From assembly GCA_018222405.1 (NCBI GenBank), contig JAAFAI010000020.1:1-64000 (forward strand): a stretch of 64,000 bases of DNA, read 5' to 3'. A program made the translations under genes and the position numbers. The DNA comes from Gammaproteobacteria bacterium (GTDB taxonomy: Bacteria; Pseudomonadota; Gammaproteobacteria; Enterobacterales; Alteromonadaceae). Under the pieces are notes generated by a model. The model was given only the letters and a program-made list of their open reading frames with translations. It was not told the origin of the DNA and made no database searches. Within the stretch, counting starts at the first letter, position 1. Each line of letters begins with the position of its first letter. Below are positions 1 to 64,000 of this stretch, piece by piece.

Positions 1-237
1 GCTACTGCTACCATGGCAGTTTACTAAAGATTAGGTGGGATCATCGGACGGATACACTATAGAGCAGATAAGAGCGTCACAATAAACACTAAACTCAGTT
101 TCAAATAACACCTGTAATTTCTTATACATTACGGCTGTTTGCTTCATACTTTTGTCTATAATTCACAGTAACTTTCAAAAACATAAGCTATAGTTGTTAC
201 AGGTTTGTTATGACAAAACATTAAGAAGTTAATCGCT
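1..237. other. Leading intergenic region, no supported gene
   Basis: No reading frame here can be assigned. The first 27 bases could be the end of an upstream gene (one frame reads to a TAA at 25-27), but this cannot be decided from so short a piece. The rest is AT-rich and holds a perfect TATAAT hexamer at 157-162 without a convincing -35 element. It may contain the promoter of the chemoreceptor gene that starts at 238. Confidence 0.3.
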
Positions 238-1779
238 GTGAAAATTACAATCAGTCAGTTTGTTATAATCTGTATCGGTAGTCTCGCGCTCGGGTTCTTC
301 CAGTTATCATTTGGCATAGTGGCTTTTGCTGTTGGCTTCTTGTCATGTGGTTTTACGTATTTTGCTACACAAAATCACAACCAGATTCAGGAAGACGAAT
401 CCACCACATTTAATGAGTTTTCTCAAAAAGGTGAAATGATTAGCCAGTCTGCTAGCCGGATTGCTATCGGTGGGGCAAGTGTTTCGCATTTTTTAGATAA
501 GTTAACCTCAATGTTCAACCAGCAGGTCGATAGCATTAAAGAGATTGCTCAACGCATCGAAAATATCGAATCCGGCAACCAGCAACTTGTTGAACATGCA
601 GTGATGGCAGAAGATAAGATACAGACATCCGATGAAATGACGCAGCGTAGTCGCCAGTTACTTAATAATCTCCTCGATCAACAAGCCACGCTGATCAGTC
701 AGATTAATGACTCTAAGGCCATGCTACAGACACTACGCAGTAGTGCAGAATCCATCGGAAGTATTACCACTACCATCAATCAGCTCGCTGACCAGACCAA
801 CATGCTGGCGCTCAATGCCGCCATCGAAGCTGCGCGTGCCGGAGAACAGGGCCGGGGCTTTGCGGTAGTGGCCGATGAAGTACGTGACTTAGCGAAAAAA
901 ACCACTGACGCGACGCAAGGAATTGATGAAGTGCTCAGCGAAATCAATCAGTGTAGCCAGAATTCTGTAATGGCCATTGAAAAGGTAGCAAATGCCGGTG
1001 ATGAAATGAGCCAGATGATTACAGAGTCATCTGATTTAATTAAAGCCGCCAGCGAAGCTTCAAGCGCTGCAGCTAATTCTATGACAGTGATGAAAGATAC
1101 CGTGGATGAACATGGTGAGGCCAACCGTGGTATCAGTGCCAACGCAATGCAGTTACATGAAAATACCCGACACCTTGAAGCTGAGCTAGGCGAAGTTTCA
1201 GAGAAGGTACTAGCGTTGAGTCACCAGACCGAGGACATTTTCCGCCAGTTGCAGGTCTTCGATTTACATAACCGCAATGCCAAAGTGCAGCGCATTGCCC
1301 AGGAAACAGCGCAGCGAATTGGCAAATTGTTTGAACAGGCAATCGAGCAGGGGCGACTGTCACAGCAGGCATTGTTTGATTTTAACTACCAACCGGTGCC
1401 CAATACTAATCCGCAGAAGTTTACTACCGGTTTCGACAAATTCACTGATGCAGCGCTACCTGCGTTGCAAGAACCCATTCTGGAGCAAAACGACTTTATT
1501 ATTTACGCCGGTGCGGTGGATTTGAACGGCTATTTCCCCACGCATAATAAAAAGTTTAGTCATAAAATGACCGGTAACTATGAAACAGACCTTGCTAAGA
1601 GTCGAACCAAACGTATCTTTAACGATTACACCGGCTCTCGCTGTGGCAGTAATACCGAGAGTTTCCTGCTGCAAACTTATAAGCGGGATACCGGCGAGGT
1701 TATGCACGATTTGTCAGCCCCTATTTTTGTTAATAATCGTCATTGGGGTGGATTCAGGATTGGTTATAAAGCAGACTGA
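238..1779 (+). CDS. Methyl-accepting chemotaxis protein
   Basis: A chemoreceptor that would feed CheA/CheW signalling. The 513-residue product starts at a GTG codon. Residues 5-22 and 25-43 form two closely spaced hydrophobic segments, a short membrane hairpin with almost no periplasmic part, so sensing is probably cytoplasmic or membrane-linked. The conserved signalling tip (core [20 protein letters not shown]) lies at about residues 180-222, flanked by long coiled coils. The last ~165 residues form a separate domain ending in HWGGFRIGY, with a PTHN motif and RRIF-like RTKRIF; this C-terminal module occurs on many proteobacterial receptors. No HAMP domain is evident. A strong terminator follows, so the gene is monocistronic. 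The class is certain; the ligand is unknown. Confidence 0.93.
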
Positions 1780-1804
1780 TAAGTATATTGTGCAAGTAAC
1801 AAAG

Positions 1805-1835
1805 ACCACTTACGATGTATAAGTGGTTTTTTTTT
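1805..1835 (+). terminator. Rho-independent terminator after the chemoreceptor
   Basis: Eight-base perfect stem ACCACTTA (1805-1812) and TAAGTGGT (1820-1827) with a 7-base loop, followed by a run of T residues to 1835. It isolates the chemoreceptor from the hvf cluster. Confidence 0.9.
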
Positions 1836-1855
1836 AGATAAACGAAATAAAATTT

Positions 1856-1873
1856 TATAGCCCCCGGTCTATA
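1856..1873. promoter_or_regulatory. Possible operator/promoter element before hvfA
   Basis: An inverted repeat TATAG-N8-CTATA spans 1856-1873 about 43 bases before the hvfA start, and its right end forms a -10-like hexamer TATAGT (1870-1875). No good -35 hexamer lies at 17 bases. The spacing suits a regulator-dependent promoter, but this is inference from symmetry only. Confidence 0.25.
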
Positions 1874-1915
1874 GTGAAAGAGATAACAATTATTTGACCC
1901 GATAGGAACAAGACA

Positions 1916-2404
1916 ATGAAACAAGTAAACAAAAACGGTATTGCGAGCACACTGGGTGCAGTGGTTTTAACTTCCATGTCGTCTATGGCGATGGCCGATA
2001 CGGTTAATCCGTTCGGTGCTCAACAGTTAGAGTCTGGCTACATGCAGTTTGCGCCTGAAGGTAAGTGCGGCGAAGGTAAATGCGGCGAAAGCAAGAAAGC
2101 CAGCAAAGAAGGTAAGTGCGGCGAAGGCAAATGCGGGGAAAGCAAGAAAGCCAGCAAAGAAGGCAAGTGTGGTGAAGGTAAATGCGGCGAGAGCTTGAAA
2201 GCCCACAAAGAAGGCAAATGTGGTGAAGGTAAGTGCGGCGAGAGCATGAAAGCCCACAAAGAAGGTAAGTGTGGTGAAGGTAAATGCGGCGCCGAGAAGA
2301 AAGCCATGAAAGAAGGTAAATGTGGCGAAGGCAAATGCGGTGGTGATAAAAAAGCCAAGAAAGAAGGTAAATGTGGTGAAGGCAAGTGCGGTGGTGCCGC
2401 TTAA
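1916..2404 (+). CDS. hvfA: HvfA/bufferin-type RiPP precursor with 14 EGKCG motifs
   Basis: Precursor of a ribosomally made, post-translationally modified peptide. The 162-residue product has a Sec signal peptide (residues 1-27, predicted cut after AMA), a short spacer, and from residue 48 to 162 seven tandem 17-residue units, each beginning EGKCGEGKCG. The fourteen cysteines are the only ones in the protein and all sit in EGKCG motifs. Unit linkers are Lys/Ser/Ala-rich (ESKKASK, ESLKAHK, ESMKAHK, AEKKAMK, GDKKAKK). EGKCG-repeat precursors beside DUF692 and DUF2063 genes define the HvfA family, in which an MNIO enzyme modifies motif cysteines and the product is linked to copper binding. A good ribosome site (AGGAACAAG) precedes the ATG. 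The cysteine modification here and the copper role are inferred from the family. Confidence 0.92.
   Translation: MKQVNKNGIASTLGAVVLTSMSSMAMADTVNPFGAQQLESGYMQFAPEGKCGEGKCGESKKASKEGKCGEGKCGESKKASKEGKCGEGKCGESLKAHKEGKCGEGKCGESMKAHKEGKCGEGKCGAEKKAMKEGKCGEGKCGGDKKAKKEGKCGEGKCGGAA
2057..2401 (+). repeat. Tandem 51-bp repeat array inside hvfA
   Basis: Seven in-frame units of 51 bases, the last shortened to about 39, encode the paired EGKCG motifs. Synonymous third positions vary between units (GGT/GGC, AAA/AAG, TGC/TGT) while the encoded decapeptide is invariant, which points to selection on the peptide rather than very recent duplication. The repeats keep all three antisense frames open, producing long meaningless reverse ORFs. 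Confidence 0.95.
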
Positions 2405-2427
2405 GCCAGTCATCACCGGAGTAGTTC

Positions 2428-3267
2428 ATGGCTATTAAGTTACAGGGTGCTGGTCTGGGCCTACGCAGGGAAATGTTGGATGATGTGCTGCCTGTTCTTC
2501 CCGGAAATGTGGATTTCTGGGAGGTAGCACCTGAAAACTGGATCCCGCTCGGGGGCAAATATCGCGAAGATTTTAATCGTTGCGTACAGCAGGCCGTGTT
2601 CACTACCCATGGATTATCCTTGTCTATTGGTGGTCCGGATCCCCTGGATCACCGGTTTTTGCAAGAGCTTAAGCACTTTCTCGATCGCTATAACATCGAA
2701 TTGTACAGTGAGCATTTAAGTTATTGCTCAGCCGAAGGACACTTGTACGATCTGATGCCGATTCCGTTTACTGAAGAGGCTGTAAGCTATATTGCCCAGC
2801 GGGTTAAAGTGGTCCAGGACATTCTTGAGCGTCCTTTGGTGCTGGAGAACGTGTCTTATTATATTGCGCCTAACCAACAACTCACTGAACTCGAGTTTAT
2901 TAATGCGGTGTTGTCTGAAGCCAACTGTAAAATGTTGCTCGATGTCAATAATGTGTATGTAAATTCGATTAATCACCGGTACGATCCCTATGGTTTTATT
3001 GATGGCCTGCCGTCGGAACGCATAGTTTATGGGCATATTGCCGGCCATTATGAAGAAGCCGAAGATCTTAGGGTCGATACCCACGGCAGCGATGTCATTG
3101 AGCCGGTCTGGGACTTATTGGCGCATAGTTACCGAAAGCACCATGTGTTTCCTACTTTACTGGAACGTGATTTTAACATCCCGGGTTTAGAAGTATTGCT
3201 TGATGAGGTACAACGCATCAAACAAATCCAGCAAGCGGTTAGCGCTGAGCAGCAGGGTGTTGCTTAA
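2428..3267 (+). CDS. hvfB: DUF692 multinuclear iron oxidative enzyme (HvfB/BufB)
   Basis: Predicted multinuclear non-haem iron oxidative enzyme (MNIO, DUF692, MbnB-like TIM barrel) that modifies cysteines of the HvfA precursor in the cytoplasm before export. The 279 residues show the family's metal-ligand motifs in order: ENW (36-38), TTHG with H61, SEHLS with H96, LENV with E140, LLDVNN with D172 and N174-175, GHIAGH with H203/H207, DTHGSD with D218/H219 and LERD with E247. Length matches the family. It starts 24 bases after hvfA and its stop overlaps the hvfC start by one base, indicating translational coupling to the DUF2063 partner. Oxidation to oxazolone/thioamide or thiooxazole-type groups is family knowledge, not seen here. 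Confidence 0.93.
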   Translation: MAIKLQGAGLGLRREMLDDVLPVLPGNVDFWEVAPENWIPLGGKYREDFNRCVQQAVFTTHGLSLSIGGPDPLDHRFLQELKHFLDRYNIELYSEHLSYCSAEGHLYDLMPIPFTEEAVSYIAQRVKVVQDILERPLVLENVSYYIAPNQQLTELEFINAVLSEANCKMLLDVNNVYVNSINHRYDPYGFIDGLPSERIVYGHIAGHYEEAEDLRVDTHGSDVIEPVWDLLAHSYRKHHVFPTLLERDFNIPGLEVLLDEVQRIKQIQQAVSAEQQGVA

Positions 3268-4016
3268 TGACATTGCAGGTGCAGTTACAATCATTCGCAA
3301 ATAGCATTCGGGCGCCACAAAACTCAACAGACGAGTCGGCAGATACGCAACGCAGAATGGATATTTATCGCTCGTTGTTTTTCAACAATGTCGCGGGGTT
3401 TATCCAAAACGGGTTCCCGGTGTTACACAGCCTGTATCCTGAAGATCAGTGGCAGGCGCTGATACGGCGCTTTTTTATTGAACACCAGTGCTCATCTCCC
3501 TATTTTATCCATATCAGTAAAGAGTTCGTTGAATACCTGAGTAATGAATACCAGACGGTTAGTAGCGATCCGCCCTTTATGGCGGAGCTCGCGCATTATG
3601 AATGGCTTGAGCTGGCGTTGTCAGTCAGGGAAGCTGAGCAACCTGTAAATTATTGGCAGCAGGATGGCATACCTTCACAGCTCACCGCCTCGCCATTGAC
3701 TGAGCTGGCTGCCTATCACTACCCGGTGCATCAGATTAGCCCCGACTTCAGGCCCGAATCCGGCGATTCGATGCATTACTATCTGCTCTATCGTGACGAG
3801 CAGTATCAGGTCCAATTTCAGCATATTACGGCATTGTCTGCGTTGGCATTACAATTACTCAGCAGTGAGGTTTATAGTTTTGACTCGTTGGTAACAGCCA
3901 TTCACCAGCAAGCTCCACAGTTTTCCGTTGAAACATTACACCAGGGACTTACGCCGCTACTGACCCAGTGGTTATCCTGCGGTGCTGTAATACCCGCTGA
4001 ATCAAACGGTATATAG
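3267..4016 (+). CDS. hvfC: DUF2063 RiPP-modification partner protein (HvfC/BufC)
   Basis: Partner of the MNIO enzyme, thought to bind the precursor and present it. The 249-residue protein carries the DUF2063 N-terminal domain over roughly residues 5-95 (Q-FA-SIRAP near the start, DIYRSLFFNN, GFPVLHSLYP, FIEHQCSSPYF-H), followed by a winged-helix-like C-terminal region. The start ATG shares its A with the hvfB stop codon. No DoxX-like fourth gene (hvfD) follows, unlike some related clusters. Identification rests on the N-terminal motifs plus the context; the molecular role is known only from related systems. Confidence 0.88.
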   Translation: MTLQVQLQSFANSIRAPQNSTDESADTQRRMDIYRSLFFNNVAGFIQNGFPVLHSLYPEDQWQALIRRFFIEHQCSSPYFIHISKEFVEYLSNEYQTVSSDPPFMAELAHYEWLELALSVREAEQPVNYWQQDGIPSQLTASPLTELAAYHYPVHQISPDFRPESGDSMHYYLLYRDEQYQVQFQHITALSALALQLLSSEVYSFDSLVTAIHQQAPQFSVETLHQGLTPLLTQWLSCGAVIPAESNGI

Positions 4017-4024
4017 ATAAAATG

Positions 4025-4049
4025 AATGCCCGGTTTTTCATCGGGCGTT
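4025..4049 (+). terminator. Hairpin after hvfC, possible weak terminator
   Basis: Stem AATGCCCG (4025-4032) with CGGGCGTT (4042-4049), one G-T wobble, loop of 9 bases. The following bases are ATATTTG rather than a clean T tract, so termination would be weak or the hairpin may protect the 3' end. Confidence 0.45.
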
Positions 4050-4127
4050 ATATTTGCACTGTCAATTTAGACTGCTTTCGATTACCATTTACCCCCTTTT
4101 TTAGCTTAATTAAATTTGAGAATTTTC

Positions 4128-4253
4128 ATGGCTGGTAACGAAGATTTTAAAGAAGTGTTTAACTGGTGGTATTTTCTGGCAATTGTGGTTGCGCTAGTCG
4201 CGTTTCCATTGCTTCCTACGCTAGCAGGTATCTTTACATACCTGATCAAATAA
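4128..4253 (+). CDS. 41-residue single-pass membrane protein, unknown
   Basis: A short frame of 41 codons plus stop, beginning MAGNEDFKEVFNWWYFLAI. Residues 15-40 are almost wholly hydrophobic and would span the membrane once; the N-terminus is acidic and carries a WWYF aromatic belt. Preceded by only a weak AGCTT...TTTGAG ribosome site. It lies between hvfC and apt on the same strand. I recognise no family. It could be a small accessory of the hvf cluster or an unrelated small protein; the protein-like composition and the fitting gap between genes are the support. Confidence 0.5.
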   Translation: MAGNEDFKEVFNWWYFLAIVVALVAFPLLPTLAGIFTYLIK

Positions 4254-4287
4254 ATTCATGCTAAAAAAATAATTATAAAGGACAGGC

Positions 4288-4824
4288 ATGAGTGCAGATT
4301 ATATAAAATCAGTTGTAAAAACAGTGCCGGACTATCCAAAGCCCGGCATTGAATTCCGTGATGTGACAAGCGTATTAGAAGATTACGAGGCATTCAGCCA
4401 GTGTATCTCTATGCTGCTCGACAAATACCGACCTTATGGATTTAACAAAGTGGCAGGCACTGAAGCCCGCGGCTTTTTATTTGGCGCTCCCTTGGCGCTT
4501 GAGCTGGGAGTAGGTTTTATCCCGGTACGCAAACCTAACAAGCTGCCCCGCGACGTACTCAGCGAAAGCTACGAGCTCGAATACGGCAAAGACACTCTGG
4601 AAATCCACCGGGATGCTATTAACCCCGGCGATAAGGTGCTTTTGATCGACGATCTGTTAGCCACCGGCGGCACTATTTCTGCTACGGCTAAGCTTATTCG
4701 AAACCTGGGAGGTGTGGTAGAACACGCTGGCTTCGTGATCGGTTTGCCAGCATTAAACGGCTACCAAAAGCTTGAAGCGTTGGGGCTGGAACCTTATTGT
4801 ATTTGTGAATTTGATGGCGAATAA
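4288..4824 (+). CDS. apt: Adenine phosphoribosyltransferase
   Basis: Purine salvage enzyme converting adenine and PRPP to AMP and pyrophosphate in the cytosol. The 178-residue product has the PRPP-binding loop [13 protein letters not shown] at residues 117-129 and the GTEARGF motif at 57-63. An AAGGACAGG ribosome site precedes the ATG. It sits 12 bases upstream of dnaX, the same order as in Escherichia coli, so the two are probably cotranscribed. Confidence 0.97.
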
Positions 4825-4836
4825 GGACAACTAACG

Positions 4837-7221
4837 GTGGCATATCAGGTACTGGCAAGAAAATGGCGGCCGGGCAGATTTGCTGAACTGGTTGGCCAGG
4901 AGCATGTTGTTGCGGCGATCACCAATGCGTTGGATAACGATCGCTTGCATCACGCTTACCTGTTTACAGGAACGCGTGGGGTAGGTAAAACCACTATCGC
5001 GCGTATATTCTCGAAAAGCCTTAACTGTGAACAGGGGCAAAGTGCTAACCCTTGCGGTCAGTGCAGTACCTGTGTCGAAATAGAGCAGGGTAACTATGTT
5101 GATTTGCTTGAGATCGATGCTGCTTCTCGCACCAAGGTCGAAGATACCCGTGAGCTGCTGGACAACGTCCAGTACAAGCCAACCCGCGGGCGCTATAAGG
5201 TTTACCTGATAGACGAAGTGCATATGCTGTCTAAGCACAGCTTTAATGCCTTGCTGAAAACATTGGAAGAGCCACCGCCTCATGTGAAGTTTTTGCTGGC
5301 CACCACGGATCCGCAAAAATTACCTATTACTATTTTGTCTCGTTGTTTGCAGTTTAATCTCAAGGCCTTGTCCCGGGATCAGATTGGTCAGCAACTACAG
5401 CACATATTGCAGCAGGAACAGATCGCCTTTGAAGAGTCTGCGCTGGGATTATTGGCTAAAGCCGCTCAGGGCAGTATGCGTGACGCCCTGAGTTTGACCG
5501 ACCAGGCGATAGCGCAGGGCAATAACCAGGTATCGGGCAGCGTAGTAACTGATATGCTCGGCCTGATGGACCGCCAGCAACTGCTGAAAATCCTGTTTGC
5601 GATTGGTAAAAAGGATGCCGCCGAGGTACTTCATCAGGCTGCAGAAATTGACGTACTCGCGCCTGATTACAGTATTGTGTTGGCAGAACTGGCCAGCCTG
5701 CTGCATCAGATAGCACTTACTCAGTGGGTACCAGAAGCGTGTAAGCTGGAGACAAACACGGCCAAAGCTATTTATCAGCTGGCCCGGCACTTTGCTCCGG
5801 AGCAAGTCCAGTTGCTGTATCAGATTGCTTTGCAGGGGCGTAAAGATTTACCCTTTGCCAACGATGCGCGTAGCGCGTTTGAAATGACTTTACTGCGCAT
5901 GATGACCTTTGCCCCGGTAGAGCCGGTTGGCGAACGGGAAACCGTTATTCAGCAAGCGCCGGTACGGACAGTTCCGGACGCAGGTCATCAGGCAACCTCT
6001 GCGCCCTTGGCGCAAGCAGAACAACCGGCTGACACCGTATTTGAGGCGGCAGAACAAAATGCAGAACCGGCCGGTCAGGCCGAAGCCTCCGATGAATTAC
6101 AACAGCTTGCCTCTGAGGCAGAGCAGTTGATAGATGAAGCTGAAGATTTTCGTCAGCAAAGTGAAGCGTTAACGCAGCCGTCATCACAACCACCACATTA
6201 TGATGAGCCGCCGCAGGATTACAACGCGTACCAGCAGTACGATAATAATCCACCGGATGAGCACATGCCGCCGCCAGCAGACTACCCGCCTGCTTATGAA
6301 GAACCGGCGGAACCTCAGTCTGAAGCACCCGCTCAGAAAGAACAGGCTACGGTGTCGAATACCGCTGCCATGCTGGCGTTGCGTCAAAGACTCAAACAGC
6401 AGGCTGCGGAGGACAAAGCTGAGGCTGCAAAAAAGCCGGCAACCACTAGCCGCGAGTTTAAACCCTCGCTGGTAGCCAAGGCCGCACAGAATGGAAAATC
6501 ACAGCCTCAGAGTGAGGCAACTGAAACCGCTCAGCCAACGCCCGGTAATGCCAATGTAACTCCTCAGGATGAGTCTTATGGGCATCAGCAAGCAGAGGCT
6601 GACTCGCCGCCGCCCTGGGTGTTAGAAAACAGTCAGGATATGGCTGATGAGCCAGTAAATGAAGCTCAGGGCAGTGATACCAATGTTGATGACGGGGTTG
6701 AACAAACCGATAGCAATAGTCTACCGCCGCAACCAGCGGCAGAAAAGCCGGCCACCTTCGATCCTAATCAGGCTGCCAACGTATTATTTGAAACGTACAG
6801 TAATTTACCTGCTTATCTTGAAAACGGCGATAAGCTGCTTGTAGCCAGTCAAATCGATAAGTGGAGCGCGTTGATTGAGGCCATGCCTATTGCGGGATTA
6901 CTCAAGCAGGTTGCTTTGCACTCATTGTGCGAGCGCACTGAAGATAAGGTGCTGCTCAGGCTCGACCCGGCGCAGGAACATCTGGTTAACGAAACTACTG
7001 CCTCACAGTTGTCGACTGCCATGTCAGAAGTGCTACAATCGCCGGTAACTGTGCAGTTAGAGTTTGCAGAGGTCACCGACACACCTTTTCAGATTCAACA
7101 GCAAATTAATACAATGCGACAACGTCATGCTCGACAGGTTATTCAGTCTGATGATGTTATCCGCTCTGTGGTGGGGGCGTTCAATGCTGAGGTACTGGAA
7201 GACAGTATTCAGCCTCGCTGA
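4837..7221 (+). CDS. dnaX: DNA polymerase III subunits gamma and tau
   Basis: Clamp-loader ATPase of the replicative polymerase. The full-length (tau) product is 794 residues from a GTG start. The AAA+ domain shows Walker A GTRGVGKTT (45-53 region), zinc cysteines C64, C73, C76, C79, Walker B LIDEVH (124-129) and the SRC sensor motif (168-170). Residues ~370-650 are a long Q/E/P-rich linker, longer than in E. coli tau (643 residues in total). The C-terminal ~140 residues match the part of tau that contacts DnaB and the polymerase. A slippery heptamer at 6429-6435 should yield a 537-residue gamma form by -1 frameshifting. Neighbours apt and ybaB fit the conserved order. Confidence 0.97.
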   Translation: MAYQVLARKWRPGRFAELVGQEHVVAAITNALDNDRLHHAYLFTGTRGVGKTTIARIFSKSLNCEQGQSANPCGQCSTCVEIEQGNYVDLLEIDAASRTKVEDTRELLDNVQYKPTRGRYKVYLIDEVHMLSKHSFNALLKTLEEPPPHVKFLLATTDPQKLPITILSRCLQFNLKALSRDQIGQQLQHILQQEQIAFEESALGLLAKAAQGSMRDALSLTDQAIAQGNNQVSGSVVTDMLGLMDRQQLLKILFAIGKKDAAEVLHQAAEIDVLAPDYSIVLAELASLLHQIALTQWVPEACKLETNTAKAIYQLARHFAPEQVQLLYQIALQGRKDLPFANDARSAFEMTLLRMMTFAPVEPVGERETVIQQAPVRTVPDAGHQATSAPLAQAEQPADTVFEAAEQNAEPAGQAEASDELQQLASEAEQLIDEAEDFRQQSEALTQPSSQPPHYDEPPQDYNAYQQYDNNPPDEHMPPPADYPPAYEEPAEPQSEAPAQKEQATVSNTAAMLALRQRLKQQAAEDKAEAAKKPATTSREFKPSLVAKAAQNGKSQPQSEATETAQPTPGNANVTPQDESYGHQQAEADSPPPWVLENSQDMADEPVNEAQGSDTNVDDGVEQTDSNSLPPQPAAEKPATFDPNQAANVLFETYSNLPAYLENGDKLLVASQIDKWSALIEAMPIAGLLKQVALHSLCERTEDKVLLRLDPAQEHLVNETTASQLSTAMSEVLQSPVTVQLEFAEVTDTPFQIQQQINTMRQRHARQVIQSDDVIRSVVGAFNAEVLEDSIQPR
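6408..6475 (+). promoter_or_regulatory. Programmed -1 ribosomal frameshift signal in dnaX
   Basis: The slippery heptamer A AAA AAG lies at 6429-6435 in the correct phase (GCA AAA AAG). In the -1 frame the next codons are GCC GGC AAC CAC TAG, stopping at 6447-6449. A GGAGGA Shine-Dalgarno-like element sits upstream at 6408-6413. Downstream, an 11-position stem with two mismatches pairs 6446-6456 with 6465-6475 around an 8-base loop. These three parts match the architecture known for the E. coli dnaX signal, although the SD and stem spacings are wider than in E. coli. Confidence 0.85.
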
Positions 7222-7269
7222 GTAGCGATGTCGCAAATTATCAATTTTTTCTATCAGAGAGATACTATT

Positions 7270-7596
7270 ATGTTCAAAGGCGGAATGGGCAACATCATGA
7301 AGCAAGCGCAGCAAATGCAGGAGCGCATGCAGAAAACCCAGGAAGAACTGGCCAATCTTGAAGTGGTGGGTGAATCAGGCGCGGGCATGGTAAAAGTCAC
7401 CATGACCTGTAACCACAACGTACGCCGTGTGGAGATTGATGAGTCGTTAATGGAAGACGATAAAGACATGGTGGAAGATCTGGTTGCCGCAGCCTTCAAC
7501 GACGCCGCGCGCCGCGTTGCCGAAACGTCTAAGGAAAGAATGTCTGACGTTACCGGTGGCATGCCACTGCCTCCTGGCTTCAAAATGCCGTTTTAA
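7270..7596 (+). CDS. ybaB: YbaB/EbfC nucleoid-associated protein
   Basis: Small dimeric DNA-binding protein of the nucleoid. The start was taken at the ATG beginning MFKGGMGN (7270), which has an AGAGAG ribosome site and gives the family's usual 108 residues; an in-frame start 42 bases upstream would add an atypical extension. Visible family features are the Q/M-rich N-terminal helix ([11 protein letters not shown]), the [15 protein letters not shown] strand and the PPGFKMPF tail. It follows dnaX by about 50 bases and is closed by a strong terminator. Confidence 0.95.
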
Positions 7597-7610
7597 TTAC
7601 TAAGTATATG

Positions 7611-7639
7611 AAAAAGCCGACTTCTGAGTCGGCTTTTTT
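7611..7639 (+). terminator. Rho-independent terminator after ybaB
   Basis: Stem AGCCGACT (7615-7622) and AGTCGGCT (7627-7634) with a TCTG loop, extended by A-T pairs and followed by T residues to 7639. It ends the apt-dnaX-ybaB transcription unit before recR, which in many relatives is joined to ybaB. Confidence 0.93.
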
Positions 7640-7715
7640 ATTTGTCGAATAACTTCGCTTATTCTTTCTCAATCCGAATCTTATAAGCTTCCGGACATAA
7701 GCTTTGGTATGTAAG

Positions 7716-8747
7716 TCAATCTAACATCGCCAGACGCCTGGTAGCGCGTTTAACCAAAACCTTGTCATTTGCATGTGTTATCACCTGATTCAAAAGCTGC
7801 AGGGCTAACTGGCTATTTTCCAGATGGGCAATATCAAGCAATAAACCGGCGATTTCGACATTCTGTCTGGTGGGCAATTTATAAGTTGCGAGTAATCGCT
7901 TAAGGGCTTGCTCACCCAGTTTTACAGCCAATCCGTGTTCATGACTAAACACCGCTGCCTGATAACAGGCATTGATCCATTTCACTTCCCGGTACCAGGT
8001 TTGCGCCGGAGGATTCTCACAGGCCTGTGCAAACGTGTGTTGTGCCTGTGCCAGATTATCTATGGTCCAGTAATACTGCGCCACACGTTCGAGCACTACA
8101 AAGTCGGTATTAAATTCTTCCACAGCCGCTTTAGCTGCGGCAACGCCACTTTGCTGATCATCAGTATTTTGTGCGTAGTTCAGTTTGGCGATGTAGCCCC
8201 ACTTTTTATCCAAAGCAATGGCTTTGTCGGTTAAGGTTTTGTGTAAGGACGCATCGGCACCGTAACTACTTCCGTGCGCAGAGGCTCCGGCTCGCAGAAC
8301 AACATATTCAGCATTCTCAGGAGCGACTTCTCCGGCACGTAACTTGGCCTGTACACCTTTCTTATAAAATCCGAACTTAGAGAAAATTCCCGCCTGATGA
8401 CCAAGGTCGCGCCAGGCATCGGCGGCAAAAGCGAAGGTATCGGGGTTATCCGTAAAACGAGACTCAAAACGAAGTAATAGCCGCTCTGCCGTATCGTTAT
8501 CCTCCAGTTCGATTTGTAGCATGATAGCCAGCTTACTTAACTGATGATTTTCATCTTTTATCCCTTCCTGTTCGGCTAGCAACTTTGTGGCCCGGCTGGT
8601 ATCCCCTTGTACTAAATGGTGAAATGCAGTATTGATTTGTTCATTTAATCCCTTATTCCGCTCAGCGTTGTTGGCATAACTGGTTATACAAAATACTAGT
8701 CCACCTATTAATAACACTGTTCTTTTCACTGTCCTGATGCTACCCAC
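7716..8747 (-). CDS. Exported helical-repeat (TPR-like) protein, unknown function
   Basis: A predicted periplasmic protein of 343 residues. The chosen GTG start at 8747 has a GAGGAG ribosome site five bases upstream; an ATG at 8789 in the same frame lacks one. The N-terminus is a signal peptide (Lys-Arg then a hydrophobic run ending near TSYANN). The mature part is alpha-helical with TPR-like pairs (repeated A/L/Y spacing, RLLLRFESRFTDNPD, AQHTFAQACENP, LLNQVITHANDK), best seen after residue 30 and in the C-terminal half. It lies antisense between ybaB and recR. No enzyme motif is visible and I do not recognise a named family; a scaffold role is the safest inference. Confidence 0.75.
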   Translation of the reverse strand: MGSIRTVKRTVLLIGGLVFCITSYANNAERNKGLNEQINTAFHHLVQGDTSRATKLLAEQEGIKDENHQLSKLAIMLQIELEDNDTAERLLLRFESRFTDNPDTFAFAADAWRDLGHQAGIFSKFGFYKKGVQAKLRAGEVAPENAEYVVLRAGASAHGSSYGADASLHKTLTDKAIALDKKWGYIAKLNYAQNTDDQQSGVAAAKAAVEEFNTDFVVLERVAQYYWTIDNLAQAQHTFAQACENPPAQTWYREVKWINACYQAAVFSHEHGLAVKLGEQALKRLLATYKLPTRQNVEIAGLLLDIAHLENSQLALQLLNQVITHANDKVLVKRATRRLAMLD

Positions 8748-9118
8748 ATGAGCTCCTCGTATTGCCTGGTTCCTGATACCGCAGAACATAATGCGCGGTT
8801 AAAAAATTGTCAGGCAATGCATGATGAAGCCAGTGTGTTTGATGATGAACGGATAAATAACGAAGAGTTAAACTGCTTAAAAGCTAACCTTGTTTCACGG
8901 TGGGAGACAGCCTTAAACTTTGCCTGAGTAACGGTCTGCTTTACTGATAATTTTTATCGCTCTGAATACACCGACGCAAAAGGTTTACGCTTAAAAAAGG
9001 GTCTTGTATAGTGTCGTTCAAAACCGAGCAGATGAAGTAGCCGCATAGCAAATTAACTATTGCCGCTTCGTTAATCACCAATGCCTTTTCAGGCTTCCAA
9101 TTGTGTTGTAACACTATT
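8748..9118. other. Non-coding gap between the TPR-like gene and recR
   Basis: About 370 bases. A 59-codon plus-strand frame (8748-8927) opens directly at the divergent start codon, but it lacks a ribosome site and is not supported. The remainder (8928-9118) presumably carries the recR promoter, although no clear -35/-10 pair stands out. No repeats, RNA gene or terminator are seen. Confidence 0.4.
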
Positions 9119-9718
9119 ATGAAATACAGTCCTTTACTGGCAGAGTTAATCGATAGCCTGACCTGCTTACCGGGTGTGGGAAATAAAACAGCCCAGCGCA
9201 TGGCGTTTCAGCTACTTGAGCGTAACCGTGAAGGCGGCAGAACGCTCAGCGCTGCCTTGCACAACGCCATGGAGCATATCGGTCATTGCAAACAGTGCCG
9301 TAATTTTTCTGAGAATGAGTTGTGCGAAATCTGTCAGCATCCCCAACGTAGCGACAGTCAGCAACTTTGCGTAGTGGAGAGTCCGCAGGACGTGATGGCT
9401 ATCGAACAAACCATGGCGTATAAAGGTACCTACTTTGTATTAATGGGGCATCTGTCGCCCATCGATGGTATCGGTCCTGCCGAAATTGGTCTGGATATTC
9501 TCGAGAAGCAAATAACTGAAGGGCAATACGCCGAAGTCATTCTGGCCACCAACCCTACAGTAGAAGGCGAGGCCACTGCCCATTATATTGGTCAGCTTTG
9601 TCAGAAGCACAATGTTTCAGCCAGCCGAATTGCTCATGGTGTGCCAATTGGCGGCGAGCTTGAATATATAGACGGTAATACTCTTACCCATGCATTTTCA
9701 GGTCGACGGTCACTCTGA
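9119..9718 (+). CDS. recR: Recombination protein RecR
   Basis: Zinc-finger toprim protein that acts with RecO to load RecA at gaps. The ATG at 9119 ([10 protein letters not shown]) matches the start of E. coli RecR; a TTG 18 bases earlier would add six residues. Of the 199 residues, [14 protein letters not shown] is the helix-hairpin-helix (about 16-30), C56, C59, C68 and C71-like cysteines ([17 protein letters not shown]) bind zinc, and [12 protein letters not shown] and [12 protein letters not shown] form the toprim fold. It normally follows ybaB; here the inverted TPR-like gene separates them. Confidence 0.96.
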
Positions 9719-9869
9719 GTACCGTCGAACCCTATTCCGGCAAGCCATTTCATAACCACCACTTCGCTACCCAACCAACAATTTTTTGTATTTTACCGTT
9801 GAATTTTCTGTCCTGAGACCTCACTTGTCTTGTTGAAAAATAATTAAACTGACTAGGAGACTCTGGTTT

Positions 9870-11792
9870 ATGGCTGAAGTGGCCCATCAAGAAACTCATG
9901 GCTTTCAAACAGAAGTAAAACAACTTCTGCATTTGATGATCCATTCTCTGTATTCAAACAAGGAAATCTTTTTACGCGAATTAGTATCCAACGCAGCAGA
10001 TGCCGCTGATAAACTTCGTTTTAAGGCGCTGGAAAACGATAGCCTGTACGAAAATGATGGTGATCTGTGCGTTAAACTGAGCGTTGATAAGGAAGCTGGT
10101 ACCATCACCATTAGCGATAACGGTATTGGTATGAGCCGTGACGACGTAATTGCCAACCTCGGCACTATTGCAAAGTCGGGCACCGCAGACTTTTTCAGCA
10201 AACTGTCTGGTGATAAAGCCAAAGATTCACAGCTGATTGGTCAGTTTGGTGTTGGTTTTTATTCTGCGTTTATCGTTGCTGACAAAGTCGTCGTTCGTAC
10301 CCGTGCAGCAGGCGAGTCTGCTGATCAGGGCGTAGAATGGATTTCTGAGGGTGAAGGCGAATTCACCGTAGGTGATATAGAAAAGGCCGACCGCGGTACA
10401 GAGATTACGCTTTATCTGCGCGACGATGAAAAAGAATTCGCAGACGATTGGCGCTTGCGCTCGATCATCAGCAAATACTCCGATCACATCAGTATTCCGG
10501 TGCGCATGTGGAAAGCGCCGGTAGAAGAGCAGGATGGACCAGACGGGGAGAAGATCCCGGCTCAGTCAGGCGAATGGGAAACCGTTAACAAAGCTACCGC
10601 ATTGTGGACTCGTGATAAGTCAGAAATTAGCGACGAAGAATATATTGAGTTCTATCGCCATGTTTCTCACGACTTTGCCGAGCCAATGAGCTGGGCACAT
10701 AACAAGGTGGAAGGTAAAACCGAATACACCAGCTTGTTATATATCCCAAGCAAAGCCCCGTTTGACTTATGGAACCGTGACCAAACCCACGGCCTGAAGC
10801 TGTACGTTCAACGCGTGTTCATTATGGATGACGCTGAACAGTTTATGCCTACCTATCTGCGGTTTGTTAAAGGCTTGCTCGATTCCAATGACCTGCCGCT
10901 TAACGTATCTCGTGAAATTCTGCAGGATAACAAAGTAACACAGTCACTGCGTACTGGTTGCACCAAACGTGTACTGCAAATGCTGGAGCGTATGGCGAAA
11001 AATGACACCGAAAAATACCAGTCTTTCTGGAACGAGTTTGGTAACGTGCTGAAAGAAGGTCCGGCGGAAGACTTCTCCAACAAAGAGAAAGTAGCTGGCC
11101 TGTTGCGTTTTGCCTCAACTCACAACGACAGCAGTGACCAAACGGTATCTCTGGCCGACTATATCTCTCGGATGAAAGAGGGTCAGGATAAGATTTACTA
11201 TGTAACTGCCGACAGTTATCAGGCGGCCAAAAACAGTCCTCACCTGGAAATCTTTAAGAAAAAAGGCATTGAAGTACTGTTGATGGGCGAGCGCATCGAC
11301 GAGTGGTTAATGCAACATCTGACCGAGTTTGATGGTAAGCAACTGAAGTCGATTGCCCGTGGCGATCTGGATTTAGATGATCTTGAAGACGAAGAAAGCA
11401 AGAAAGCTCATGAAGAAGCCGAAAAACAGGTGGAAGGTGTGCTTGAGCGTGCTAAAACGGCGCTGGGCGATAAAGTTATCGACGTTAAATTCACTCACCG
11501 TTTAACCGACTCACCAGCGGTAATCGTGGCTGATGATAACGGCATGACTACGCAAATGATGAAGCTGATGGAAGCCGCTGGTCAGCCAGTGCCTGAAGTG
11601 AAGTATCACTTTGAGCTCAATCCTGAACATCAGTTAGTGAAGTTACTGGCCGACGTACAGGACGAAACGGTATTTAAGAACTGGACAGAAGTGTTGTTTG
11701 ATCAGGCGGCACTTTCTGAGCAGGGCAGCCTTAAAGACCCGGCGACTTTCGTACGCAACCTGAATGGCTTACTGATGAGTCTTTCTAAGTAA
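9870..11792 (+). CDS. htpG: Chaperone HtpG (Hsp90 family)
   Basis: Cytosolic ATP-dependent Hsp90 chaperone that remodels clients together with DnaK. The 640-residue product, slightly longer than E. coli HtpG (624), shows the GHKL ATP-binding motifs [21 protein letters not shown] and [11 protein letters not shown] in the first 140 residues, a middle domain, and the C-terminal dimerisation domain ending LLMSLSK. An AGGAGA ribosome site lies just upstream. The 5' region contains TTGTTGAAAAA but no matching heat-shock -10, so sigma-32 control cannot be asserted from sequence. A strong terminator follows. Confidence 0.98.
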
Positions 11793-11816
11793 GTCAGCAG
11801 CAAAGCACTGAATAAA

Positions 11817-11847
11817 ACGGGCAGGTTTTTACCTGCCCGTTTTTTTT
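11817..11847 (+). terminator. Rho-independent terminator after htpG
   Basis: Perfect ten-base stem ACGGGCAGGT (11817-11826) and ACCTGCCCGT (11831-11840), TTTT loop, then eight T residues. Confidence 0.95.
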
Positions 11848-12845
<998 letters not shown>

Positions 12846-12866
12846 TCCGGCCTTTCGCAGAAATTG

Positions 12867-12895
12867 AAAAGCCGCTGATTTACAGCGGCTTTTTT
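12867..12895 (+). terminator. Rho-independent terminator after adk
   Basis: Stem GCCGCTG (12871-12877) and CAGCGGC (12883-12889), flanked by AAAA/TTTT pairs and followed by six T residues. Confidence 0.93.
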
Positions 12896-12998
12896 GTTCC
12901 CCTTTATTCTCTCAAACAAACTGCGCAATCATTGCTTTACCCCTCACCTATTTCACTGTCACAATAACTGCCTATAACGCGAAAATAGTAGTGAAAAG

Positions 12999-13403
12999 AT
13001 GATAGTACTTCCGGTTACTGCTTTTTATGCCAGTATTCTGGCATTTATTTATTTGTATATTAGCGCGTTGGTGATTATTCACCGGCGTAGTAATCGAATT
13101 GGTGTGGGCGACGGCGGCGATGAAGTTCTGCAGCGTCTGGTTCGGGTTCACGGTAACTTTGCTGAATATGTGCCGCTCACGTTACTGCTGCTGGCCATCC
13201 TGGAAATCAGCACGGAAATTCCCTGGCTGATTCATTTATTCGGCGCATCCCTGGTCATTGGCCGTGTATTGCATGCTTACGGATTGCGTCACTCTGTGGG
13301 CGCAACCTGGCAACGGGTCGCAGGCATGATGTTAACGCTGATGTCGCTGTTCGGCCTGGCCAGCGCTAACCTGACACTGATTTACTGGTTACCGTTTTTA
13401 TGA
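12999..13403 (+). CDS. MAPEG family membrane protein
   Basis: Integral membrane protein of 134 residues with four hydrophobic segments (about 4-25, 55-68, 75-92, 108-131), belonging to the MAPEG superfamily (microsomal glutathione transferase-like). Supporting motifs are RRSNRIGVGDGG, the RVHGNFAEYVPL segment that carries the family's conserved N/E, and GRVLHAYGL. Bacterial members are mostly uncharacterised. Its stop overlaps the next ATG by four bases (ATGA), so it is translationally coupled to the PLP enzyme; no substrate can be named. Confidence 0.88.
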   Translation: MIVLPVTAFYASILAFIYLYISALVIIHRRSNRIGVGDGGDEVLQRLVRVHGNFAEYVPLTLLLLAILEISTEIPWLIHLFGASLVIGRVLHAYGLRHSVGATWQRVAGMMLTLMSLFGLASANLTLIYWLPFL

Positions 13404-14533
13404 ATTCGTTGGCACAACTTATGACCCCAGCGTGCCTGCTTGATCTGGCTAAGTTCCGCCGCAACTGTCAGCGAATGCAGGCCGTTGCGGATGGTGAGCA
13501 ACTTACTCTTCGTCCGCACGTTAAAACCCTCAAATCACTGCAGGCGGCAGAGTATTATGCGCCAGCCTCAGGCCCCATCACGGTGTCAACACTGGCTGAA
13601 GCCGCTACTTTTGCCAGCGCTGGTTATACCGATATTCTCTATGCGGTGGGGTTGTCACCCAACAAATTCGGGCAGTTAGCCGCCATTCAACGACTGGCGC
13701 CGGATTTCACGGTGATAGCCGACAGCCTGAATGCGGTAAATGCATTAACCGATTACGCGGGTGAATTAGAGCTACCTTTATCGGTGATGCTGGAAGTGGA
13801 TGTGGACGGTCACCGCGCCGGGTTATTACCGGCGTCCGCCGAGTTAATTATTTGTGCCAGGGCTTTATCAGCAGCTCCGAACATTCACTTCCGTGGCATC
13901 ATGACTCATGCCGGTGCCTCCTACGATTGTGACACCAAAGCTGCGCAACAGGCGATGGGACAACAAGAGTGTGAGCGCATCGCCAACGCTGCAGCCAATC
14001 TGTTGGCAGCAGGGATACCCTGTGAGCTGGTCTCGGCAGGTGCAACCCCCACGGCGTTAGCCAGCATTAAGCATACCGGTATTAATGAACTTCGGGCTGG
14101 CGTCTTTGCCACGTTTGATTGTGTCATGGCCGGTCTGGGGGTGTGTGAAATTAATGATATTGCCCTGTCTGTGCTGACATCCGTAATCGGCCACCAGGCC
14201 GATAAAAACTCGGTGATTGTTGATGCTGGCTGGATGGCCTTGTCGCGGGACCAGGGCACGGCATCACAGCAGCAGGATTGTGGCTATGGGCTGGTGTGCG
14301 ATGAGCACGGCAAGCTACTGGACGGCTGGTACGTTAGTGCCACCAATCAGGAACACGGCATTATCAGCCATCGGGATAATCTTACGCCGCCGGAGTCTGT
14401 GTTTGGTTATGGCTGTTCGCTGCGTATTCTGCCTATTCATGCCTGTGCCACGGCAGCTCAGTATTCTAAATACCATGTTATTGGCGATGACGGCGATATC
14501 CCGGCAATATGGTCGCGGGTAAATGGCTGGTAG
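13400..14533 (+). CDS. DSD1-family PLP-dependent enzyme (D-Ser dehydratase/D-Thr aldolase-like)
   Basis: Fold-type III PLP enzyme of 377 residues acting on a D- or hydroxy amino acid. The N-terminal alanine-racemase-like barrel contains the PLP lysine in RPHVKTLKS (about residue 42). The C-terminal domain carries GYGC near a final HACATAAQY motif, whose His and Cys match the zinc ligands of eukaryotic-type D-serine dehydratases. Candidate activities are D-serine dehydratase, D-threonine aldolase or 3-hydroxyaspartate aldolase; the sequence alone does not decide. Coupled to the MAPEG gene by a 4-base overlap. Confidence 0.85.
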   Translation: MNSLAQLMTPACLLDLAKFRRNCQRMQAVADGEQLTLRPHVKTLKSLQAAEYYAPASGPITVSTLAEAATFASAGYTDILYAVGLSPNKFGQLAAIQRLAPDFTVIADSLNAVNALTDYAGELELPLSVMLEVDVDGHRAGLLPASAELIICARALSAAPNIHFRGIMTHAGASYDCDTKAAQQAMGQQECERIANAAANLLAAGIPCELVSAGATPTALASIKHTGINELRAGVFATFDCVMAGLGVCEINDIALSVLTSVIGHQADKNSVIVDAGWMALSRDQGTASQQQDCGYGLVCDEHGKLLDGWYVSATNQEHGIISHRDNLTPPESVFGYGCSLRILPIHACATAAQYSKYHVIGDDGDIPAIWSRVNGW

Positions 14534-14633
14534 AATGCTGGTCTGTTGAGCTGACTTCTTCCGGCTGTTAACTGGGCAAAAATGCCACATCGGTTTACAC
14601 TTAAACAACGTAGTTTATGAGTTGCTGTCCTCA

Positions 14634-15350
14634 ATGAAGTTTCGCCCGCTAGTCAGTGTTTTTTGTTTATTCGTACTCAGTATCACAGGGGCATTCGCCA
14701 ACACTCCCTCGCTGGTGGTGTTTACCGAGGTGTCACCACCTTATCAGTATCAGGTGGACGACCAGGTTAGCGGTATTGCTACCGAGCGGGTTCGCAATAT
14801 CATTTCCCATGCCGGACTTACCGCTGAATTTAAGATATACCCCTGGGCCCGGGCGATGCTAAATGTCGAACGCTCCAGTCGTGCTTTGATTTACTCCATT
14901 GCAAAAACACCGCAGCGGGATGGTCGGTTTCACTGGATTGCTCCGGTTGCCAGATTTAATCTAAGCATTCTGACGCTTGCCAGGCGAGAGGATATTCAGC
15001 TCGATAAACAGCTTGATCTGAATGGCTTGTCGGCAGCCGCTCAGCGAGGTGATATTGCTGAGTCATGGTTGGTTAGCAAGGGCCTTGTAGAAGGCCATGA
15101 TCTGATGATATGCGCTGATATTCTGTGTTCGTGGCAGCAGTTAAAACTTGGCACTGTCGATATCATTATCGAAGATCCAAAACTCATTGAAAGCACCGCA
15201 CAGCTGGCAGGTTTACAGGCCGGGGATATCAAGGTTGTGCAGCCCGTACCTGCACTGTCTGTAGTGGCTTATCTGGCGGCTAATGGTGATATGGAGCCGG
15301 AGATAGTGGAGCGCCTGCAGGTTGCTGCCCGTGAACTCGGTTATCAGTGA
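14634..15350 (+). CDS. Periplasmic solute-binding protein, family 3-like
   Basis: Exported protein of 238 residues from the ATG at 14634; a TTG four codons earlier is the alternative. A signal peptide (MKFRPLVSVFC to GAFA, cut before NTPSL) is followed by the type II periplasmic binding fold: VVFTEVSPPYQY, ATERVRNIISHAG, IYPWARAMLNVERS, ALIYSIAKTPQRDGRFHWI. This PWARAL-type subgroup is common in marine gammaproteobacteria and rarely has an adjacent ABC permease; none is present here. The ligand is unknown; amino acids are typical of the wider family. Confidence 0.85.
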   Translation: MKFRPLVSVFCLFVLSITGAFANTPSLVVFTEVSPPYQYQVDDQVSGIATERVRNIISHAGLTAEFKIYPWARAMLNVERSSRALIYSIAKTPQRDGRFHWIAPVARFNLSILTLARREDIQLDKQLDLNGLSAAAQRGDIAESWLVSKGLVEGHDLMICADILCSWQQLKLGTVDIIIEDPKLIESTAQLAGLQAGDIKVVQPVPALSVVAYLAANGDMEPEIVERLQVAARELGYQ

Positions 15351-15354
15351 CGCA

Positions 15355-15386
15355 TAAAAAAGGCCACCATCAGGTAGCCTTTGTTT
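15355..15386. terminator. Bidirectional terminator between the binding-protein gene and hisIE
   Basis: Stem AAAGGCCACC with GGTAGCCTTT (one mismatch), ATCA loop. It is followed by TTTGTTT on the plus strand, and on the minus strand by TTTTTTA, so it can end both converging transcripts. Confidence 0.8.
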
Positions 15387-15398
15387 AAGTTGTGGTGA

Positions 15399-16019
15399 TT
15401 AGCCTTTATGGCGTTCTCTGAGCACGTTGACCGCATCCGATACCGACATATCACAGGCCTGCAGCAATACTGTTAAATGATAGAGTAAGTCAGCCGCTTC
15501 ATTACGCAGTTCTTCTTTATCCATCACGGTGGCCGCCAGCGCAGTTTCAACGCCTTCTTCACCTACTTTCTGCGCGATGCGCTTTACGCCTTTACTGTAC
15601 AGTTTGGCGGTATAGCTCGACTCCGGGTCAGCCGATTTACGTGCTGCCAGTACCCGCTCTAAATCGCCAACAAAGGTGTAATCGGCAACGTCGCCATCAA
15701 ACCAACAGCTCTCTGCGCCGGTGTGGCAGGTCGGCCCGTTAGGGTTGGCCAGCACCAGTAACGAATCGTCATCGCAATCACTGCTAACACTGACTAGATC
15801 CAGCGTGTTGCCGGAGGTTTCGCCTTTTTGCCATAGCCGCTGCTTAGAGCGGCTAAAAAAGGTGACTTTACCGCTACTCAGGGTAACCTCGAGTGCTTCG
15901 GGGTTCATGTAACCCTGCATCAATACTTTGCCAGTCACCGCATCCTGCACAATGGCGGGTAGCAGGTTATCCATTTTTTCCCAGGCTAACTGGCTCTGGG
16001 TGTCTTGTGTAATTTTCAT
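15399..16019 (-). CDS. hisIE: Bifunctional phosphoribosyl-AMP cyclohydrolase / phosphoribosyl-ATP pyrophosphatase
   Basis: Steps 2 and 3 of histidine synthesis. The ATG at 16019 (MKITQDTQ) has a clear AAGGAAAC ribosome site and gives 206 residues. The HisI half (to about residue 115) has [26 protein letters not shown] and the zinc-binding SSDCDDD and CHTGAESCW motifs. The HisE half has [11 protein letters not shown] and [14 protein letters not shown]. It is the last gene of the his operon, 10 bases after hisF. Confidence 0.97.
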
Positions 16020-16029
16020 AGTTGTTTCC

Positions 16030-18147
<2,118 letters not shown>

Positions 18148-18148
<1 letters not shown>

Positions 18149-19218
18149 TACAGGGCTCCTTTACTGCTTGGCAGGGCATCACCCGAACGGGTAATGGCCT
18201 GACGTAAGGCCCGGCCAAATACCTTAAACAGGCTCTCTACCTGATGGTGAGCATTACCTTCGCTGGTAGATAAGTGCAGCGACAGTCCCATGCTTTGGGC
18301 CAGTGAGTAAAAGAAGTGCTCAACCATTTCAGTTGCCATTTCGCCAACCTGATCACGACTGAATTTGGCATCAAATTTCAGGTAAGGGCGATTGGAAATA
18401 TCCATGATGCACTCAGCACGACACTCATCCATCGGCAGAGCAAAACCAAAGCGGCCAATGCCGCGTTTGTTACCCAGTGCTTTCTTTAGGGCTTCACCTA
18501 ACGCCAGAGCGGTGTCTTCAACACTGTGGTGATCGTCGATGTGCAGATCGCCGTCGGTTTTAAGCTGCAGCTCAAAGCCACCATGGGTGGCAATCTGGTC
18601 GAGCATGTGGTCGAAGAAGCCCATGCCGGTGGCAATGGTCGACTTTGCGGATGAGTCTAAATCTACCCGCACATGAATGTTGGTTTCAGAGGTGGTTCGG
18701 GTGACTTCAGCAATGCGTGAAGACGCCAGCAATTGCTTCTCGATAGCCGGCCAGTTGGTTTCTTCGCGGGTGTATTGAATACCTTTGATACCCATGTTTT
18801 CGGCTAATTGCATATCGGTCATGCGATCGCCAATTACGTATGAGCGGGTAAAGTCGACCTTACCCTGTTGCAGATAGTCTTTGACCAGGCCAAGTTTTGG
18901 CTTACGGCAGGAACAGTTGTCTTCATCAAAGTGCGGGCAAATCAGCACATCGTCAAAGGTTACGCCCTGACTTTCAAACACCGCCATCATGGCATTGTGA
19001 GGCAGGTCAAAATCGGCCTGCGGAAAGCTGTCGGTACCCAGACCATCCTGATTGGTAACCATTACCAGTTTAAAGCCGGCGGCTTTCAGTTTTAGTAAAA
19101 CCGGGATAACCTGCGGTTCGAATACCAGCTTTTCGAGGCTGTCGAGTTGCTTGTCGATAGGTGGCTCTTCTACCAGAGTGCCGTCACGGTCGATAAATAA
19201 AATAGCTTGCTGGCTCAC
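18148..19218 (-). CDS. hisB: Bifunctional histidinol-phosphatase / imidazoleglycerol-phosphate dehydratase
   Basis: Enteric-type fusion of 356 residues catalysing steps 6 and 8. The N-terminal HAD phosphatase (to about 165) has [16 protein letters not shown], zinc-binding [15 protein letters not shown] and VIGDRMTDM. The C-terminal dehydratase has [32 protein letters not shown] and [10 protein letters not shown], with the metal-binding His/Glu sets. It overlaps hisC by four bases and hisH by one. Confidence 0.97.
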
Positions 19219-20300
19219 AGTGATGCTCCCGCTTGCTCAAAATAAGCGTCTAATAAGGAAAGTAAACGCTGATTCTGTTCAGCGCTGCCAATAGTTGCCC
19301 GCAGGCAGTTTTGCAGGTTAAGTTGTTTGGACTGGTCGCGAATAAGCATGCCCTGGCTAACCAGATATTGCATGATCTGCGAGCAGTGGCCGTGGCGGAA
19401 CAAAATATAATTGGCTTTTACGTCGCCAACCAGTTCTACACCGGGCCGTTTGGCCAGCTCTGCCTGCAGCGTGGTGCGCTGTTCATTTAAAAACGCTACC
19501 TGTTGCTGCATTCGCGCAATATTTTCAGGCGTTAATGCCTGCGCTACAATTTGCGCCACCGGCTCCGGGATAGGGTAGGGCGCAATGACTTTTAACAGCG
19601 ACTGGATAATTGCTTCGCTGGCGATAGTAAATCCACAGCGTAAACCGGCCAGGGCAAAGGCTTTGGAAAGCGTACGTAATACCACCAGGTTAGGGTAAGT
19701 TGCCAGCTGCGTTGCCCAGGTGTTGTCGATATCAAACTCAATGTAGGCTTCGTCTACCACTACCAGAGCGGTATCGGCAAAGTGCTCCAGCACGGCGGTT
19801 AAATCAGCTTTGCTCACCTGAGTGCCGGTAGGGTTATTAGGCGCGCAAATAAATACCAGATTAACGTCTTCTGTAGCGCAAATCCCCTCTACATCAAGGC
19901 TGCAATCGTCGTTTAAGGGAACGCGTTTAATGCCCACATCACAGGTTTCCGCGCTAATGGCATACATGCCATAGGTCGGCGGGCAAATCAGAATATTATC
20001 TTCGCCCGGCGTGCAAAAGGTGCGAATTAACAGCTCAATGCCTTCATCGGCGCCGCGCGTAACAATCAGTTGTGATTTATCTACGCCAGCATACTCGGCA
20101 TAGCCGTTAATCACCCTGTCGGGCTGACAGGAGGGGTAACGGTTAAAGTTACCAGAGTCAATATCGTAAGGATTGGCAAAAGGCGATTCGTTGGCGTTTA
20201 GCCAGTCCTGACCACCGGAAAATAATCGGCGCGCTGATTCATAGGGTTTCAGCGGCACCAGATTGGCGTTGATTAAAGTATCAACCAGTTTGCTCGTCAT
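19215..20300 (-). CDS. hisC: Histidinol-phosphate aminotransferase
   Basis: PLP aminotransferase, step 7. The 361-residue fold-type I enzyme has [10 protein letters not shown] near the N-terminus, [18 protein letters not shown] and the PLP lysine in [17 protein letters not shown] (about K216). Coupled to hisB by a 4-base overlap and placed 15 bases after hisD. Confidence 0.97.
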
Positions 20301-20315
20301 AGCGGTCTCTGTAAG

Positions 20316-21620
20316 TTAATCGTTTTGCTTGTTCAATTTGTCCAGCCTGAAGCCTACCGCATTGCGGTGAGCATCGAGCCCTTCGGCATCGGCCAGTTGC
20401 ATAATAGCCGGGCCTAAATTGCGCATGCCGTCTTCACTGAGTTCCTGAATCGTGTAGCGGCGCATAAAGTCCAGCAGTCCCAGGCTGGAGTAATTTCTGG
20501 CGTAACCATAAGTTGGCAATACGTGGTTGGTACCAGAGGCGTAATCGCCGGCACTCTCCGGTGACCACGGGCCTAAAAATATTGAGCCGGCATGTTTAAT
20601 TAGCGGCAGCAAGCCCCGTGAATTATCACATTGCACTATTAAGTGCTCAGGCGCGTACTGATTGCTCACGGCAATGGCTTCGTTCACTGAGCCGGTCAGT
20701 ATATAACGGGCGTTTTCCATGGCTTTGCTGGCAATACTATTGCGTGATAGCGCCGCTAATTGTTTGGCTACCGCTGCTTCTACTGCCTCAATCAGCTCAG
20801 CACTGTTAGTGACCAGAATTGCCTGTGAATCGGGGCCGTGTTCCGCTTGGGAAAGCAAATCAGACGCAACAAAGTCGGCATCGGCGCTTTCATCGGCCAG
20901 TACCAAAACTTCCGATGGCCCGGCAGGCATATCAATGGCGGCACCATCGGCGCGCTGACTAACCTGCTGTTTGGCTTCGGTAACAAAGCTATTACCGGGG
21001 CCGAAGATCTTATCCACTTTGGTGATGGTGTCGGTACCAAACGCCATCGCGGCAATCGCCTGGGCACCGCCACACAGATAAATCTCACCAATGCCGCAAC
21101 ATTTTGCAGCAAAAGCGATCTCAGGGGCAATTTCCTGCCCGGCATTAGGCGGAGTACATAGTACCTTGCGCTCACAGCCAGCTACCATCGCCGGTACACC
21201 CAGCATCATGACGGTAGAGGGCAGTGGCGCACTGCCGCCTGGGATGTATAAACCTACCGCTTCCAGCGCCGTAAAACGTTGTTCGCAGACTACGCCTGGC
21301 GTCGTGGTAAGCCTGATGTCTTGCGGATACTGGGCTTCGTGGAATTGTTTTACATTGGCAAACGCCGTTTGAATGGCATCCTGTACTTCAGGCGTCACCC
21401 GTGCTGCCAGCTCATCACGTTTTTCAATACTGAGTTTCAGGCTGGTAAGCGCCGGCGAGTCGAAACGGCGGGTAAATTCCAGTACTGCCTCATCGCCGCG
21501 TGCGTCAACCTGTGCAAGGATGTCTGCCACGGTTGCTTTGAGTTTGGCGCTGTCAGCCATGGCCGGACGAGCCAGCGCTTCAACTTGTTGTGCAGAAGTC
21601 AGAGTAGACCAGTTAATCAT
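20316..21620 (-). CDS. hisD: Histidinol dehydrogenase
   Basis: Zinc- and NAD-dependent enzyme for the last two oxidations to histidine. The 434 residues match the family length and show YIPGGSAPLPSTVMMLGVPA, DKIFGPGN, DMPAGPSEVLVLAD, the QAEHGPDSQAIL zinc segment and the conserved YAPEHL. It starts 16 bases after hisG with a GAGG ribosome site. Confidence 0.97.
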   Translation of the reverse strand: MINWSTLTSAQQVEALARPAMADSAKLKATVADILAQVDARGDEAVLEFTRRFDSPALTSLKLSIEKRDELAARVTPEVQDAIQTAFANVKQFHEAQYPQDIRLTTTPGVVCEQRFTALEAVGLYIPGGSAPLPSTVMMLGVPAMVAGCERKVLCTPPNAGQEIAPEIAFAAKCCGIGEIYLCGGAQAIAAMAFGTDTITKVDKIFGPGNSFVTEAKQQVSQRADGAAIDMPAGPSEVLVLADESADADFVASDLLSQAEHGPDSQAILVTNSAELIEAVEAAVAKQLAALSRNSIASKAMENARYILTGSVNEAIAVSNQYAPEHLIVQCDNSRGLLPLIKHAGSIFLGPWSPESAGDYASGTNHVLPTYGYARNYSSLGLLDFMRRYTIQELSEDGMRNLGPAIMQLADAEGLDAHRNAVGFRLDKLNKQND

Positions 21621-21636
21621 AGGATTAGCCTCGTTT

Positions 21637-22539
21637 TTAACCCATCATCTTTTCAATTGGCATAACCAGAATGGAGCTGCAGCCCAGTGCTTTGAGCTTT
21701 TCCATGGTTTCCCAGAACAGGTTCTCAGGACTGACAACATGGATAGCCACGGTGTCGTCACTGCCAGCAAGAGGCAGCACGGTTGGATTTTCGGCGCCCG
21801 GGAGTAAACTTTTTACCTGTTCCAGGTACGCTTTTGGCGCGTGCAGCATAATGTATTTGCTTTCTTTGGCTTGAATAACACCATCAATGCGCGGCACTAA
21901 ACGGTTAATCAGCGCTTGTTTTTCTGCGCTCAGTTCACCGTCGGCACGTTGAATCAGCACGGCTTTAGAGCGGAAGATCACTTCTTCTTCCTGCAGGCCA
22001 TTGGCTTCAAGCGTGGCACCAGTAGACACCAAATCACAAATGGCGTCTGCGACACCGGCGCGAGGCGCTACTTCCACGGAGCCTGTCAGCATGACCGCTT
22101 TGGCGTTAATGCCTTGCTCTTTGAAATAACGCTCAAGTAAGTATGGGTAGGTAGTGGCGACTTTTTTGCCGGCCAGAGAGGCTGCGCCGTTATAGTCCAT
22201 CTCGGTAGGTACAGCAAGGGATAAACGGCAACCGCCGTAATCAAGACGACGCAGCACTTCGAAATCGGCTGCTTTACCGGCGGCCTGACGCTCGAGCATT
22301 TTCTCTTCTAACTCGTTTTCACCAATAAAGCCCAGGTCAACAACACCATCCATAACCAGGCCCGGAATGTCATCATCGCGAACACGCAGCAGGTCGATAT
22401 TCTCATTGGTAGAATGGGCAATCAGCAGGCGATCGCGAATGTTAAGTTTAATGCCTATAGCTTTAAGAAGTGCAATGCTGTCGTCGCTTAAACGACCGGA
22501 TTTTTGAATTGCAATTCGCAGTCTGCTGTTATCACTCAT
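21637..22539 (-). CDS. hisG: ATP phosphoribosyltransferase, long form
   Basis: First and feedback-inhibited step of histidine synthesis. The 300 residues make it the long HisG type, with its own C-terminal ACT-like regulatory domain and no need for HisZ. Motifs include [13 protein letters not shown] at the N-terminus and the PRPP loop [18 protein letters not shown]. It is the first structural gene of the operon, 45 bases downstream of the attenuator. Confidence 0.97.
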
Positions 22540-22583
22540 GGTGATGATCCTCTAATTAGTCCTGAATTTGGTGCGCCATTAAC

Positions 22584-22614
22584 GAAAAACCCCCGGAAGT
22601 TTCCTTCCGGGGGT
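22584..22614 (-). terminator. his attenuator terminator
   Basis: Perfect 11-base stem ACCCCCGGAAG/CTTCCGGGGGT (22589-22599 with 22604-22614), 4-base loop, followed on the minus strand by TTTTTC. It sits between hisL and hisG and is the terminator arm of the attenuator. Confidence 0.95.
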
Positions 22615-22679
22615 CGATATGCTTTATCTGCGCCACTGGAAGGAAAACAACAACCTTCCAGCACAAACCTGAAAGGTTA
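22600..22679 (-). promoter_or_regulatory. his operon attenuator, alternative RNA pairings
   Basis: Reading the minus strand: segment A (22671-22678) can pair with B (22652-22659); B as CTGGAAGG (22654-22661) can instead pair with C, CCTTCCAG (22636-22643); and C as TTTCCTTCC (22638-22646) can pair nine bases with GGAAGGAAA (22600-22608) inside the terminator. A ribosome stalled at the His codons leaves A free, favouring A:B and then C with the terminator arm, which is antitermination. A ribosome at the hisL stop covers A, giving B:C and the terminator. Pairings are seen; the switch is inferred. Confidence 0.85.
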
Positions 22680-22739
22680 TGCTTTGTGATGGTGGTGATG
22701 AATGGCGGCGCGTTTAATCATGTATAAAATTTTGTTCAT
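22677..22739 (-). CDS. hisL: his operon leader peptide with five consecutive histidines
   Basis: A 20-codon frame reading MNKILYMIKRAAIHHHHHKA, then TAA. The run of five His codons (22686-22700) just upstream of alternative hairpins and a terminator is the hallmark of histidine attenuation. It is shorter in His run than the seven of E. coli. No strong ribosome site precedes the ATG. Confidence 0.93.
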   Translation of the reverse strand: MNKILYMIKRAAIHHHHHKA

Positions 22740-22755
22740 TAATTTAGACGCGCAA

Positions 22756-22784
22756 ACAATAGCCAAGACGCGCAGCCATTGCAA
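22756..22784 (-). promoter_or_regulatory. Probable his operon promoter
   Basis: On the minus strand, -35 TTGCAA (22779-22784) and -10 TATTGT (22756-22761) are exactly 17 bases apart, each matching four of six consensus bases. The start point would fall about ten bases before the hisL ATG. Prediction only. Confidence 0.5.
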
Positions 22785-22921
22785 GTGTTTTGCAACTTTT
22801 GCGGGTAAATATACTCTAATTAATGGTTATAAGACCTGTTAGTTTGGAATGAATACCCTAAGCTGGTGAATAATTATACATAAAGGCGTATAGTTGAGGC
22901 AAAGGTTGGGAGGTGGTTGTT

Positions 22922-23275
22922 ATGAGTAACGATCTATTGTTTTCGGTTTTGCCACGGGAAGGCAAAGTGCCGGTGGTAGTCGACGACAAGGTCAAGCGGG
23001 TCAGTAAAGAAGCCCGGGCTAAGCACCTGTCTGAAGATGAGAAAGAAACCCATGATGAAGAACGCCTGATCAGTGAGCAGGAACAATATAAGGTGCATGA
23101 AAAAGCACCCCGGCAGGAGCAGGAGTCATCCCGGCAGCAGCATCAAAAGCAAGCTGATGAACAATCTGCTGCACCAGCGCCGGAGGATGAGGAAGAACTG
23201 CTCTACGATAGTCATGGCGAAACACCAGAACATCATCATGATCCTGATGCTCCGCACATTGATATCTACGAGTGA
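22922..23275 (+). CDS. Acidic, charged hypothetical protein
   Basis: A 117-residue protein without a recognised family. The ATG at 22922 follows GGGAGGTGG at good spacing, better than the GTG nine bases upstream. After a short hydrophobic start (LLFSVLPREGKVPVVVDD) the chain is strongly charged: a Lys/Glu helix-prone middle (about 30-75), Q/E-rich stretch, then an acidic His-rich tail (HGETPEHHHDPDAPHIDIYE). It has no cysteines or membrane segment and is probably partly disordered. Its end overlaps the convergent RND gene by ten bases. Confidence 0.72.
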   Translation: MSNDLLFSVLPREGKVPVVVDDKVKRVSKEARAKHLSEDEKETHDEERLISEQEQYKVHEKAPRQEQESSRQQHQKQADEQSAAPAPEDEEELLYDSHGETPEHHHDPDAPHIDIYE

Positions 23276-25566
23276 GTTTTAACTGTTCGCTCGGTATCCA
23301 GCCAGAGTAAAAACGCAGGTAGAAACAGCAAGTCGATTACCAGCGCACCCACCAGAATAATAGCGGTCAGCAGGCCCATATCTGAATTCAGCGCAAAACT
23401 TGAAAGGCTAAGAATACCAAAGCCCACGGTCAGCACTGTGGTGGTTACAATAAGTGCCTGACCAATGGTTTTGTAAGCATATCGCACGGCTTCTTCAGCA
23501 CTTTTACCTTGTTCCCGGGCTTTTTTGTATTTCGATAAAAAATGCACCGTATCATCCACAATGATCCCCAGGGTCATACTGAGCACCACCGAAAGCGCCA
23601 TATTGATTTCACCCGACAACATGGCCCAGATGCCAAACCCTAACCCGGCAGGCAGTAAATTGGGCACCAGGCTGATCGCTCCCAGTTTCAGGGATTTTAA
23701 GGCAAAGACAAGCAGCCCTGATATGATCACCAGCGCCGTAAGCGAGCCCTTCAGCATACTTTGCATATTGGTCTCACCAATGTGAGCAAACATCAGAGCG
23801 GGGCTTGCCGCGGTTAACCTGAGTTCAGGCGCCAGTTTATTGAAGAAGTCCTTGGCGCGTTGTTCAAAGGCCGTGAGCTCTTTACTGCCCAGGTTATCCA
23901 GCGTCACGCTAATTCGGGTTGCGGCTTTGTCTACGTCAATCTGGTTATTTAAATCGAGGCCATAGGGCAGAGACATCTCAAACAGCAACAGGTACTGGGC
24001 GGCTAATTCTGCATCAAGCGGTAACCGGTAAAAGCTCTCGTTATCATAATTCATGTTTTTGTTAAGCTTTTTATAGGTGTCACTAATGGAGGAAACATGA
24101 TCAACCTCTGGCTGCGCCCTTAACCATTCTGTCAGTGCCTGTACCGAGGTTAATACTTCCGGTTTGTTAATGCCGGAGATCTCATCGGTGTATATGGCAA
24201 AATCAATGGTGGCGAGGCCGCTAAGGTGTTCAGACTGATAATCGGCCGCCTGACGGAAGGTGTTATCCTGGCTGAAGTACTTGATAGCAATGTCATTTAA
24301 CTGGTTAGTGGAAGCCAGAATCAACGCGGTAACAAAAACGATTGCACTGTAAGGTAATACCCGGCGGTGATAGGTGATCACCCATTCACCCAGACCGGTG
24401 AGCCATGGCAGAGGCTTAGTGCTGGTTTGCTGCGGTGGCTTGATTGGTAGAATTTTAAGCATTGCCGGCAACAGCGTAAGGGCCAGCACACAGGCGAGCA
24501 TTACGCCCATTGCAGTAAGATTACCCAGGTCGACCAGAATCGGCACATCAGAAAAATTCAGGGTCAGGAAACCAATTGAGGTGGTAACCGACGTAATGAC
24601 TACAGGCATAAAATTTAATGACAGGGCATTGTGCAGGGCTTCATCACGACTCTCGCCTTCGCGCATATGTTGAAACCAGGAAGCTATCACGTGCACGCAA
24701 TCAGCTACTGCCAGGGTCATCACCATGGTGGGCACATTAACGGTTGAAACACTTAAAAAGAAACCGCTCCAGCCCGCGAAACCCATCGTTGCGGCAATGG
24801 TAGTTGCCACTATCACAAGAGTCGTAACGGCGGCAAAAAAGGATCGCATCAGCAAACCAATCATTACAATGATAGCGGCAAACATGGCTGGTACTAAGGT
24901 CGCTGCATCGTCGTTAGCGGCAATCTGGAAGGCATCATTGAGCATGACCACGCCGGTTAAATACAGCGTATGATCAGGGTACTCTCCGGCAATCCGATTT
25001 TTGATATCTTTTACAAAGTCGCCAATTTCCGCCACTTCCGGGGTCTGGTCACCATCGCTCATGCGTACGGTTATACTGATAACTGCCACCTGGCCATCTG
25101 GTGATACCAGCCTGTTCACTACATCAGGTTCACTCAGAGCGACCTGTTCGATATTGGAGATGACTTCTGGCGTGAGGGTTTGCCAGTCCGGATAGAGTTT
25201 ATCAACGATTAAATCATCACCTTCAGCATAGGTATGCTGAAAATTGGTAACAGAGTTTATGCGAATAGAGTAGGGGGTTTGCCAGGCTTCTTCAGTGAGG
25301 GTTTTAATTAAATTCAGGGTAGTGGCGTTAAATACGTTGCCCGAATCTGGCACAACCAGAATATTTACCGACTCCGTTTTATTAAACATATCCTGCATTT
25401 CTTCAAATGCTACCCTTTGCGGGTTATCCTCGCGAAAAAAGGTCTTGTAGTCGCCGCGGAAATACAGGTTCTGAGCGCCGGCTGCCAGTGCGATAATCAG
25501 TATACTGCTGAACAGAATAATCAGGTAAGGATGGTTAAGGAGTCGCGGATAAAGGCGAGTGGTCAT
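23266..25566 (-). CDS. RND superfamily (MMPL-type) transporter
   Basis: Inner-membrane protein of 766 residues with the 1+5+1+5 RND layout: one N-terminal segment (15-32), a periplasmic loop, a five-helix bundle (about 225-380), another helix near 405, a second loop and a final bundle (about 620-755). The size and TMGIIVDDTVHFLSKYK motif in the final bundle place it with MMPL/hydrophobe exporters rather than AcrB. Such proteins move lipids or hydrophobic molecules; the substrate here is unknown. It has a good AAGGACG ribosome site and no adaptor gene next to it. Confidence 0.9.
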   Translation of the reverse strand: MTTRLYPRLLNHPYLIILFSSILIIALAAGAQNLYFRGDYKTFFREDNPQRVAFEEMQDMFNKTESVNILVVPDSGNVFNATTLNLIKTLTEEAWQTPYSIRINSVTNFQHTYAEGDDLIVDKLYPDWQTLTPEVISNIEQVALSEPDVVNRLVSPDGQVAVISITVRMSDGDQTPEVAEIGDFVKDIKNRIAGEYPDHTLYLTGVVMLNDAFQIAANDDAATLVPAMFAAIIVMIGLLMRSFFAAVTTLVIVATTIAATMGFAGWSGFFLSVSTVNVPTMVMTLAVADCVHVIASWFQHMREGESRDEALHNALSLNFMPVVITSVTTSIGFLTLNFSDVPILVDLGNLTAMGVMLACVLALTLLPAMLKILPIKPPQQTSTKPLPWLTGLGEWVITYHRRVLPYSAIVFVTALILASTNQLNDIAIKYFSQDNTFRQAADYQSEHLSGLATIDFAIYTDEISGINKPEVLTSVQALTEWLRAQPEVDHVSSISDTYKKLNKNMNYDNESFYRLPLDAELAAQYLLLFEMSLPYGLDLNNQIDVDKAATRISVTLDNLGSKELTAFEQRAKDFFNKLAPELRLTAASPALMFAHIGETNMQSMLKGSLTALVIISGLLVFALKSLKLGAISLVPNLLPAGLGFGIWAMLSGEINMALSVVLSMTLGIIVDDTVHFLSKYKKAREQGKSAEEAVRYAYKTIGQALIVTTTVLTVGFGILSLSSFALNSDMGLLTAIILVGALVIDLLFLPAFLLWLDTERTVKTHS

Positions 25567-25695
25567 TTGACGTCCTTCGAATTGTTATATTGTCATTGAC
25601 TTTATAAACTACTATTACACGGTAATGTGGAGATTTCCACTGATGAAACAGAGTCTTTTGGCCGTTTATTGTCGCCAGTCACGGAGCAGTATGAA

Positions 25696-26115
25696 ATGAG
25701 TATACCCAGTATTATGACCCGCCGTATAGTGACCGTTCAAATGGACGATTCACTGGCCGTGGTCAGAGAGATATTCGAAGCCAGCGGCTTTCATCATTTG
25801 CTGGTGGTTGAAGACGAAAAGCTGGTGGGCGTGCTGTCAGACCGCGATTACCTTAAAGCTATCAGCCCGTTCATTGATAGCATTAGTGAGCGAATCCGCG
25901 ACCGTGCCACGCTGGAGCGCAAGGTGCATCAGATTATGAGCCGGGACGTCATTTCTCTTAAAGTCACTGATACCATGGTGCGCGCCATCAGTTTGTTTAA
26001 TCAGCATAAGATTTCTTGTTTACCGGTGATCGACGAATTTGATAAGCCGGTTGGGATTGTTAGCTGGCGGGACATCTTCCGCTATTTTGGCGCTTCGGTA
26101 GAGAAGCGCCGCTAG
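25696..26115 (+). CDS. CBS-domain pair protein
   Basis: A 139-residue cytosolic protein made of two CBS motifs, a Bateman module that usually binds adenine nucleotides. MSIPSIMTRRIVTVQMDDSL to about residue 60 is the first, HQIMSRDVISLKVTDTMVRA to the end the second. The start at 25696 is chosen because of the GGAG nine bases upstream and because it begins at the CBS core; a GTG at 25627 would add 23 unrelated residues. It is divergent from the RND gene. Ligand and target are unknown. Confidence 0.85.
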   Translation: MSIPSIMTRRIVTVQMDDSLAVVREIFEASGFHHLLVVEDEKLVGVLSDRDYLKAISPFIDSISERIRDRATLERKVHQIMSRDVISLKVTDTMVRAISLFNQHKISCLPVIDEFDKPVGIVSWRDIFRYFGASVEKRR

Positions 26116-26144
26116 CTAGTCGTTTTTGAGTCTCAACTATTGGC

Positions 26145-26627
26145 TTAAGCCTGGCTACCTAACGCTTTAAGTGCATCGCCATCTAACCGATAGCGTATCC
26201 ACTCGCTCTGCGGCTTAGCGCCCAGTGATTCATAAAAATCAATGGCTGGCTGATTCCAGTCGAGCACGCTCCACTCAAATCGTCCACAGTCTTTCTCAAC
26301 GGCAATACCAGCCAGATGGGTTAGCAGTTGTTTGCCGGCGCCGAGCCCTCTGCTTTGAGGTGAAACATACAGATCTTCAAGGTAAATACCGTACTGGCCC
26401 TGCCAGGTAGAGTAACTGAAAAAATAAATCGCGAAACCGATGGGCTGGCCGTCATGTTCGCAAATCAGGCCATGAGCATGAGGTGTTTCGCAAAACAGAG
26501 TATTGTGAATATGCTCGGCGGTGGCTTTGGCTTCGTGCTCCGCCTTTTCGTAAATAGCCAGTTCTTTGATGAAGTGTAAGATAGTTTCGGTATCTGTTAT
26601 CTGAGCGGGGCGAATAGTGATGGCCAT
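26145..26627 (-). CDS. GNAT acetyltransferase, diamine/spermidine acetyltransferase-like
   Basis: Acetyl-CoA-dependent N-acetyltransferase of 160 residues, starting at the ATG at 26627 behind GAGGAGA. The acetyl-CoA loop is SRGLGAGKQLL, preceded by the GIYLEDLYVSPQ strand, and followed by RFEWSVLDWNQPAIDFYESLGA. The IYLEDLYV and WSVLDWN signatures are those of the SSAT (diamine N-acetyltransferase) group, so a polyamine or other amine is the likely acceptor. Convergent with the CBS gene. Confidence 0.88.
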   Translation of the reverse strand: MAITIRPAQITDTETILHFIKELAIYEKAEHEAKATAEHIHNTLFCETPHAHGLICEHDGQPIGFAIYFFSYSTWQGQYGIYLEDLYVSPQSRGLGAGKQLLTHLAGIAVEKDCGRFEWSVLDWNQPAIDFYESLGAKPQSEWIRYRLDGDALKALGSQA

Positions 26628-26756
26628 AGGGTCTCCTCGTCGAGCCATGCCAGAGGCAGGTTGTTATTACAATTTGTTGTTAATGATGGGGGAGTTTAAC
26701 TGAAAAGCTACCGGGGAGCACGGTTTGGCAACCGGACTCCCCCGAAGTTAATTGTG

Positions 26757-29700
26757 CTATGAAAGCTGGGGAGATTTACCTGTTAGTTTATTTTTCATCA
26801 GTGGAAACAAGCCAAAGAATTTACCGAACAGGGTAGTCAGGTCCTGCAAAATCAAATACAGGCAGGGCACCAGTAGCAAGGTAACCAAAGTTGCGTACAA
26901 CACCGCAGAGCCCAGCGCAGCGGCCATTGGAATTACAAATTTGGCCTGCAAGCTGGTTTCAAACAGGATTGGCATAACCCCGGCGAAAGTGGTAATCGAC
27001 GTTAAAGTTATTGCTCTGAAGCGGGCGCAGCCAGCTTCCTGAACAGCTTGCAGTATGGAGTGGCCCTCCAGACGCTTCTGGTTTATGTAATCAGTCATTA
27101 CCAGGGAGTCATTGATAACTACCCCGGCCGCCGCAATCAGACCAAAGGTCGACATCATACTCAAATCAAGACCCAGCAGGTAGTGAGCCCAGATGGCTCC
27201 AGTCAGGCTGAAGGGGATCACCGACATGATGATTAACGGCTGACCATAACTCTTTAGCGGCACTGCTAGCAGGATATACACCATGATCATCGCAGCCACG
27301 AAGAACATGATTTGTTCGTCTTGCTGAGCCTGTTGCTCTTCGATGTCGCCACCCAGTTGGGTTTGTACATCGGGGAATTCCTCGAACAACTGTGGCAGCA
27401 ATTTTTCGTCGATACTGGCTACCACCTCGTTAGGTTCAACCTGTTCTTCGTCAATAGCGCCCCAGACATACACCGAGCGATAACCTTCTTCACGACGGAT
27501 GTAGCTGATGCCGGGCTCTTCGCTCAGAGTGACCACGTCACCTAACATTACTTCCTCACCTTCTGGTGTGGTAATCACGGTGTATTTCAGGTCTGAAAAA
27601 CGCTCCCGGGTTAATCGTGGATAGCGCACCATCACCCGCACTTCCTCGCCATCACGGATAACCCGCTGGGCTTCACCGCCGTAAAAGCTCAGGCCAACCT
27701 GATTTGCAATGCTACGTAGGCTTAAGCCAAGCTCATAGGCTGCAGGTAGCAATTCCATGCGCACTTCTTTACTGGCCGGGTCAATGGTAGAGCTCACATC
27801 ATAGAGCCCCTTTTCCTGTTGCAACATCTGAATAAAGCGCAATCCTGCTTCGTTCAGAGACTTAATGTCGGCACCATACAGCAGGTAACCAAACTCGCCG
27901 TTATCGCCTCCACCGTTCACATCGTCTTCAATACTAAAGCTCTTCATACCGGCAATTTCCGGGATTTTCTCGCGCCACTTACGGGCGAGCTCGAAGGTAT
28001 TAAAGTGGCGTGCGTCCTCATCGACCAGAGGAATAACCAATCGCGCTTCGGTACGGGATTCGTTAAATGCCAGCAGATCACGGATCATGCCCGAACCATA
28101 TTCCTTGATAGTTTCTTCTTCAATTTGCCAAATCACTGACTCAACGGTTTTCAATGCTTCGATGGTCGCCATATCCGACACATTTTCATTCATTTCAATA
28201 CCGATACTGGGGAAGTCGTGAGGCACCTTGGGTTGAGGTATCATGCGCACATGATTACCGGCAACCAGGCCCCAGCTTAGCATCAGCATGGCAACAAACC
28301 CGGCGAGCACTGCCCAGCGCCAATGCACGGCTTTTTCGACAGTGCGACGGTAAGGGCCATTTACAAACTGGTTGAACCGCGCGTTAAAGCGGGCACGCCA
28401 GCCGTCTGGTTTTACTTTGCTGAATTTTATGTGGGCAATGTGCGCAGGCAGGATCAGTTTGGATTCAATCAGGCTGAAGGCCAGGCACAAAATCACAACA
28501 ATAGCGATATTGTAGAAGAATTCACCGTCAGGACCGCTACTAAGAGTAAACGGTGCGAAGACTGCTATAGTGGTTAGTACCCCGAAAGTAGCAGGCGTAG
28601 CAACGCGTTTGGCACCGCGGATAACGTTTTCTACCCCGGGCCCTCGTTGTTCTATTTCGGTGTAGGCACTTTCTCCTATTACGATGGCATCATCCACCAC
28701 AATACCCAGTACCATGATAAAGGCGAACAACGACAGGATATTTACACTTACGCCAAACACTGGCATTAGCATAACGGCGCCTAAGAAACACAGCGGCAGC
28801 CCCACCATAACCCAGAAAGCCAGGCGGAAGCGCAGGAAGATTGTCAGCATCAGAGCAACCAGTAGCGAGCCCTGAAACAGGTTGTTGAGCATCATGTTCA
28901 GGCGGGCATTTAAGTAGTAGGTCATGTCGACCAGTTCTTTAAGCTCTAACCCCGCAGGCAGTTCCTCATTCTTGAATGCCATAAAGTTTTTAACCGTTTC
29001 GGCAATCGGCACAATGCTTTGCGATTTAGTTGCGTTTACTGCAATCAATACCGCATTTTGCCCGGTATAGCGGAAGTAGCGCTCGCCCTCGGTAAAGCCA
29101 TCTTTAATGTCGGCGATATCAGAAAGCACGACCTTAGCGCCATCCGGACCAATCTTGACCGGGATGCTGGCAAACTCTTCGCCATCATAAAACTGACTTT
29201 CAATACGCACTGAGACCAGGCCTGCGTCAGTACGTAACTGACCGGCTGAAATGTTGGCAGAGTATTGATTAATGGCATTGGTAACGTCTGAAATTGTCAG
29301 ATTGTACATGCGCAGCAGTTCGGGCTTAATCTCGATGGCAATTTCATCGGTTGGCACCCGGGCATTGGCCAGGGAAACATTACTTAACTGGAGTAAGTCA
29401 TCCTCAATTTCCTTGGCGATAGGCTTTAATTCCTCAAGAGGAATATCACCCACCAGAGCCATTTCGTAGACCTGCTGCTGAAACTCAGCCTGAGAAATGG
29501 TGACCGGCTCCATATCGGCCGGAAAGGTGGCAATACTGTCGACGCGCAGCTTTACCTTATCGAGCACATCGGTCAGTTCCTCGTCTTTATCGATTTCCAG
29601 TGACACCCGGCCGCTGTTTCTGAAAGCGCGGGATACTGTGCGTTTAATTTCGCTAACGTCTTTCAGGCTTTCTTCTATCTTGATCAGGATACTTTCTTCA

Positions 29701-29900
29701 ATTTCCTGGGGGGACGCACCGCGGTATTGCGCCGAAATATTAATGTAGTTTCTCTCAATATTCGGAAACATCTGACGCTGTATGGTTTTGTAACCAAAGG
29801 CACCCATGATAAGGATGAAGATCATCAGCAGGTTAGCGGCAACCGAATTACGGGCAAACCACGAAATAAGCCCGGCTTGAGGGTTTAATGGATCTGACAT
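26757..29900 (-). CDS. RND efflux pump permease, AcrB/HAE family
   Basis: Proton-driven inner-membrane pump of 1047 residues. It has twelve predicted helices in the RND arrangement, with the first near 20-40, the bundle around 340-545 and the last around 880-1030. Motif VVDDAIVIGESAY carries the paired acidic residues of helix 4 used for proton relay. It lies 18 bases after the adaptor gene, forming an adaptor-pump operon; no outer-membrane channel gene is adjacent, so it probably shares a TolC. Substrate range cannot be read from sequence; resemblance to other HAE-1 pumps suggests small organic molecules. Confidence 0.93.
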   Translation of the reverse strand: MSDPLNPQAGLISWFARNSVAANLLMIFILIMGAFGYKTIQRQMFPNIERNYINISAQYRGASPQEIEESILIKIEESLKDVSEIKRTVSRAFRNSGRVSLEIDKDEELTDVLDKVKLRVDSIATFPADMEPVTISQAEFQQQVYEMALVGDIPLEELKPIAKEIEDDLLQLSNVSLANARVPTDEIAIEIKPELLRMYNLTISDVTNAINQYSANISAGQLRTDAGLVSVRIESQFYDGEEFASIPVKIGPDGAKVVLSDIADIKDGFTEGERYFRYTGQNAVLIAVNATKSQSIVPIAETVKNFMAFKNEELPAGLELKELVDMTYYLNARLNMMLNNLFQGSLLVALMLTIFLRFRLAFWVMVGLPLCFLGAVMLMPVFGVSVNILSLFAFIMVLGIVVDDAIVIGESAYTEIEQRGPGVENVIRGAKRVATPATFGVLTTIAVFAPFTLSSGPDGEFFYNIAIVVILCLAFSLIESKLILPAHIAHIKFSKVKPDGWRARFNARFNQFVNGPYRRTVEKAVHWRWAVLAGFVAMLMLSWGLVAGNHVRMIPQPKVPHDFPSIGIEMNENVSDMATIEALKTVESVIWQIEEETIKEYGSGMIRDLLAFNESRTEARLVIPLVDEDARHFNTFELARKWREKIPEIAGMKSFSIEDDVNGGGDNGEFGYLLYGADIKSLNEAGLRFIQMLQQEKGLYDVSSTIDPASKEVRMELLPAAYELGLSLRSIANQVGLSFYGGEAQRVIRDGEEVRVMVRYPRLTRERFSDLKYTVITTPEGEEVMLGDVVTLSEEPGISYIRREEGYRSVYVWGAIDEEQVEPNEVVASIDEKLLPQLFEEFPDVQTQLGGDIEEQQAQQDEQIMFFVAAMIMVYILLAVPLKSYGQPLIIMSVIPFSLTGAIWAHYLLGLDLSMMSTFGLIAAAGVVINDSLVMTDYINQKRLEGHSILQAVQEAGCARFRAITLTSITTFAGVMPILFETSLQAKFVIPMAAALGSAVLYATLVTLLLVPCLYLILQDLTTLFGKFFGLFPLMKNKLTGKSPQLS

Positions 29901-29918
29901 TACGCTGGTTTCCGTTGA

Positions 29919-31073
29919 TTAAGGTTGTTTTGCGACGAGTTTATCGGCACCTTCAATGACCTTTACGGCCATTCCGTTTTGCGGATACTCAGGCAGTGTC
30001 ATAACAATGCGATCATCAGCGGCTATGTCCACCCGAATTAAAAACTCACTGCCAACTTCACGCACTACCTCAACCTGTTTTGCTACCAGTTTGTCGGCAT
30101 CATCCAGAATCCAAAGTTGACGTCGGGTAATCAGTTCCTGCGGAATACGGTAAACGTTATCAATGGTTTTACCGGTAAACGAAACTTTGGTGTAAGCACC
30201 AAAGCGCAGCACCGGCTGTTGCGTAGTTAAACCGTAAGGGTCGTTAATTCTGGCCACAAGGTGGGTCATACGGGTCGCACTATCGTAAATACCTGAATCA
30301 CGAACAATGGTGGCAGTGCGTTTAATTTCGTCGCTTGTACCGTTAAGCAAAGACACGGTTGCTTTAGTGCCGTTGAGCTCTTCCGGCAGGAAAGCCTGGT
30401 CGAACCGGGCCAGAGGAAAAGTGACTTCGCCCACTTCCACATTGTACAACGTGGCGGCGGAGGTTCCCACGGTCAGAAAATCCCCTTTACCAATAGAACG
30501 ACTAACAATCAAGGCATCGTAGGGGGCAACCACCTCAGTGTTGGCGAGGTCGCGCCTGGCAATTTTCATCTGTGCCTGAGCCGCCTTCACCGCTGCTTCA
30601 GCAGATAAAATCTGTGGCTTGCGGAGATATAAATCGGTTATTCTTGAATCGGGTAAGGAGGCCGCTTCTCGCTCGGCAACATTGGCCAGGGCTTTTTCTT
30701 CTATCAGGGCAGCCTGAGCGTTAGCCAGTGCAGACTCCGCTTGCAGCAGGGCGGCAGTGTAAGAATCTTTTTCGATCGAGAACAGCGTTTCGCCGCGCTT
30801 TACAATGCCGCCGGCAACGAATTTCGGGTTCCACTCGACCACTTCCCCGCTCACCTGAGCCGCAAGGCGGGTGCTTTCTAAAGGCGCAAGTTCACCGAAA
30901 GCTTCAATATTGATGGCAAATGACTCGGGCTTTAACTGAGTAACCTGCACGGTAGGACGGGTGTCAACCGACTCATTTTCTTCTGCGGTGTCACCCAATG
31001 CGGTAACGGTTTTCATTGCTCCAATCCCCAGAACAATGATGGCTATTGGTAAGATTACTCTTATCAACTTCAT
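29919..31073 (-). CDS. RND efflux periplasmic adaptor (membrane fusion protein)
   Basis: Links the RND pump to an outer-membrane channel. Of 384 residues, 4-26 form an N-terminal anchor/signal. The lipoyl halves (AAQVSGEVVEWNPKFVAGGIVKRGETLF and EVVAPYDALIVSRSIGKGDFL) flank a coiled-coil hairpin rich in Ala/Gln/Glu (about 105-175), followed by beta-barrel and membrane-proximal regions. AAGGAAG precedes the ATG. First gene of the operon. Confidence 0.92.
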   Translation of the reverse strand: MKLIRVILPIAIIVLGIGAMKTVTALGDTAEENESVDTRPTVQVTQLKPESFAINIEAFGELAPLESTRLAAQVSGEVVEWNPKFVAGGIVKRGETLFSIEKDSYTAALLQAESALANAQAALIEEKALANVAEREAASLPDSRITDLYLRKPQILSAEAAVKAAQAQMKIARRDLANTEVVAPYDALIVSRSIGKGDFLTVGTSAATLYNVEVGEVTFPLARFDQAFLPEELNGTKATVSLLNGTSDEIKRTATIVRDSGIYDSATRMTHLVARINDPYGLTTQQPVLRFGAYTKVSFTGKTIDNVYRIPQELITRRQLWILDDADKLVAKQVEVVREVGSEFLIRVDIAADDRIVMTLPEYPQNGMAVKVIEGADKLVAKQP

Positions 31074-31198
31074 ATTTAGTACTTCCTTTGACCCTGGATA
31101 CGCTTTTGTTCGGTGTATAGTATGAGAGATGTTAGCTATCGGATCGCTTTATAATTGTAACCAACTATTAAAAAGTAATGCTGCGAAAGCCTATCTTT

Positions 31199-32326
31199 TT
31201 ATGATGTTAATGATGACGCACTTAAGACCTTATTGCGACCCTTTTCTTTGGCCCGGTAAAGTGCTTTGTCTGCCAATGAAAGGGCATTGTTCAGACTATT
31301 TTCCAGGTGAATTTGCGCCACACCAAAGCTGGCGGTGATTGTCAGCGAGGTATTGTTGATTTGTACCGGCGTTGATTGTAGTGTTTCGCGGATTTTCTCG
31401 GCCAGCACCACGCCATTGCTCTCATTCGTGGTAGGTAGGACAAACAGAAATTCTTCGCCACCCCAGCGCGCCACGCCATCTTGCTCCCTGATGGCTTCCT
31501 TAAAAAGACCTGCAACGTGCTTCAGGGCGATGTCCCCACCATCATGGCCGAAGTTATCATTGACCTGTTTGAAGCGGTCTATATCACACAGGACCAGCGT
31601 TAAATCCTCCTGCTGACGCCTGGCGCGATTAATTTCGTGATCAATAAATTTTTGAATCCCGCGTCGGTTGGGCAGGTTGGTAAGGGCGTCATATAACGCT
31701 TGTCGTTCAAACTTTTCACTGATATCACGAATAATAATAAAACTGGTCTGCCGGCTGTGTTCGTAAAAAGCCGATAAAAACGTCACTGTCGCGAAGGAGA
31801 GTAATAAGCGTACCTTAAATTCGTAAGGATAGCTGGCAAGCAGCAGTATATCACCGGGTGTGAACAGGATTATTGCGCACAGAGTAATAAATATGCCGAT
31901 GGTCAGGACACCATAAAAAACCCCGGCAAAAAACATGGCGACCGGCGGCAGTACAAATATCCACAACGGTCCGGTGTTAGCTACACCGCCAAAAATGACA
32001 AGGTAAAGCATTAGCAGCAGTAGGCTGAAAACCAATAATACCGGGGTTATGACATGACTGTTTTTCAATCTGCTATGCAATAAAATGGCTTTGCATAATC
32101 CAAACATTGCGGATGACGTCAACAACACTATGCCAAGAATGGTCTGGCCGGCAAATAGCGCTCTGATCCCCAGTATCAGTGTGATGGACATACCCACAAT
32201 GGCAAACAAATTTATGACAACAATTTTGCGATTGGTGTCTTCGTCGTGACTTCTACGACAGCCACTGGTAACCAGACTATTGAAAAGCCGTTTTAAAAAA
32301 CTGAGTAAATTATCTGCCTGCTTCAA
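31199..32326 (-). CDS. Membrane-anchored diguanylate cyclase (GGDEF)
   Basis: Makes cyclic di-GMP from two GTP. Of 375 residues, about 35-190 hold six hydrophobic helices with short loops, an integral sensor of the MASE type. The GGDEF domain starts near 205: NLPNRRG, CDIDRFKQVND with the metal-binding Asp, and the active-site GGEEF at 289-293. An RxxD inhibitory site (R280-D283) lies five residues ahead, so product inhibition is expected. It begins at a TTG inside the end of pqiC (17-base overlap) and so appears to be the fourth gene of the pqi operon. Confidence 0.93.
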   Translation of the reverse strand: MKQADNLLSFLKRLFNSLVTSGCRRSHDEDTNRKIVVINLFAIVGMSITLILGIRALFAGQTILGIVLLTSSAMFGLCKAILLHSRLKNSHVITPVLLVFSLLLLMLYLVIFGGVANTGPLWIFVLPPVAMFFAGVFYGVLTIGIFITLCAIILFTPGDILLLASYPYEFKVRLLLSFATVTFLSAFYEHSRQTSFIIIRDISEKFERQALYDALTNLPNRRGIQKFIDHEINRARRQQEDLTLVLCDIDRFKQVNDNFGHDGGDIALKHVAGLFKEAIREQDGVARWGGEEFLFVLPTTNESNGVVLAEKIRETLQSTPVQINNTSLTITASFGVAQIHLENSLNNALSLADKALYRAKEKGRNKVLSASSLTS

Positions 32327-32891
32327 CTCTTGTCACAACATCGTTGGTTAATTCTTCAATCAGCTTTCGCATTTGCGATACTGAATAGGCAAAACCATCC
32401 TTGTTGAGCGGCAACAGATAGTTAAACTGAATTATCTGCGTTGCCATTCCGTCTTTTTCCAGCCGGAATTTTCCTTTTAAAACCAGCCTGCCATCGTAGG
32501 TGGGAATAAAATCGTCCAACTGGATGTCTAAAATGTACTCTGGTTGGGCAGGATTTGTCCACTTACTTTGCATTCGAAGTCGCATTTTATGGTCTGCAGA
32601 CAAGGATTCACTCAATGCCATCTTAAAATCGCGATCAAAAGGTTCCGCCCACACGTGTTTGGGAGCGAAATGTATTTCGCTGTCACTTAGCTGCAAACTC
32701 AGGTTGCGCTGTTTCAGGTAGTCCGGTGCGCTTAGTGTGCGTAAAAAAATTGTCGGCTGGTTGGTGATATCGATGCTCGATTCCGCCGCCACTAACGTTG
32801 GCTCGTGCAGCATGTAGTAATTTAAACCGATAGGCTTGCTGCTACAGCCAGCTAACCATAGCACTGTAAAGCCCGCTATCCACTTCTTCAT
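32310..32891 (-). CDS. pqiC: PqiC outer-membrane lipoprotein
   Basis: Lipoprotein partner of the PqiB tube in lipid transport across the envelope (DUF330/ABC-type transport auxiliary family). From the ATG at 32891, which has CAGGAG at ideal spacing, the product is 193 residues with the lipobox LAGC (modified Cys16). An alternative GTG lies nine bases earlier. The mature region (YYMLHEP, DYLKQRNL, VWAEPFDRDF) matches the family layout. It overlaps the DGC gene and lies directly after pqiB. Confidence 0.9.
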   Translation of the reverse strand: MKKWIAGFTVLWLAGCSSKPIGLNYYMLHEPTLVAAESSIDITNQPTIFLRTLSAPDYLKQRNLSLQLSDSEIHFAPKHVWAEPFDRDFKMALSESLSADHKMRLRMQSKWTNPAQPEYILDIQLDDFIPTYDGRLVLKGKFRLEKDGMATQIIQFNYLLPLNKDGFAYSVSQMRKLIEELTNDVVTRVEAGR

Positions 32892-32896
32892 TGGTT

Positions 32897-34531
32897 TCAC
32901 TCCTGCGCCTTGGGTTGAATATCAATCTCGGCATTATCTGAGAAAATCAGGCCATTCGGGGTTTTATTCAGTTGCATCAGCAGCGGTTGAATGGCCCTGA
33001 GCGTTTCCTGTAATGAGTCTACGGTGTTGGCGATCTCCGCTTTACTTAGCCCTCCCTCTGAGTAGTGCTGCAGGAGTCCCTCAAAGGCTTTTAAACTATG
33101 CTGGATCTGATCATTCAGTGCTTCTGTGTCGAGCGCCGCGATGGATTCGTCGAAATTGTCACTGGTCTCATTTACCGACTCGGCAGCAGCGTTGAGGGTT
33201 TCTATTACAGTGGTAATATCTGCAATCAGTGTTTCCAGCGGTAACGCATTGATTTTATCTAAAATGGCGTCGGCTTTTTGAGTGAGCTGAGTAAACTCAC
33301 TGGAGACTGTGGGAATAACGTCTAGGTCATTTACTGATAACATTGAGGCGCTTCCCGGCTGGTCTACGTGTTGCAGGTCGACAAATAAGCCACCGGTTAT
33401 AAAGTTACCCATGCGCAGCGTGGCTCTGAGATCTTTACGGATCCAGCGGCCCAGCCGGTCGCGTAAAAAGGCCAGCCCTTCTTCGCTGTCTTCCAGACGC
33501 GCTTTACCCGGATAAATATTAATTAACACCGGAATGGGATACTCATCGTCCAGTAAGCTGCCTATGTCCATGTTATTGGAGTTAATCGCGGCGACTTTAC
33601 CGATTTGCAGGCCACGGTATTCCACCGGCGCACCCACAGTAAGCCCGCGCACGCTTTCGTCGATTAGCAGTACATACTGAGCAGCATAGCGAAAGCGCTC
33701 ATCTGCAGCGGCGTTATAGTCACCATAAATCACAAATTTCGCGTTATCATCGATAGGTTGGCCTTTAGTATCGCCTTGCGGATTACCAAAAGTCACGCCG
33801 TTAGCCAATAAGGTTTCCAGGCTGCCGGTTTGAATGGTGAGGCCGTTAGAGGCCAGCTGCAATTTTACGCCGCTAACGTTCCAGAATCGTGTATTTTCAT
33901 CGATTAGCTTGTGATAGGGGGCGTGAATAAATGCCCGGTAGGTAATACGGCCCTGCTCAACATCGAAGTGGACTTCCTCGAACTCGCCAACCTTAAAGCC
34001 TTTGTAAATGATGGTATCGCCGGGCTTATAAGTTAAATCGTCGGTATCGCTGCGTAACTCTACGTGTAAACCAGGCGTGCCCGGTGGGGTAACCGGCGGG
34101 CGTTCCAGCGCGGTAAAATGATCCTGTTCAGTTTGCCCTGCTTCGGCGGTCATCGCGATAAAGCTGCCGGAAAGTAAGGTGTTGAGACCAGACACTTCAG
34201 AAAAAGACACCCGAGGTGCTACTACCCAGAAACGGGTATTTTCATTGAGCAGCCGAGCTGCGCTTTTTTCCAGCCGCGCAGTAACAGTTACCCCATCAAG
34301 CTCGGGCTTGAGCTCGATTTTCTTTACCTGGCCAACGTCCAGATCGCGGATTTTAATCGGTGTTTTGTTGACCTCGATACCACTGGCGGAACTCATGTCG
34401 ATGGTGATCAGTGGCCCCTGATTTTGCCACTGGTAATACACCATCCAGGCGCCAATCAATAACGCAATAATCGGAATTACCCAGACTTTGGATATTCGCG
34501 TTGTGGGTTTTACTGCTGCATCATCGGTCAT
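32897..34531 (-). CDS. pqiB: PqiB, triple MCE-domain envelope protein
   Basis: Inner-membrane-anchored protein that builds a periplasm-spanning lipid conduit. The 544 residues have one N-terminal helix (about 15-35), three MCE/MlaD domains (roughly 40-135, 155-245, 280-395; IDMSSASGIEVNKTPIK marks the first) and a long C-terminal helix (about 430-530), the same plan as E. coli PqiB. It overlaps the pqiA stop by four bases (ATGA). Confidence 0.95.
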   Translation of the reverse strand: MTDDAAVKPTTRISKVWVIPIIALLIGAWMVYYQWQNQGPLITIDMSSASGIEVNKTPIKIRDLDVGQVKKIELKPELDGVTVTARLEKSAARLLNENTRFWVVAPRVSFSEVSGLNTLLSGSFIAMTAEAGQTEQDHFTALERPPVTPPGTPGLHVELRSDTDDLTYKPGDTIIYKGFKVGEFEEVHFDVEQGRITYRAFIHAPYHKLIDENTRFWNVSGVKLQLASNGLTIQTGSLETLLANGVTFGNPQGDTKGQPIDDNAKFVIYGDYNAAADERFRYAAQYVLLIDESVRGLTVGAPVEYRGLQIGKVAAINSNNMDIGSLLDDEYPIPVLINIYPGKARLEDSEEGLAFLRDRLGRWIRKDLRATLRMGNFITGGLFVDLQHVDQPGSASMLSVNDLDVIPTVSSEFTQLTQKADAILDKINALPLETLIADITTVIETLNAAAESVNETSDNFDESIAALDTEALNDQIQHSLKAFEGLLQHYSEGGLSKAEIANTVDSLQETLRAIQPLLMQLNKTPNGLIFSDNAEIDIQPKAQE

Positions 34532-35673
34532 AAATCTGAGTCTTTCCTTTGCTGCCAGATTAAGCGGGAATCAAATGTCATCGCGGCCAGCATAGTAATA
34601 AAAACCAGTGCACAAAATGCCAGCGCTGCAGGGCCTGGGTGAATCGCCAGGGTACTGCCAAGCTGGATAAGTGCAACAAGTATAGCCACCACGAATACGT
34701 CTATCATCGACCAGCGGCCAATAAATTCGATAAACCGGTAGTAGCGGATTTGCCTGCCGGGATTCGTCAGTTCTTTAAATTGTACGGCGTAAGTTAATCT
34801 GGCGAGTACTACCAGCTTGGCCACCGGAATAACGATACTGGCGATAAATATTACCATGGCGACCGGGTAAGACCCGGACTCCCATAACGATATCACGCCG
34901 CCCATAATGGTATTAGGCTCTGAACTGCCGAACAGCTCTGTACTCATAATGGGCAGTGCATTAGCTGGAATATACAGGATTAACGCCGTAAACAGCAATG
35001 CCCAGGTACGCTGAATACTCAGGCTCGCCACATGCGGTGTAAGGGGCGTCACTTGTGGTAATTCGCCATTGTGCAGCCACAGCTTGAGGCGGGTATCGTC
35101 AAAATAAAACAGCGCTGCACTCATACAAACGCTGAACAGCACAAAGGCATAAAAGGATAAGCCGATGGCGATATCAGCTAATGAGGTAATTTTTATCAGA
35201 CTTACCAGTGTACCGAGCAGGAAAATTTCCGCCATACTCCAGGGCATCAGCCATTCTACCCAGCGCAGCAGGATTTTCATCCAGGGACTCGGTGTGGTCA
35301 GTAAACGGCAACTGAGCAGTATGATTAACCCCATTAGTACCAGCCCGGGTAACACCAGGGTAGCCATGCCGGTGATCACCGCCAGAGTGACATAATCCTG
35401 CTCCACCAGCACGTTCAGACCGCCTGGTAAATCGATACTGTTTTGCTGACCATTGGCTCTGAAGGAGAGGAAGTTAAAAGGTAACGACAGCACTAAAAAA
35501 ATCATCGCTGAGAGCGACAAGGCCAGCGACGCGGGCATATCATTGCGGTGGTAAATACTCAGTGTATAGCCGCAGCGCGGGCATACAGCACGCTGCTTAT
35601 TCTGCAAAGCCGGTACGTTGACATTGGCTTCGCACTGAGGGCAGGTGATATTACATAGAGGTGGTGCTGACAT
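34528..35673 (-). CDS. pqiA: PqiA, paraquat-inducible membrane protein A
   Basis: Integral membrane partner of PqiB. The chosen ATG at 35673 (MSAPPLCNITCP) gives 381 residues; a TTG 15 bases upstream is possible. A zinc-ribbon (CPQCEANV and CPRCGYTL) comes first, then two PqiA-type four-helix halves; the second half (about 225-365) has the LPIMSTELFG motif but its own zinc ribbon is not visible, a reduction compared with E. coli PqiA. First gene of pqiABC-DGC. Confidence 0.93.
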   Translation of the reverse strand: MSAPPLCNITCPQCEANVNVPALQNKQRAVCPRCGYTLSIYHRNDMPASLALSLSAMIFLVLSLPFNFLSFRANGQQNSIDLPGGLNVLVEQDYVTLAVITGMATLVLPGLVLMGLIILLSCRLLTTPSPWMKILLRWVEWLMPWSMAEIFLLGTLVSLIKITSLADIAIGLSFYAFVLFSVCMSAALFYFDDTRLKLWLHNGELPQVTPLTPHVASLSIQRTWALLFTALILYIPANALPIMSTELFGSSEPNTIMGGVISLWESGSYPVAMVIFIASIVIPVAKLVVLARLTYAVQFKELTNPGRQIRYYRFIEFIGRWSMIDVFVVAILVALIQLGSTLAIHPGPAALAFCALVFITMLAAMTFDSRLIWQQRKDSDL

Positions 35674-35722
35674 TACTGGCGTCGACAAGCTTTTTAGTTA
35701 GCTTAACCTAAACACTGGCGAC

Positions 35723-35755
35723 TTAAAATAGAACGGGGCGCTTAAAGCGCCCCGT
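35723..35755 (-). terminator. Rho-independent terminator after asnS
   Basis: Perfect ten-base stem ACGGGGCGCT/AGCGCCCCGT (35733-35742 with 35746-35755) and a three-base loop, followed on the minus strand by TTCTATTTT. It separates asnS from the pqi operon. Confidence 0.9.
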
Positions 35756-35787
35756 GAGTATTCAAATAACCGGTAGGAACCAGTCAC

Positions 35788-37185
35788 TTAGTAGCTGGCG
35801 TTCCCAGGAGTACGTGGGAACGGAATCACGTCGCGCACGTTTTGCATGCCCGTCACATAGGCTACCAGGCGTTCAAAACCTAAGCCAAAACCCGAGTGGG
35901 GTACGGTACCGTAGCGACGTAGATCGCGATACCAGCCGTAGTCTTCCTTACTCAGGCCCATTTCTTCCAGGCGGTTATCGAACACATCAAGGCGTTCTTC
36001 ACGCTGTGAACCACCAATGATTTCACCAATACCCGGGGCCAGGACGTCCATCGCCGCCACGGTTTTACCGTCGTCATTTAAGCGCATGTAAAAGGCTTTA
36101 ATGTCTTTCGGGTAGTTTTGCATGATAATTGGCGCGCCAACATGCTCTTCGGCCAGATAGCGCTCGTGTTCACTGGATAGGTCAATACCCCAGCTCACCG
36201 GAAACTCGAAATCTTTGCCACAGTTCTCTAAAATGGTAATCGCATCGGTATAATCCATGCGTACGAAGTCGCTGCTGATGAGTTTTTCCAGACGGGTGAT
36301 AGCATCTTTATTAATACGCTGGGCAAAAAATGCCATATCATCGGCACGTTCTTCCAGAACCGCTTTGCATACATATTTCAGCATGTCTTCCGATAACTGG
36401 GCGATATCGTTCAGGTCGGCAAAGGCCACTTCCGGTTCGATCATCCAGAACTCAGCCAGGTGACGGGACGTGTTGCTGTTCTCTGCCCTGAACGTTGGTC
36501 CGAAGGTATAAATTTTAGACATGGCACAGGCGTAGGTTTCACCATTTAACTGACCGGATACGGTCAGGTAAGCCTCGCGACCGAAAAAGTCTTCGCTGTA
36601 GTCCACATCGCCTTTATCGGTTTTTGGGATGTTCATCATATCCAGCGTTGAAACGCGGAATAATTCGCCGGCACCTTCGGTATCGCTGGCTGTAATAATT
36701 GGCGTGCTGATCCAGAAATAGCCCTGTTCATGGAAAAAGCGGTGAATCGCCTGTGACAAACAGTTACGAATACGCGTGACTGCACCTATAACGTTGGTAC
36801 GGGCGCGTAAGTGGGCGTGTTCGCGCAGATATTCGATGGAATGGCGCTTAGCAGCCATAGGATAAGTGTCAGGGTTCTCAACCCAGCCAACAATTTCCAC
36901 ATCGGTGGCGTCCAGTTCCAGTGCCTGGCCTTTGCCTTCTGACGCTTTTACATTCGCGGTAACCACCAGTGAACAGCCTGCCGTTAAACGTTGAATATCG
37001 GCATAATTGGGTAAGGTATTGAGCGCAATGACCTGTACTGGGTCGAAACAACTGCCATCATGCAAAGCAATAAATGAAAGGCCTGCTTTTGAATCGCGAC
37101 GGGTACGCACCCAGCCTTTTACCGTTACCGATTCGCCAACCGCGTACTTACCAGCCAGTACGTCAACTACGGGGGCGTGTGTCAT
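35788..37185 (-). CDS. asnS: Asparaginyl-tRNA synthetase
   Basis: Charges tRNA-Asn. The ATG at 37185 (MTHAPVVDV) has GGAGAAAG upstream and gives 465 residues, the size of E. coli AsnS (466); a TTG 15 bases earlier lies within that ribosome site. The OB-fold anticodon-binding domain ([17 protein letters not shown]) covers about 1-110. The class II core has [21 protein letters not shown] (motif 2) and the motif 3 [15 protein letters not shown] near the C-terminus. Confidence 0.98.
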
Positions 37186-37426
37186 GGTTACTTTCTCCAA
37201 TCAAAGTGTGTTTTTATTTAATCGCAAATCATCGCATAGGCTAAGCGCGATTGCATCCAGATTCATTAAACAAAATGGCGTGTTGGCCGATATTAAGTAC
37301 AAGAGCGGTAAAAATGCCGTTTTTCATCCGTTGCCTGCTTGAATAATAAGCAGTGTGGTAGTCTCTTTAGCCAAACAGGCGCTAGTATACTCAATCGCTT
37401 TGAGGATACTAGCGATACAGATGTAA

Positions 37427-37816
37427 ATGACAACGAAACAAGTGCAAAAATTTGGTCAGGAACGCAGGAAGAAAGCCCGCGAGCAGGATACTTATTACAA
37501 GGTGGTTGTTACCTTAAATTCTCTCGCCTGGTTATCGCTGCTTATTTGCTTAATTTTATTTCATTTCGCCCGTCCGGAAATGGTCTCCGGTGTGCAACAG
37601 TTCTGGGGAATTGAAGGCCGCACCAGCTGGTCTGCTGAATATATTGATGCGCTGGTAATGTTACTGCAGGCTTGTCTGGTGACAAGCTTAGTCACCATGT
37701 TTCTGCGTTCCCGTCGCAATCGCCGTAAAAGCGACCGTTATGGTGTTAATTTATTTATTCTGGCCGGGATCAGTTCACTGAGCCTGGTTACCCTGAATGC
37801 TGCAGCGCTGTCATAA
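37427..37816 (+). CDS. Small membrane protein, unknown
   Basis: A 129-residue protein with a basic N-terminus (KQVQKFGQERRKKAREQ) and three predicted membrane helices (about 27-46, 75-93, 107-125). The cytoplasmic loop is RSRRNRRKSDRYG. I do not recognise a family. It is divergent from asnS and convergent with the antiporter. The ribosome site is weak, yet composition and length suggest a real gene. Confidence 0.7.
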   Translation: MTTKQVQKFGQERRKKAREQDTYYKVVVTLNSLAWLSLLICLILFHFARPEMVSGVQQFWGIEGRTSWSAEYIDALVMLLQACLVTSLVTMFLRSRRNRRKSDRYGVNLFILAGISSLSLVTLNAAALS

Positions 37817-37834
37817 GCCAGCGCTGCCCGCAAT

Positions 37835-38815
37835 TCATACCTGGCCGCCGATAAAGCTGCTGTTAATTAAATACCAGGTGTAACCTGCGTAGGCGGCTAC
37901 AAACACACCACCTTCCAGCCTGTTCAGGCGCCCAGGCCCTTTAAGCCCAATACAGAAAATAAACAGAGCAACCGACGCCACCAGCATAAACAGGACGTCG
38001 CGATAGAGGAAGTCAGAACTCACTTCCATGGGGTGAATAACCCCGGCAATGCCGACAACCGCCAGGGTATTAAACATATTGGAACCAATCACGTTACCAA
38101 GCGCTAGGTCATGTTCGCCTTTCTTCACCGCAACCAGTGAGGAAGCCAGTTCCGGTAATGACGTGCCAATGGCGATAATGGTTAAACCAATAACCACATC
38201 ACTAACACCAAAGTAAGTCGCAACTTCCACCGCGCCCCAGACTAATAATCTGGAGCTGGCTACCAGAATGATTAGCCCGATCACCAGCCACAGAGTTTCT
38301 CTCTTAAGATTAGTGTCGGCAAGATTGAGCTCTTCATCATATTCTGCGGCGAGGGCGTCTTTGTCACCGCGCATACCTGTCCAGATACTCCAGGAGATCA
38401 ACAGGATAAACAGGCCTAGCAGGGAAAAAGCGTCATCTTTTGAAACCCTCAAATCGAGCACCTGCCAGGCTGCAAAGAAGGTCAGGCCCAGCATGATAGG
38501 CAGTTCTTTGCGGATAATTTGTGAGCGAACCGCTATCGGGCTGATGAGGGCGGTAATACCAAGAATAAGTGCGATGTTAGCGATGTTAGAGCCATAAGCG
38601 TTACCCAGTGCGATGCCTGAACTTTGTTCCATTGCGGCAATAATCGACACGATGATCTCGGGCGCTGAGGTGCCAAAGCCAATGATTAGCATCCCGATAA
38701 GAATTGGCGACAGGCCAAAATGCTTGGCAACAACGGCTGCGCCGCCAACAAACTTATCTGCACTCCACAATAATAAGGGTAACCCGACGAGAATAGCGAC
38801 ACTCGCTAACAACAT
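37835..38815 (-). CDS. Calcium/sodium antiporter, CaCA family
   Basis: Inner-membrane cation exchanger similar to YrbG. The start at 38815 (MLLASVAILVGLP) has an AAGGAGA ribosome site; upstream codons in frame lie in non-coding sequence. The 326 residues contain the two inverted CaCA repeats: GFGTSAPEIIVSIIAA with GNAYGSNIANI in the first half and AIGTSLPELASSLVA with GNVIGSNMFNT in the second, whose Glu and Ser/Thr/Asn residues bind the ions. Confidence 0.93.
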   Translation of the reverse strand: MLLASVAILVGLPLLLWSADKFVGGAAVVAKHFGLSPILIGMLIIGFGTSAPEIIVSIIAAMEQSSGIALGNAYGSNIANIALILGITALISPIAVRSQIIRKELPIMLGLTFFAAWQVLDLRVSKDDAFSLLGLFILLISWSIWTGMRGDKDALAAEYDEELNLADTNLKRETLWLVIGLIILVASSRLLVWGAVEVATYFGVSDVVIGLTIIAIGTSLPELASSLVAVKKGEHDLALGNVIGSNMFNTLAVVGIAGVIHPMEVSSDFLYRDVLFMLVASVALFIFCIGLKGPGRLNRLEGGVFVAAYAGYTWYLINSSFIGGQV

Positions 38816-39060
38816 ATAATCTCCTTGAACAGCCTGCGCACCAACCAACGGCGCCGAGGTAGGCGCAGAATAGAGCATAACCCTTTCACATTGCAAATAC
38901 ATCAGTCGCAGCAGAAACAAAACAGGTCGTAACGATAAAAATAATCCGTTATTCGCGCGACTCGCTTACCAGTACTATAGCGCAATAAATTAACGCTGGC
39001 AGCGATCTGGCAATAGGGCCGATTGTCTGTGAACGTTCGTGTAAGGACATTCAACTTTTC

Positions 39061-40512
39061 ATGCATCACACTCTGATTGTGGCAAATCAACACATCGCGC
39101 TGGACGTACCCTCATTAACCGTTTTGAGTTTTGAGCAATACCTGTCGGATTATCCAAAATGGAACGAACCGAAAACACGGGTTATTAACCTGTGTGACAC
39201 AGACCAATACCTGAGTAACGGTTATTACTGTTCATTGCTTGCCGAAGCCCGGCAGCACCGGGTGATCCCCAGTGTAAATACTATTAATGATTTACGCCTG
39301 ATTAAAGCCGGACAGGAAGGCCAGTCGCTGGTTATTAAACCTCAGGAAAAAGCCATTATCGAAAGCCTTGGTGGTGAGTTTTTTGTGTGCTTTGGTAAAA
39401 CGGAAGATAGCCGCCTGAAACGTATTGCCGCGTCTGCTTTTGGTCGTTATCCCAGCCCGTTGTTGAAGCTCACTGTTCGTCAGGAACAGGCCACGGTTGC
39501 CTGCGTATCGGTGGGCTTTAATGCGATCCCTGGTGTGCTGCAAAGCAGCTTCATTGAGCGACTGAGTCAGTATACTCAGCAGCAATGGCGCACATCGGCA
39601 AAAAGCAAACAATCCCGTTGGGACATGGCGATTCTGGTCGACCCGCAGGAATCAACGCCGCCCAGTGATAAAAAAGCCATTGCCCAGTTTGTTAAAGCGG
39701 CTGGTAAAGCTGGCTTTCACGCCGAGGTAGTCACCGCAGAAACCATCGGTGACGTTGCGCAGTACGATGCTTTGTTTATTCGCGAAACCACGGCGATTGA
39801 CCATCAGACTTACCGCCTGGCCCGCGCTGCAGAGCGTGAAGGCGTTGTTGTAATGGACGACAGTCAGTCTATTTTACGCTGTTGCAATAAGATTTTCCTG
39901 CAGGATGCTTTTAGTTATCACAAGGTGCCTGCACCGAAGAGCCATTTTGTGACCGATGCAGAGTTAACCACGTGTGAGGCTTTAATTGAAGCATTGCAGT
40001 TGCCAATTATTTTAAAGCTACCGGAGAGCTCCTTCTCCAAAGGCGTATATAAAGTGGAAACCCTGGCAGCCTTGCAGGACAAACTGGCTATGATGCTTGA
40101 AGCTTCGGCTTTAGTGTTGGCCCAGGAGTATATTTTTACCGAGTTTGACTGGCGTATCGGGATGCTCGGAGGCCGGCCTATTTATGCCTGTAAGTATTTT
40201 ATGGCGCGTAATCACTGGCAGATTTATAACCACGCAGACGGTAAATCAGACTCTGGTGACTTCGTTACCATGCCAACCTTCGAGGTGCCCAAACAGGTAC
40301 TTAAGGCAGCGATTGCGGCGGCTGATGTAGCGGGGAAAGGGCTTTACGGTGTGGACATAAAACAACGGGGCAATAAAGTTTATGTGATTGAAGTGAACGA
40401 CAACCCCAATATCGATGCCGGCATTGAAGATAAGTACCTGGGCAACGAATTGTACCTGCTGATCATGCAGGAGTTCGTCAGCCGCCTTGAACGCCGGGGG
40501 CGCCAGGCATGA
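39061..40512 (+). CDS. RimK-like ATP-grasp ligase with RLAN N-terminal domain
   Basis: Predicted amide-bond ligase of 483 residues. The first ~140 residues form the RimK-like ATP-grasp N-terminal (RLAN) domain typical of this group; the ATP-grasp fold follows at about 270-475, with LPIILKLPESSFSKGVYK (ATP-binding Lys/Ser-Gly loop), EFDWRIGMLGG and the metal-binding VIEVNDNPNIDAG (Glu, Asn). RimK relatives add glutamate or other amino acids to proteins or peptides. The next gene, a GNAT/C39 protease, overlaps by four bases, so the two likely act together. Substrate and product are unknown. Confidence 0.9.
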   Translation: MHHTLIVANQHIALDVPSLTVLSFEQYLSDYPKWNEPKTRVINLCDTDQYLSNGYYCSLLAEARQHRVIPSVNTINDLRLIKAGQEGQSLVIKPQEKAIIESLGGEFFVCFGKTEDSRLKRIAASAFGRYPSPLLKLTVRQEQATVACVSVGFNAIPGVLQSSFIERLSQYTQQQWRTSAKSKQSRWDMAILVDPQESTPPSDKKAIAQFVKAAGKAGFHAEVVTAETIGDVAQYDALFIRETTAIDHQTYRLARAAEREGVVVMDDSQSILRCCNKIFLQDAFSYHKVPAPKSHFVTDAELTTCEALIEALQLPIILKLPESSFSKGVYKVETLAALQDKLAMMLEASALVLAQEYIFTEFDWRIGMLGGRPIYACKYFMARNHWQIYNHADGKSDSGDFVTMPTFEVPKQVLKAAIAAADVAGKGLYGVDIKQRGNKVYVIEVNDNPNIDAGIEDKYLGNELYLLIMQEFVSRLERRGRQA

Positions 40513-41684
40513 ACGCAGAACATGCGCACTGGTTGCTAAGGCCGGCACAAAACAGCGATCTGGCTGCGCTGCTGGCGCTGGAAAATAGCTGTTTCAGTGC
40601 TGACAGGCTTAGCCGTCGCAGTTTCCGACATTACCTGCACAGCAGCAATGCTGAGATGGTGGTGGCTGATGCCGAAGGTGAGCTGGTGGGTTATGGATTA
40701 CTTTTGGTCCGGCGTGGCACGCTGCTGACCCGCTTATATTCGCTGGCCGTTGCGCCGCAAGCACGCGGGCAGGGGATGGCAGAAGCCATCATCGGGTATC
40801 TGGAGAAACGCGCCAGTAAACGCGGCAAGCGATATATGCGCTTGGAAGTGGCTGAGCATAATGCCTCGGCAATCAGACTCTATACCCGGTTGGGGTTTGA
40901 GTCGTTCGCGGTGACTCCGCATTATTACGAGGATGACGCAACTGCCATCCGCATGCAAAAAGCATTACCGCTGGATACACCGGATATTCAGCACAGATTG
41001 TGCCCGTGGTATCAGCAATCCACCGCATTTACCTGTGGGCCAGCTAGTCTTATGATGGCCATGGGGATGTTGGATCCTGCCATCCGCTTATCACAAACAG
41101 AAGAATTCGCGATCTGGCGTGAATCGAATACCGTGTACATGACCAGCGGTCCCGCTGGTACCCACCCATTGGGTCTGGCAATGTCTGCAATGGAGCGTGG
41201 GTTTGATGTGAAGGTGTATTTAAGTCACGAAGGCCCGCTATTTGTTGACGGCGTGCGCAATGAGCATAAACGCCAGACACTGGCCAGCGTGGAGAAACAA
41301 TTTTTGGCCGACGCAGAGGCCCGTCAAGTACCGGTATTCTACAGTAACTGGCTGGAAATTCTGGATAAGGAAGCCAATGCACCACACAGTGCGCTGATGT
41401 GCCTTATCAGTACTTATCGGCTGGATCGCTCTAAAGCGCCGCACTGGGTAGTGCTCACCGGAACCGATGAACACTGTGTATATATTCACGATCCGGACCC
41501 TGATACCGACACGGCCGTATCACGGTTCCTCGACTACCAGCACGTGCCGGTTGCCCGGGAAGACTTCCAGCGCATGACCAGTTATGGAAAGCGCCGGGTT
41601 CAGGCGGCGATTGTGATACGGCGGCGGCTTCCGGAACTGGGGAGCGGCGAATTAATGTGCAGTGATTTTGATCTGGCGGTTTAA
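40509..41684 (+). CDS. GNAT acetyltransferase fused to C39-like peptidase (DUF3335)
   Basis: A two-domain protein of 391 residues. Residues 8-152 are a RimI-like GNAT domain (LYSLAVAPQARGQGMAE acetyl-CoA loop, AIRLYTRLGFE). Residues 160-375 are a papain-like C39-type peptidase fold, with Cys176 in AFTCGPASLMMAM, His312 in APHWVVL and Asp328 in IHDPDP as the likely triad. The coupling to the RLAN/ATP-grasp ligase is conserved in many gammaproteobacteria and has been predicted to make or remove a peptide modification. Function is unproven. Its end overlaps the convergent 95-residue gene by 33 bases. Confidence 0.9.
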   Translation: MNAEHAHWLLRPAQNSDLAALLALENSCFSADRLSRRSFRHYLHSSNAEMVVADAEGELVGYGLLLVRRGTLLTRLYSLAVAPQARGQGMAEAIIGYLEKRASKRGKRYMRLEVAEHNASAIRLYTRLGFESFAVTPHYYEDDATAIRMQKALPLDTPDIQHRLCPWYQQSTAFTCGPASLMMAMGMLDPAIRLSQTEEFAIWRESNTVYMTSGPAGTHPLGLAMSAMERGFDVKVYLSHEGPLFVDGVRNEHKRQTLASVEKQFLADAEARQVPVFYSNWLEILDKEANAPHSALMCLISTYRLDRSKAPHWVVLTGTDEHCVYIHDPDPDTDTAVSRFLDYQHVPVAREDFQRMTSYGKRRVQAAIVIRRRLPELGSGELMCSDFDLAV

Positions 41685-41939
41685 CTTCCGCATAGCTTCA
41701 ACTAACTGCAGTAAATCATTAACTGTGCCTTTGAAAGCCGAACGCTTGGTGACCATCTGATTACCTGCATGGCTTAACTGGCCCTGGTTGGCCGGATCAA
41801 ACATTTCGGTTTTCTCGGCCAGAGAGTCCCACTCTGCCTGGAATGAGGCTGGGATCAGGTGACGTTTGGCCATCAGTTTGTCTCTGATTTGCAACAGTTG
41901 GCCAGTAATTAATGTTTGATTTTTCGGTGTATCTGTCAT
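41652..41939 (-). CDS. 95-residue hypothetical protein
   Basis: Small soluble protein starting at the ATG at 41939, which follows GAGGAAAA at good spacing; an upstream in-frame codon is less likely. It is helix-rich and polar (MTDTPKNQTLITGQLLQI, KLMAKRHLIPASFQAEWDSL) with no cysteine or membrane segment. I recognise no family. The last 33 bases overlap the end of the GNAT/C39 gene on the other strand. The good ribosome site makes it probable. Confidence 0.65.
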   Translation of the reverse strand: MTDTPKNQTLITGQLLQIRDKLMAKRHLIPASFQAEWDSLAEKTEMFDPANQGQLSHAGNQMVTKRSAFKGTVNDLLQLVEAMRKLNRQIKITAH

Positions 41940-42046
41940 GGTTATTTTCCTCACTTCAATCGCATGGCCCTTGAAAGTGGGGCGTTTAGCGATACTGGAT
42001 AAATATTAATCGATAAATTGTAAATAAAAGGTGTATACCATGATGA

Positions 42047-42085
42047 TCAGGTAGCAATTTTGATACCTGAATAATCACTCAGGTA
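42047..42085. repeat. Three-armed switching inverted repeat
   Basis: TCAGGTA (42047-42053), TACCTGA (42064-42070) and TCAGGTA (42079-42085) lie in a row, so the middle arm can pair with either neighbour. It lies in the gap past the 3' end of the DUF2937 gene. No T tract follows either hairpin on the minus strand, so it is not a clear terminator. Confidence 0.5.
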
Positions 42086-42092
42086 TAAAAAA

Positions 42093-42608
42093 TTAATGGC
42101 CGAAGACCTGAAGGTGCTTTTTACGTCGGTGGCGAAGCCAGGCTACGGGTAACCAGAGCAGTAAGTACAGGCTAAGAGAGGTGATTAGCGCAGAGCCAAT
42201 AGCCTGCGGTTTGAGTGGCAAAGATGGCTGGTAAAGGTTTAGCACCTGAGCGAGTCGCTGGTACTGGGCAGGTTGAGCAAAATACCAGGCTTGCTCAAAG
42301 TAGTTGCTGGTACGCAGGTTCTCCAAAGCTTGCTGGGCCTCTTTATGCGCCAGCAACACTGTTTGCTTGTGCTGAGCATCATCACGCACCAGAGCGTCCT
42401 GATTGGCCTGCAGGGCAATGAGCATGGCGTTGATATCGGTGTAGCCGTAGGTGTCGGCCAGTTGCTGATAGTGATCTACCTCGGCCTGAGTGGCATCCAC
42501 ATAGCCACTGAGATATTGCACATAATGGTCGGTGATAATCGGAACCTGTAGCATCAGGATAAGCAGCGCGGCAAACACTATCTTGTCGATTAATCGCAGG
42601 ATAATCAT
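42093..42608 (-). CDS. DUF2937 family membrane protein
   Basis: A 171-residue protein with an N-terminal helix (about 8-27) and a C-terminal helix (about 138-157), enclosing a helical, Gln-rich periplasmic region (DHYVQYLSGYVDATQAEVDHYQQLAD). This layout and the LIDKIVFAALLIL/HYVQYLSGYVD features match DUF2937, a family of unknown function. It lies 22 bases downstream of bioA on the same strand. Confidence 0.75.
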   Translation of the reverse strand: MIILRLIDKIVFAALLILMLQVPIITDHYVQYLSGYVDATQAEVDHYQQLADTYGYTDINAMLIALQANQDALVRDDAQHKQTVLLAHKEAQQALENLRTSNYFEQAWYFAQPAQYQRLAQVLNLYQPSLPLKPQAIGSALITSLSLYLLLWLPVAWLRHRRKKHLQVFGH

Positions 42609-42630
42609 TGATTGCGCGCTCCTTAATGCC

Positions 42631-43917
42631 TTAACCGTAAGTAGTGCTCAGGCAGTGATAGATGGCATCACTTAAGCGACTGAGCTGCTCAGAGGAAATG
42701 ACGTAGGGAGGCATAACATACACCAGCTTGCCAAACGGCCGGATCCACACTCCATTTTTTACCAACAAAGGCTGTAAACGTTTCATATCCACCGGGTGTT
42801 TGGTTTCCACTACGCCTATCGCACCCAATACTCTGACATTCTGTACACAGGCAAGTTCATTACAGCGGGTTAATTCGGTTTTAAGCTGGGTTTCAATGCC
42901 TTGCACCTGTACCTGCCAGTCACCCTGATTAATCAGTGATAAGCTTGCACCAGCCACCGCGCAGGCCAGCGGGTTACCCATAAATGTGGGGCCGTGCATA
43001 AACACGCCGGGACTGCCCTCACAAACACCGCGCGCCACATCCTCAGTGCACAGGGTAGCCGCCAGCGTCATGTAGCCGCCGGTCAGAGCCTTGCCCACAC
43101 ATAGGATGTCCGGGCTAATTTCGGCATGATCGCAGCCAAACAGTTTACCGGTGCGACCGAATCCGGTCGCAATTTCATCGCAAATCAGTAATACATCGTA
43201 GGTATCGCAAAGCTGACGACAACGGCGTAAATATTCGGGATGATAGAACCGCATGCCGCCAGCGCCTTGCACAACAGGCTCAAGGATCAACGCCGCCAGC
43301 TCTTCGTGATGACGGGCAAAAAGTTCTTCCAGTGGCAGAATGTCGTCTTCACTGAAGGCCTGACCAAAGCGGGTTTGTGGCGCTGGGGCAAAAACGTGCT
43401 TGGTAAGGCTGTTGGTAAACAGGCTGTGCATGCCATTAACCGGATCACAAACCGACATAGCAGCAAAGGTATCGCCGTGATAACCATTACGGGGCGCAAT
43501 AAGACGTGACTTTTCCGGTCGGCCCTGACATGACCAGTACTGTACGGCCATTTTAATGGCCACTTCCACCGATACTGAGCCGGAGTCAGCCAGAAATACT
43601 CGCTCAAGGCCTGCTGGTGCCATACCAAGCAGTTGCCGGCACAGGTTAACGGCTGGTTCGTGGGTCAGCCCGCCAAACATGACATGGCTAAATTTATCGA
43701 TTTGCTGGTGGGCGGCGGCATTTAGTGCCGGATGATTGTATCCGTGGATAGCGGCCCACCAACTGGACATGCCGTCAACCAGGGTCTCTCCCGAGGTCAG
43801 GGTAATTTCGGCACCGCTGGCGCCACTGACCTCAAAACAGGGCAAGGGATCGATGGCAGAGGTATAAGGATGCCAGATATGTTGTTGGTCAAATTCTTTG
43901 TTGGTTAAATTGTGCAC
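42631..43917 (-). CDS. bioA: Adenosylmethionine-8-amino-7-oxononanoate aminotransferase
   Basis: Converts KAPA to DAPA with SAM as amino donor in biotin synthesis. I chose the GTG at 43917 because it gives 428 residues, the E. coli BioA size (429), and an N-terminus of the same length before FDQQHIWHPYTS; the ATG at 43968 would place the BirA-like operator inside the coding region. Motifs: DGMSSWWAAIHGYNHP, FLADSGSVSVEVA, ICDEIATGFGRTG and the PLP lysine in CVGKALTGGY. It is divergent from bioB. The start remains uncertain because no ribosome site is obvious. Confidence 0.95.
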   Translation of the reverse strand: MHNLTNKEFDQQHIWHPYTSAIDPLPCFEVSGASGAEITLTSGETLVDGMSSWWAAIHGYNHPALNAAAHQQIDKFSHVMFGGLTHEPAVNLCRQLLGMAPAGLERVFLADSGSVSVEVAIKMAVQYWSCQGRPEKSRLIAPRNGYHGDTFAAMSVCDPVNGMHSLFTNSLTKHVFAPAPQTRFGQAFSEDDILPLEELFARHHEELAALILEPVVQGAGGMRFYHPEYLRRCRQLCDTYDVLLICDEIATGFGRTGKLFGCDHAEISPDILCVGKALTGGYMTLAATLCTEDVARGVCEGSPGVFMHGPTFMGNPLACAVAGASLSLINQGDWQVQVQGIETQLKTELTRCNELACVQNVRVLGAIGVVETKHPVDMKRLQPLLVKNGVWIRPFGKLVYVMPPYVISSEQLSRLSDAIYHCLSTTYG

Positions 43918-43919
43918 AG

Positions 43920-43952
43920 TGGTAAAGCTTAAAATGTTAATTTGGTTGACAA
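43920..43952. promoter_or_regulatory. BirA-like operator between bioA and bioB
   Basis: TGGTAAAGC (43920-43928), 15 bases, GGTTGACAA (43944-43952) resembles the proteobacterial BirA operator TTGTAAACC-N14/16-GGTTTACAA at seven and eight of nine positions. The right half overlaps the bioB -35 box, the expected position for repression by biotinyl-AMP-bound BirA. Confidence 0.7.
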
Positions 43953-43973
43953 GTCTTTGCTGGGGCATAGACT
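43946..43973 (+). promoter_or_regulatory. Probable bioB promoter
   Basis: Perfect -35 TTGACA (43946-43951), 16-base spacer and -10-like TAGACT (43968-43973), placing the start about 30 bases ahead of the bioB ATG. It overlaps the BirA-like operator. Confidence 0.6.
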
Positions 43974-44006
43974 AAGCGACCAGACAATAAGAGTAAAGGA
44001 TAGGCG

Positions 44007-45101
44007 ATGCTGGCATCACAACATAATAGCACTGAAACGGTCGTTCGACATGACTGGACCCGGGAAGAAGTGGAGGCATTGTATGCAATGCCCTTCAACG
44101 ATTTGTTATTTAAAGCTCAGGTGGTTCATCGTCAGCATTTCGACCCTAATCAGGTGCAGGTGAGCACACTGTTATCCATCAAAACCGGCGCGTGCCCGGA
44201 AGATTGCAAATACTGCCCACAAAGTGCCCGCTATGATACCGGCCTTGAAAAAGAACGTCTGCTGGAAATCGAAAAGGTTATTGAACGCGCTAAAGAAGCT
44301 AAACAAACCGGTTCTACCCGTTTTTGTATGGGCGCTGCCTGGCGTAACCCTAAAGAGCGTGATATGCCTTACCTTACCCAAATGGTCGCCGAGGTGAAGG
44401 CGATGGGTCTGGAAACCTGCATGACGTTGGGTATGTTAACCCGCGACCAGGCGGTTGCACTCAAACAGGCTGGTCTGGATTACTACAATCATAACCTGGA
44501 TACCTCGCCGGAGTTTTATGGCGATATCATTACCACCCGTACCTACCAGGATCGTCTCGATACCCTGCAAAATGTCCGCGAGGCAGGTATGAACGTGTGC
44601 TCGGGTGGCATTGTCGGCATGGGTGAAACGCTGGCCGACCGCGCATCGCTGCTTATTCAACTGGCGAATTTGCCGGAGCAGCCGCAGAGTGTGCCGATTA
44701 ACATGCTGGTTAAGGTCGATGGCACGCCGCTGGACAAACTGGATGATATGGAGCCCTTTGATTTTATCCGTACCATTGCAGTAGCGCGTATCATGATGCC
44801 CAAGTCCCATGTTCGCCTGTCGGCGGGTCGTGAACAAATGAATGAGCAAATGCAGGCGCTGTGTTTTATGGCCGGTGCCAATTCCATTTTTTACGGTTGT
44901 AAGCTGCTCACCACTTCAAATCCGGATACGCACGAGGACGTGGTGTTATTTAAAAAGCTGGGCATTAATTCTGAGCGCACCCGGGAGTATTCTGATGAAG
45001 CCCACCAACTGGCGCTGGAAGAAGCTATCGAACAACAAAATGCCCCGCAGTCTGAACTGTTTTATGACGCCACCGAAAAAGGTCAAACTGAGTCTGCATA
45101 A
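44007..45101 (+). CDS. bioB: Biotin synthase
   Basis: Radical SAM enzyme that inserts sulfur into dethiobiotin. The 364 residues show the radical SAM cluster motif [10 protein letters not shown] (C63, C67, C70) and the cysteines and arginine of the second cluster region ([33 protein letters not shown]). AAAGGA lies upstream. Its TAA shares its last A with the bioF ATG. Confidence 0.98.
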
Positions 45102-46276
45102 TGGCCTTTGAATTTATTGATACGCAGTTATCTGAGCGCCAGCAGCAGGGCTACTATCGCCAGCGCACCGCCATCGACTATGAGCGGGATGGCGTTATTG
45201 CCGTTGATGGTAAGCATTATCTTAATTTCGGCAGCAATGATTATTTAGGACTGCGTCACGACCAGGGCGTGTTGCAGGCCTGGGTTGAAGGACTGGCGCA
45301 ATTTGGTGCTGGCAGCGGTGCTTCACCGTTGGTAACAGGTTACAGCGTAGCTCACCGTGAGCTTGAACTTATGCTGGCTGACGCGTTGGGCTATGATGCG
45401 GTGCTGTTGTTTAACTCTGGCTTTGCGGCCAATCAGGCCGTTTGTCAGGCGCTATTTGCTGCGTCTGGCGAGATTATTGCTGATAAATTTATGCACGCCT
45501 CGTTTATTGAAGGGGCGCTTTCAAGTCAGGGCAACCTGCGCCGCTTTGCACATAACGATACTGCTCACCTCGAAACCCTGTTGACTAAGAGCGAAGGGCC
45601 AAACCGACTGATTGCCTCGGAAGGGGTGTTCAGCATGGATGGTGATAGTCCTGATATCAGTGCTTTGGTCAGCTGCGCCAAACAGTCTGATAGCTGGCTG
45701 ATGCTGGATGATGCCCATGCTTTTGGCGTGACCGGCGATAACGGTTTGGGCTCTGTGGAAACTTATGCCCTCAAACAACTGGATTGTCAGATTATTATGG
45801 GCACCTTCGGCAAAGCCGTGGGCACTGCCGGTGCATTTGTGGCGGGTAGCCATAGCCTGATTGATTATCTGGTTAATTATGCGCGTCACTATATTTACTC
45901 TACGGCCTTTCCGCCGGCCCAGGCGGTTGCTACCATTTACGCGTTGAACTGCGTGACCACTGGTCCCCAGCGCGAGCAGCTGCACGGTAATATTGCCTAT
46001 CTTAAACAGCGCGCCAGGCAGGAAGGCCTGACACTGCTTAACTCAGACAGTGCAATTCAGCCTCTCATTGTGGGCGACCCCGAAATGGCCCGCCAATACT
46101 CCAAAGCATTGTCGGAAAGGGGAGTATGGGTGCCGGCCATTCGCCATCCAACGGTGCCGAAAGGCTCAGATCGACTGCGCATTACACTCAGTGCCGTGCA
46201 CACAAATCAGGATATCGACGCCCTTGTAGACGGACTAACCCTGGTGCGTCAGGAGTTACAGCATGGCCCTGATTGA
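45101..46276 (+). CDS. bioF: 8-amino-7-oxononanoate synthase
   Basis: PLP enzyme condensing pimeloyl-ACP with L-alanine to KAPA. Of 391 residues, NFGSNDYLGLRHD, GAGSGASPLVTGYS, LLDDAHAFGVTG and the PLP lysine in IMGTFGKAVGTAGAF (about K236) are diagnostic. It overlaps bioB by one base and bioC by 14. Confidence 0.97.
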   Translation: MAFEFIDTQLSERQQQGYYRQRTAIDYERDGVIAVDGKHYLNFGSNDYLGLRHDQGVLQAWVEGLAQFGAGSGASPLVTGYSVAHRELELMLADALGYDAVLLFNSGFAANQAVCQALFAASGEIIADKFMHASFIEGALSSQGNLRRFAHNDTAHLETLLTKSEGPNRLIASEGVFSMDGDSPDISALVSCAKQSDSWLMLDDAHAFGVTGDNGLGSVETYALKQLDCQIIMGTFGKAVGTAGAFVAGSHSLIDYLVNYARHYIYSTAFPPAQAVATIYALNCVTTGPQREQLHGNIAYLKQRARQEGLTLLNSDSAIQPLIVGDPEMARQYSKALSERGVWVPAIRHPTVPKGSDRLRITLSAVHTNQDIDALVDGLTLVRQELQHGPD

Positions 46277-47063
46277 ACCGCTCACAGCTGTGCAACAGGC
46301 AACTGCAAAAGACGATGTGGCCAGGCGCTTCAGTGGCGCAGCCAGACAGTATGATGAAATAGCCAATATTCAGGCGCAAATAGCCACCGTAGCGCTTGCC
46401 CGTTTACCTGACCAGCCCATTGATAACGCGCTGGATATTGGTTGTGGCACCGGCCGTCACACGAACTGCTTAAGCCGCATAGCCACGACAATAATCGGGC
46501 TCGATTTGGCTGCAGGTATGTTAGCGCAGGCTCAGCGCCATTATCCCGCTATCCGTTTTGTTCAGGGCGATGCCGAGCAACTGCCCTGGCAGAGCGCCGC
46601 TTTTGATGTGGTGTTTTCTTCCATGGCATTACAGTGGTGCCGTTGTCCGCAAACCGCTCTTAATGAAATATCCCGAGTTTTACACCCTGCTGGTCGCGCT
46701 GAACTGGCCATTATGGTGGAGGGGTCTTTGGCTGAATTACGCCGGGCAAGTCGCGCTGCCGGGGTATCGCTACACATTAATGATTTGTTCACGGCAAGCG
46801 ATTGGCTTAATGCACTGAGGAAGACCGGTTTGAACTATGCTTCACATGAACTTGTTGAGTACAGCGATGAGTTTGCCGGCGTTTTTGCCCTGTTGCGCTC
46901 CATTAAAGGCGTTGGGGCAGGCAGCAGCGCGCCGGGCGCTAAGCGTCAGGCGCTCACCCGTAAAGCGCTAAGCCAACTTGAAGCCGCGATGCCACGCAAT
47001 GAGCAGGGGCGGTTAACTAACACTTATACCGTATTACATCTGACGCTGGAGAAACCACTGTGA
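46263..47063 (+). CDS. bioC: Malonyl-ACP O-methyltransferase
   Basis: Methylates malonyl-ACP to start pimelate-chain assembly for biotin. The 266 residues are a class I SAM methyltransferase: ALDIGCGTGRHT is motif I, IIGLDLAAGML motif II, VVFSSMALQWC motif IV. It begins inside bioF and overlaps bioD by four bases. No bioH-type esterase gene is in the window. Confidence 0.95.
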   Translation: MALIEPLTAVQQATAKDDVARRFSGAARQYDEIANIQAQIATVALARLPDQPIDNALDIGCGTGRHTNCLSRIATTIIGLDLAAGMLAQAQRHYPAIRFVQGDAEQLPWQSAAFDVVFSSMALQWCRCPQTALNEISRVLHPAGRAELAIMVEGSLAELRRASRAAGVSLHINDLFTASDWLNALRKTGLNYASHELVEYSDEFAGVFALLRSIKGVGAGSSAPGAKRQALTRKALSQLEAAMPRNEQGRLTNTYTVLHLTLEKPL

Positions 47064-47725
47064 CCCAGGCTTTTTTCGTTACCGGCACTGATACCGAAGT
47101 AGGTAAAACCTATGTAAGCGCAATGTTACTTAAGGCCGCGGTAATGGCCGGCAAACGAGCCATCGGCTACAAGCCTGTGGCGGCTGGCTGTGAATGGCAG
47201 AACGGCCAGTGGCAAAACGAGGATGCGTTAGCCTTACAGCAAGCGTCTAATGTTGCTTTAACACTTGACGAAGTAAATCCAGTGGCGCTGGAGCCGGCGA
47301 TTGCGCCGCATATTGCCGCCGAGCTTGCCAGTCAGCCAATCAGTGAAGTTGTAATTAAAAATGGCTTTGATCATCTGCTCAGCAAGCAAGCTGATATATT
47401 GCTGATGGAAGGTGCTGGTGGCTGGCGTTTACCCATTGGTAATCAACGCTATTTAAGTGACGTGGTGAAAGCCCTTCAGCTTGATGTGATCATTGTGGTC
47501 GGCATGCGGCTTGGCTGCCTGAACCATGCGTTGCTGACCGCCGAAGCCGTAATGGCTGACGGCCTCAATATTAAAGGCTGGGTGGCCAATACACTGACAT
47601 CCGATATGCCTTACTTTAGTGAAAATCTGGCGACGCTCGAGCAACTCATGCCGGCGCCGCGTCTGGCTACTATTCCTTACCAGTCGGCGCCGGATTTTGC
47701 TGCACTGAGTAAGGTCTTCAACTGA
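47060..47725 (+). CDS. bioD: Dethiobiotin synthetase
   Basis: ATP-dependent ring closure of DAPA with CO2. The 221 residues start at a GTG overlapping the bioC stop. The P-loop is GTDTEVGKTYVS (8-19), with KPVAAGCE and MEGAGGWRLPI for substrate and magnesium. Last gene of bioBFCD; its end overlaps pepE by eight bases. Confidence 0.97.
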   Translation: MTQAFFVTGTDTEVGKTYVSAMLLKAAVMAGKRAIGYKPVAAGCEWQNGQWQNEDALALQQASNVALTLDEVNPVALEPAIAPHIAAELASQPISEVVIKNGFDHLLSKQADILLMEGAGGWRLPIGNQRYLSDVVKALQLDVIIVVGMRLGCLNHALLTAEAVMADGLNIKGWVANTLTSDMPYFSENLATLEQLMPAPRLATIPYQSAPDFAALSKVFN

Positions 47726-48431
47726 TATAGTTGGTCAAATCCTGGCCCGGCGCGATAGGGGTTTTATCATCGCCGTGAAAACAAAATCCTTCCAGTTCAC
47801 CTAACAAAGTAAGCCGCCCTTCAGTATATTGCAGCGCAGTGCCTTCACGGATAGCCAGCACGGGTGTTTCGGGATTAAGCCGGGTAAATTCAAATAATCG
47901 GTCATCCCGGGTTTCGCCGTTATGTCCGGGCGGCTGATAATCGGTATAGTGCGGATTCAACTGGCAGCGCACAACATTAAGCGCCGCAAAAGAGGGCGGC
48001 TCAATAATCGGCATATCATTGGTCGTGCGGATACTGTTGCCGCAAATATTACTGCCCGCGCTCCAGCCGATGTAAGGCATGCCCTGGCTTATCTGGCGCT
48101 GCAGAGGCGCTAGTAATGATTGCTCATACAGCTCATTGAGTAAGTTAAAGGTGTTACCACCACCCACCAGCACCGCGTTAGCAGAGGTGATGGCCTCCTG
48201 CGGGTCATCACAGGTATGGATACCGGTAATGTTAAGCTGTGGGAGGGCCTCGCGGACTTTTTCGACATAGTCATCCCAGCCCAGCGTGACCCCGGCAAAC
48301 GGAATAAACAAGACGTCCTTTGCTTCGCCCAGGTGGTGCGAAATCATCTCGCGGGCATGGGTCAGGTACTCTTCGTCACCCATCCGGGAGCTGGATAACA
48401 TGAGCACGTGTGGTTTAGAATCTGTCGGCAT
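47718..48431 (-). CDS. pepE: Peptidase E (alpha-aspartyl dipeptidase)
   Basis: Serine peptidase (S51) cleaving Asp-X dipeptides, cytosolic. The 237 residues have the nucleophile elbow GWSAGSN (Ser about 121) and VGGGNTF ahead of it, NPHYTD and the acidic C-terminal motifs. Convergent with bioD. Length matches E. coli PepE (229). Confidence 0.93.
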   Translation of the reverse strand: MPTDSKPHVLMLSSSRMGDEEYLTHAREMISHHLGEAKDVLFIPFAGVTLGWDDYVEKVREALPQLNITGIHTCDDPQEAITSANAVLVGGGNTFNLLNELYEQSLLAPLQRQISQGMPYIGWSAGSNICGNSIRTTNDMPIIEPPSFAALNVVRCQLNPHYTDYQPPGHNGETRDDRLFEFTRLNPETPVLAIREGTALQYTEGRLTLLGELEGFCFHGDDKTPIAPGQDLTNYIS

Positions 48432-48578
48432 TCATCTTTCTCTTTGTTTTTTCGTGGGTATAGTGTTCAACGCTAATGATAAGTACAATACCACGCTCGA
48501 ACCGGTGGGGTAAGTCGCATTGCCAGCTGGCCGGGAAAGTTGCAGGCTAAGAATACTGACGTAAAGATAGGAATTACC

Positions 48579-49043
48579 ATGACATCACCCAAAGCTGTTT
48601 TATTTGTCTGTCTTGGCAATATTTGCCGCTCGCCCACGGCTGAAGCGGTTTTCCGCCACAAGGCTGATGAGGCAGGACTGAAGCTGACCATCGATTCAGC
48701 CGGTACTCATGGTTACCACATTGGCAGCGCACCTGACAAGCGCTCGCAAGCCGCCGGACAGGAGCGTGGCTACAGTTTTAAAGGACTGAAGTGTCGTCGG
48801 GTGAGTGACACCGATTTTGAAACTTTCGATCTGATCCTGGCTATGGACCAGAGTAATCTTGAAAATCTGCGTGAAATGAGCGACCCGGAACATCATCATA
48901 AAATTCGCCTGATGTTAGATTTTGCCGGTTATGAGAATGAAGAAGTACCCGATCCGTATTATGGCGGCAAAAAAGGCTTTGAGCTGGTGCTTGGCTTAAT
49001 TGAGGAAGCTTCAGACGGCTTAATCAAGGCGCTCAGAAATTAA
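48579..49043 (+). CDS. Low-molecular-weight protein-tyrosine phosphatase
   Basis: Cysteine phosphatase of 154 residues starting at the ATG at 48579 after AGGA. The active-site loop VCLGNICRSPTAEA has nucleophile C11 and R17; the general-acid Asp is in VPDPYYGG near residue 127. It may act on phosphotyrosine of proteins or small molecules. Its stop overlaps the btuC ATG, an unusual pairing, so it seems cotranscribed with the B12 importer genes. Confidence 0.93.
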   Translation: MTSPKAVLFVCLGNICRSPTAEAVFRHKADEAGLKLTIDSAGTHGYHIGSAPDKRSQAAGQERGYSFKGLKCRRVSDTDFETFDLILAMDQSNLENLREMSDPEHHHKIRLMLDFAGYENEEVPDPYYGGKKGFELVLGLIEEASDGLIKALRN

Positions 49044-50011
49044 TGTCGGCTCCTGCCTCCAGATGGACTGTTGGTGCACTGGGAATAGTATTACTGTTGT
49101 GCTTTTCGGCACTGCTCGCCAGTGTCTGGTGGCAGGCGGATACAACCGCTGAAACACGCTGGTATATTCTGGTTAATTTACAATTGCCTTTGGCAATCAC
49201 GGCAACCGTGGTGGGCGCGGCACTTTGTGTGAGTGGCGCCGCCTTGCAGGTGGTGTTACGCAATCCTCTGGCCGATCCGGGGATCATAGGCATTGCCAGC
49301 GGCGCCAGCCTGATGGCGGCATTAGTGCTGATCCTGATGCCAGAGTGGATGGTCAGTACCCTGCATTACAGTATGCCTCTGGCTTGTTTTGCCGGTGCGT
49401 TGCTATCCACAGCTGTTATTTATCGGCTCTCTGTTCGTCTGCGAGGGCTGAATACCGCGGTTATCCTGGCCGGTATTGCAATTACCACGCTAACCAGCGC
49501 GGTGATGGGCTGGCTTTATTTGTTCGCCGATGCGCAGTCGATGCGTAACCTTACCTTCTGGGTGATGGGCAGTCTGCATCAGGCCGATGGCTGGATCCTA
49601 CTGTGGAGTGCGCCGCTGATAGCCGGCAGTTGCTTGCTCATTATCTCAAAAAGCAAGACCCTGAATTATCTCTATAACGGTGAACTAACGGCTCGTAGTG
49701 CGGGAATCGATCCTGCTCATGAAAGTAAGATTATTCTTATTGCTTGCGCCCTGGCGGTGGGCGCTGCGGTTGCCATTGCCGGGTCTATTGCGTTTTTAGG
49801 ATTGCTGGTTCCTCATTATGTGCGCCTGCTAATGGGGTTTGATAACCGGGTGGTTTTGCCGGCCAGTGCCTTGTGTGGCGGAGTAATGCTACTGCTGGTG
49901 GCGTTATTCTCAGATTTGTTGCCCTATGCCTCTTTGCCGGTTTCAATGGTCACCGCCTCACTTGGCGGACCGTTACTACTCTATGCATTACTTAAAGGGC
50001 AGTTTAAATGA
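49043..50011 (+). CDS. btuC: Vitamin B12 ABC importer permease
   Basis: FecCD-family membrane subunit of 322 residues with about ten helices. ALCVSGAALQVVLRNPLADPGIIG and FLGLLVPHYVRLL are the family's conserved stretches, and the size matches BtuC (326). It is the partner of the btuD that overlaps it by four bases. Cobalamin is the most probable cargo, from the BtuC-like features and pairing, but FecCD permeases for siderophores look similar. No binding protein (btuF) is adjacent. Confidence 0.88.
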   Translation: MSAPASRWTVGALGIVLLLCFSALLASVWWQADTTAETRWYILVNLQLPLAITATVVGAALCVSGAALQVVLRNPLADPGIIGIASGASLMAALVLILMPEWMVSTLHYSMPLACFAGALLSTAVIYRLSVRLRGLNTAVILAGIAITTLTSAVMGWLYLFADAQSMRNLTFWVMGSLHQADGWILLWSAPLIAGSCLLIISKSKTLNYLYNGELTARSAGIDPAHESKIILIACALAVGAAVAIAGSIAFLGLLVPHYVRLLMGFDNRVVLPASALCGGVMLLLVALFSDLLPYASLPVSMVTASLGGPLLLYALLKGQFK

Positions 50012-50772
50012 ATCTGCCGATTAAGCTTGAAAACATATCCCTTGACCAGCGCCTGGACAATATCTCTGTCACGATTATGCAACCAGGTATTACCTGTCTG
50101 TTAGGGGCCAATGGGGCAGGTAAATCAACCCTGTTGTTGGTACTGGCTGGCCTGCTTAAACCAGAACAAGGGGACGTGCACTGGGGGCAAACCGATGTGT
50201 ATGTAACACCGCTATCAGTGTTATCCGTGCATCGCTGTTTTGTCGCCCAGCAGCACAGTATTCAGTTTGAACTGACCGGTCGCGAGTGCCTGCACTTTTT
50301 AAGCCCTTGCCAAAGCCGGGATATTCCCGGCGAGTTGATCCGTAAACTGGATATTGCTGATTTGCTGGATAAACCGGTTAGCCGTATGTCTGGAGGTGAG
50401 TGGCAACGTATCATGATCAGTCGCGCGCTGTTACAGGTGTGGCCAGCCATTAAGTCCGGTAATGCTATTATAGTACTGGATGAGCCACTCCAGGGAGTGG
50501 ATATTCGTCATCAGACAGTGTTGATGCAGTGGTTAAGTGCTCTGGCGAAGGTCGGAAACCAAATAATTATGAGTTGCCACGATATCAATATTGCTAATAC
50601 CTTTGCCGATACGGTATTGTTAGCAAAGGCAGGGCAATTGCTTGCATACGGACCTACCAGAGATGTACTCAACCTGTCTAACCTGTGGTTAACCTTTGAT
50701 TGTCAGTTTGAATGCCTGTTAAAGGAAGAGCAGCGGCATTTTATTCCCGTAAGACATGCAACTGGCTTTTAA
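50008..50772 (+). CDS. btuD: Vitamin B12 ABC importer ATPase
   Basis: ATP-binding subunit of 254 residues. Walker A is GANGAGKST (33-41), signature RMSGGEWQR (about 128-136), Walker B AIIVLDEPLQGVD, switch His in MSCHDIN. The LDEPLQGVDIRHQ stretch is typical of BtuD. Overlaps btuC by four bases, so the importer has one translation unit. Confidence 0.9.
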   Translation: MNLPIKLENISLDQRLDNISVTIMQPGITCLLGANGAGKSTLLLVLAGLLKPEQGDVHWGQTDVYVTPLSVLSVHRCFVAQQHSIQFELTGRECLHFLSPCQSRDIPGELIRKLDIADLLDKPVSRMSGGEWQRIMISRALLQVWPAIKSGNAIIVLDEPLQGVDIRHQTVLMQWLSALAKVGNQIIMSCHDINIANTFADTVLLAKAGQLLAYGPTRDVLNLSNLWLTFDCQFECLLKEEQRHFIPVRHATGF

Positions 50773-50817
50773 AAGATTAGTCGTTTTCTGAAATTTCCCA
50801 TTTGAAAGAGGTGCTAA

Positions 50818-52161
50818 GTGAACAACTGGCAACCAGATAGCTGGCGGGCAAAGCCTATTTTGCAACAGCCAGAATACGAGGATAAAACTGAACTTGCCAG
50901 GGTAGAGCAGACCCTGAGTTCGTATCCTCCTTTAGTGTTTGCCGCTGAAGCCCGTGAGCTGCGTCGCCAGCTTGGTCAGGTATGCGAAGGTAAAGGTTTC
51001 TTACTGCAAGGCGGTGACTGCGCGGAATCGTTTAGTGAGTTTAATGCACCGAAGATCCGCGATACCTTTAAAGTGCTGTTACAAATGGCTATCGTGCTGA
51101 CCTTTGCGGGCCGTTGCCCGGTGACTAAAGTGGCACGGATGGCAGGACAATATGCCAAACCACGCTCGTCAGACTTTGAAACTATTAATGGTGTCACTCT
51201 GCCCAGCTATCGGGGTGATATTATTAACAGCTTCGAGTTTACTGAAGCAGCACGCCGACCCGATCCACAACGACTGGTTGAGGCTTATCATCGTAGTTCT
51301 GCCACATTAAACCTGTTACGCGCTTTCGCCCAGGGCGGACTGGCTGATCTGCATGAAGTGAACCGCTGGAATATGGCGTTTCTGGAAAATAATCCGCAAA
51401 AAGATAAGTATCTGGACTTATCCCGTCGCATTCAGGATACGCTGGAGTTTATGGATGTCATTGGTATTAACGCTACCAATACGCCGTCGTTGCACGAAAC
51501 GTCCTTGTTTACTTCCCATGAAGCATTATTGCTCAACTACGAACAGGCGCTGACGCGCATCGATACACTCACAGGCAAGCCTTATGACTGTTCTGCGCAT
51601 ATGGTATGGATAGGTGAGCGTACACGCCAGCTTGACCATGCGCACATTGAGTTCTTCCGGGGGATTAATAACCCTATTGGTGTAAAAGTAGGTCCGACAA
51701 TGGAAGAGGACGAACTCATCCGTCTGATTGATGCACTTAACCCGAATAACGACCCGGGCAGGCTCACTTTGATCACCCGGATGGGAGCAGACAAGCTGGA
51801 AGCGAATTTACCGCGCCTGTTGCGTCGGGTAAAAGCCGAAGGACGCAATGTAGTGTGGAGTTCCGATCCTATGCATGGCAATACATTCTCTGCCTCCAGC
51901 GGGTATAAAACCCGTAACTTTGATGCCATCCTGAGTGAGATTAAGCAATTCTTTGCGGCCCATGAAGCCGAGGGCACTTACGCGGGTGGTATTCACCTTG
52001 AGATGACTGGCCAGCATGTTACCGAATGTACCGGTGGGGCTTATCAGATCAGTGATGAAGATCTTAAAGAAGCGTATAAAACCCAGTGTGATCCGCGCTT
52101 AAATGCCGATCAGGTACTGGAAATGGCGTTTCTGGTAGCAGACCACCTACGTAGTAAGTAG
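50818..52161 (+). CDS. Class II DAHP synthase
   Basis: First enzyme of the shikimate pathway (3-deoxy-7-phosphoheptulonate from PEP and erythrose 4-phosphate), plant/Mycobacterium-like class II rather than the E. coli AroFGH class I. The 447 residues start at a GTG after AGAGGTG. Family marks: [25 protein letters not shown] (metal Cys), DPMHGNT and [17 protein letters not shown]. Closed by a strong terminator. Confidence 0.96.
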
Positions 52162-52188
52162 CCTGCTGGTTGTAGTCTTTATCGGATA

Positions 52189-52515
52189 TCAGAGCGCAGC
52201 GAGGCAATCGCTGCGCTCTTTTTCGTTCAGGACACCGGTAAAGATGGTTTTACGGCGCAGTGCTATGGAGGTTTTATCGGTAGCGGTCATCGCTTTAATA
52301 AAATTATCCGGCGTACTGACCTGAGCAAGAATTGCCTGCCAGTTCAGGTAGGCGCCGTAGCTGAGCAGTTTTTGCTCGTAACGCTGTTGTAATGTAGATG
52401 TCGCCTGGCTTAACAGTGCCGGCTCAGCCAGTACTTTGCGGGCAATACAGCCATGTAAACAAAGGCTGCGTTTGTCAGCCTCCTGCTGCTGATACTTTTT
52501 TTGATGATAAACCAT
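52189..52515 (-). CDS. Small hypothetical protein downstream of DUF3820 gene
   Basis: A 108-residue polar, helix-rich protein (MVYHQKKYQQQEADKRSL, LQQRYEQKLLSYGAYLNWQAIL, KAMTATDKTSIALRRKTIF). The ATG at 52515 begins four bases after the DUF3820 stop; an in-frame TTG at 52530 would overlap that gene. Three cysteines are present but no motif. I do not recognise a family. Its 3' end runs into the terminator of the convergent DAHP synthase gene. Confidence 0.65.
   Translation of the reverse strand: MVYHQKKYQQQEADKRSLCLHGCIARKVLAEPALLSQATSTLQQRYEQKLLSYGAYLNWQAILAQVSTPDNFIKAMTATDKTSIALRRKTIFTGVLNEKERSDCLAAL
52191..52223 (+). terminator. Rho-independent terminator after DAHP synthase gene
   Basis: Perfect 11-base stem AGAGCGCAGCG/CGCTGCGCTCT (52191-52201 with 52209-52219), 7-base loop, then T residues. 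It lies within the last codons of the convergent small gene. Confidence 0.92.
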
Positions 52516-52519
52516 GGCG

Positions 52520-52747
52520 CTATTCGTCAATTAACGGCGTCAGCATACCTTCCATGCCGTTTAGTTTAATTTCGTACATGAGTGCCAGTTGCTCCCCCAG
52601 TTTTCCGGCCGGGAAGCCTTGTTTGGCAAACCATACCAGGTAAGGTTCGGGAAGCTGGATGAGCTTACGCCCGGCATATTTGCCGAAGGGCATGGTCTGA
52701 TTAATGGCCTGCTTAAGGGCAGCCGCGCCGGGCATTGAGTTTGTCAT
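52520..52747 (-). CDS. DUF3820 family small protein
   Basis: A 75-residue protein matching the DUF3820 family (its Pfam entry is named for putative quorum-sensing-regulated virulence factors, a label with little support). Recognisable core: TMPFGKYAGRKLIQLPEPYLVWF, with FPAGKLGEQL after it. It lies two bases after the Atm1-type gene and four before the next small gene, so all three are likely one transcript. Biochemical role is unknown. Confidence 0.85.
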   Translation of the reverse strand: MTNSMPGAAALKQAINQTMPFGKYAGRKLIQLPEPYLVWFAKQGFPAGKLGEQLALMYEIKLNGMEGMLTPLIDE

Positions 52748-52749
52748 GG

Positions 52750-54531
52750 TTAGGTTGCCTGTTTTTGCTGTGCTTGCCAGAGGCCGGCATAAACGCCTTG
52801 TTGACTCAGCAGCTCATCGTGATTGCCATGTTCGATGAGTCGGCCCTGGCTCATGACCAGAATTTTATCGGCATCGACAATGGTTGACAAACGGTGGGCT
52901 ATCACCAGACTGGTGTGGCCTTTGGCGACTTCCCGCAGCGCACGCAGTATGGCTTGTTCAGACTGACTATCCAGAGACGAAGTGGCTTCATCGAAGACCA
53001 TGATCGCCGGGCGTTTTAAGATTGCCCGGGCGATGGCCACCCGTTGCTTTTCGCCACCGGATAGTTTAAGGCCTCGTTCGCCTACTTTGGTTTGGGCGCC
53101 TTCGGGCAACTGACTGATAAACTGATCAAGGTGGGCCAGACGAATGGCTTCATAAACGTCTTCCTCACTGGCGTCGGGCCGACCGTAGCGGATGTTCTCG
53201 AATATAGAATCGTTAAATAACACTGTGTCCTGGGGCACAATGCCAATGTGCTGACGCAAGCTGTGCTGCGTGACGCCCGCAATATTCTGGCCATCGATAA
53301 TAATCCTGCCGGATGCCGGATCGTAAAAACGAAACAGTAATTTCACCAGGGTGGATTTTCCGGCACCACTTTCGCCTACTACGGCAACCTTGCTACCAGG
53401 TTCAACCGTAAAACTAACGTTGCTGAGGATCGGGCGGTCGTCGTGATAGGCAAAGCTGACCTGCTCAAACTCAATGCGCCCCTCACGGGTAACCAGCGTT
53501 GTTGCATCCTGACTATCATCTACCTGCGGGGTTCTGTCGAGCAGTTTAAATAAGTTTTCAATATTGGCCAGTGAACCTCGAATTTCGCGGTAAACAAACC
53601 CCAGAAAGTTGAGAGGCATAAAGATTTGCATGGTGAAGGCGTTGATTAGCACAAAGTCGCCAATGCTCATATTACCTTCGCTGACTTCAAGGGCTGCCAG
53701 CAATAGCATGCTGGTCATGGCGGTAGCAATAATAAAAGCCTGGCCACCGTTTAAGGCAAATAAGGATAAACGGTTTTTGCGGCGCGCGGTTTCCCATTGG
53801 GCCAGGTTACTGTCGTACAGATTGGCTTCGTATTGCTCATTATTGAAATACTTCACGGTTTCGTAATTTAGCAGGCTGTCGATGGCGCGGGTATTGGTGC
53901 TGGAGTCAGCCTGATTAACCTGGCGGACATATTCAGTGCGCCAATCGGTGGCTTTCATTGAAAACCAGACATAGGCAATTACTGAGCAGAGGATAATCAG
54001 CGCAAACGATACGCCATACTGAGTCAGTAATACGCCTACTACCAGTGCGATTTCCAGCAGGGTAGGGCCAATATTAAACACCATAAACCGCATCAGAAAA
54101 CTAATGCCACTGGTACCCCGTTCTATGTCCCGCGACAGTCCGCCGGTTTGTCTGGACAGATGGAAGCCCAGATCCAGCCGGTGTAAGTGTTCGAACACCT
54201 GCAGGCCGAGACGACGCATAGCGCGCTCAGTTACCCGGCCAAACAGTGTGTCGCGCACCTCGCCCAACAACACATTGGACAGGCGTAATACGCCATAAGC
54301 GAATACCAGTGACAGCGGCACGGCCAGGGCTTTAACGGTGTCGTCGTTGAGACTGTCGACGGTATGTTTAAGAATAAAAGGCAGGCCAATGCTGGCCAGT
54401 TTGGCCGCCACAAGGCATAGCAGGGCGACAATAACCCGTTGTTTAAATTCCAGCAGGTAGGGCCATAATTGCCGAAATACCTGCCACTGCATAGGTGTGT
54501 TGGGATCAACCGGTTGGCGATGTGGGCGCAT
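52750..54531 (-). CDS. Atm1-type ABC exporter
   Basis: Half-transporter of 593 residues in the heavy-metal-tolerance/Atm1 group, which exports glutathione-linked compounds and aids metal detoxification. Six helices span about 30-320, with the family's TGGLSRDIERGT and LNYETVKYFNNEQYE motifs. The ATPase domain has Walker A GESGAGKST, signature LSGGEKQR, Walker B IMVFDEATSSLD and His in IAHRLST. AGAGGA precedes the ATG. Substrate assignment is by family. Confidence 0.93.
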   Translation of the reverse strand: MRPHRQPVDPNTPMQWQVFRQLWPYLLEFKQRVIVALLCLVAAKLASIGLPFILKHTVDSLNDDTVKALAVPLSLVFAYGVLRLSNVLLGEVRDTLFGRVTERAMRRLGLQVFEHLHRLDLGFHLSRQTGGLSRDIERGTSGISFLMRFMVFNIGPTLLEIALVVGVLLTQYGVSFALIILCSVIAYVWFSMKATDWRTEYVRQVNQADSSTNTRAIDSLLNYETVKYFNNEQYEANLYDSNLAQWETARRKNRLSLFALNGGQAFIIATAMTSMLLLAALEVSEGNMSIGDFVLINAFTMQIFMPLNFLGFVYREIRGSLANIENLFKLLDRTPQVDDSQDATTLVTREGRIEFEQVSFAYHDDRPILSNVSFTVEPGSKVAVVGESGAGKSTLVKLLFRFYDPASGRIIIDGQNIAGVTQHSLRQHIGIVPQDTVLFNDSIFENIRYGRPDASEEDVYEAIRLAHLDQFISQLPEGAQTKVGERGLKLSGGEKQRVAIARAILKRPAIMVFDEATSSLDSQSEQAILRALREVAKGHTSLVIAHRLSTIVDADKILVMSQGRLIEHGNHDELLSQQGVYAGLWQAQQKQAT

Positions 54532-54614
54532 GTATCCTCTTTTATACCCTTAAAATAACAATGGTTATGTTGTGGCCCGACATAAGGTAGAATGGCCAGA
54601 CAGCACAATGTGCG

Positions 54615-55616
54615 ATGCTTATAGCTGACCTTAACCCTAAAGGCATTGATTTGTTACAAGATTCGTTTGGTCGCCGATTTTATTATCTGCGCTTGTCCAT
54701 TACTGATGTATGCAACTTTCGTTGTCAGTATTGCCTGCCCGACGGTTATCAGGGCCAGGCCCAGCAGTTTCTGAGCCTAAATGAAATTGACACCCTGGTA
54801 AATGCTTTTGCGCAAATGGGCACCTCGAAAATTCGGGTGACCGGCGGCGAGCCCACTCTGCGAAGAGATATCGTTGATGTGGTTGCCAGCTGTGCGCAAA
54901 CCGAAGGGATCAGTAAAGTTGCGATGACCACTCACGCGGGCAAACTGGCCTCACTGGCAGCGCCACTGGCCCGGGCTGGCCTGAAACAGGTCAATATCAG
55001 TCTCGATAGTCTGGAGCCGGCACAGTTTGCACTGCTTAGTGGCCAGGATAAACTGAATGCCGTACTCGATGGCGTGGAGTCGGCCCTCGTTGAGGGCATG
55101 AATGTTAAGGTTAATGCAGTGTTGCTACGCCCCTGGGCCGAAACTCAGTTGCGCGATTTTACCGCCTGGCTGAAAGACATGCCGGTAACGGTTCGATTTA
55201 TTGAACTGATGGAAACCGGCCAGCACAAGGCCTTTTTCAAGTCTCATCATGTCAGTGCCGAACCTCACCTTGCTGCCCTTAAAGCGCAGGGCTGGCAGCC
55301 GCTGCCGCGCGGCAAGGATGCCGGCCCGGCCGTTGAACTGTCGCACCCTGATTATGTTGGCCGGATTGGCTTTATTATGCCTTACAGCAGCGACTTCTGT
55401 GACAGCTGCAATCGCTTGCGTATTACTGCCCTGGGTAAGCTGCATTTATGTTTATTCAGTGAACAGGGACTGGATTTACGCGAGTCATTACAATCGGGCA
55501 ATGTGCAGGCTGTTACAGACTTTGTGACGTCCAGTCTGGCCGATAAAAAAGTGTCTCATTATCTGCAGGATGGCATAACCGGGATCACTAAAAATCTTTC
55601 CATGCTAGGCGGGTAA
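54615..55616 (+). CDS. moaA: GTP 3',8-cyclase MoaA
   Basis: Radical SAM enzyme for the first step of molybdenum cofactor synthesis. Of 333 residues, CNFRCQYC supplies the radical SAM cluster (C33, C37, C40), VTGGEPTLRRD binds SAM, the C-terminal cluster is formed by CDSCNRLR and the later CLF cysteine, and the chain ends in the catalytic GG. No moaB, C, D or E lies nearby. Divergent from the ABC exporter; no clear ribosome site was seen. Confidence 0.93.
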   Translation: MLIADLNPKGIDLLQDSFGRRFYYLRLSITDVCNFRCQYCLPDGYQGQAQQFLSLNEIDTLVNAFAQMGTSKIRVTGGEPTLRRDIVDVVASCAQTEGISKVAMTTHAGKLASLAAPLARAGLKQVNISLDSLEPAQFALLSGQDKLNAVLDGVESALVEGMNVKVNAVLLRPWAETQLRDFTAWLKDMPVTVRFIELMETGQHKAFFKSHHVSAEPHLAALKAQGWQPLPRGKDAGPAVELSHPDYVGRIGFIMPYSSDFCDSCNRLRITALGKLHLCLFSEQGLDLRESLQSGNVQAVTDFVTSSLADKKVSHYLQDGITGITKNLSMLGG

Positions 55617-55620
55617 TCCT

Positions 55621-56184
55621 ATGCTCACTGTTACTCCCTCCGCGCGATTAACCTATCGCCGAGTTACCGCACAAGATCGCGATTTTCTGTTTGAAATCGA
55701 TCAGGATGAAGAGGTCATGCGCTACTTAACCGGTGGCAGAAAAACCACGCGCAAAGAAGTAGACGAAGTGTTTATTCCCCGCATCGAGTCTTTCAATAAT
55801 GAAGAGAAAGGCTGGGGATTATGGCAGGTCAGCTTGAGTACGGGTAATCGGCAAGCGATTGGCTGGATTCTGGTTCGCCCGTTAGGTTTTTTTACCGGAA
55901 ACCCGCAGCCGGATAACCTTGAGCTTGGCTGGCGCTTTCGTCGACAAAGCTGGGGCAAAGGGTATGCCACCGAAGCTGCTAAAGCCGTGCTGGACTCGCT
56001 GAAACAGGCGGGATGCCCGCAGTTCTCTGCTATAGCGCTGGCCGATAATCATGGTTCTATTAATATTATGCAGAAGCTAGGTATGCAGTATCAGCGCACG
56101 GAGCGCTATACCGATGCCATTTTTGACGACGACGTGGTGGTTTACAGTACGGGCCTTGCCAGTGTGGAATGCAGCTTAGGTTAA
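55621..56184 (+). CDS. GNAT acetyltransferase, RimJ/RimL-like
   Basis: A 187-residue acetyltransferase four bases after moaA. Acetyl-CoA site: LELGWRFRRQSWGKGYATEA; SINIMQKLGMQYQRTE follows, typical of the RimJ/RimL subgroup that acetylates protein N-termini or small amines. Substrate unknown. Its end overlaps the convergent receiver-TPR gene by nine bases. Confidence 0.88.
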   Translation: MLTVTPSARLTYRRVTAQDRDFLFEIDQDEEVMRYLTGGRKTTRKEVDEVFIPRIESFNNEEKGWGLWQVSLSTGNRQAIGWILVRPLGFFTGNPQPDNLELGWRFRRQSWGKGYATEAAKAVLDSLKQAGCPQFSAIALADNHGSINIMQKLGMQYQRTERYTDAIFDDDVVVYSTGLASVECSLG

Positions 56185-57810
56185 GTCTTTTAGCACCTTT
56201 TTGACACGCTGATAGCGTTGCTCCTGCTCTTCGGTAAGCCTGCCTGACTCGATGGCTTTCAGACAATTATGGATTAACTGTGTGCTGAGGGTATCTTTTG
56301 CCGCTTCGTTGTTGGTCTCCCGAAGATTTATGGCGGCGGCCTGCAGTAAATTCAGCGCGATAGACGGGTTCTTTGGCATGATGGTAAATGCCTGACGGAA
56401 GGTGTGCAGGGCTTTTTCCAGATCGCCGCGCTGATACTGGTTAACGGCGCTGTTATTAAGCTCTTTAGGACTCAGTCTGATTTCGGCTTTTTCCGTTTTT
56501 TCCTGCTGCACATATTGTAAAAACAGGTTACTTTGCGCCGGATCGTTATTGCAGCGGCGCTCAATCAGGTCGAGGATATTTAGGGCATGCTCCTGAAACC
56601 CCACCTCATGAAAAGCTTTCGCTTTATCGAGTAATCCCTCAATGCTTTCGGTTTCCCAGGCGTCATTACTTAATTGATCGAGCAGCGCTTTTGCATTATC
56701 CACTTCATCTTCCAGGTAAAGTAAACGGGCATCAATCACTTTTAACTGATCATCAATGTCGGCTTTTGGAAAACTATTTTTAAGCTGCTTTAAATACTCG
56801 GTGGATTGTTTGATTAAGCGCTTGGTATGTTCTTCATCGGCGGTCATGGCAAAATCGATCCCAGCCCGGGCTACATTGAGATAAATTTCGGGCTTGTCGT
56901 GAATAGAGTTCTTTGCGATTTTGACAATTTTCTTGGCCGCTTCAAATTGTGATTCGTAATCGTGGGTCAGTCGGGATAAATCCAGGGCCTTGGCGTGGCG
57001 ATGGAGGTTTCGGGGGGAGATTTCACTGGCAACCTCAACACTCTCCAGCGCATCTTCAAACTCTTTGTGTTTGATCTGCAGTGCCGCCAGTAAGTCGTAC
57101 GCGGCAATCATAGAATCCTGCCTGAGTGCCAACTCAATCACCAGCTTTTCAGCTTCTTCATCCAGATCCAGCGAAATAAAACTGCGAATGAGGCCAAGTT
57201 GTGCCCAGGTGAAGTTTTGCACGTTGATTATGGCCTGGTAAAACTCCCTGGCTTCATCATAATGGCTGCAGGCCAGCAGCAATTCGCCTTTTAATTTCAG
57301 GGCCAGCGGGAAAAATTCAGAATTTCGCGGCTCGGTTAAAAAATTCTCCAGCTCCAACAGTGCCTTATCCAGAGAGCCTTGCTCGATAAACTGATAAACC
57401 GGCTTCAGCACCTGTTTGCGGGTTAGCAAACGGCCCAGGCGACGGTCGAGCTCCCGAACCGTAAAAGGCTTGGCCAGAAAATCGTCTGGCTGCAACTCAA
57501 CAATACTGTGCACTATATCCGCGGTGGTATCGGCACTGATAAAAACAAACGCGGTACTGGGCGGCAGTTCGTTATGCTCTTTTAACTGATCGTAAAGAAA
57601 GTAGCCGTCCTGTTCATTTTTCAGGTCGTAGGAGCAAACGATGAGATCATAGTGGTTGCGGCGAATATAGGTTAGCGCAGTACTGACCCGATCGGCATAT
57701 TCAATATTCTGAAAGCCAAGTTCCTCCAGTGAGTATTTCAGATAGCCTTTGGCTAAGACCTGATCATCAATGACTAATACACGAGTCTGTCTGGCTAACT
57801 TTAAATTCAT
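56176..57810 (-). CDS. Receiver-domain TPR protein with atypical phospho-site
   Basis: A 544-residue cytosolic protein: receiver domain (about 8-125) followed by TPR-like helical repeats to the end. The acidic pair D15-D16 and the Lys of LAKPF (K114) are intact, and ISAD supplies the Ser/Thr switch position. The segment after strand 3 reads VCSYDLKNEQDG; aligned to the usual CDYNL, the acceptor Asp position is Ser60, with Asp62 two residues on. It may therefore signal without phosphorylation. There is no DNA-binding output. The family occurs in marine gammaproteobacteria; function is not known. Confidence 0.88.
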   Translation of the reverse strand: MNLKLARQTRVLVIDDQVLAKGYLKYSLEELGFQNIEYADRVSTALTYIRRNHYDLIVCSYDLKNEQDGYFLYDQLKEHNELPPSTAFVFISADTTADIVHSIVELQPDDFLAKPFTVRELDRRLGRLLTRKQVLKPVYQFIEQGSLDKALLELENFLTEPRNSEFFPLALKLKGELLLACSHYDEAREFYQAIINVQNFTWAQLGLIRSFISLDLDEEAEKLVIELALRQDSMIAAYDLLAALQIKHKEFEDALESVEVASEISPRNLHRHAKALDLSRLTHDYESQFEAAKKIVKIAKNSIHDKPEIYLNVARAGIDFAMTADEEHTKRLIKQSTEYLKQLKNSFPKADIDDQLKVIDARLLYLEDEVDNAKALLDQLSNDAWETESIEGLLDKAKAFHEVGFQEHALNILDLIERRCNNDPAQSNLFLQYVQQEKTEKAEIRLSPKELNNSAVNQYQRGDLEKALHTFRQAFTIMPKNPSIALNLLQAAAINLRETNNEAAKDTLSTQLIHNCLKAIESGRLTEEQEQRYQRVKKVLKDLT

Positions 57811-58034
57811 TACCGCTATATCCGTTTGGCTTCTGAATGCTTTATCGGCAACTTGCTAATAAATCTTATTAAAACCTGAATACTGATCGCTGTCACGTAA
57901 AACAAATAACGGCACAGGAGTGAATTTTTCAGCGGTTTGACTCAAGGGTTGAAGAGTTCGGTTATATCTGACGTTGACTGTGACCAGAAATTAACGGTTA
58001 GACCAATGCACTCTTGCGGTATTACTGGCTGCAC

Positions 58035-58070
58035 AAAAAACTAAAGTGGAGGCTCTATCCGCCCTCCACT
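58035..58070 (-). terminator. Rho-independent terminator after pcaD
   Basis: Minus-strand stem AGTGGAGG/CCTCCACT (58045-58052 with 58063-58070), 10-base loop, then TTAGTTTTTT. It ends the catI-catJ-pcaF-pcaD operon. The rest of the 57811-58099 gap shows nothing else clear. Confidence 0.88.
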
Positions 58071-58099
58071 CAGTACTCGTTTGCGTAGCTTTGCACTGA

Positions 58100-58888
58100 T
58101 TAAGATTTGATCTCACACAGAAAGCTTTTGACTAAGTCACTGAATTCCCTGCTAGCCTCAACAGAAGGAACATGTCCAATCGATTTTAACTCAACAACTG
58201 AAGTATTCAGTTTTCCGGCAAGTTGAACCAGGCTGCTAGTCGGTGTGGCGATATCATCCTGACCGGCAATGAGCATCACAGGAGTACTCACCGCTGTTAA
58301 CTTATTAGTCATATCCTGTTCACCGAGCCATGCACACAGTAACCCATAGGAACGATCATCCGTGCCAGCTAAGAATGACTGCCATTGGGAGAGTAGATTA
58401 GGGTAACTGGTCACACTGGTTTTACTAAACCATCGTTGAACCAAATCGCCTGCCATTTCCTGCAGGCCATGCTCAAGTACCTGAGATTGTCTGTCCAGCC
58501 AGGCTGCCTTACTGCCAATGACCATCCCGGTATTCGTTAATGTTGCACTCAGCAAACGCTCATTATGGTCAACCAGAAGTTGTTGACCAAGCATGCCACC
58601 AATAGATGTACCGACAAAATGAAACTGGGTAATGTTAAGCTCCGCACACAATGAGAGCAGATCGTCAGCCAGCTTTTCTGCCGGTAATGTTTCGAGTGAT
58701 TCGTCGTAGGGGGCACTCATGCCGTGGCCGGGGAGATCGTATCGCAATACGCTGAAATTGGAGGTCAGTTCAGGCACCAGATAACTCCAGGCATGCAGGT
58801 TCATTCCCAATGGATGGGATAAAATGACCGTCGGTTTTGCCGGACTATCAGTATACTGATAATTAATGCCTGCTTTAGATACTGGCAT
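58100..58888 (-). CDS. pcaD: 3-oxoadipate enol-lactonase
   Basis: Alpha/beta hydrolase opening 3-oxoadipate enol-lactone to 3-oxoadipate, where catechol and protocatechuate routes join. The 262 residues have the nucleophile elbow GTSIGG (S95), the acid in AGQDDIATP (D211/212) and His239 in SIGHVPS, with HPLGMN oxyanion strand near residue 25. Ribosome site AGGAG. Last gene of the operon, nine bases after pcaF. Confidence 0.93.
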   Translation of the reverse strand: MPVSKAGINYQYTDSPAKPTVILSHPLGMNLHAWSYLVPELTSNFSVLRYDLPGHGMSAPYDESLETLPAEKLADDLLSLCAELNITQFHFVGTSIGGMLGQQLLVDHNERLLSATLTNTGMVIGSKAAWLDRQSQVLEHGLQEMAGDLVQRWFSKTSVTSYPNLLSQWQSFLAGTDDRSYGLLCAWLGEQDMTNKLTAVSTPVMLIAGQDDIATPTSSLVQLAGKLNTSVVELKSIGHVPSVEASREFSDLVKSFLCEIKS

Positions 58889-58897
58889 AATAAACTC

Positions 58898-60100
58898 CTA
58901 TATCCGTTTTAAAAGTGTTGCGATGCCCTGACCAACGCCAATGCACATAGTACAGAGCGCGTAATCTGCGTTGGTTTGCTGCAACTGCAATGCGGCAGTT
59001 TGTAATAATCGGGCACCAGACATTCCCAGCGGATGACCTAGTGCTATCGCACCACCGTTGGGATTAACTCGCGGATCACCACTGGCGATACCGAGTTCCT
59101 GCATACAAGCAAGGCCCTGTGCAGCAAACGCTTCATTGAGTTCAATAATTCCAATGTCATCAAGACTAAGCTGTTGTTTTGCCAATAACTTGCGTACAGC
59201 AGGTACCGGTCCAATACCCATTACTGAAGGTTCGACCCCCGCCGTTGCCATGCCCTTAATTTGTGCCACAGGTTGTAAATTATACTTTTCTACAGCGGCT
59301 TCGCCAGCCACTATCATTGCTGCTGCCCCATCGTTAATACCGGAAGCATTACCAGCAGTTACTGAGCCATTGTCGCGGAACGGCGCCTTTAAGCTAGCCA
59401 GCGCTTCGAGGGTAGTTTGTGGGCGTAAATGTTCGTCAGTATCAATTACGACCGGTTCGCCTTTTCTTGGTTGATAAGTAACCGCAGTGATTTCTTTCGC
59501 AAATCGTCCACTATTTTGAGCGGCAGCCGCTTTTTGCTGTGAACGCAGGGCAAATTCATCCTGTGCGGCGCGGCTAATTCCATAGCGGGATGCAACGTTT
59601 TCCGCCGTTTCCGGCATGGTCTCTGTACCATAGGCTTTGTTTAGTGCAGGATTAATAAAACGCCAGCCCATGGTGGTATCTTCTAACCGTTGGCTGCGGT
59701 CGTAAGCACCGCTGCTTTTGCCCATTACGAAAGGGGCCCGGGACATTGACTCCACACCGCCGGCTAGGATGATATCGGCGTCGCCCGAAATAATTGAGCG
59801 GTAAGCCAGGCCAACTGCGTCCATACCTGAACCACAGAGACGGTTGATGGTGGTTGCCGGGACATCACAAGGTAAACCTGCCAGTAAAGTAGCCATTCTG
59901 CCAACATTTCGATTGTCTTCACCGGCCTGATTGGCACAACCGAAAAAAGCATCGTCGATGCGCTCAGGGGGAAGGTCAGGGCAGTCTTTCAGGACTGCAC
60001 TAATAACCTGGGCTAACAGATCGTCCGGCCTGATAGTAGCAAGCCCGCCACCGTAACGACCAATCGCCGAGCGCTTTGGGTGGCATAAATATACGTTCAT
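58898..60100 (-). CDS. pcaF: 3-oxoadipyl-CoA thiolase
   Basis: Cleaves 3-oxoadipyl-CoA to succinyl-CoA and acetyl-CoA. The 400 residues carry the nucleophile Cys89 in INRLCGSGMDA, GHPLGMSGARL with the catalytic His, and the second Cys in CTMCIGVGQG. Its ATG overlaps the catJ stop by four bases. Context makes the oxoadipyl substrate very likely over acetoacetyl-CoA. Confidence 0.94.
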   Translation of the reverse strand: MNVYLCHPKRSAIGRYGGGLATIRPDDLLAQVISAVLKDCPDLPPERIDDAFFGCANQAGEDNRNVGRMATLLAGLPCDVPATTINRLCGSGMDAVGLAYRSIISGDADIILAGGVESMSRAPFVMGKSSGAYDRSQRLEDTTMGWRFINPALNKAYGTETMPETAENVASRYGISRAAQDEFALRSQQKAAAAQNSGRFAKEITAVTYQPRKGEPVVIDTDEHLRPQTTLEALASLKAPFRDNGSVTAGNASGINDGAAAMIVAGEAAVEKYNLQPVAQIKGMATAGVEPSVMGIGPVPAVRKLLAKQQLSLDDIGIIELNEAFAAQGLACMQELGIASGDPRVNPNGGAIALGHPLGMSGARLLQTAALQLQQTNADYALCTMCIGVGQGIATLLKRI

Positions 60101-60918
60101 TGTGCATTCTCCAATTGACTGTGCGCTGCTTCAGTTACCCGTTTTAACTCTCTCAACACGTCAATTTCATTCTGTGTTGGCAAGTCGGTGGTCGCCAGTG
60201 CGTCGGCAAAGCGGATATCCCAGCCGGTTGCCTCAATAACCTGGTCTTTTGTGACCCCTGGGTGCAGGCTGACAACCATCAGCTCGTTAGTCTCAGTTTC
60301 AGGTTTAAGAATACACAAATCACTGATAACCAAAGTGGGGCCTTTACCAATGGTTGTTTTACCGCGACGGGCTTGCCCATCACGTCCGTAACCAAGGGTA
60401 GTAATAAAATCGACGTTCTTTACAAAGGTTCGTTTGGAGTGACGAACGGTAATGATGACTTCTTTGGCATTGGTCGAAATTTCCGGAGCGCCACCACCGC
60501 CTGGTAGCCGAACGCGGGGATTGGCATAGCAATGCGCACCGTCCGGGCCTTCGGGATTATGGCTTGCCGCAATGACGGTGGTGTTAATGTTGCCGTAGCG
60601 ATCAACCTGAGCTGTGCCTAAAAAACCAACGTCAATATGGCCGCCTTGTAACCAGTACCTGAACATTTCAGGTACCGCCACGGTGGTCAGCGCTGACTCG
60701 CAAAGCTCACCGTCACCGATTGACAGTGGCAATATCTGAGGCTTGGTTTCGATGGTACCCGACTCATAGATCAGGGTAATGCCCGGAGCGTGAGTTAACC
60801 GGGCTAGGTTAGCCGCCGCACTGGGTAAACCAATGCCGACAAAACAGGTGGAGTTATTGTTCAGGGCCCGGGATGCGGTAATTGTCATCATTTCGTCTGA
60901 GGTATACTGTGCTGTCAT
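60097..60918 (-). CDS. catJ: 3-oxoadipate CoA-transferase subunit B (CatJ type)
   Basis: Beta subunit activating 3-oxoadipate with succinyl-CoA. At 273 residues it is the long, glutaconate-CoA-transferase-like type (CatJ) rather than the shorter PcaJ. The active-site Glu lies in LIYESGTIE (about E55), with GIGLPSAAANLA and LPGGGGAPEI loops. It starts two bases after catI. Confidence 0.9.
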   Translation of the reverse strand: MTAQYTSDEMMTITASRALNNNSTCFVGIGLPSAAANLARLTHAPGITLIYESGTIETKPQILPLSIGDGELCESALTTVAVPEMFRYWLQGGHIDVGFLGTAQVDRYGNINTTVIAASHNPEGPDGAHCYANPRVRLPGGGGAPEISTNAKEVIITVRHSKRTFVKNVDFITTLGYGRDGQARRGKTTIGKGPTLVISDLCILKPETETNELMVVSLHPGVTKDQVIEATGWDIRFADALATTDLPTQNEIDVLRELKRVTEAAHSQLENAQ

Positions 60919-60920
60919 GA

Positions 60921-61733
60921 TTATTCTCCTGCTCCAAATACTTCTTCATCCAGCCATTTTTGGAACGGCTCCCTTTCACGGCTAATCCCATCCCATTTTT
61001 TGTAATAACTGTTGTCGCGAGGATAGTAACCCTGAGCATAGGAAGGTTTTGCTCCCAATGGTACAGTCGCAATGGCGTTTATAGTCCAGGCTGGAAGCAC
61101 ACAGCTGTTAGGGCCTGCTTGAAGATCGTCAACGATTTCTTCAACGGTGACGATGCTGTACGCTGTCGATAAAACAACTTCTTTCTGCACGCCCAGTATG
61201 CCTTCGATCAGTACGTTACCAGCACGGTCGGCTTTTTGAGCGTGAATGATACCCACATCCGGCTTTATGGCGGGTACCGCTGCCAGTACCTCGCCAGTGA
61301 AGGGGCAGGTTACCGACTTGATATTCGGGTTTACATGCTGCAGGTCGCTACCCACGTATCCTCTGAACACAGCCATGGGTAAACCTGATGCGCCAGCCTC
61401 ATAGGCATTGGCCATCGCGGCATGACTGTGTTCTTCAATTTCAAGCGGTGCAGGGTAGGCATTCTCGATGGCGTCACGCACGCGATGTAACGAGCCCACT
61501 CCGGGGTTACCACCCCAGGAAAAAATGAGTTTGCTAACACACCCCGCTCCAACCAGCTGATCGTAAATCAAATCTGGTGTCATTCTCACCAGTGTTAACC
61601 GACGACGTTGCTGACGAATGATTTCATGGCCAGCAGCAAAAGGAATGAGATGAGTAAAGCCTTCCATTGCTACGGTGTCACCATCTTTGACACCGTTAGC
61701 AATGGCATGTGAGAGCGTAGTAAATACTGTCAT
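60921..61733 (-). CDS. catI: 3-oxoadipate CoA-transferase subunit A (CatI type)
   Basis: Alpha subunit of the 3-oxoadipate CoA-transferase. The ATG at 61733 (MTVFTTLSHAI) gives 270 residues; the ATG at 61748 would lie inside the palindromic operator, so it is less likely. Marks: DGDTVAMEGFTHLIPFAAGHE, FSWGGNPGVGSLHR, the CatI/glutaconate-transferase type rather than PcaI. First gene of the catI-catJ-pcaF-pcaD operon. Confidence 0.9.
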   Translation of the reverse strand: MTVFTTLSHAIANGVKDGDTVAMEGFTHLIPFAAGHEIIRQQRRRLTLVRMTPDLIYDQLVGAGCVSKLIFSWGGNPGVGSLHRVRDAIENAYPAPLEIEEHSHAAMANAYEAGASGLPMAVFRGYVGSDLQHVNPNIKSVTCPFTGEVLAAVPAIKPDVGIIHAQKADRAGNVLIEGILGVQKEVVLSTAYSIVTVEEIVDDLQAGPNSCVLPAWTINAIATVPLGAKPSYAQGYYPRDNSYYKKWDGISREREPFQKWLDEEVFGAGE

Positions 61734-61740
61734 AATAAAA

Positions 61741-61774
61741 GTTCGCATTACGAATGTTGATTCATTATGCGAAC
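61741..61774. promoter_or_regulatory. 34-bp palindromic operator before catI
   Basis: GTTCGCATTACGAAT (61741-61755), GTTG, ATTCATTATGCGAAC (61760-61774): 15-base arms with two mismatches and eight perfectly matched outer bases. Lying next to the catI start and 155 bases from a divergent IclR-family gene, it is a candidate binding site for that regulator. Related PcaR/PcaU proteins bind comparable TTCG...CGAA palindromes. Confidence 0.65.
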
Positions 61775-61929
61775 AAATTAAGGATTTTAGCTTTAAAGGT
61801 CAAGCATTAAATGTTAAAAAGTTGCTATAGTTACTCCGGGGTTTGAATTATGTTTCTGATAATAAAAGAGAACTGGCACTTCGGTGCGGAATAGGAAATA
61901 ATTCAGAACAAGTAAAAAGAGATAAATTA

Positions 61930-62709
61930 ATGAGCGAAGAAAAAATACCGCCCACGCACCGGGATTACATCAGTGCGCTGGCAACGGGCCTGGAAGTGTT
62001 GAGTGCCTTTACTGCTGAGCACCGGGAAATGACGCTATCACAAGTGGCTGAACGAATGGGAATTGACCGGGCGAAAGCCAGGCGGTTTTTGCTTACATTG
62101 CATTCTCTGGGCTTTATACGTCGAGAAGGGCGAATATTTGCTCTGACCCCCAAAGTGTTATCGCTGGGACAGGCATACACTGCCAGCAATGATTATCTGG
62201 CAGTGGTTGAGCATTACCTCAAGGCAATTACTCAGCAGTTAGGCGAATCGGCATCTCTGGGTAAGTTAGATGGACATTCTGTCGTCTATGTTGCGCGTTC
62301 GCCCGCGTCACATCGGCTGATGTCGATTAATATTACCACGGGTACCCGGCTCCCTGCGCCCTATACGTCAATGGGAAGAGTGCTGGCGGCGCACCTGGAT
62401 GACCCTGAACAGGCTGCGTGGATTATCGACGCTGCGTTAGAAGCTCATACCCAAAATAGTCTTACCACGGTAAGTGAACTAAAAGAAGAGCTGGATAAAG
62501 TTAAACATCAGGGGTTTAGTATTGTCGATCAGGAACTGGAAGAAGGATTACGCTCGGTCGCAGTACCGGTTTTTAGCGGGAAAGGAAAGTTACTTGGGGC
62601 TATGAATATCAGTACTAACGCATCGCGAGTCAGTGTGGAAACACTCACAGGCAAGTGTTTACCGGTATTACTGGATGCTGCCAAACAAATTCAGACCGAT
62701 ACGCTCTAG
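61930..62709 (+). CDS. pcaR: IclR-family regulator of the pca/cat genes (PcaR-like)
   Basis: A 259-residue transcription factor taken from the ATG at 61930 (MSEEKIPPTHRDY); an in-frame TTG at 61843 would add 29 residues and lacks family support. The winged helix-turn-helix (about 15-75: TLSQVAERMGIDRAKARRFLLTL) is followed by the IclR effector domain with GTRLPAPYTSMGRVLAA and SIVDQELEEGLRSVAVPV. This effector-domain profile is that of PcaR/PcaU/PobR. Divergent from catI; likely an activator responding to 3-oxoadipate or muconate, which is inferred from family and place. Confidence 0.88.
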   Translation: MSEEKIPPTHRDYISALATGLEVLSAFTAEHREMTLSQVAERMGIDRAKARRFLLTLHSLGFIRREGRIFALTPKVLSLGQAYTASNDYLAVVEHYLKAITQQLGESASLGKLDGHSVVYVARSPASHRLMSINITTGTRLPAPYTSMGRVLAAHLDDPEQAAWIIDAALEAHTQNSLTTVSELKEELDKVKHQGFSIVDQELEEGLRSVAVPVFSGKGKLLGAMNISTNASRVSVETLTGKCLPVLLDAAKQIQTDTL

Positions 62710-62716
62710 TTCAACA

Positions 62717-63625
62717 TTAAGGGTAACGGCCTTCAATTCTGTTTAGCACTAATTCATCCAGTATTTCCATAGCTGCAGTCATAATTTCGTCTTCAGGCTC
62801 TTCCCTTTTGCTTAAGAATACTGGGCTTGTTATGCCTTCGCCTTTTAATCTGACGAAGGTCACGCCGTCTCTATTCATGCGCATAACCTGTTCCGGCACG
62901 AGCGTAAAGCCCATATCCGAAGCAACCAGTCCCAATGCGGTACCTACGTCATTTACCTGTTGAGCCACTTTTACTCTAAGCCCTCTGCTATTGAATAAAT
63001 CAAGACAGATATTGGCAAAGGTGGGGGCATTGCCAGCCGGATAGGTAATAAGCGGTAATTGAGCCAGTTCGTTCATTGAAATAGCACCTTCTGCCATGGG
63101 GTGATTGCAGGGCAGGGCCGCTAAAATAGGCTCACTAAAAAGTAATTTTTGCGTAACGTCTCCACCCAGTGAAGGCATGACTACCCGGCCAAATCCCATG
63201 TCAATTTTGCCGCATTTGAGCGCTTCTATTTGTTCGCCGGTTTTCATTTCGTGCAACTCCACACTGGCGAAATGGTGTTGTCTCAGACGCCTGACTAACT
63301 GTGGAAGCTGGCCATAAAAAATTGAGGGAACGAAGCCAATCCGAAAAATTCGTTTTTTCCCGGCATCAATTCGTTGGCTTTCTTTAACCGTAGCTTCCAG
63401 TTTATCGAGTATTAATTGAGCTTGTTGCCAGAAGTACTCCCCGGCCGGAGTCAGGCTTATACCACGGGCTTCACGTTGCACCAGCTGTACGCCTACTTCT
63501 TCTTCTAACTGTTTGATTTGTCTTGTAAGTGGGGGCTGAGCTATAAAGATTTTCTCAGCCGCTCTGGTCATGTTTTTCTCTTCTGCCACAGCGCAAAAAT
63601 AACGTAAATGTCTTAACTCCACCAT
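62717..63625 (-). CDS. catR: LysR-type regulator, CatM/BenM/CatR-like
   Basis: A 302-residue regulator: N-terminal winged HTH (LRYFCAVAEEKNMTRAAEKI to about 65) and periplasmic-binding-like effector domain. MVELRHLRYF and IAQPPLTRQIKQLEEEVG are characteristic of CatR/CatM/BenM. It is divergent from catB, as in those systems, so muconate is the expected inducer. Seven bases separate its end from the convergent IclR gene. Confidence 0.9.
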   Translation of the reverse strand: MVELRHLRYFCAVAEEKNMTRAAEKIFIAQPPLTRQIKQLEEEVGVQLVQREARGISLTPAGEYFWQQAQLILDKLEATVKESQRIDAGKKRIFRIGFVPSIFYGQLPQLVRRLRQHHFASVELHEMKTGEQIEALKCGKIDMGFGRVVMPSLGGDVTQKLLFSEPILAALPCNHPMAEGAISMNELAQLPLITYPAGNAPTFANICLDLFNSRGLRVKVAQQVNDVGTALGLVASDMGFTLVPEQVMRMNRDGVTFVRLKGEGITSPVFLSKREEPEDEIMTAAMEILDELVLNRIEGRYP

Positions 63626-63638
63626 ACCTCCCAGGTAT
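63624..63638. promoter_or_regulatory. CatM/BenM-type binding site ATAC-N7-GTAT
   Basis: ATACCTCCCAGGTAT at 63624-63638 fits ATAC-N7-GTAT, the site reported for BenM and CatM. It overlaps the catR start codon and lies about 95 bases before catB; a nested palindrome GGTATCGATACC (63634-63645) adjoins it. It could serve activation of catB and autorepression. Confidence 0.6.
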
Positions 63639-63729
63639 CGATACCAACTAAATCAATATTGGTTGTTAACAAAAAATATTTGTAAGTTACATCCAGACAT
63701 TTAATGGCAACACAATATTAACATTAATT

Positions 63730-64000
63730 ATGATAACACAGATTGATACCTATATCGTCGATATTCCGACCATCCGACCGCACAAATTGTCCATGACATC
63801 GATGGCAGTGCAGTCGATGGTGATTGTTCGAATTACTGACGATGAGGGCCGGCAGGGGATTGGCGAAGGCAGCACTATTGGTGGGTTGGCTTATGGGCCG
63901 GAAAGTCCGGAAAGTATCAAAACGAATATTGATACATATTTCGCCCCTTACCTGGTGGGTAAAACAGTGGATAGCCCCAGGTTGCTAATGCAGCACATGA
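63730..64000 (+). CDS. catB: Muconate cycloisomerase, N-terminal part (runs off window)
   Basis: Converts cis,cis-muconate to muconolactone. Ninety codons are visible from ATG 63730 to the edge without a stop. The opening MITQIDTYIVDIPTIRPHK, GIGEGSTIGGLAYGPESPES and IDTYFAPYLVGK match the muconate-cycloisomerase N-terminal domain of the enolase superfamily; the catalytic barrel lies beyond the window. Divergent from catR. Confidence 0.92.
   Translation, partial: MITQIDTYIVDIPTIRPHKLSMTSMAVQSMVIVRITDDEGRQGIGEGSTIGGLAYGPESPESIKTNIDTYFAPYLVGKTVDSPRLLMQHM

Follow-up and report, generated by a model that had tools for sequence, protein, structure and literature searches.

Promoter evidence points to an ECF sigma factor stress regulon common to an hvfABC captophorin locus and msrPQ in an Alteromonadaceae bacterium

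Gadgil et al. (2026) report 5-thiooxazole in fontiphorin, oxazolin and gonophorin, demonstrate that fontiphorin and gonophorin bind Cu, and put forward 'captophorin' as a name; the same paper lists copper, gold and oxidative stress among the inducers of pathways to thiooxazoles and states that the physiological role of EGKCG peptides needs further study (PMC13097082). About 2,000 Buf_EGKCG/oxazolin proteins have been catalogued, and a precursor type built from 17-residue units with two EGKCG motifs was described before by Antoine et al. in 2025; in the portion of that work available to us, oxidored_molybd (PF00174) and ferric-reductase genes occur in small numbers of EGKCG clusters, and sigma factors are treated for Buf1 clusters only, where sigma/NrsF genes are present (PMC12452194). 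In Haemophilus influenzae, the sigma factor RpoE2 is reported to control msrAB, and a DoxX/DUF692/DUF2063 operon is induced by hypochlorite in an RpoE2-dependent manner; the accessible text of this source also cites a similar SigE regulon in Neisseria (PMC7907618).

Here, we analysed a stretch of 64,000 nucleotides (the window) from an Alteromonadaceae genome assembly (GCA_018222405.1). The original prediction had proposed that hvfA, hvfB and hvfC follow each other in this order, and three + strand ORFs were indeed found at the claimed positions. The one-base overlap was borne out, hvfB and hvfC having one base in common, and the proposed spacing of 24 bases between hvfA and hvfB proved to be off by one, because the gap is 23 bases. 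The features of the locus are:

1801-1835, + strand: hairpin resembling an intrinsic terminator, following the chemotaxis gene upstream (12-pair stem at 1801-1831, then TTTT)
1843-1870, + strand: ECF-type promoter box CGAAAT-N17-GGTCT, 5' of hvfA, one of the genome's four exact copies
1916-2404, + strand: hvfA, ORF of 162 aa, RiPP precursor with 14 Cys
1916-1996, + strand: likely Sec signal peptide of HvfA, 27 aa, end AMA/D (translation inspected by eye)
2057-2392, + strand: 14 EGKCG motifs, paired, with a 17-residue (51-base) period; predicted thiooxazole core
2428-3267, + strand: hvfB, ORF of 279 aa, MNIO (DUF692) multinuclear iron enzyme
3267-4016, + strand: hvfC, ORF of 249 aa, DUF2063 partner protein (PME type 1)

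The chemotaxis gene upstream was rejected as an operon member, given that it is matched in 8 of 80 loci (many of which end too early) and is followed by the terminator-like hairpin; sites of this hairpin and TTTT type number 6 in the scanned stretch, against 2.5 expected. On the other side of the operon, a hydrophobic ORF of 41 aa (4128-4253) in the interval between hvfC and apt is matched in 34 of 80 loci and was likewise rejected as hvf-specific, because a similar ORF also adjoins apt in G004, a genome lacking any hvfB match, and in G026; these are the two of six apt loci in which a crude pattern picked up such an ORF. No DoxX gene (hvfD) lies beside hvfABC on its contig (C43), and the three DoxX matches of the genome are on contigs C46, C27 and C33. 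DoxX is frequent beside EGKCG loci yet not essential, fonABC being a locus that does without it. A search of the + strand 5' of hvfA found no sigma-70-type promoter.

The precursor had been described as a secreted protein with Cys repeats. The repeats are clear: all 14 Cys of HvfA lie within EGKCG, two such motifs to each 17-residue unit, while secretion is suggested by the signal-peptide-like appearance of the N-terminus on inspection of the translation. The six full 51-base units of hvfA are 71-96% identical in DNA and hence are diverged tandem copies. HvfA matches the NCBIfam model NF050137 (1.4e-52) and passes the equivalog NF050188 (106.6 bits, cut-off 95), and a Pfam search with E up to 1 returned no family for it, hence no DUF2282. 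Among the 69 precursors without masked letters from the best 80 of 569 relatives, the number of Cys ranges from 6 to 18. EGKCG is the main xxxCG word in the precursors (752 occurrences), with EMKCG (18), DGKCG (8) and EGSCG (7) as minor forms; the precursor of Neiella marina (L057) carries EGSCG/EASCG repeats and not a single KCG. Ahead of the repeats stands a segment of the form NPF...L.SGY, which was recovered by pattern in 62 of the 69 precursors and by eye in the other seven, and which is a candidate for the contact with HvfC.

The assignment of hvfB to a DUF692/MNIO enzyme with its metal ligands was confirmed, since HvfB matches Pfam MbnB_TglH_ChrH (1.7e-101), passes the NCBIfam model PRK05409 (430.3 bits, cut-off 360) and contains the motifs DVNNVYVN (residue 172), VDTHG (216) and LERDFN (245), which line up with those of its PDB relative, the MNIO 3bww (1.4e-77). 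In H. influenzae HvfB, N175, D242 and H244 are reported to be essential (PMC13419390), and these residues most likely correspond to the conserved DVNN and VDTHG motifs here, a correspondence made by motif rather than by alignment to the H. influenzae protein. Similarly, Arg15, Arg16, Asp249 and Phe250 are given as specificity and catalytic residues of FonB (PMC13097082), and their counterparts in HvfB, by motif and not by alignment, are R13, R14, D248 and F249. The DUF2063 partner was also recognised as predicted: HvfC matches DUF2063 (1.5e-24) and NGO1945_C (5.1e-21), and passes NF050145 (NCBIfam; 270.5 bits, cut-off 142). Its PDB relative is 3dee (4.5e-10), a gonococcal partner protein whose cluster is reported to make thiooxazoles (PMC13097082).

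NCBIfam models for all three proteins, together with the published work on relatives, uphold the identification as HvfABC and as a RiPP pathway. The label 'bufferin' is loose, because the precursor is of the EGKCG/HvfA type, has no DUF2282, and HvfB scores 257.9 against the cut-off of 310 of the BufB equivalog; membership of Bufferin 1 was rejected on the lack of DUF2282, and that of the methanobactins on a score of 31.2 with the MbnB equivalog (cut-off 325). The ApyH and ChrH models are matched by HvfB below their cut-offs. Bufferin 2 (Buf_6/12Cys) precursors are characterised by a profile of six or twelve conserved Cys, and HvfA contains 14 Cys. Judged by these family models, hvfABC is an HvfA/oxazolin (captophorin) locus and strictly not a bufferin one. 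With some 2,000 proteins catalogued and product chemistry published for three relatives, the description of the system as little-described is outdated.

To place the locus among its relatives, we used 80 loci from named genomes, the best 80 of 569 matches. An hvfC match was present in 79 of these 80, an ORF with KCG repeats in 75 and an apt match in 65, and the frequencies of the first two indicate that the hvfABC arrangement is not due to chance. The sole locus without an hvfC match (L005) ends at a contig edge. Among the five loci without a KCG-repeat ORF, three (L025, L035 and L053) begin at hvfB or close to it, one is masked upstream (L041) and one is the EGSCG-bearing L057. Of the named relatives, Alteromonas alba matches best, with 97% HvfB identity, a ranking from which the records nearest to our own genome may be excluded. 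Within the genus, 30 of 36 genomes (own included) have an hvfB match, which in G026 falls into two pieces; one of the misses is an 87%-complete genome.

The box [T/C]GAAAT-N17-GGTCT was found 5' of hvfA at 10 or 11 of 11 positions in 65 of 71 loci, against 0.9 of 71 expected by chance from mononucleotide shuffles, and its spacer is 17 bases long in 64 loci and 16 in one. These 71 loci come from the window plus the best 80 of 569, 10 of the 81 having no defined hvfA start. GAAAT as a -35 element and GGTCT as a -10 element at fixed spacing are features that we take to resemble an ECF sigma promoter. In our 4.96-Mb genome, exact boxes occur four times: 5' of hvfA, of msrP (L128), of an ECF sigma gene (L140) and of a gene resembling those for chemotaxis receptors (L288), so that hvfA, the ECF gene and msrP carry the box within one genome. 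MsrP scores 481 bits with NF003767 and MsrQ, from an incomplete sequence, 155.6 bits; the two proteins match Pfam Oxidored_molyb (PF00174) and Ferric_reduct. Since the four boxes compare with five matches of the reversed control pattern, the count alone proves nothing, and it is the placement that carries the signal. Across 40 genomes of the genus (own included), the box pattern occurs 223 times versus 164 for the control.

Placement was conserved in the genus. Thirty loci each were listed from the 40 genus genomes with DUF3379 and the 39 with MsrP. The ECF gene carries the box at 10 of 11 positions or better in 28 of the 30 loci listed (null 0.15), and msrP carries it in 25 of 30 (null 0.15). 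L203, read from a wrong start in the count for the ECF gene, does have a box at 10 of 11. Three of the exceptions at msrP score 9, one (G007, L260) scores 7 and has no box within 300 bases, and L279, cut at a contig edge and scored 7 in this count, does have an exact box. Beyond the genus, the ECF gene has a weaker box, with at least 10 of 11 positions in 5 of 12 scored loci and 8 or 9 in the others, and the spacing is 17 in all 12; these are raw counts without a shuffle control, from 12 of 22 loci, the remaining 10 having no usable start. In the relative G024, ten box sites besides the one at hvfA were examined. Among them are sites before the ECF gene (L183), msrP (L188), a response regulator (L182), a TonB receptor (L186), a metallo-hydrolase (L189), a ChrR-type cupin protein that stays under the cut-off of the ChrR model (L185) and a protein whose Pfam match to cupredoxin falls short of the cut-off (L191), and one lies 153 bases before moaA (L184), a gene for the synthesis of the molybdenum cofactor that MsrP requires. 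The TonB receptor, the metallo-hydrolase, moaA, the ChrR-type cupin and the cupredoxin-like protein are provisional targets, seen in this one genome. The last two sites (L187 and L190) lie within long reading frames on the same strand and were discarded as chance-like. By inspection, G025 has a TonB-receptor-like ORF similar to that of G024.

The ECF sigma factor at L140 passes PRK12517 (NCBIfam; 276.5 bits, cut-off 197), and the end of its gene is overlapped by a gene for a DUF3379 protein with one stretch that looks membrane-spanning on inspection. We infer that the DUF3379 protein acts as anti-sigma factor of the PRK12517 ECF. The DUF3379 protein is present in all 40 genus genomes, including those that lack hvfB. 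For DUF3379 or PF11859, we found no paper within one limited paper collection. We also compared the sigma factor and the box across 24 genomes picked by hand from the 80 loci, which include five of the six loci without the box (L074 being the sixth) and one Alteromonas (L036). PRK12517 is over its cut-off in 19 of these genomes, 18 of which have the box before hvfA, the other (L041) being unscored on account of masking upstream of hvfB. The five genomes without the ECF (L052, L062, L064, L073 and L077) are exactly the five scored without the box. All 23 scorable genomes are thus concordant (Fisher p 3e-5 on 18+5, a value that ignores phylogeny and applies to hand-picked genomes). In Arsukibacterium, moreover, five of five loci have both the ECF gene and the DUF3379 gene downstream of hvfABC, at a distance of no more than about 3 kb, and the A. 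tuosuense locus (L069) reads hvfABC-doxX-ECF-DUF3379, all on one strand; no such neighbourhood was seen in the other loci of the 81 within a 5-kb flank.

Collectively, the promoter evidence suggests that hvfABC and msrPQ belong to one ECF stress regulon, and we consider it likely that hvfABC is an EGKCG captophorin operon under the control of the PRK12517 ECF and DUF3379, co-regulated with msrPQ. In the proposed mechanism, HvfC would dock the precursor HvfA onto the iron enzyme HvfB, which would convert the Lys-Cys dyads into 5-thiooxazoles by oxidation, either ahead of Sec export or in its course, and the resulting peptide, carrying as many as 14 thiooxazole thiolates in the periplasm, would bind Cu(I). 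The conversion of Cys to 5-thiooxazole and the binding of Cu are published for relatives and are carried over by analogy to this organism, in which hvfABC would accordingly have a role in copper buffering. The unlinked PRK12517 ECF, held by the DUF3379 protein, would read the box and drive the transcription of hvfABC, of its own operon and of msrPQ, so that copper sequestration would be switched on together with periplasmic methionine-sulfoxide repair; the regulon is best read as a response of the envelope to copper and to oxidant damage combined. A shared promoter signal that links hvfABC to an ECF and to periplasmic methionine-sulfoxide repair looks new.

Other explanations were weighed against this one. 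hvfABC might be a dedicated copper buffer that is controlled by a metal sensor, the box in common with msrPQ being incidental. This would suit the Cu binding of 5-thiooxazole peptides and the frequent induction of related pathways by excess copper, but oxidative stress and gold are also among the reported inducers (PMC13097082). The conserved box, moreover, is ECF-like, stands also before the ECF gene and msrP, and co-occurs with the sigma gene, and we regard control by a metal sensor as unlikely. It also seems improbable to us that HvfA is mainly an oxidant sink, the thiooxazole thiols of which are sacrificed to hypohalous acids as is proposed for the Met-rich peptide MrpX/BcrX beside MsrPQ, for MsrPQ would, to our knowledge, not be expected to regenerate oxidised cysteine products. 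The box common to hvfA and msrPQ is consistent with such a sink, as is the finding that an ECF-controlled Met-rich peptide and MsrPQ aid HOCl resistance in another bacterium (PMC8315932); thiooxazole thiols are also reported to react readily with iodoacetamide, yet what has been demonstrated for captophorins is Cu binding (PMC13097082).

We think it quite unlikely that another ECF or some other regulator recognises the box and that the link to PRK12517 is a coincidence. The evidence is all correlation, 17 sigma-family genes here pass the TIGR02937 cut-off and another sigma locus (L130) has two matches at 10 of 11; however, of the 23 sigma-type loci scanned, L140 alone has the exact box, directly 5' of the sigma gene, the orthologous ECF gene is preceded by the box in 28 of the 30 genus loci listed, and the ECF/DUF3379 pair is found near hvfABC in Arsukibacterium. 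A wider and doubtful extension of control by PRK12517 is that DUF3379 could form a class of anti-sigma factors not described before, the ECF partner of which would sense oxidant stress in the periplasm of Alteromonadales; alongside MsrPQ, HvfA would then not only bind copper but also act as a thiooxazole thiol sink for hypohalous acids in bromide-rich, algal settings. With a sigma factor that can be named, a candidate for its anti-sigma factor and a sharply defined box, the question of copper or oxidants would become testable in a marine genus.

Among known systems, Bufferin 1 (DUF2282 BufABC) has in common with this locus an MNIO, a DUF2063 partner, a Cys-rich precursor and, judging by the look of the N-terminus here, a signal peptide, but its precursor belongs to another family than HvfA; a separate DUF2282-type cluster (L002) lies on another contig of the same genome, and no box was found in that locus at 9 or more of 11 positions. 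RpoE7 of Sinorhizobium is an ECF that raises the expression of DUF692 and DUF2063 genes, as proposed here, although this sigma factor and its promoter (TGTAAC type) are reported to differ from ours (PMC6180224). With the Buf_EGKCG/oxazolin type 1 of Antoine et al. 2025, as far as the available part of the paper describes it, we saw no difference in the precursor (PMC12452194). The fonABC locus of Fontimonas thermophila, which makes fontiphorin, is likewise a minimal ABC locus with an EGKCG core, and the HvfB found here corresponds to FonB by motif in the RR and DF specificity residues, whereas FonA has seven motifs and HvfA 14. HvfABC(D)/oxazolin of H. influenzae is alike in its EGKCG repeats, HvfB-family MNIO and HvfC partner; it differs in having doxX beside the operon and in its six reported modified Cys, compared with 14 motifs here (PMC13419390). 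An ECF sigma factor likewise controls the H. influenzae operon together with methionine-sulfoxide reductase genes, but the anti-sigma factor of RpoE2 is a 67-aa protein with a ZAS motif and not DUF3379, which with the PRK12517 ECF forms the predicted control here (PMC7907618). If captophorin and methionine-sulfoxide repair came to be paired under different regulators, the pairing probably serves a function; by this comparison the anti-sigma family differs from that of H. influenzae, yet the regulon is predicted once more to join the two.

Exact copies of the ECF-type promoter box found upstream of hvfA also stand at other genes. In the relative G024, one copy lies 153 bases upstream of moaA (L184), a gene for the molybdenum cofactor, which MsrP requires, and another lies 44 bases upstream of a gene for a ChrR-type cupin protein (L185). 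In the own genome, the fourth exact copy, a candidate site that may be either a genuine target or a chance match, directly precedes a chemotaxis-receptor-like gene:

C21:17921-17948, minus strand (L288): fourth exact box copy.

The box is likewise present in Neiella marina (L057), whose hvfB is otherwise ordinary and adjoins a variant precursor; a segment outside the repeats, located after the signal peptide and before them, is conserved across relatives:

L057:4403-4855: the Neiella marina precursor, whose repeats read EGSCG/EASCG and not EGKCG.
Residues 31-44 of HvfA (window about 2006-2047): NPFGxQxLESGYMQ.

The Neiella marina precursor offers a natural test of the substrate tolerance of HvfB, and the conserved segment is possibly the site recognized by HvfC. 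In the relative G026, hvfB looks broken, since its match falls into two pieces in different frames (C1:1238704-1239506).

Two further features were located in the window:

4128-4253, plus strand: hydrophobic miniprotein of 41 aa, flanked by hvfC and apt.
22585-22701, minus strand: Rfam RF00514, the histidine operon leader RNA, at 71.5 bits; at gathering scores the window has no other Rfam match.

The miniprotein, for which a Pfam search returned no family above cut-off, has matches in 34 of the 80 relatives (best 80 of 569) and also adjoins apt in one genome without an hvfB match.

The own genome carries a second MNIO cluster, from which the box is absent at a threshold of at least 9/11:

C33:124697-128506 (L002): second MNIO cluster.

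It comprises an MNIO gene, a DUF2063 partner and a DUF2282 precursor of the BufA1 type, is adjoined by a thioredoxin and a YHS-domain protein, and has a DoxX match about 4 kb away on the same contig.
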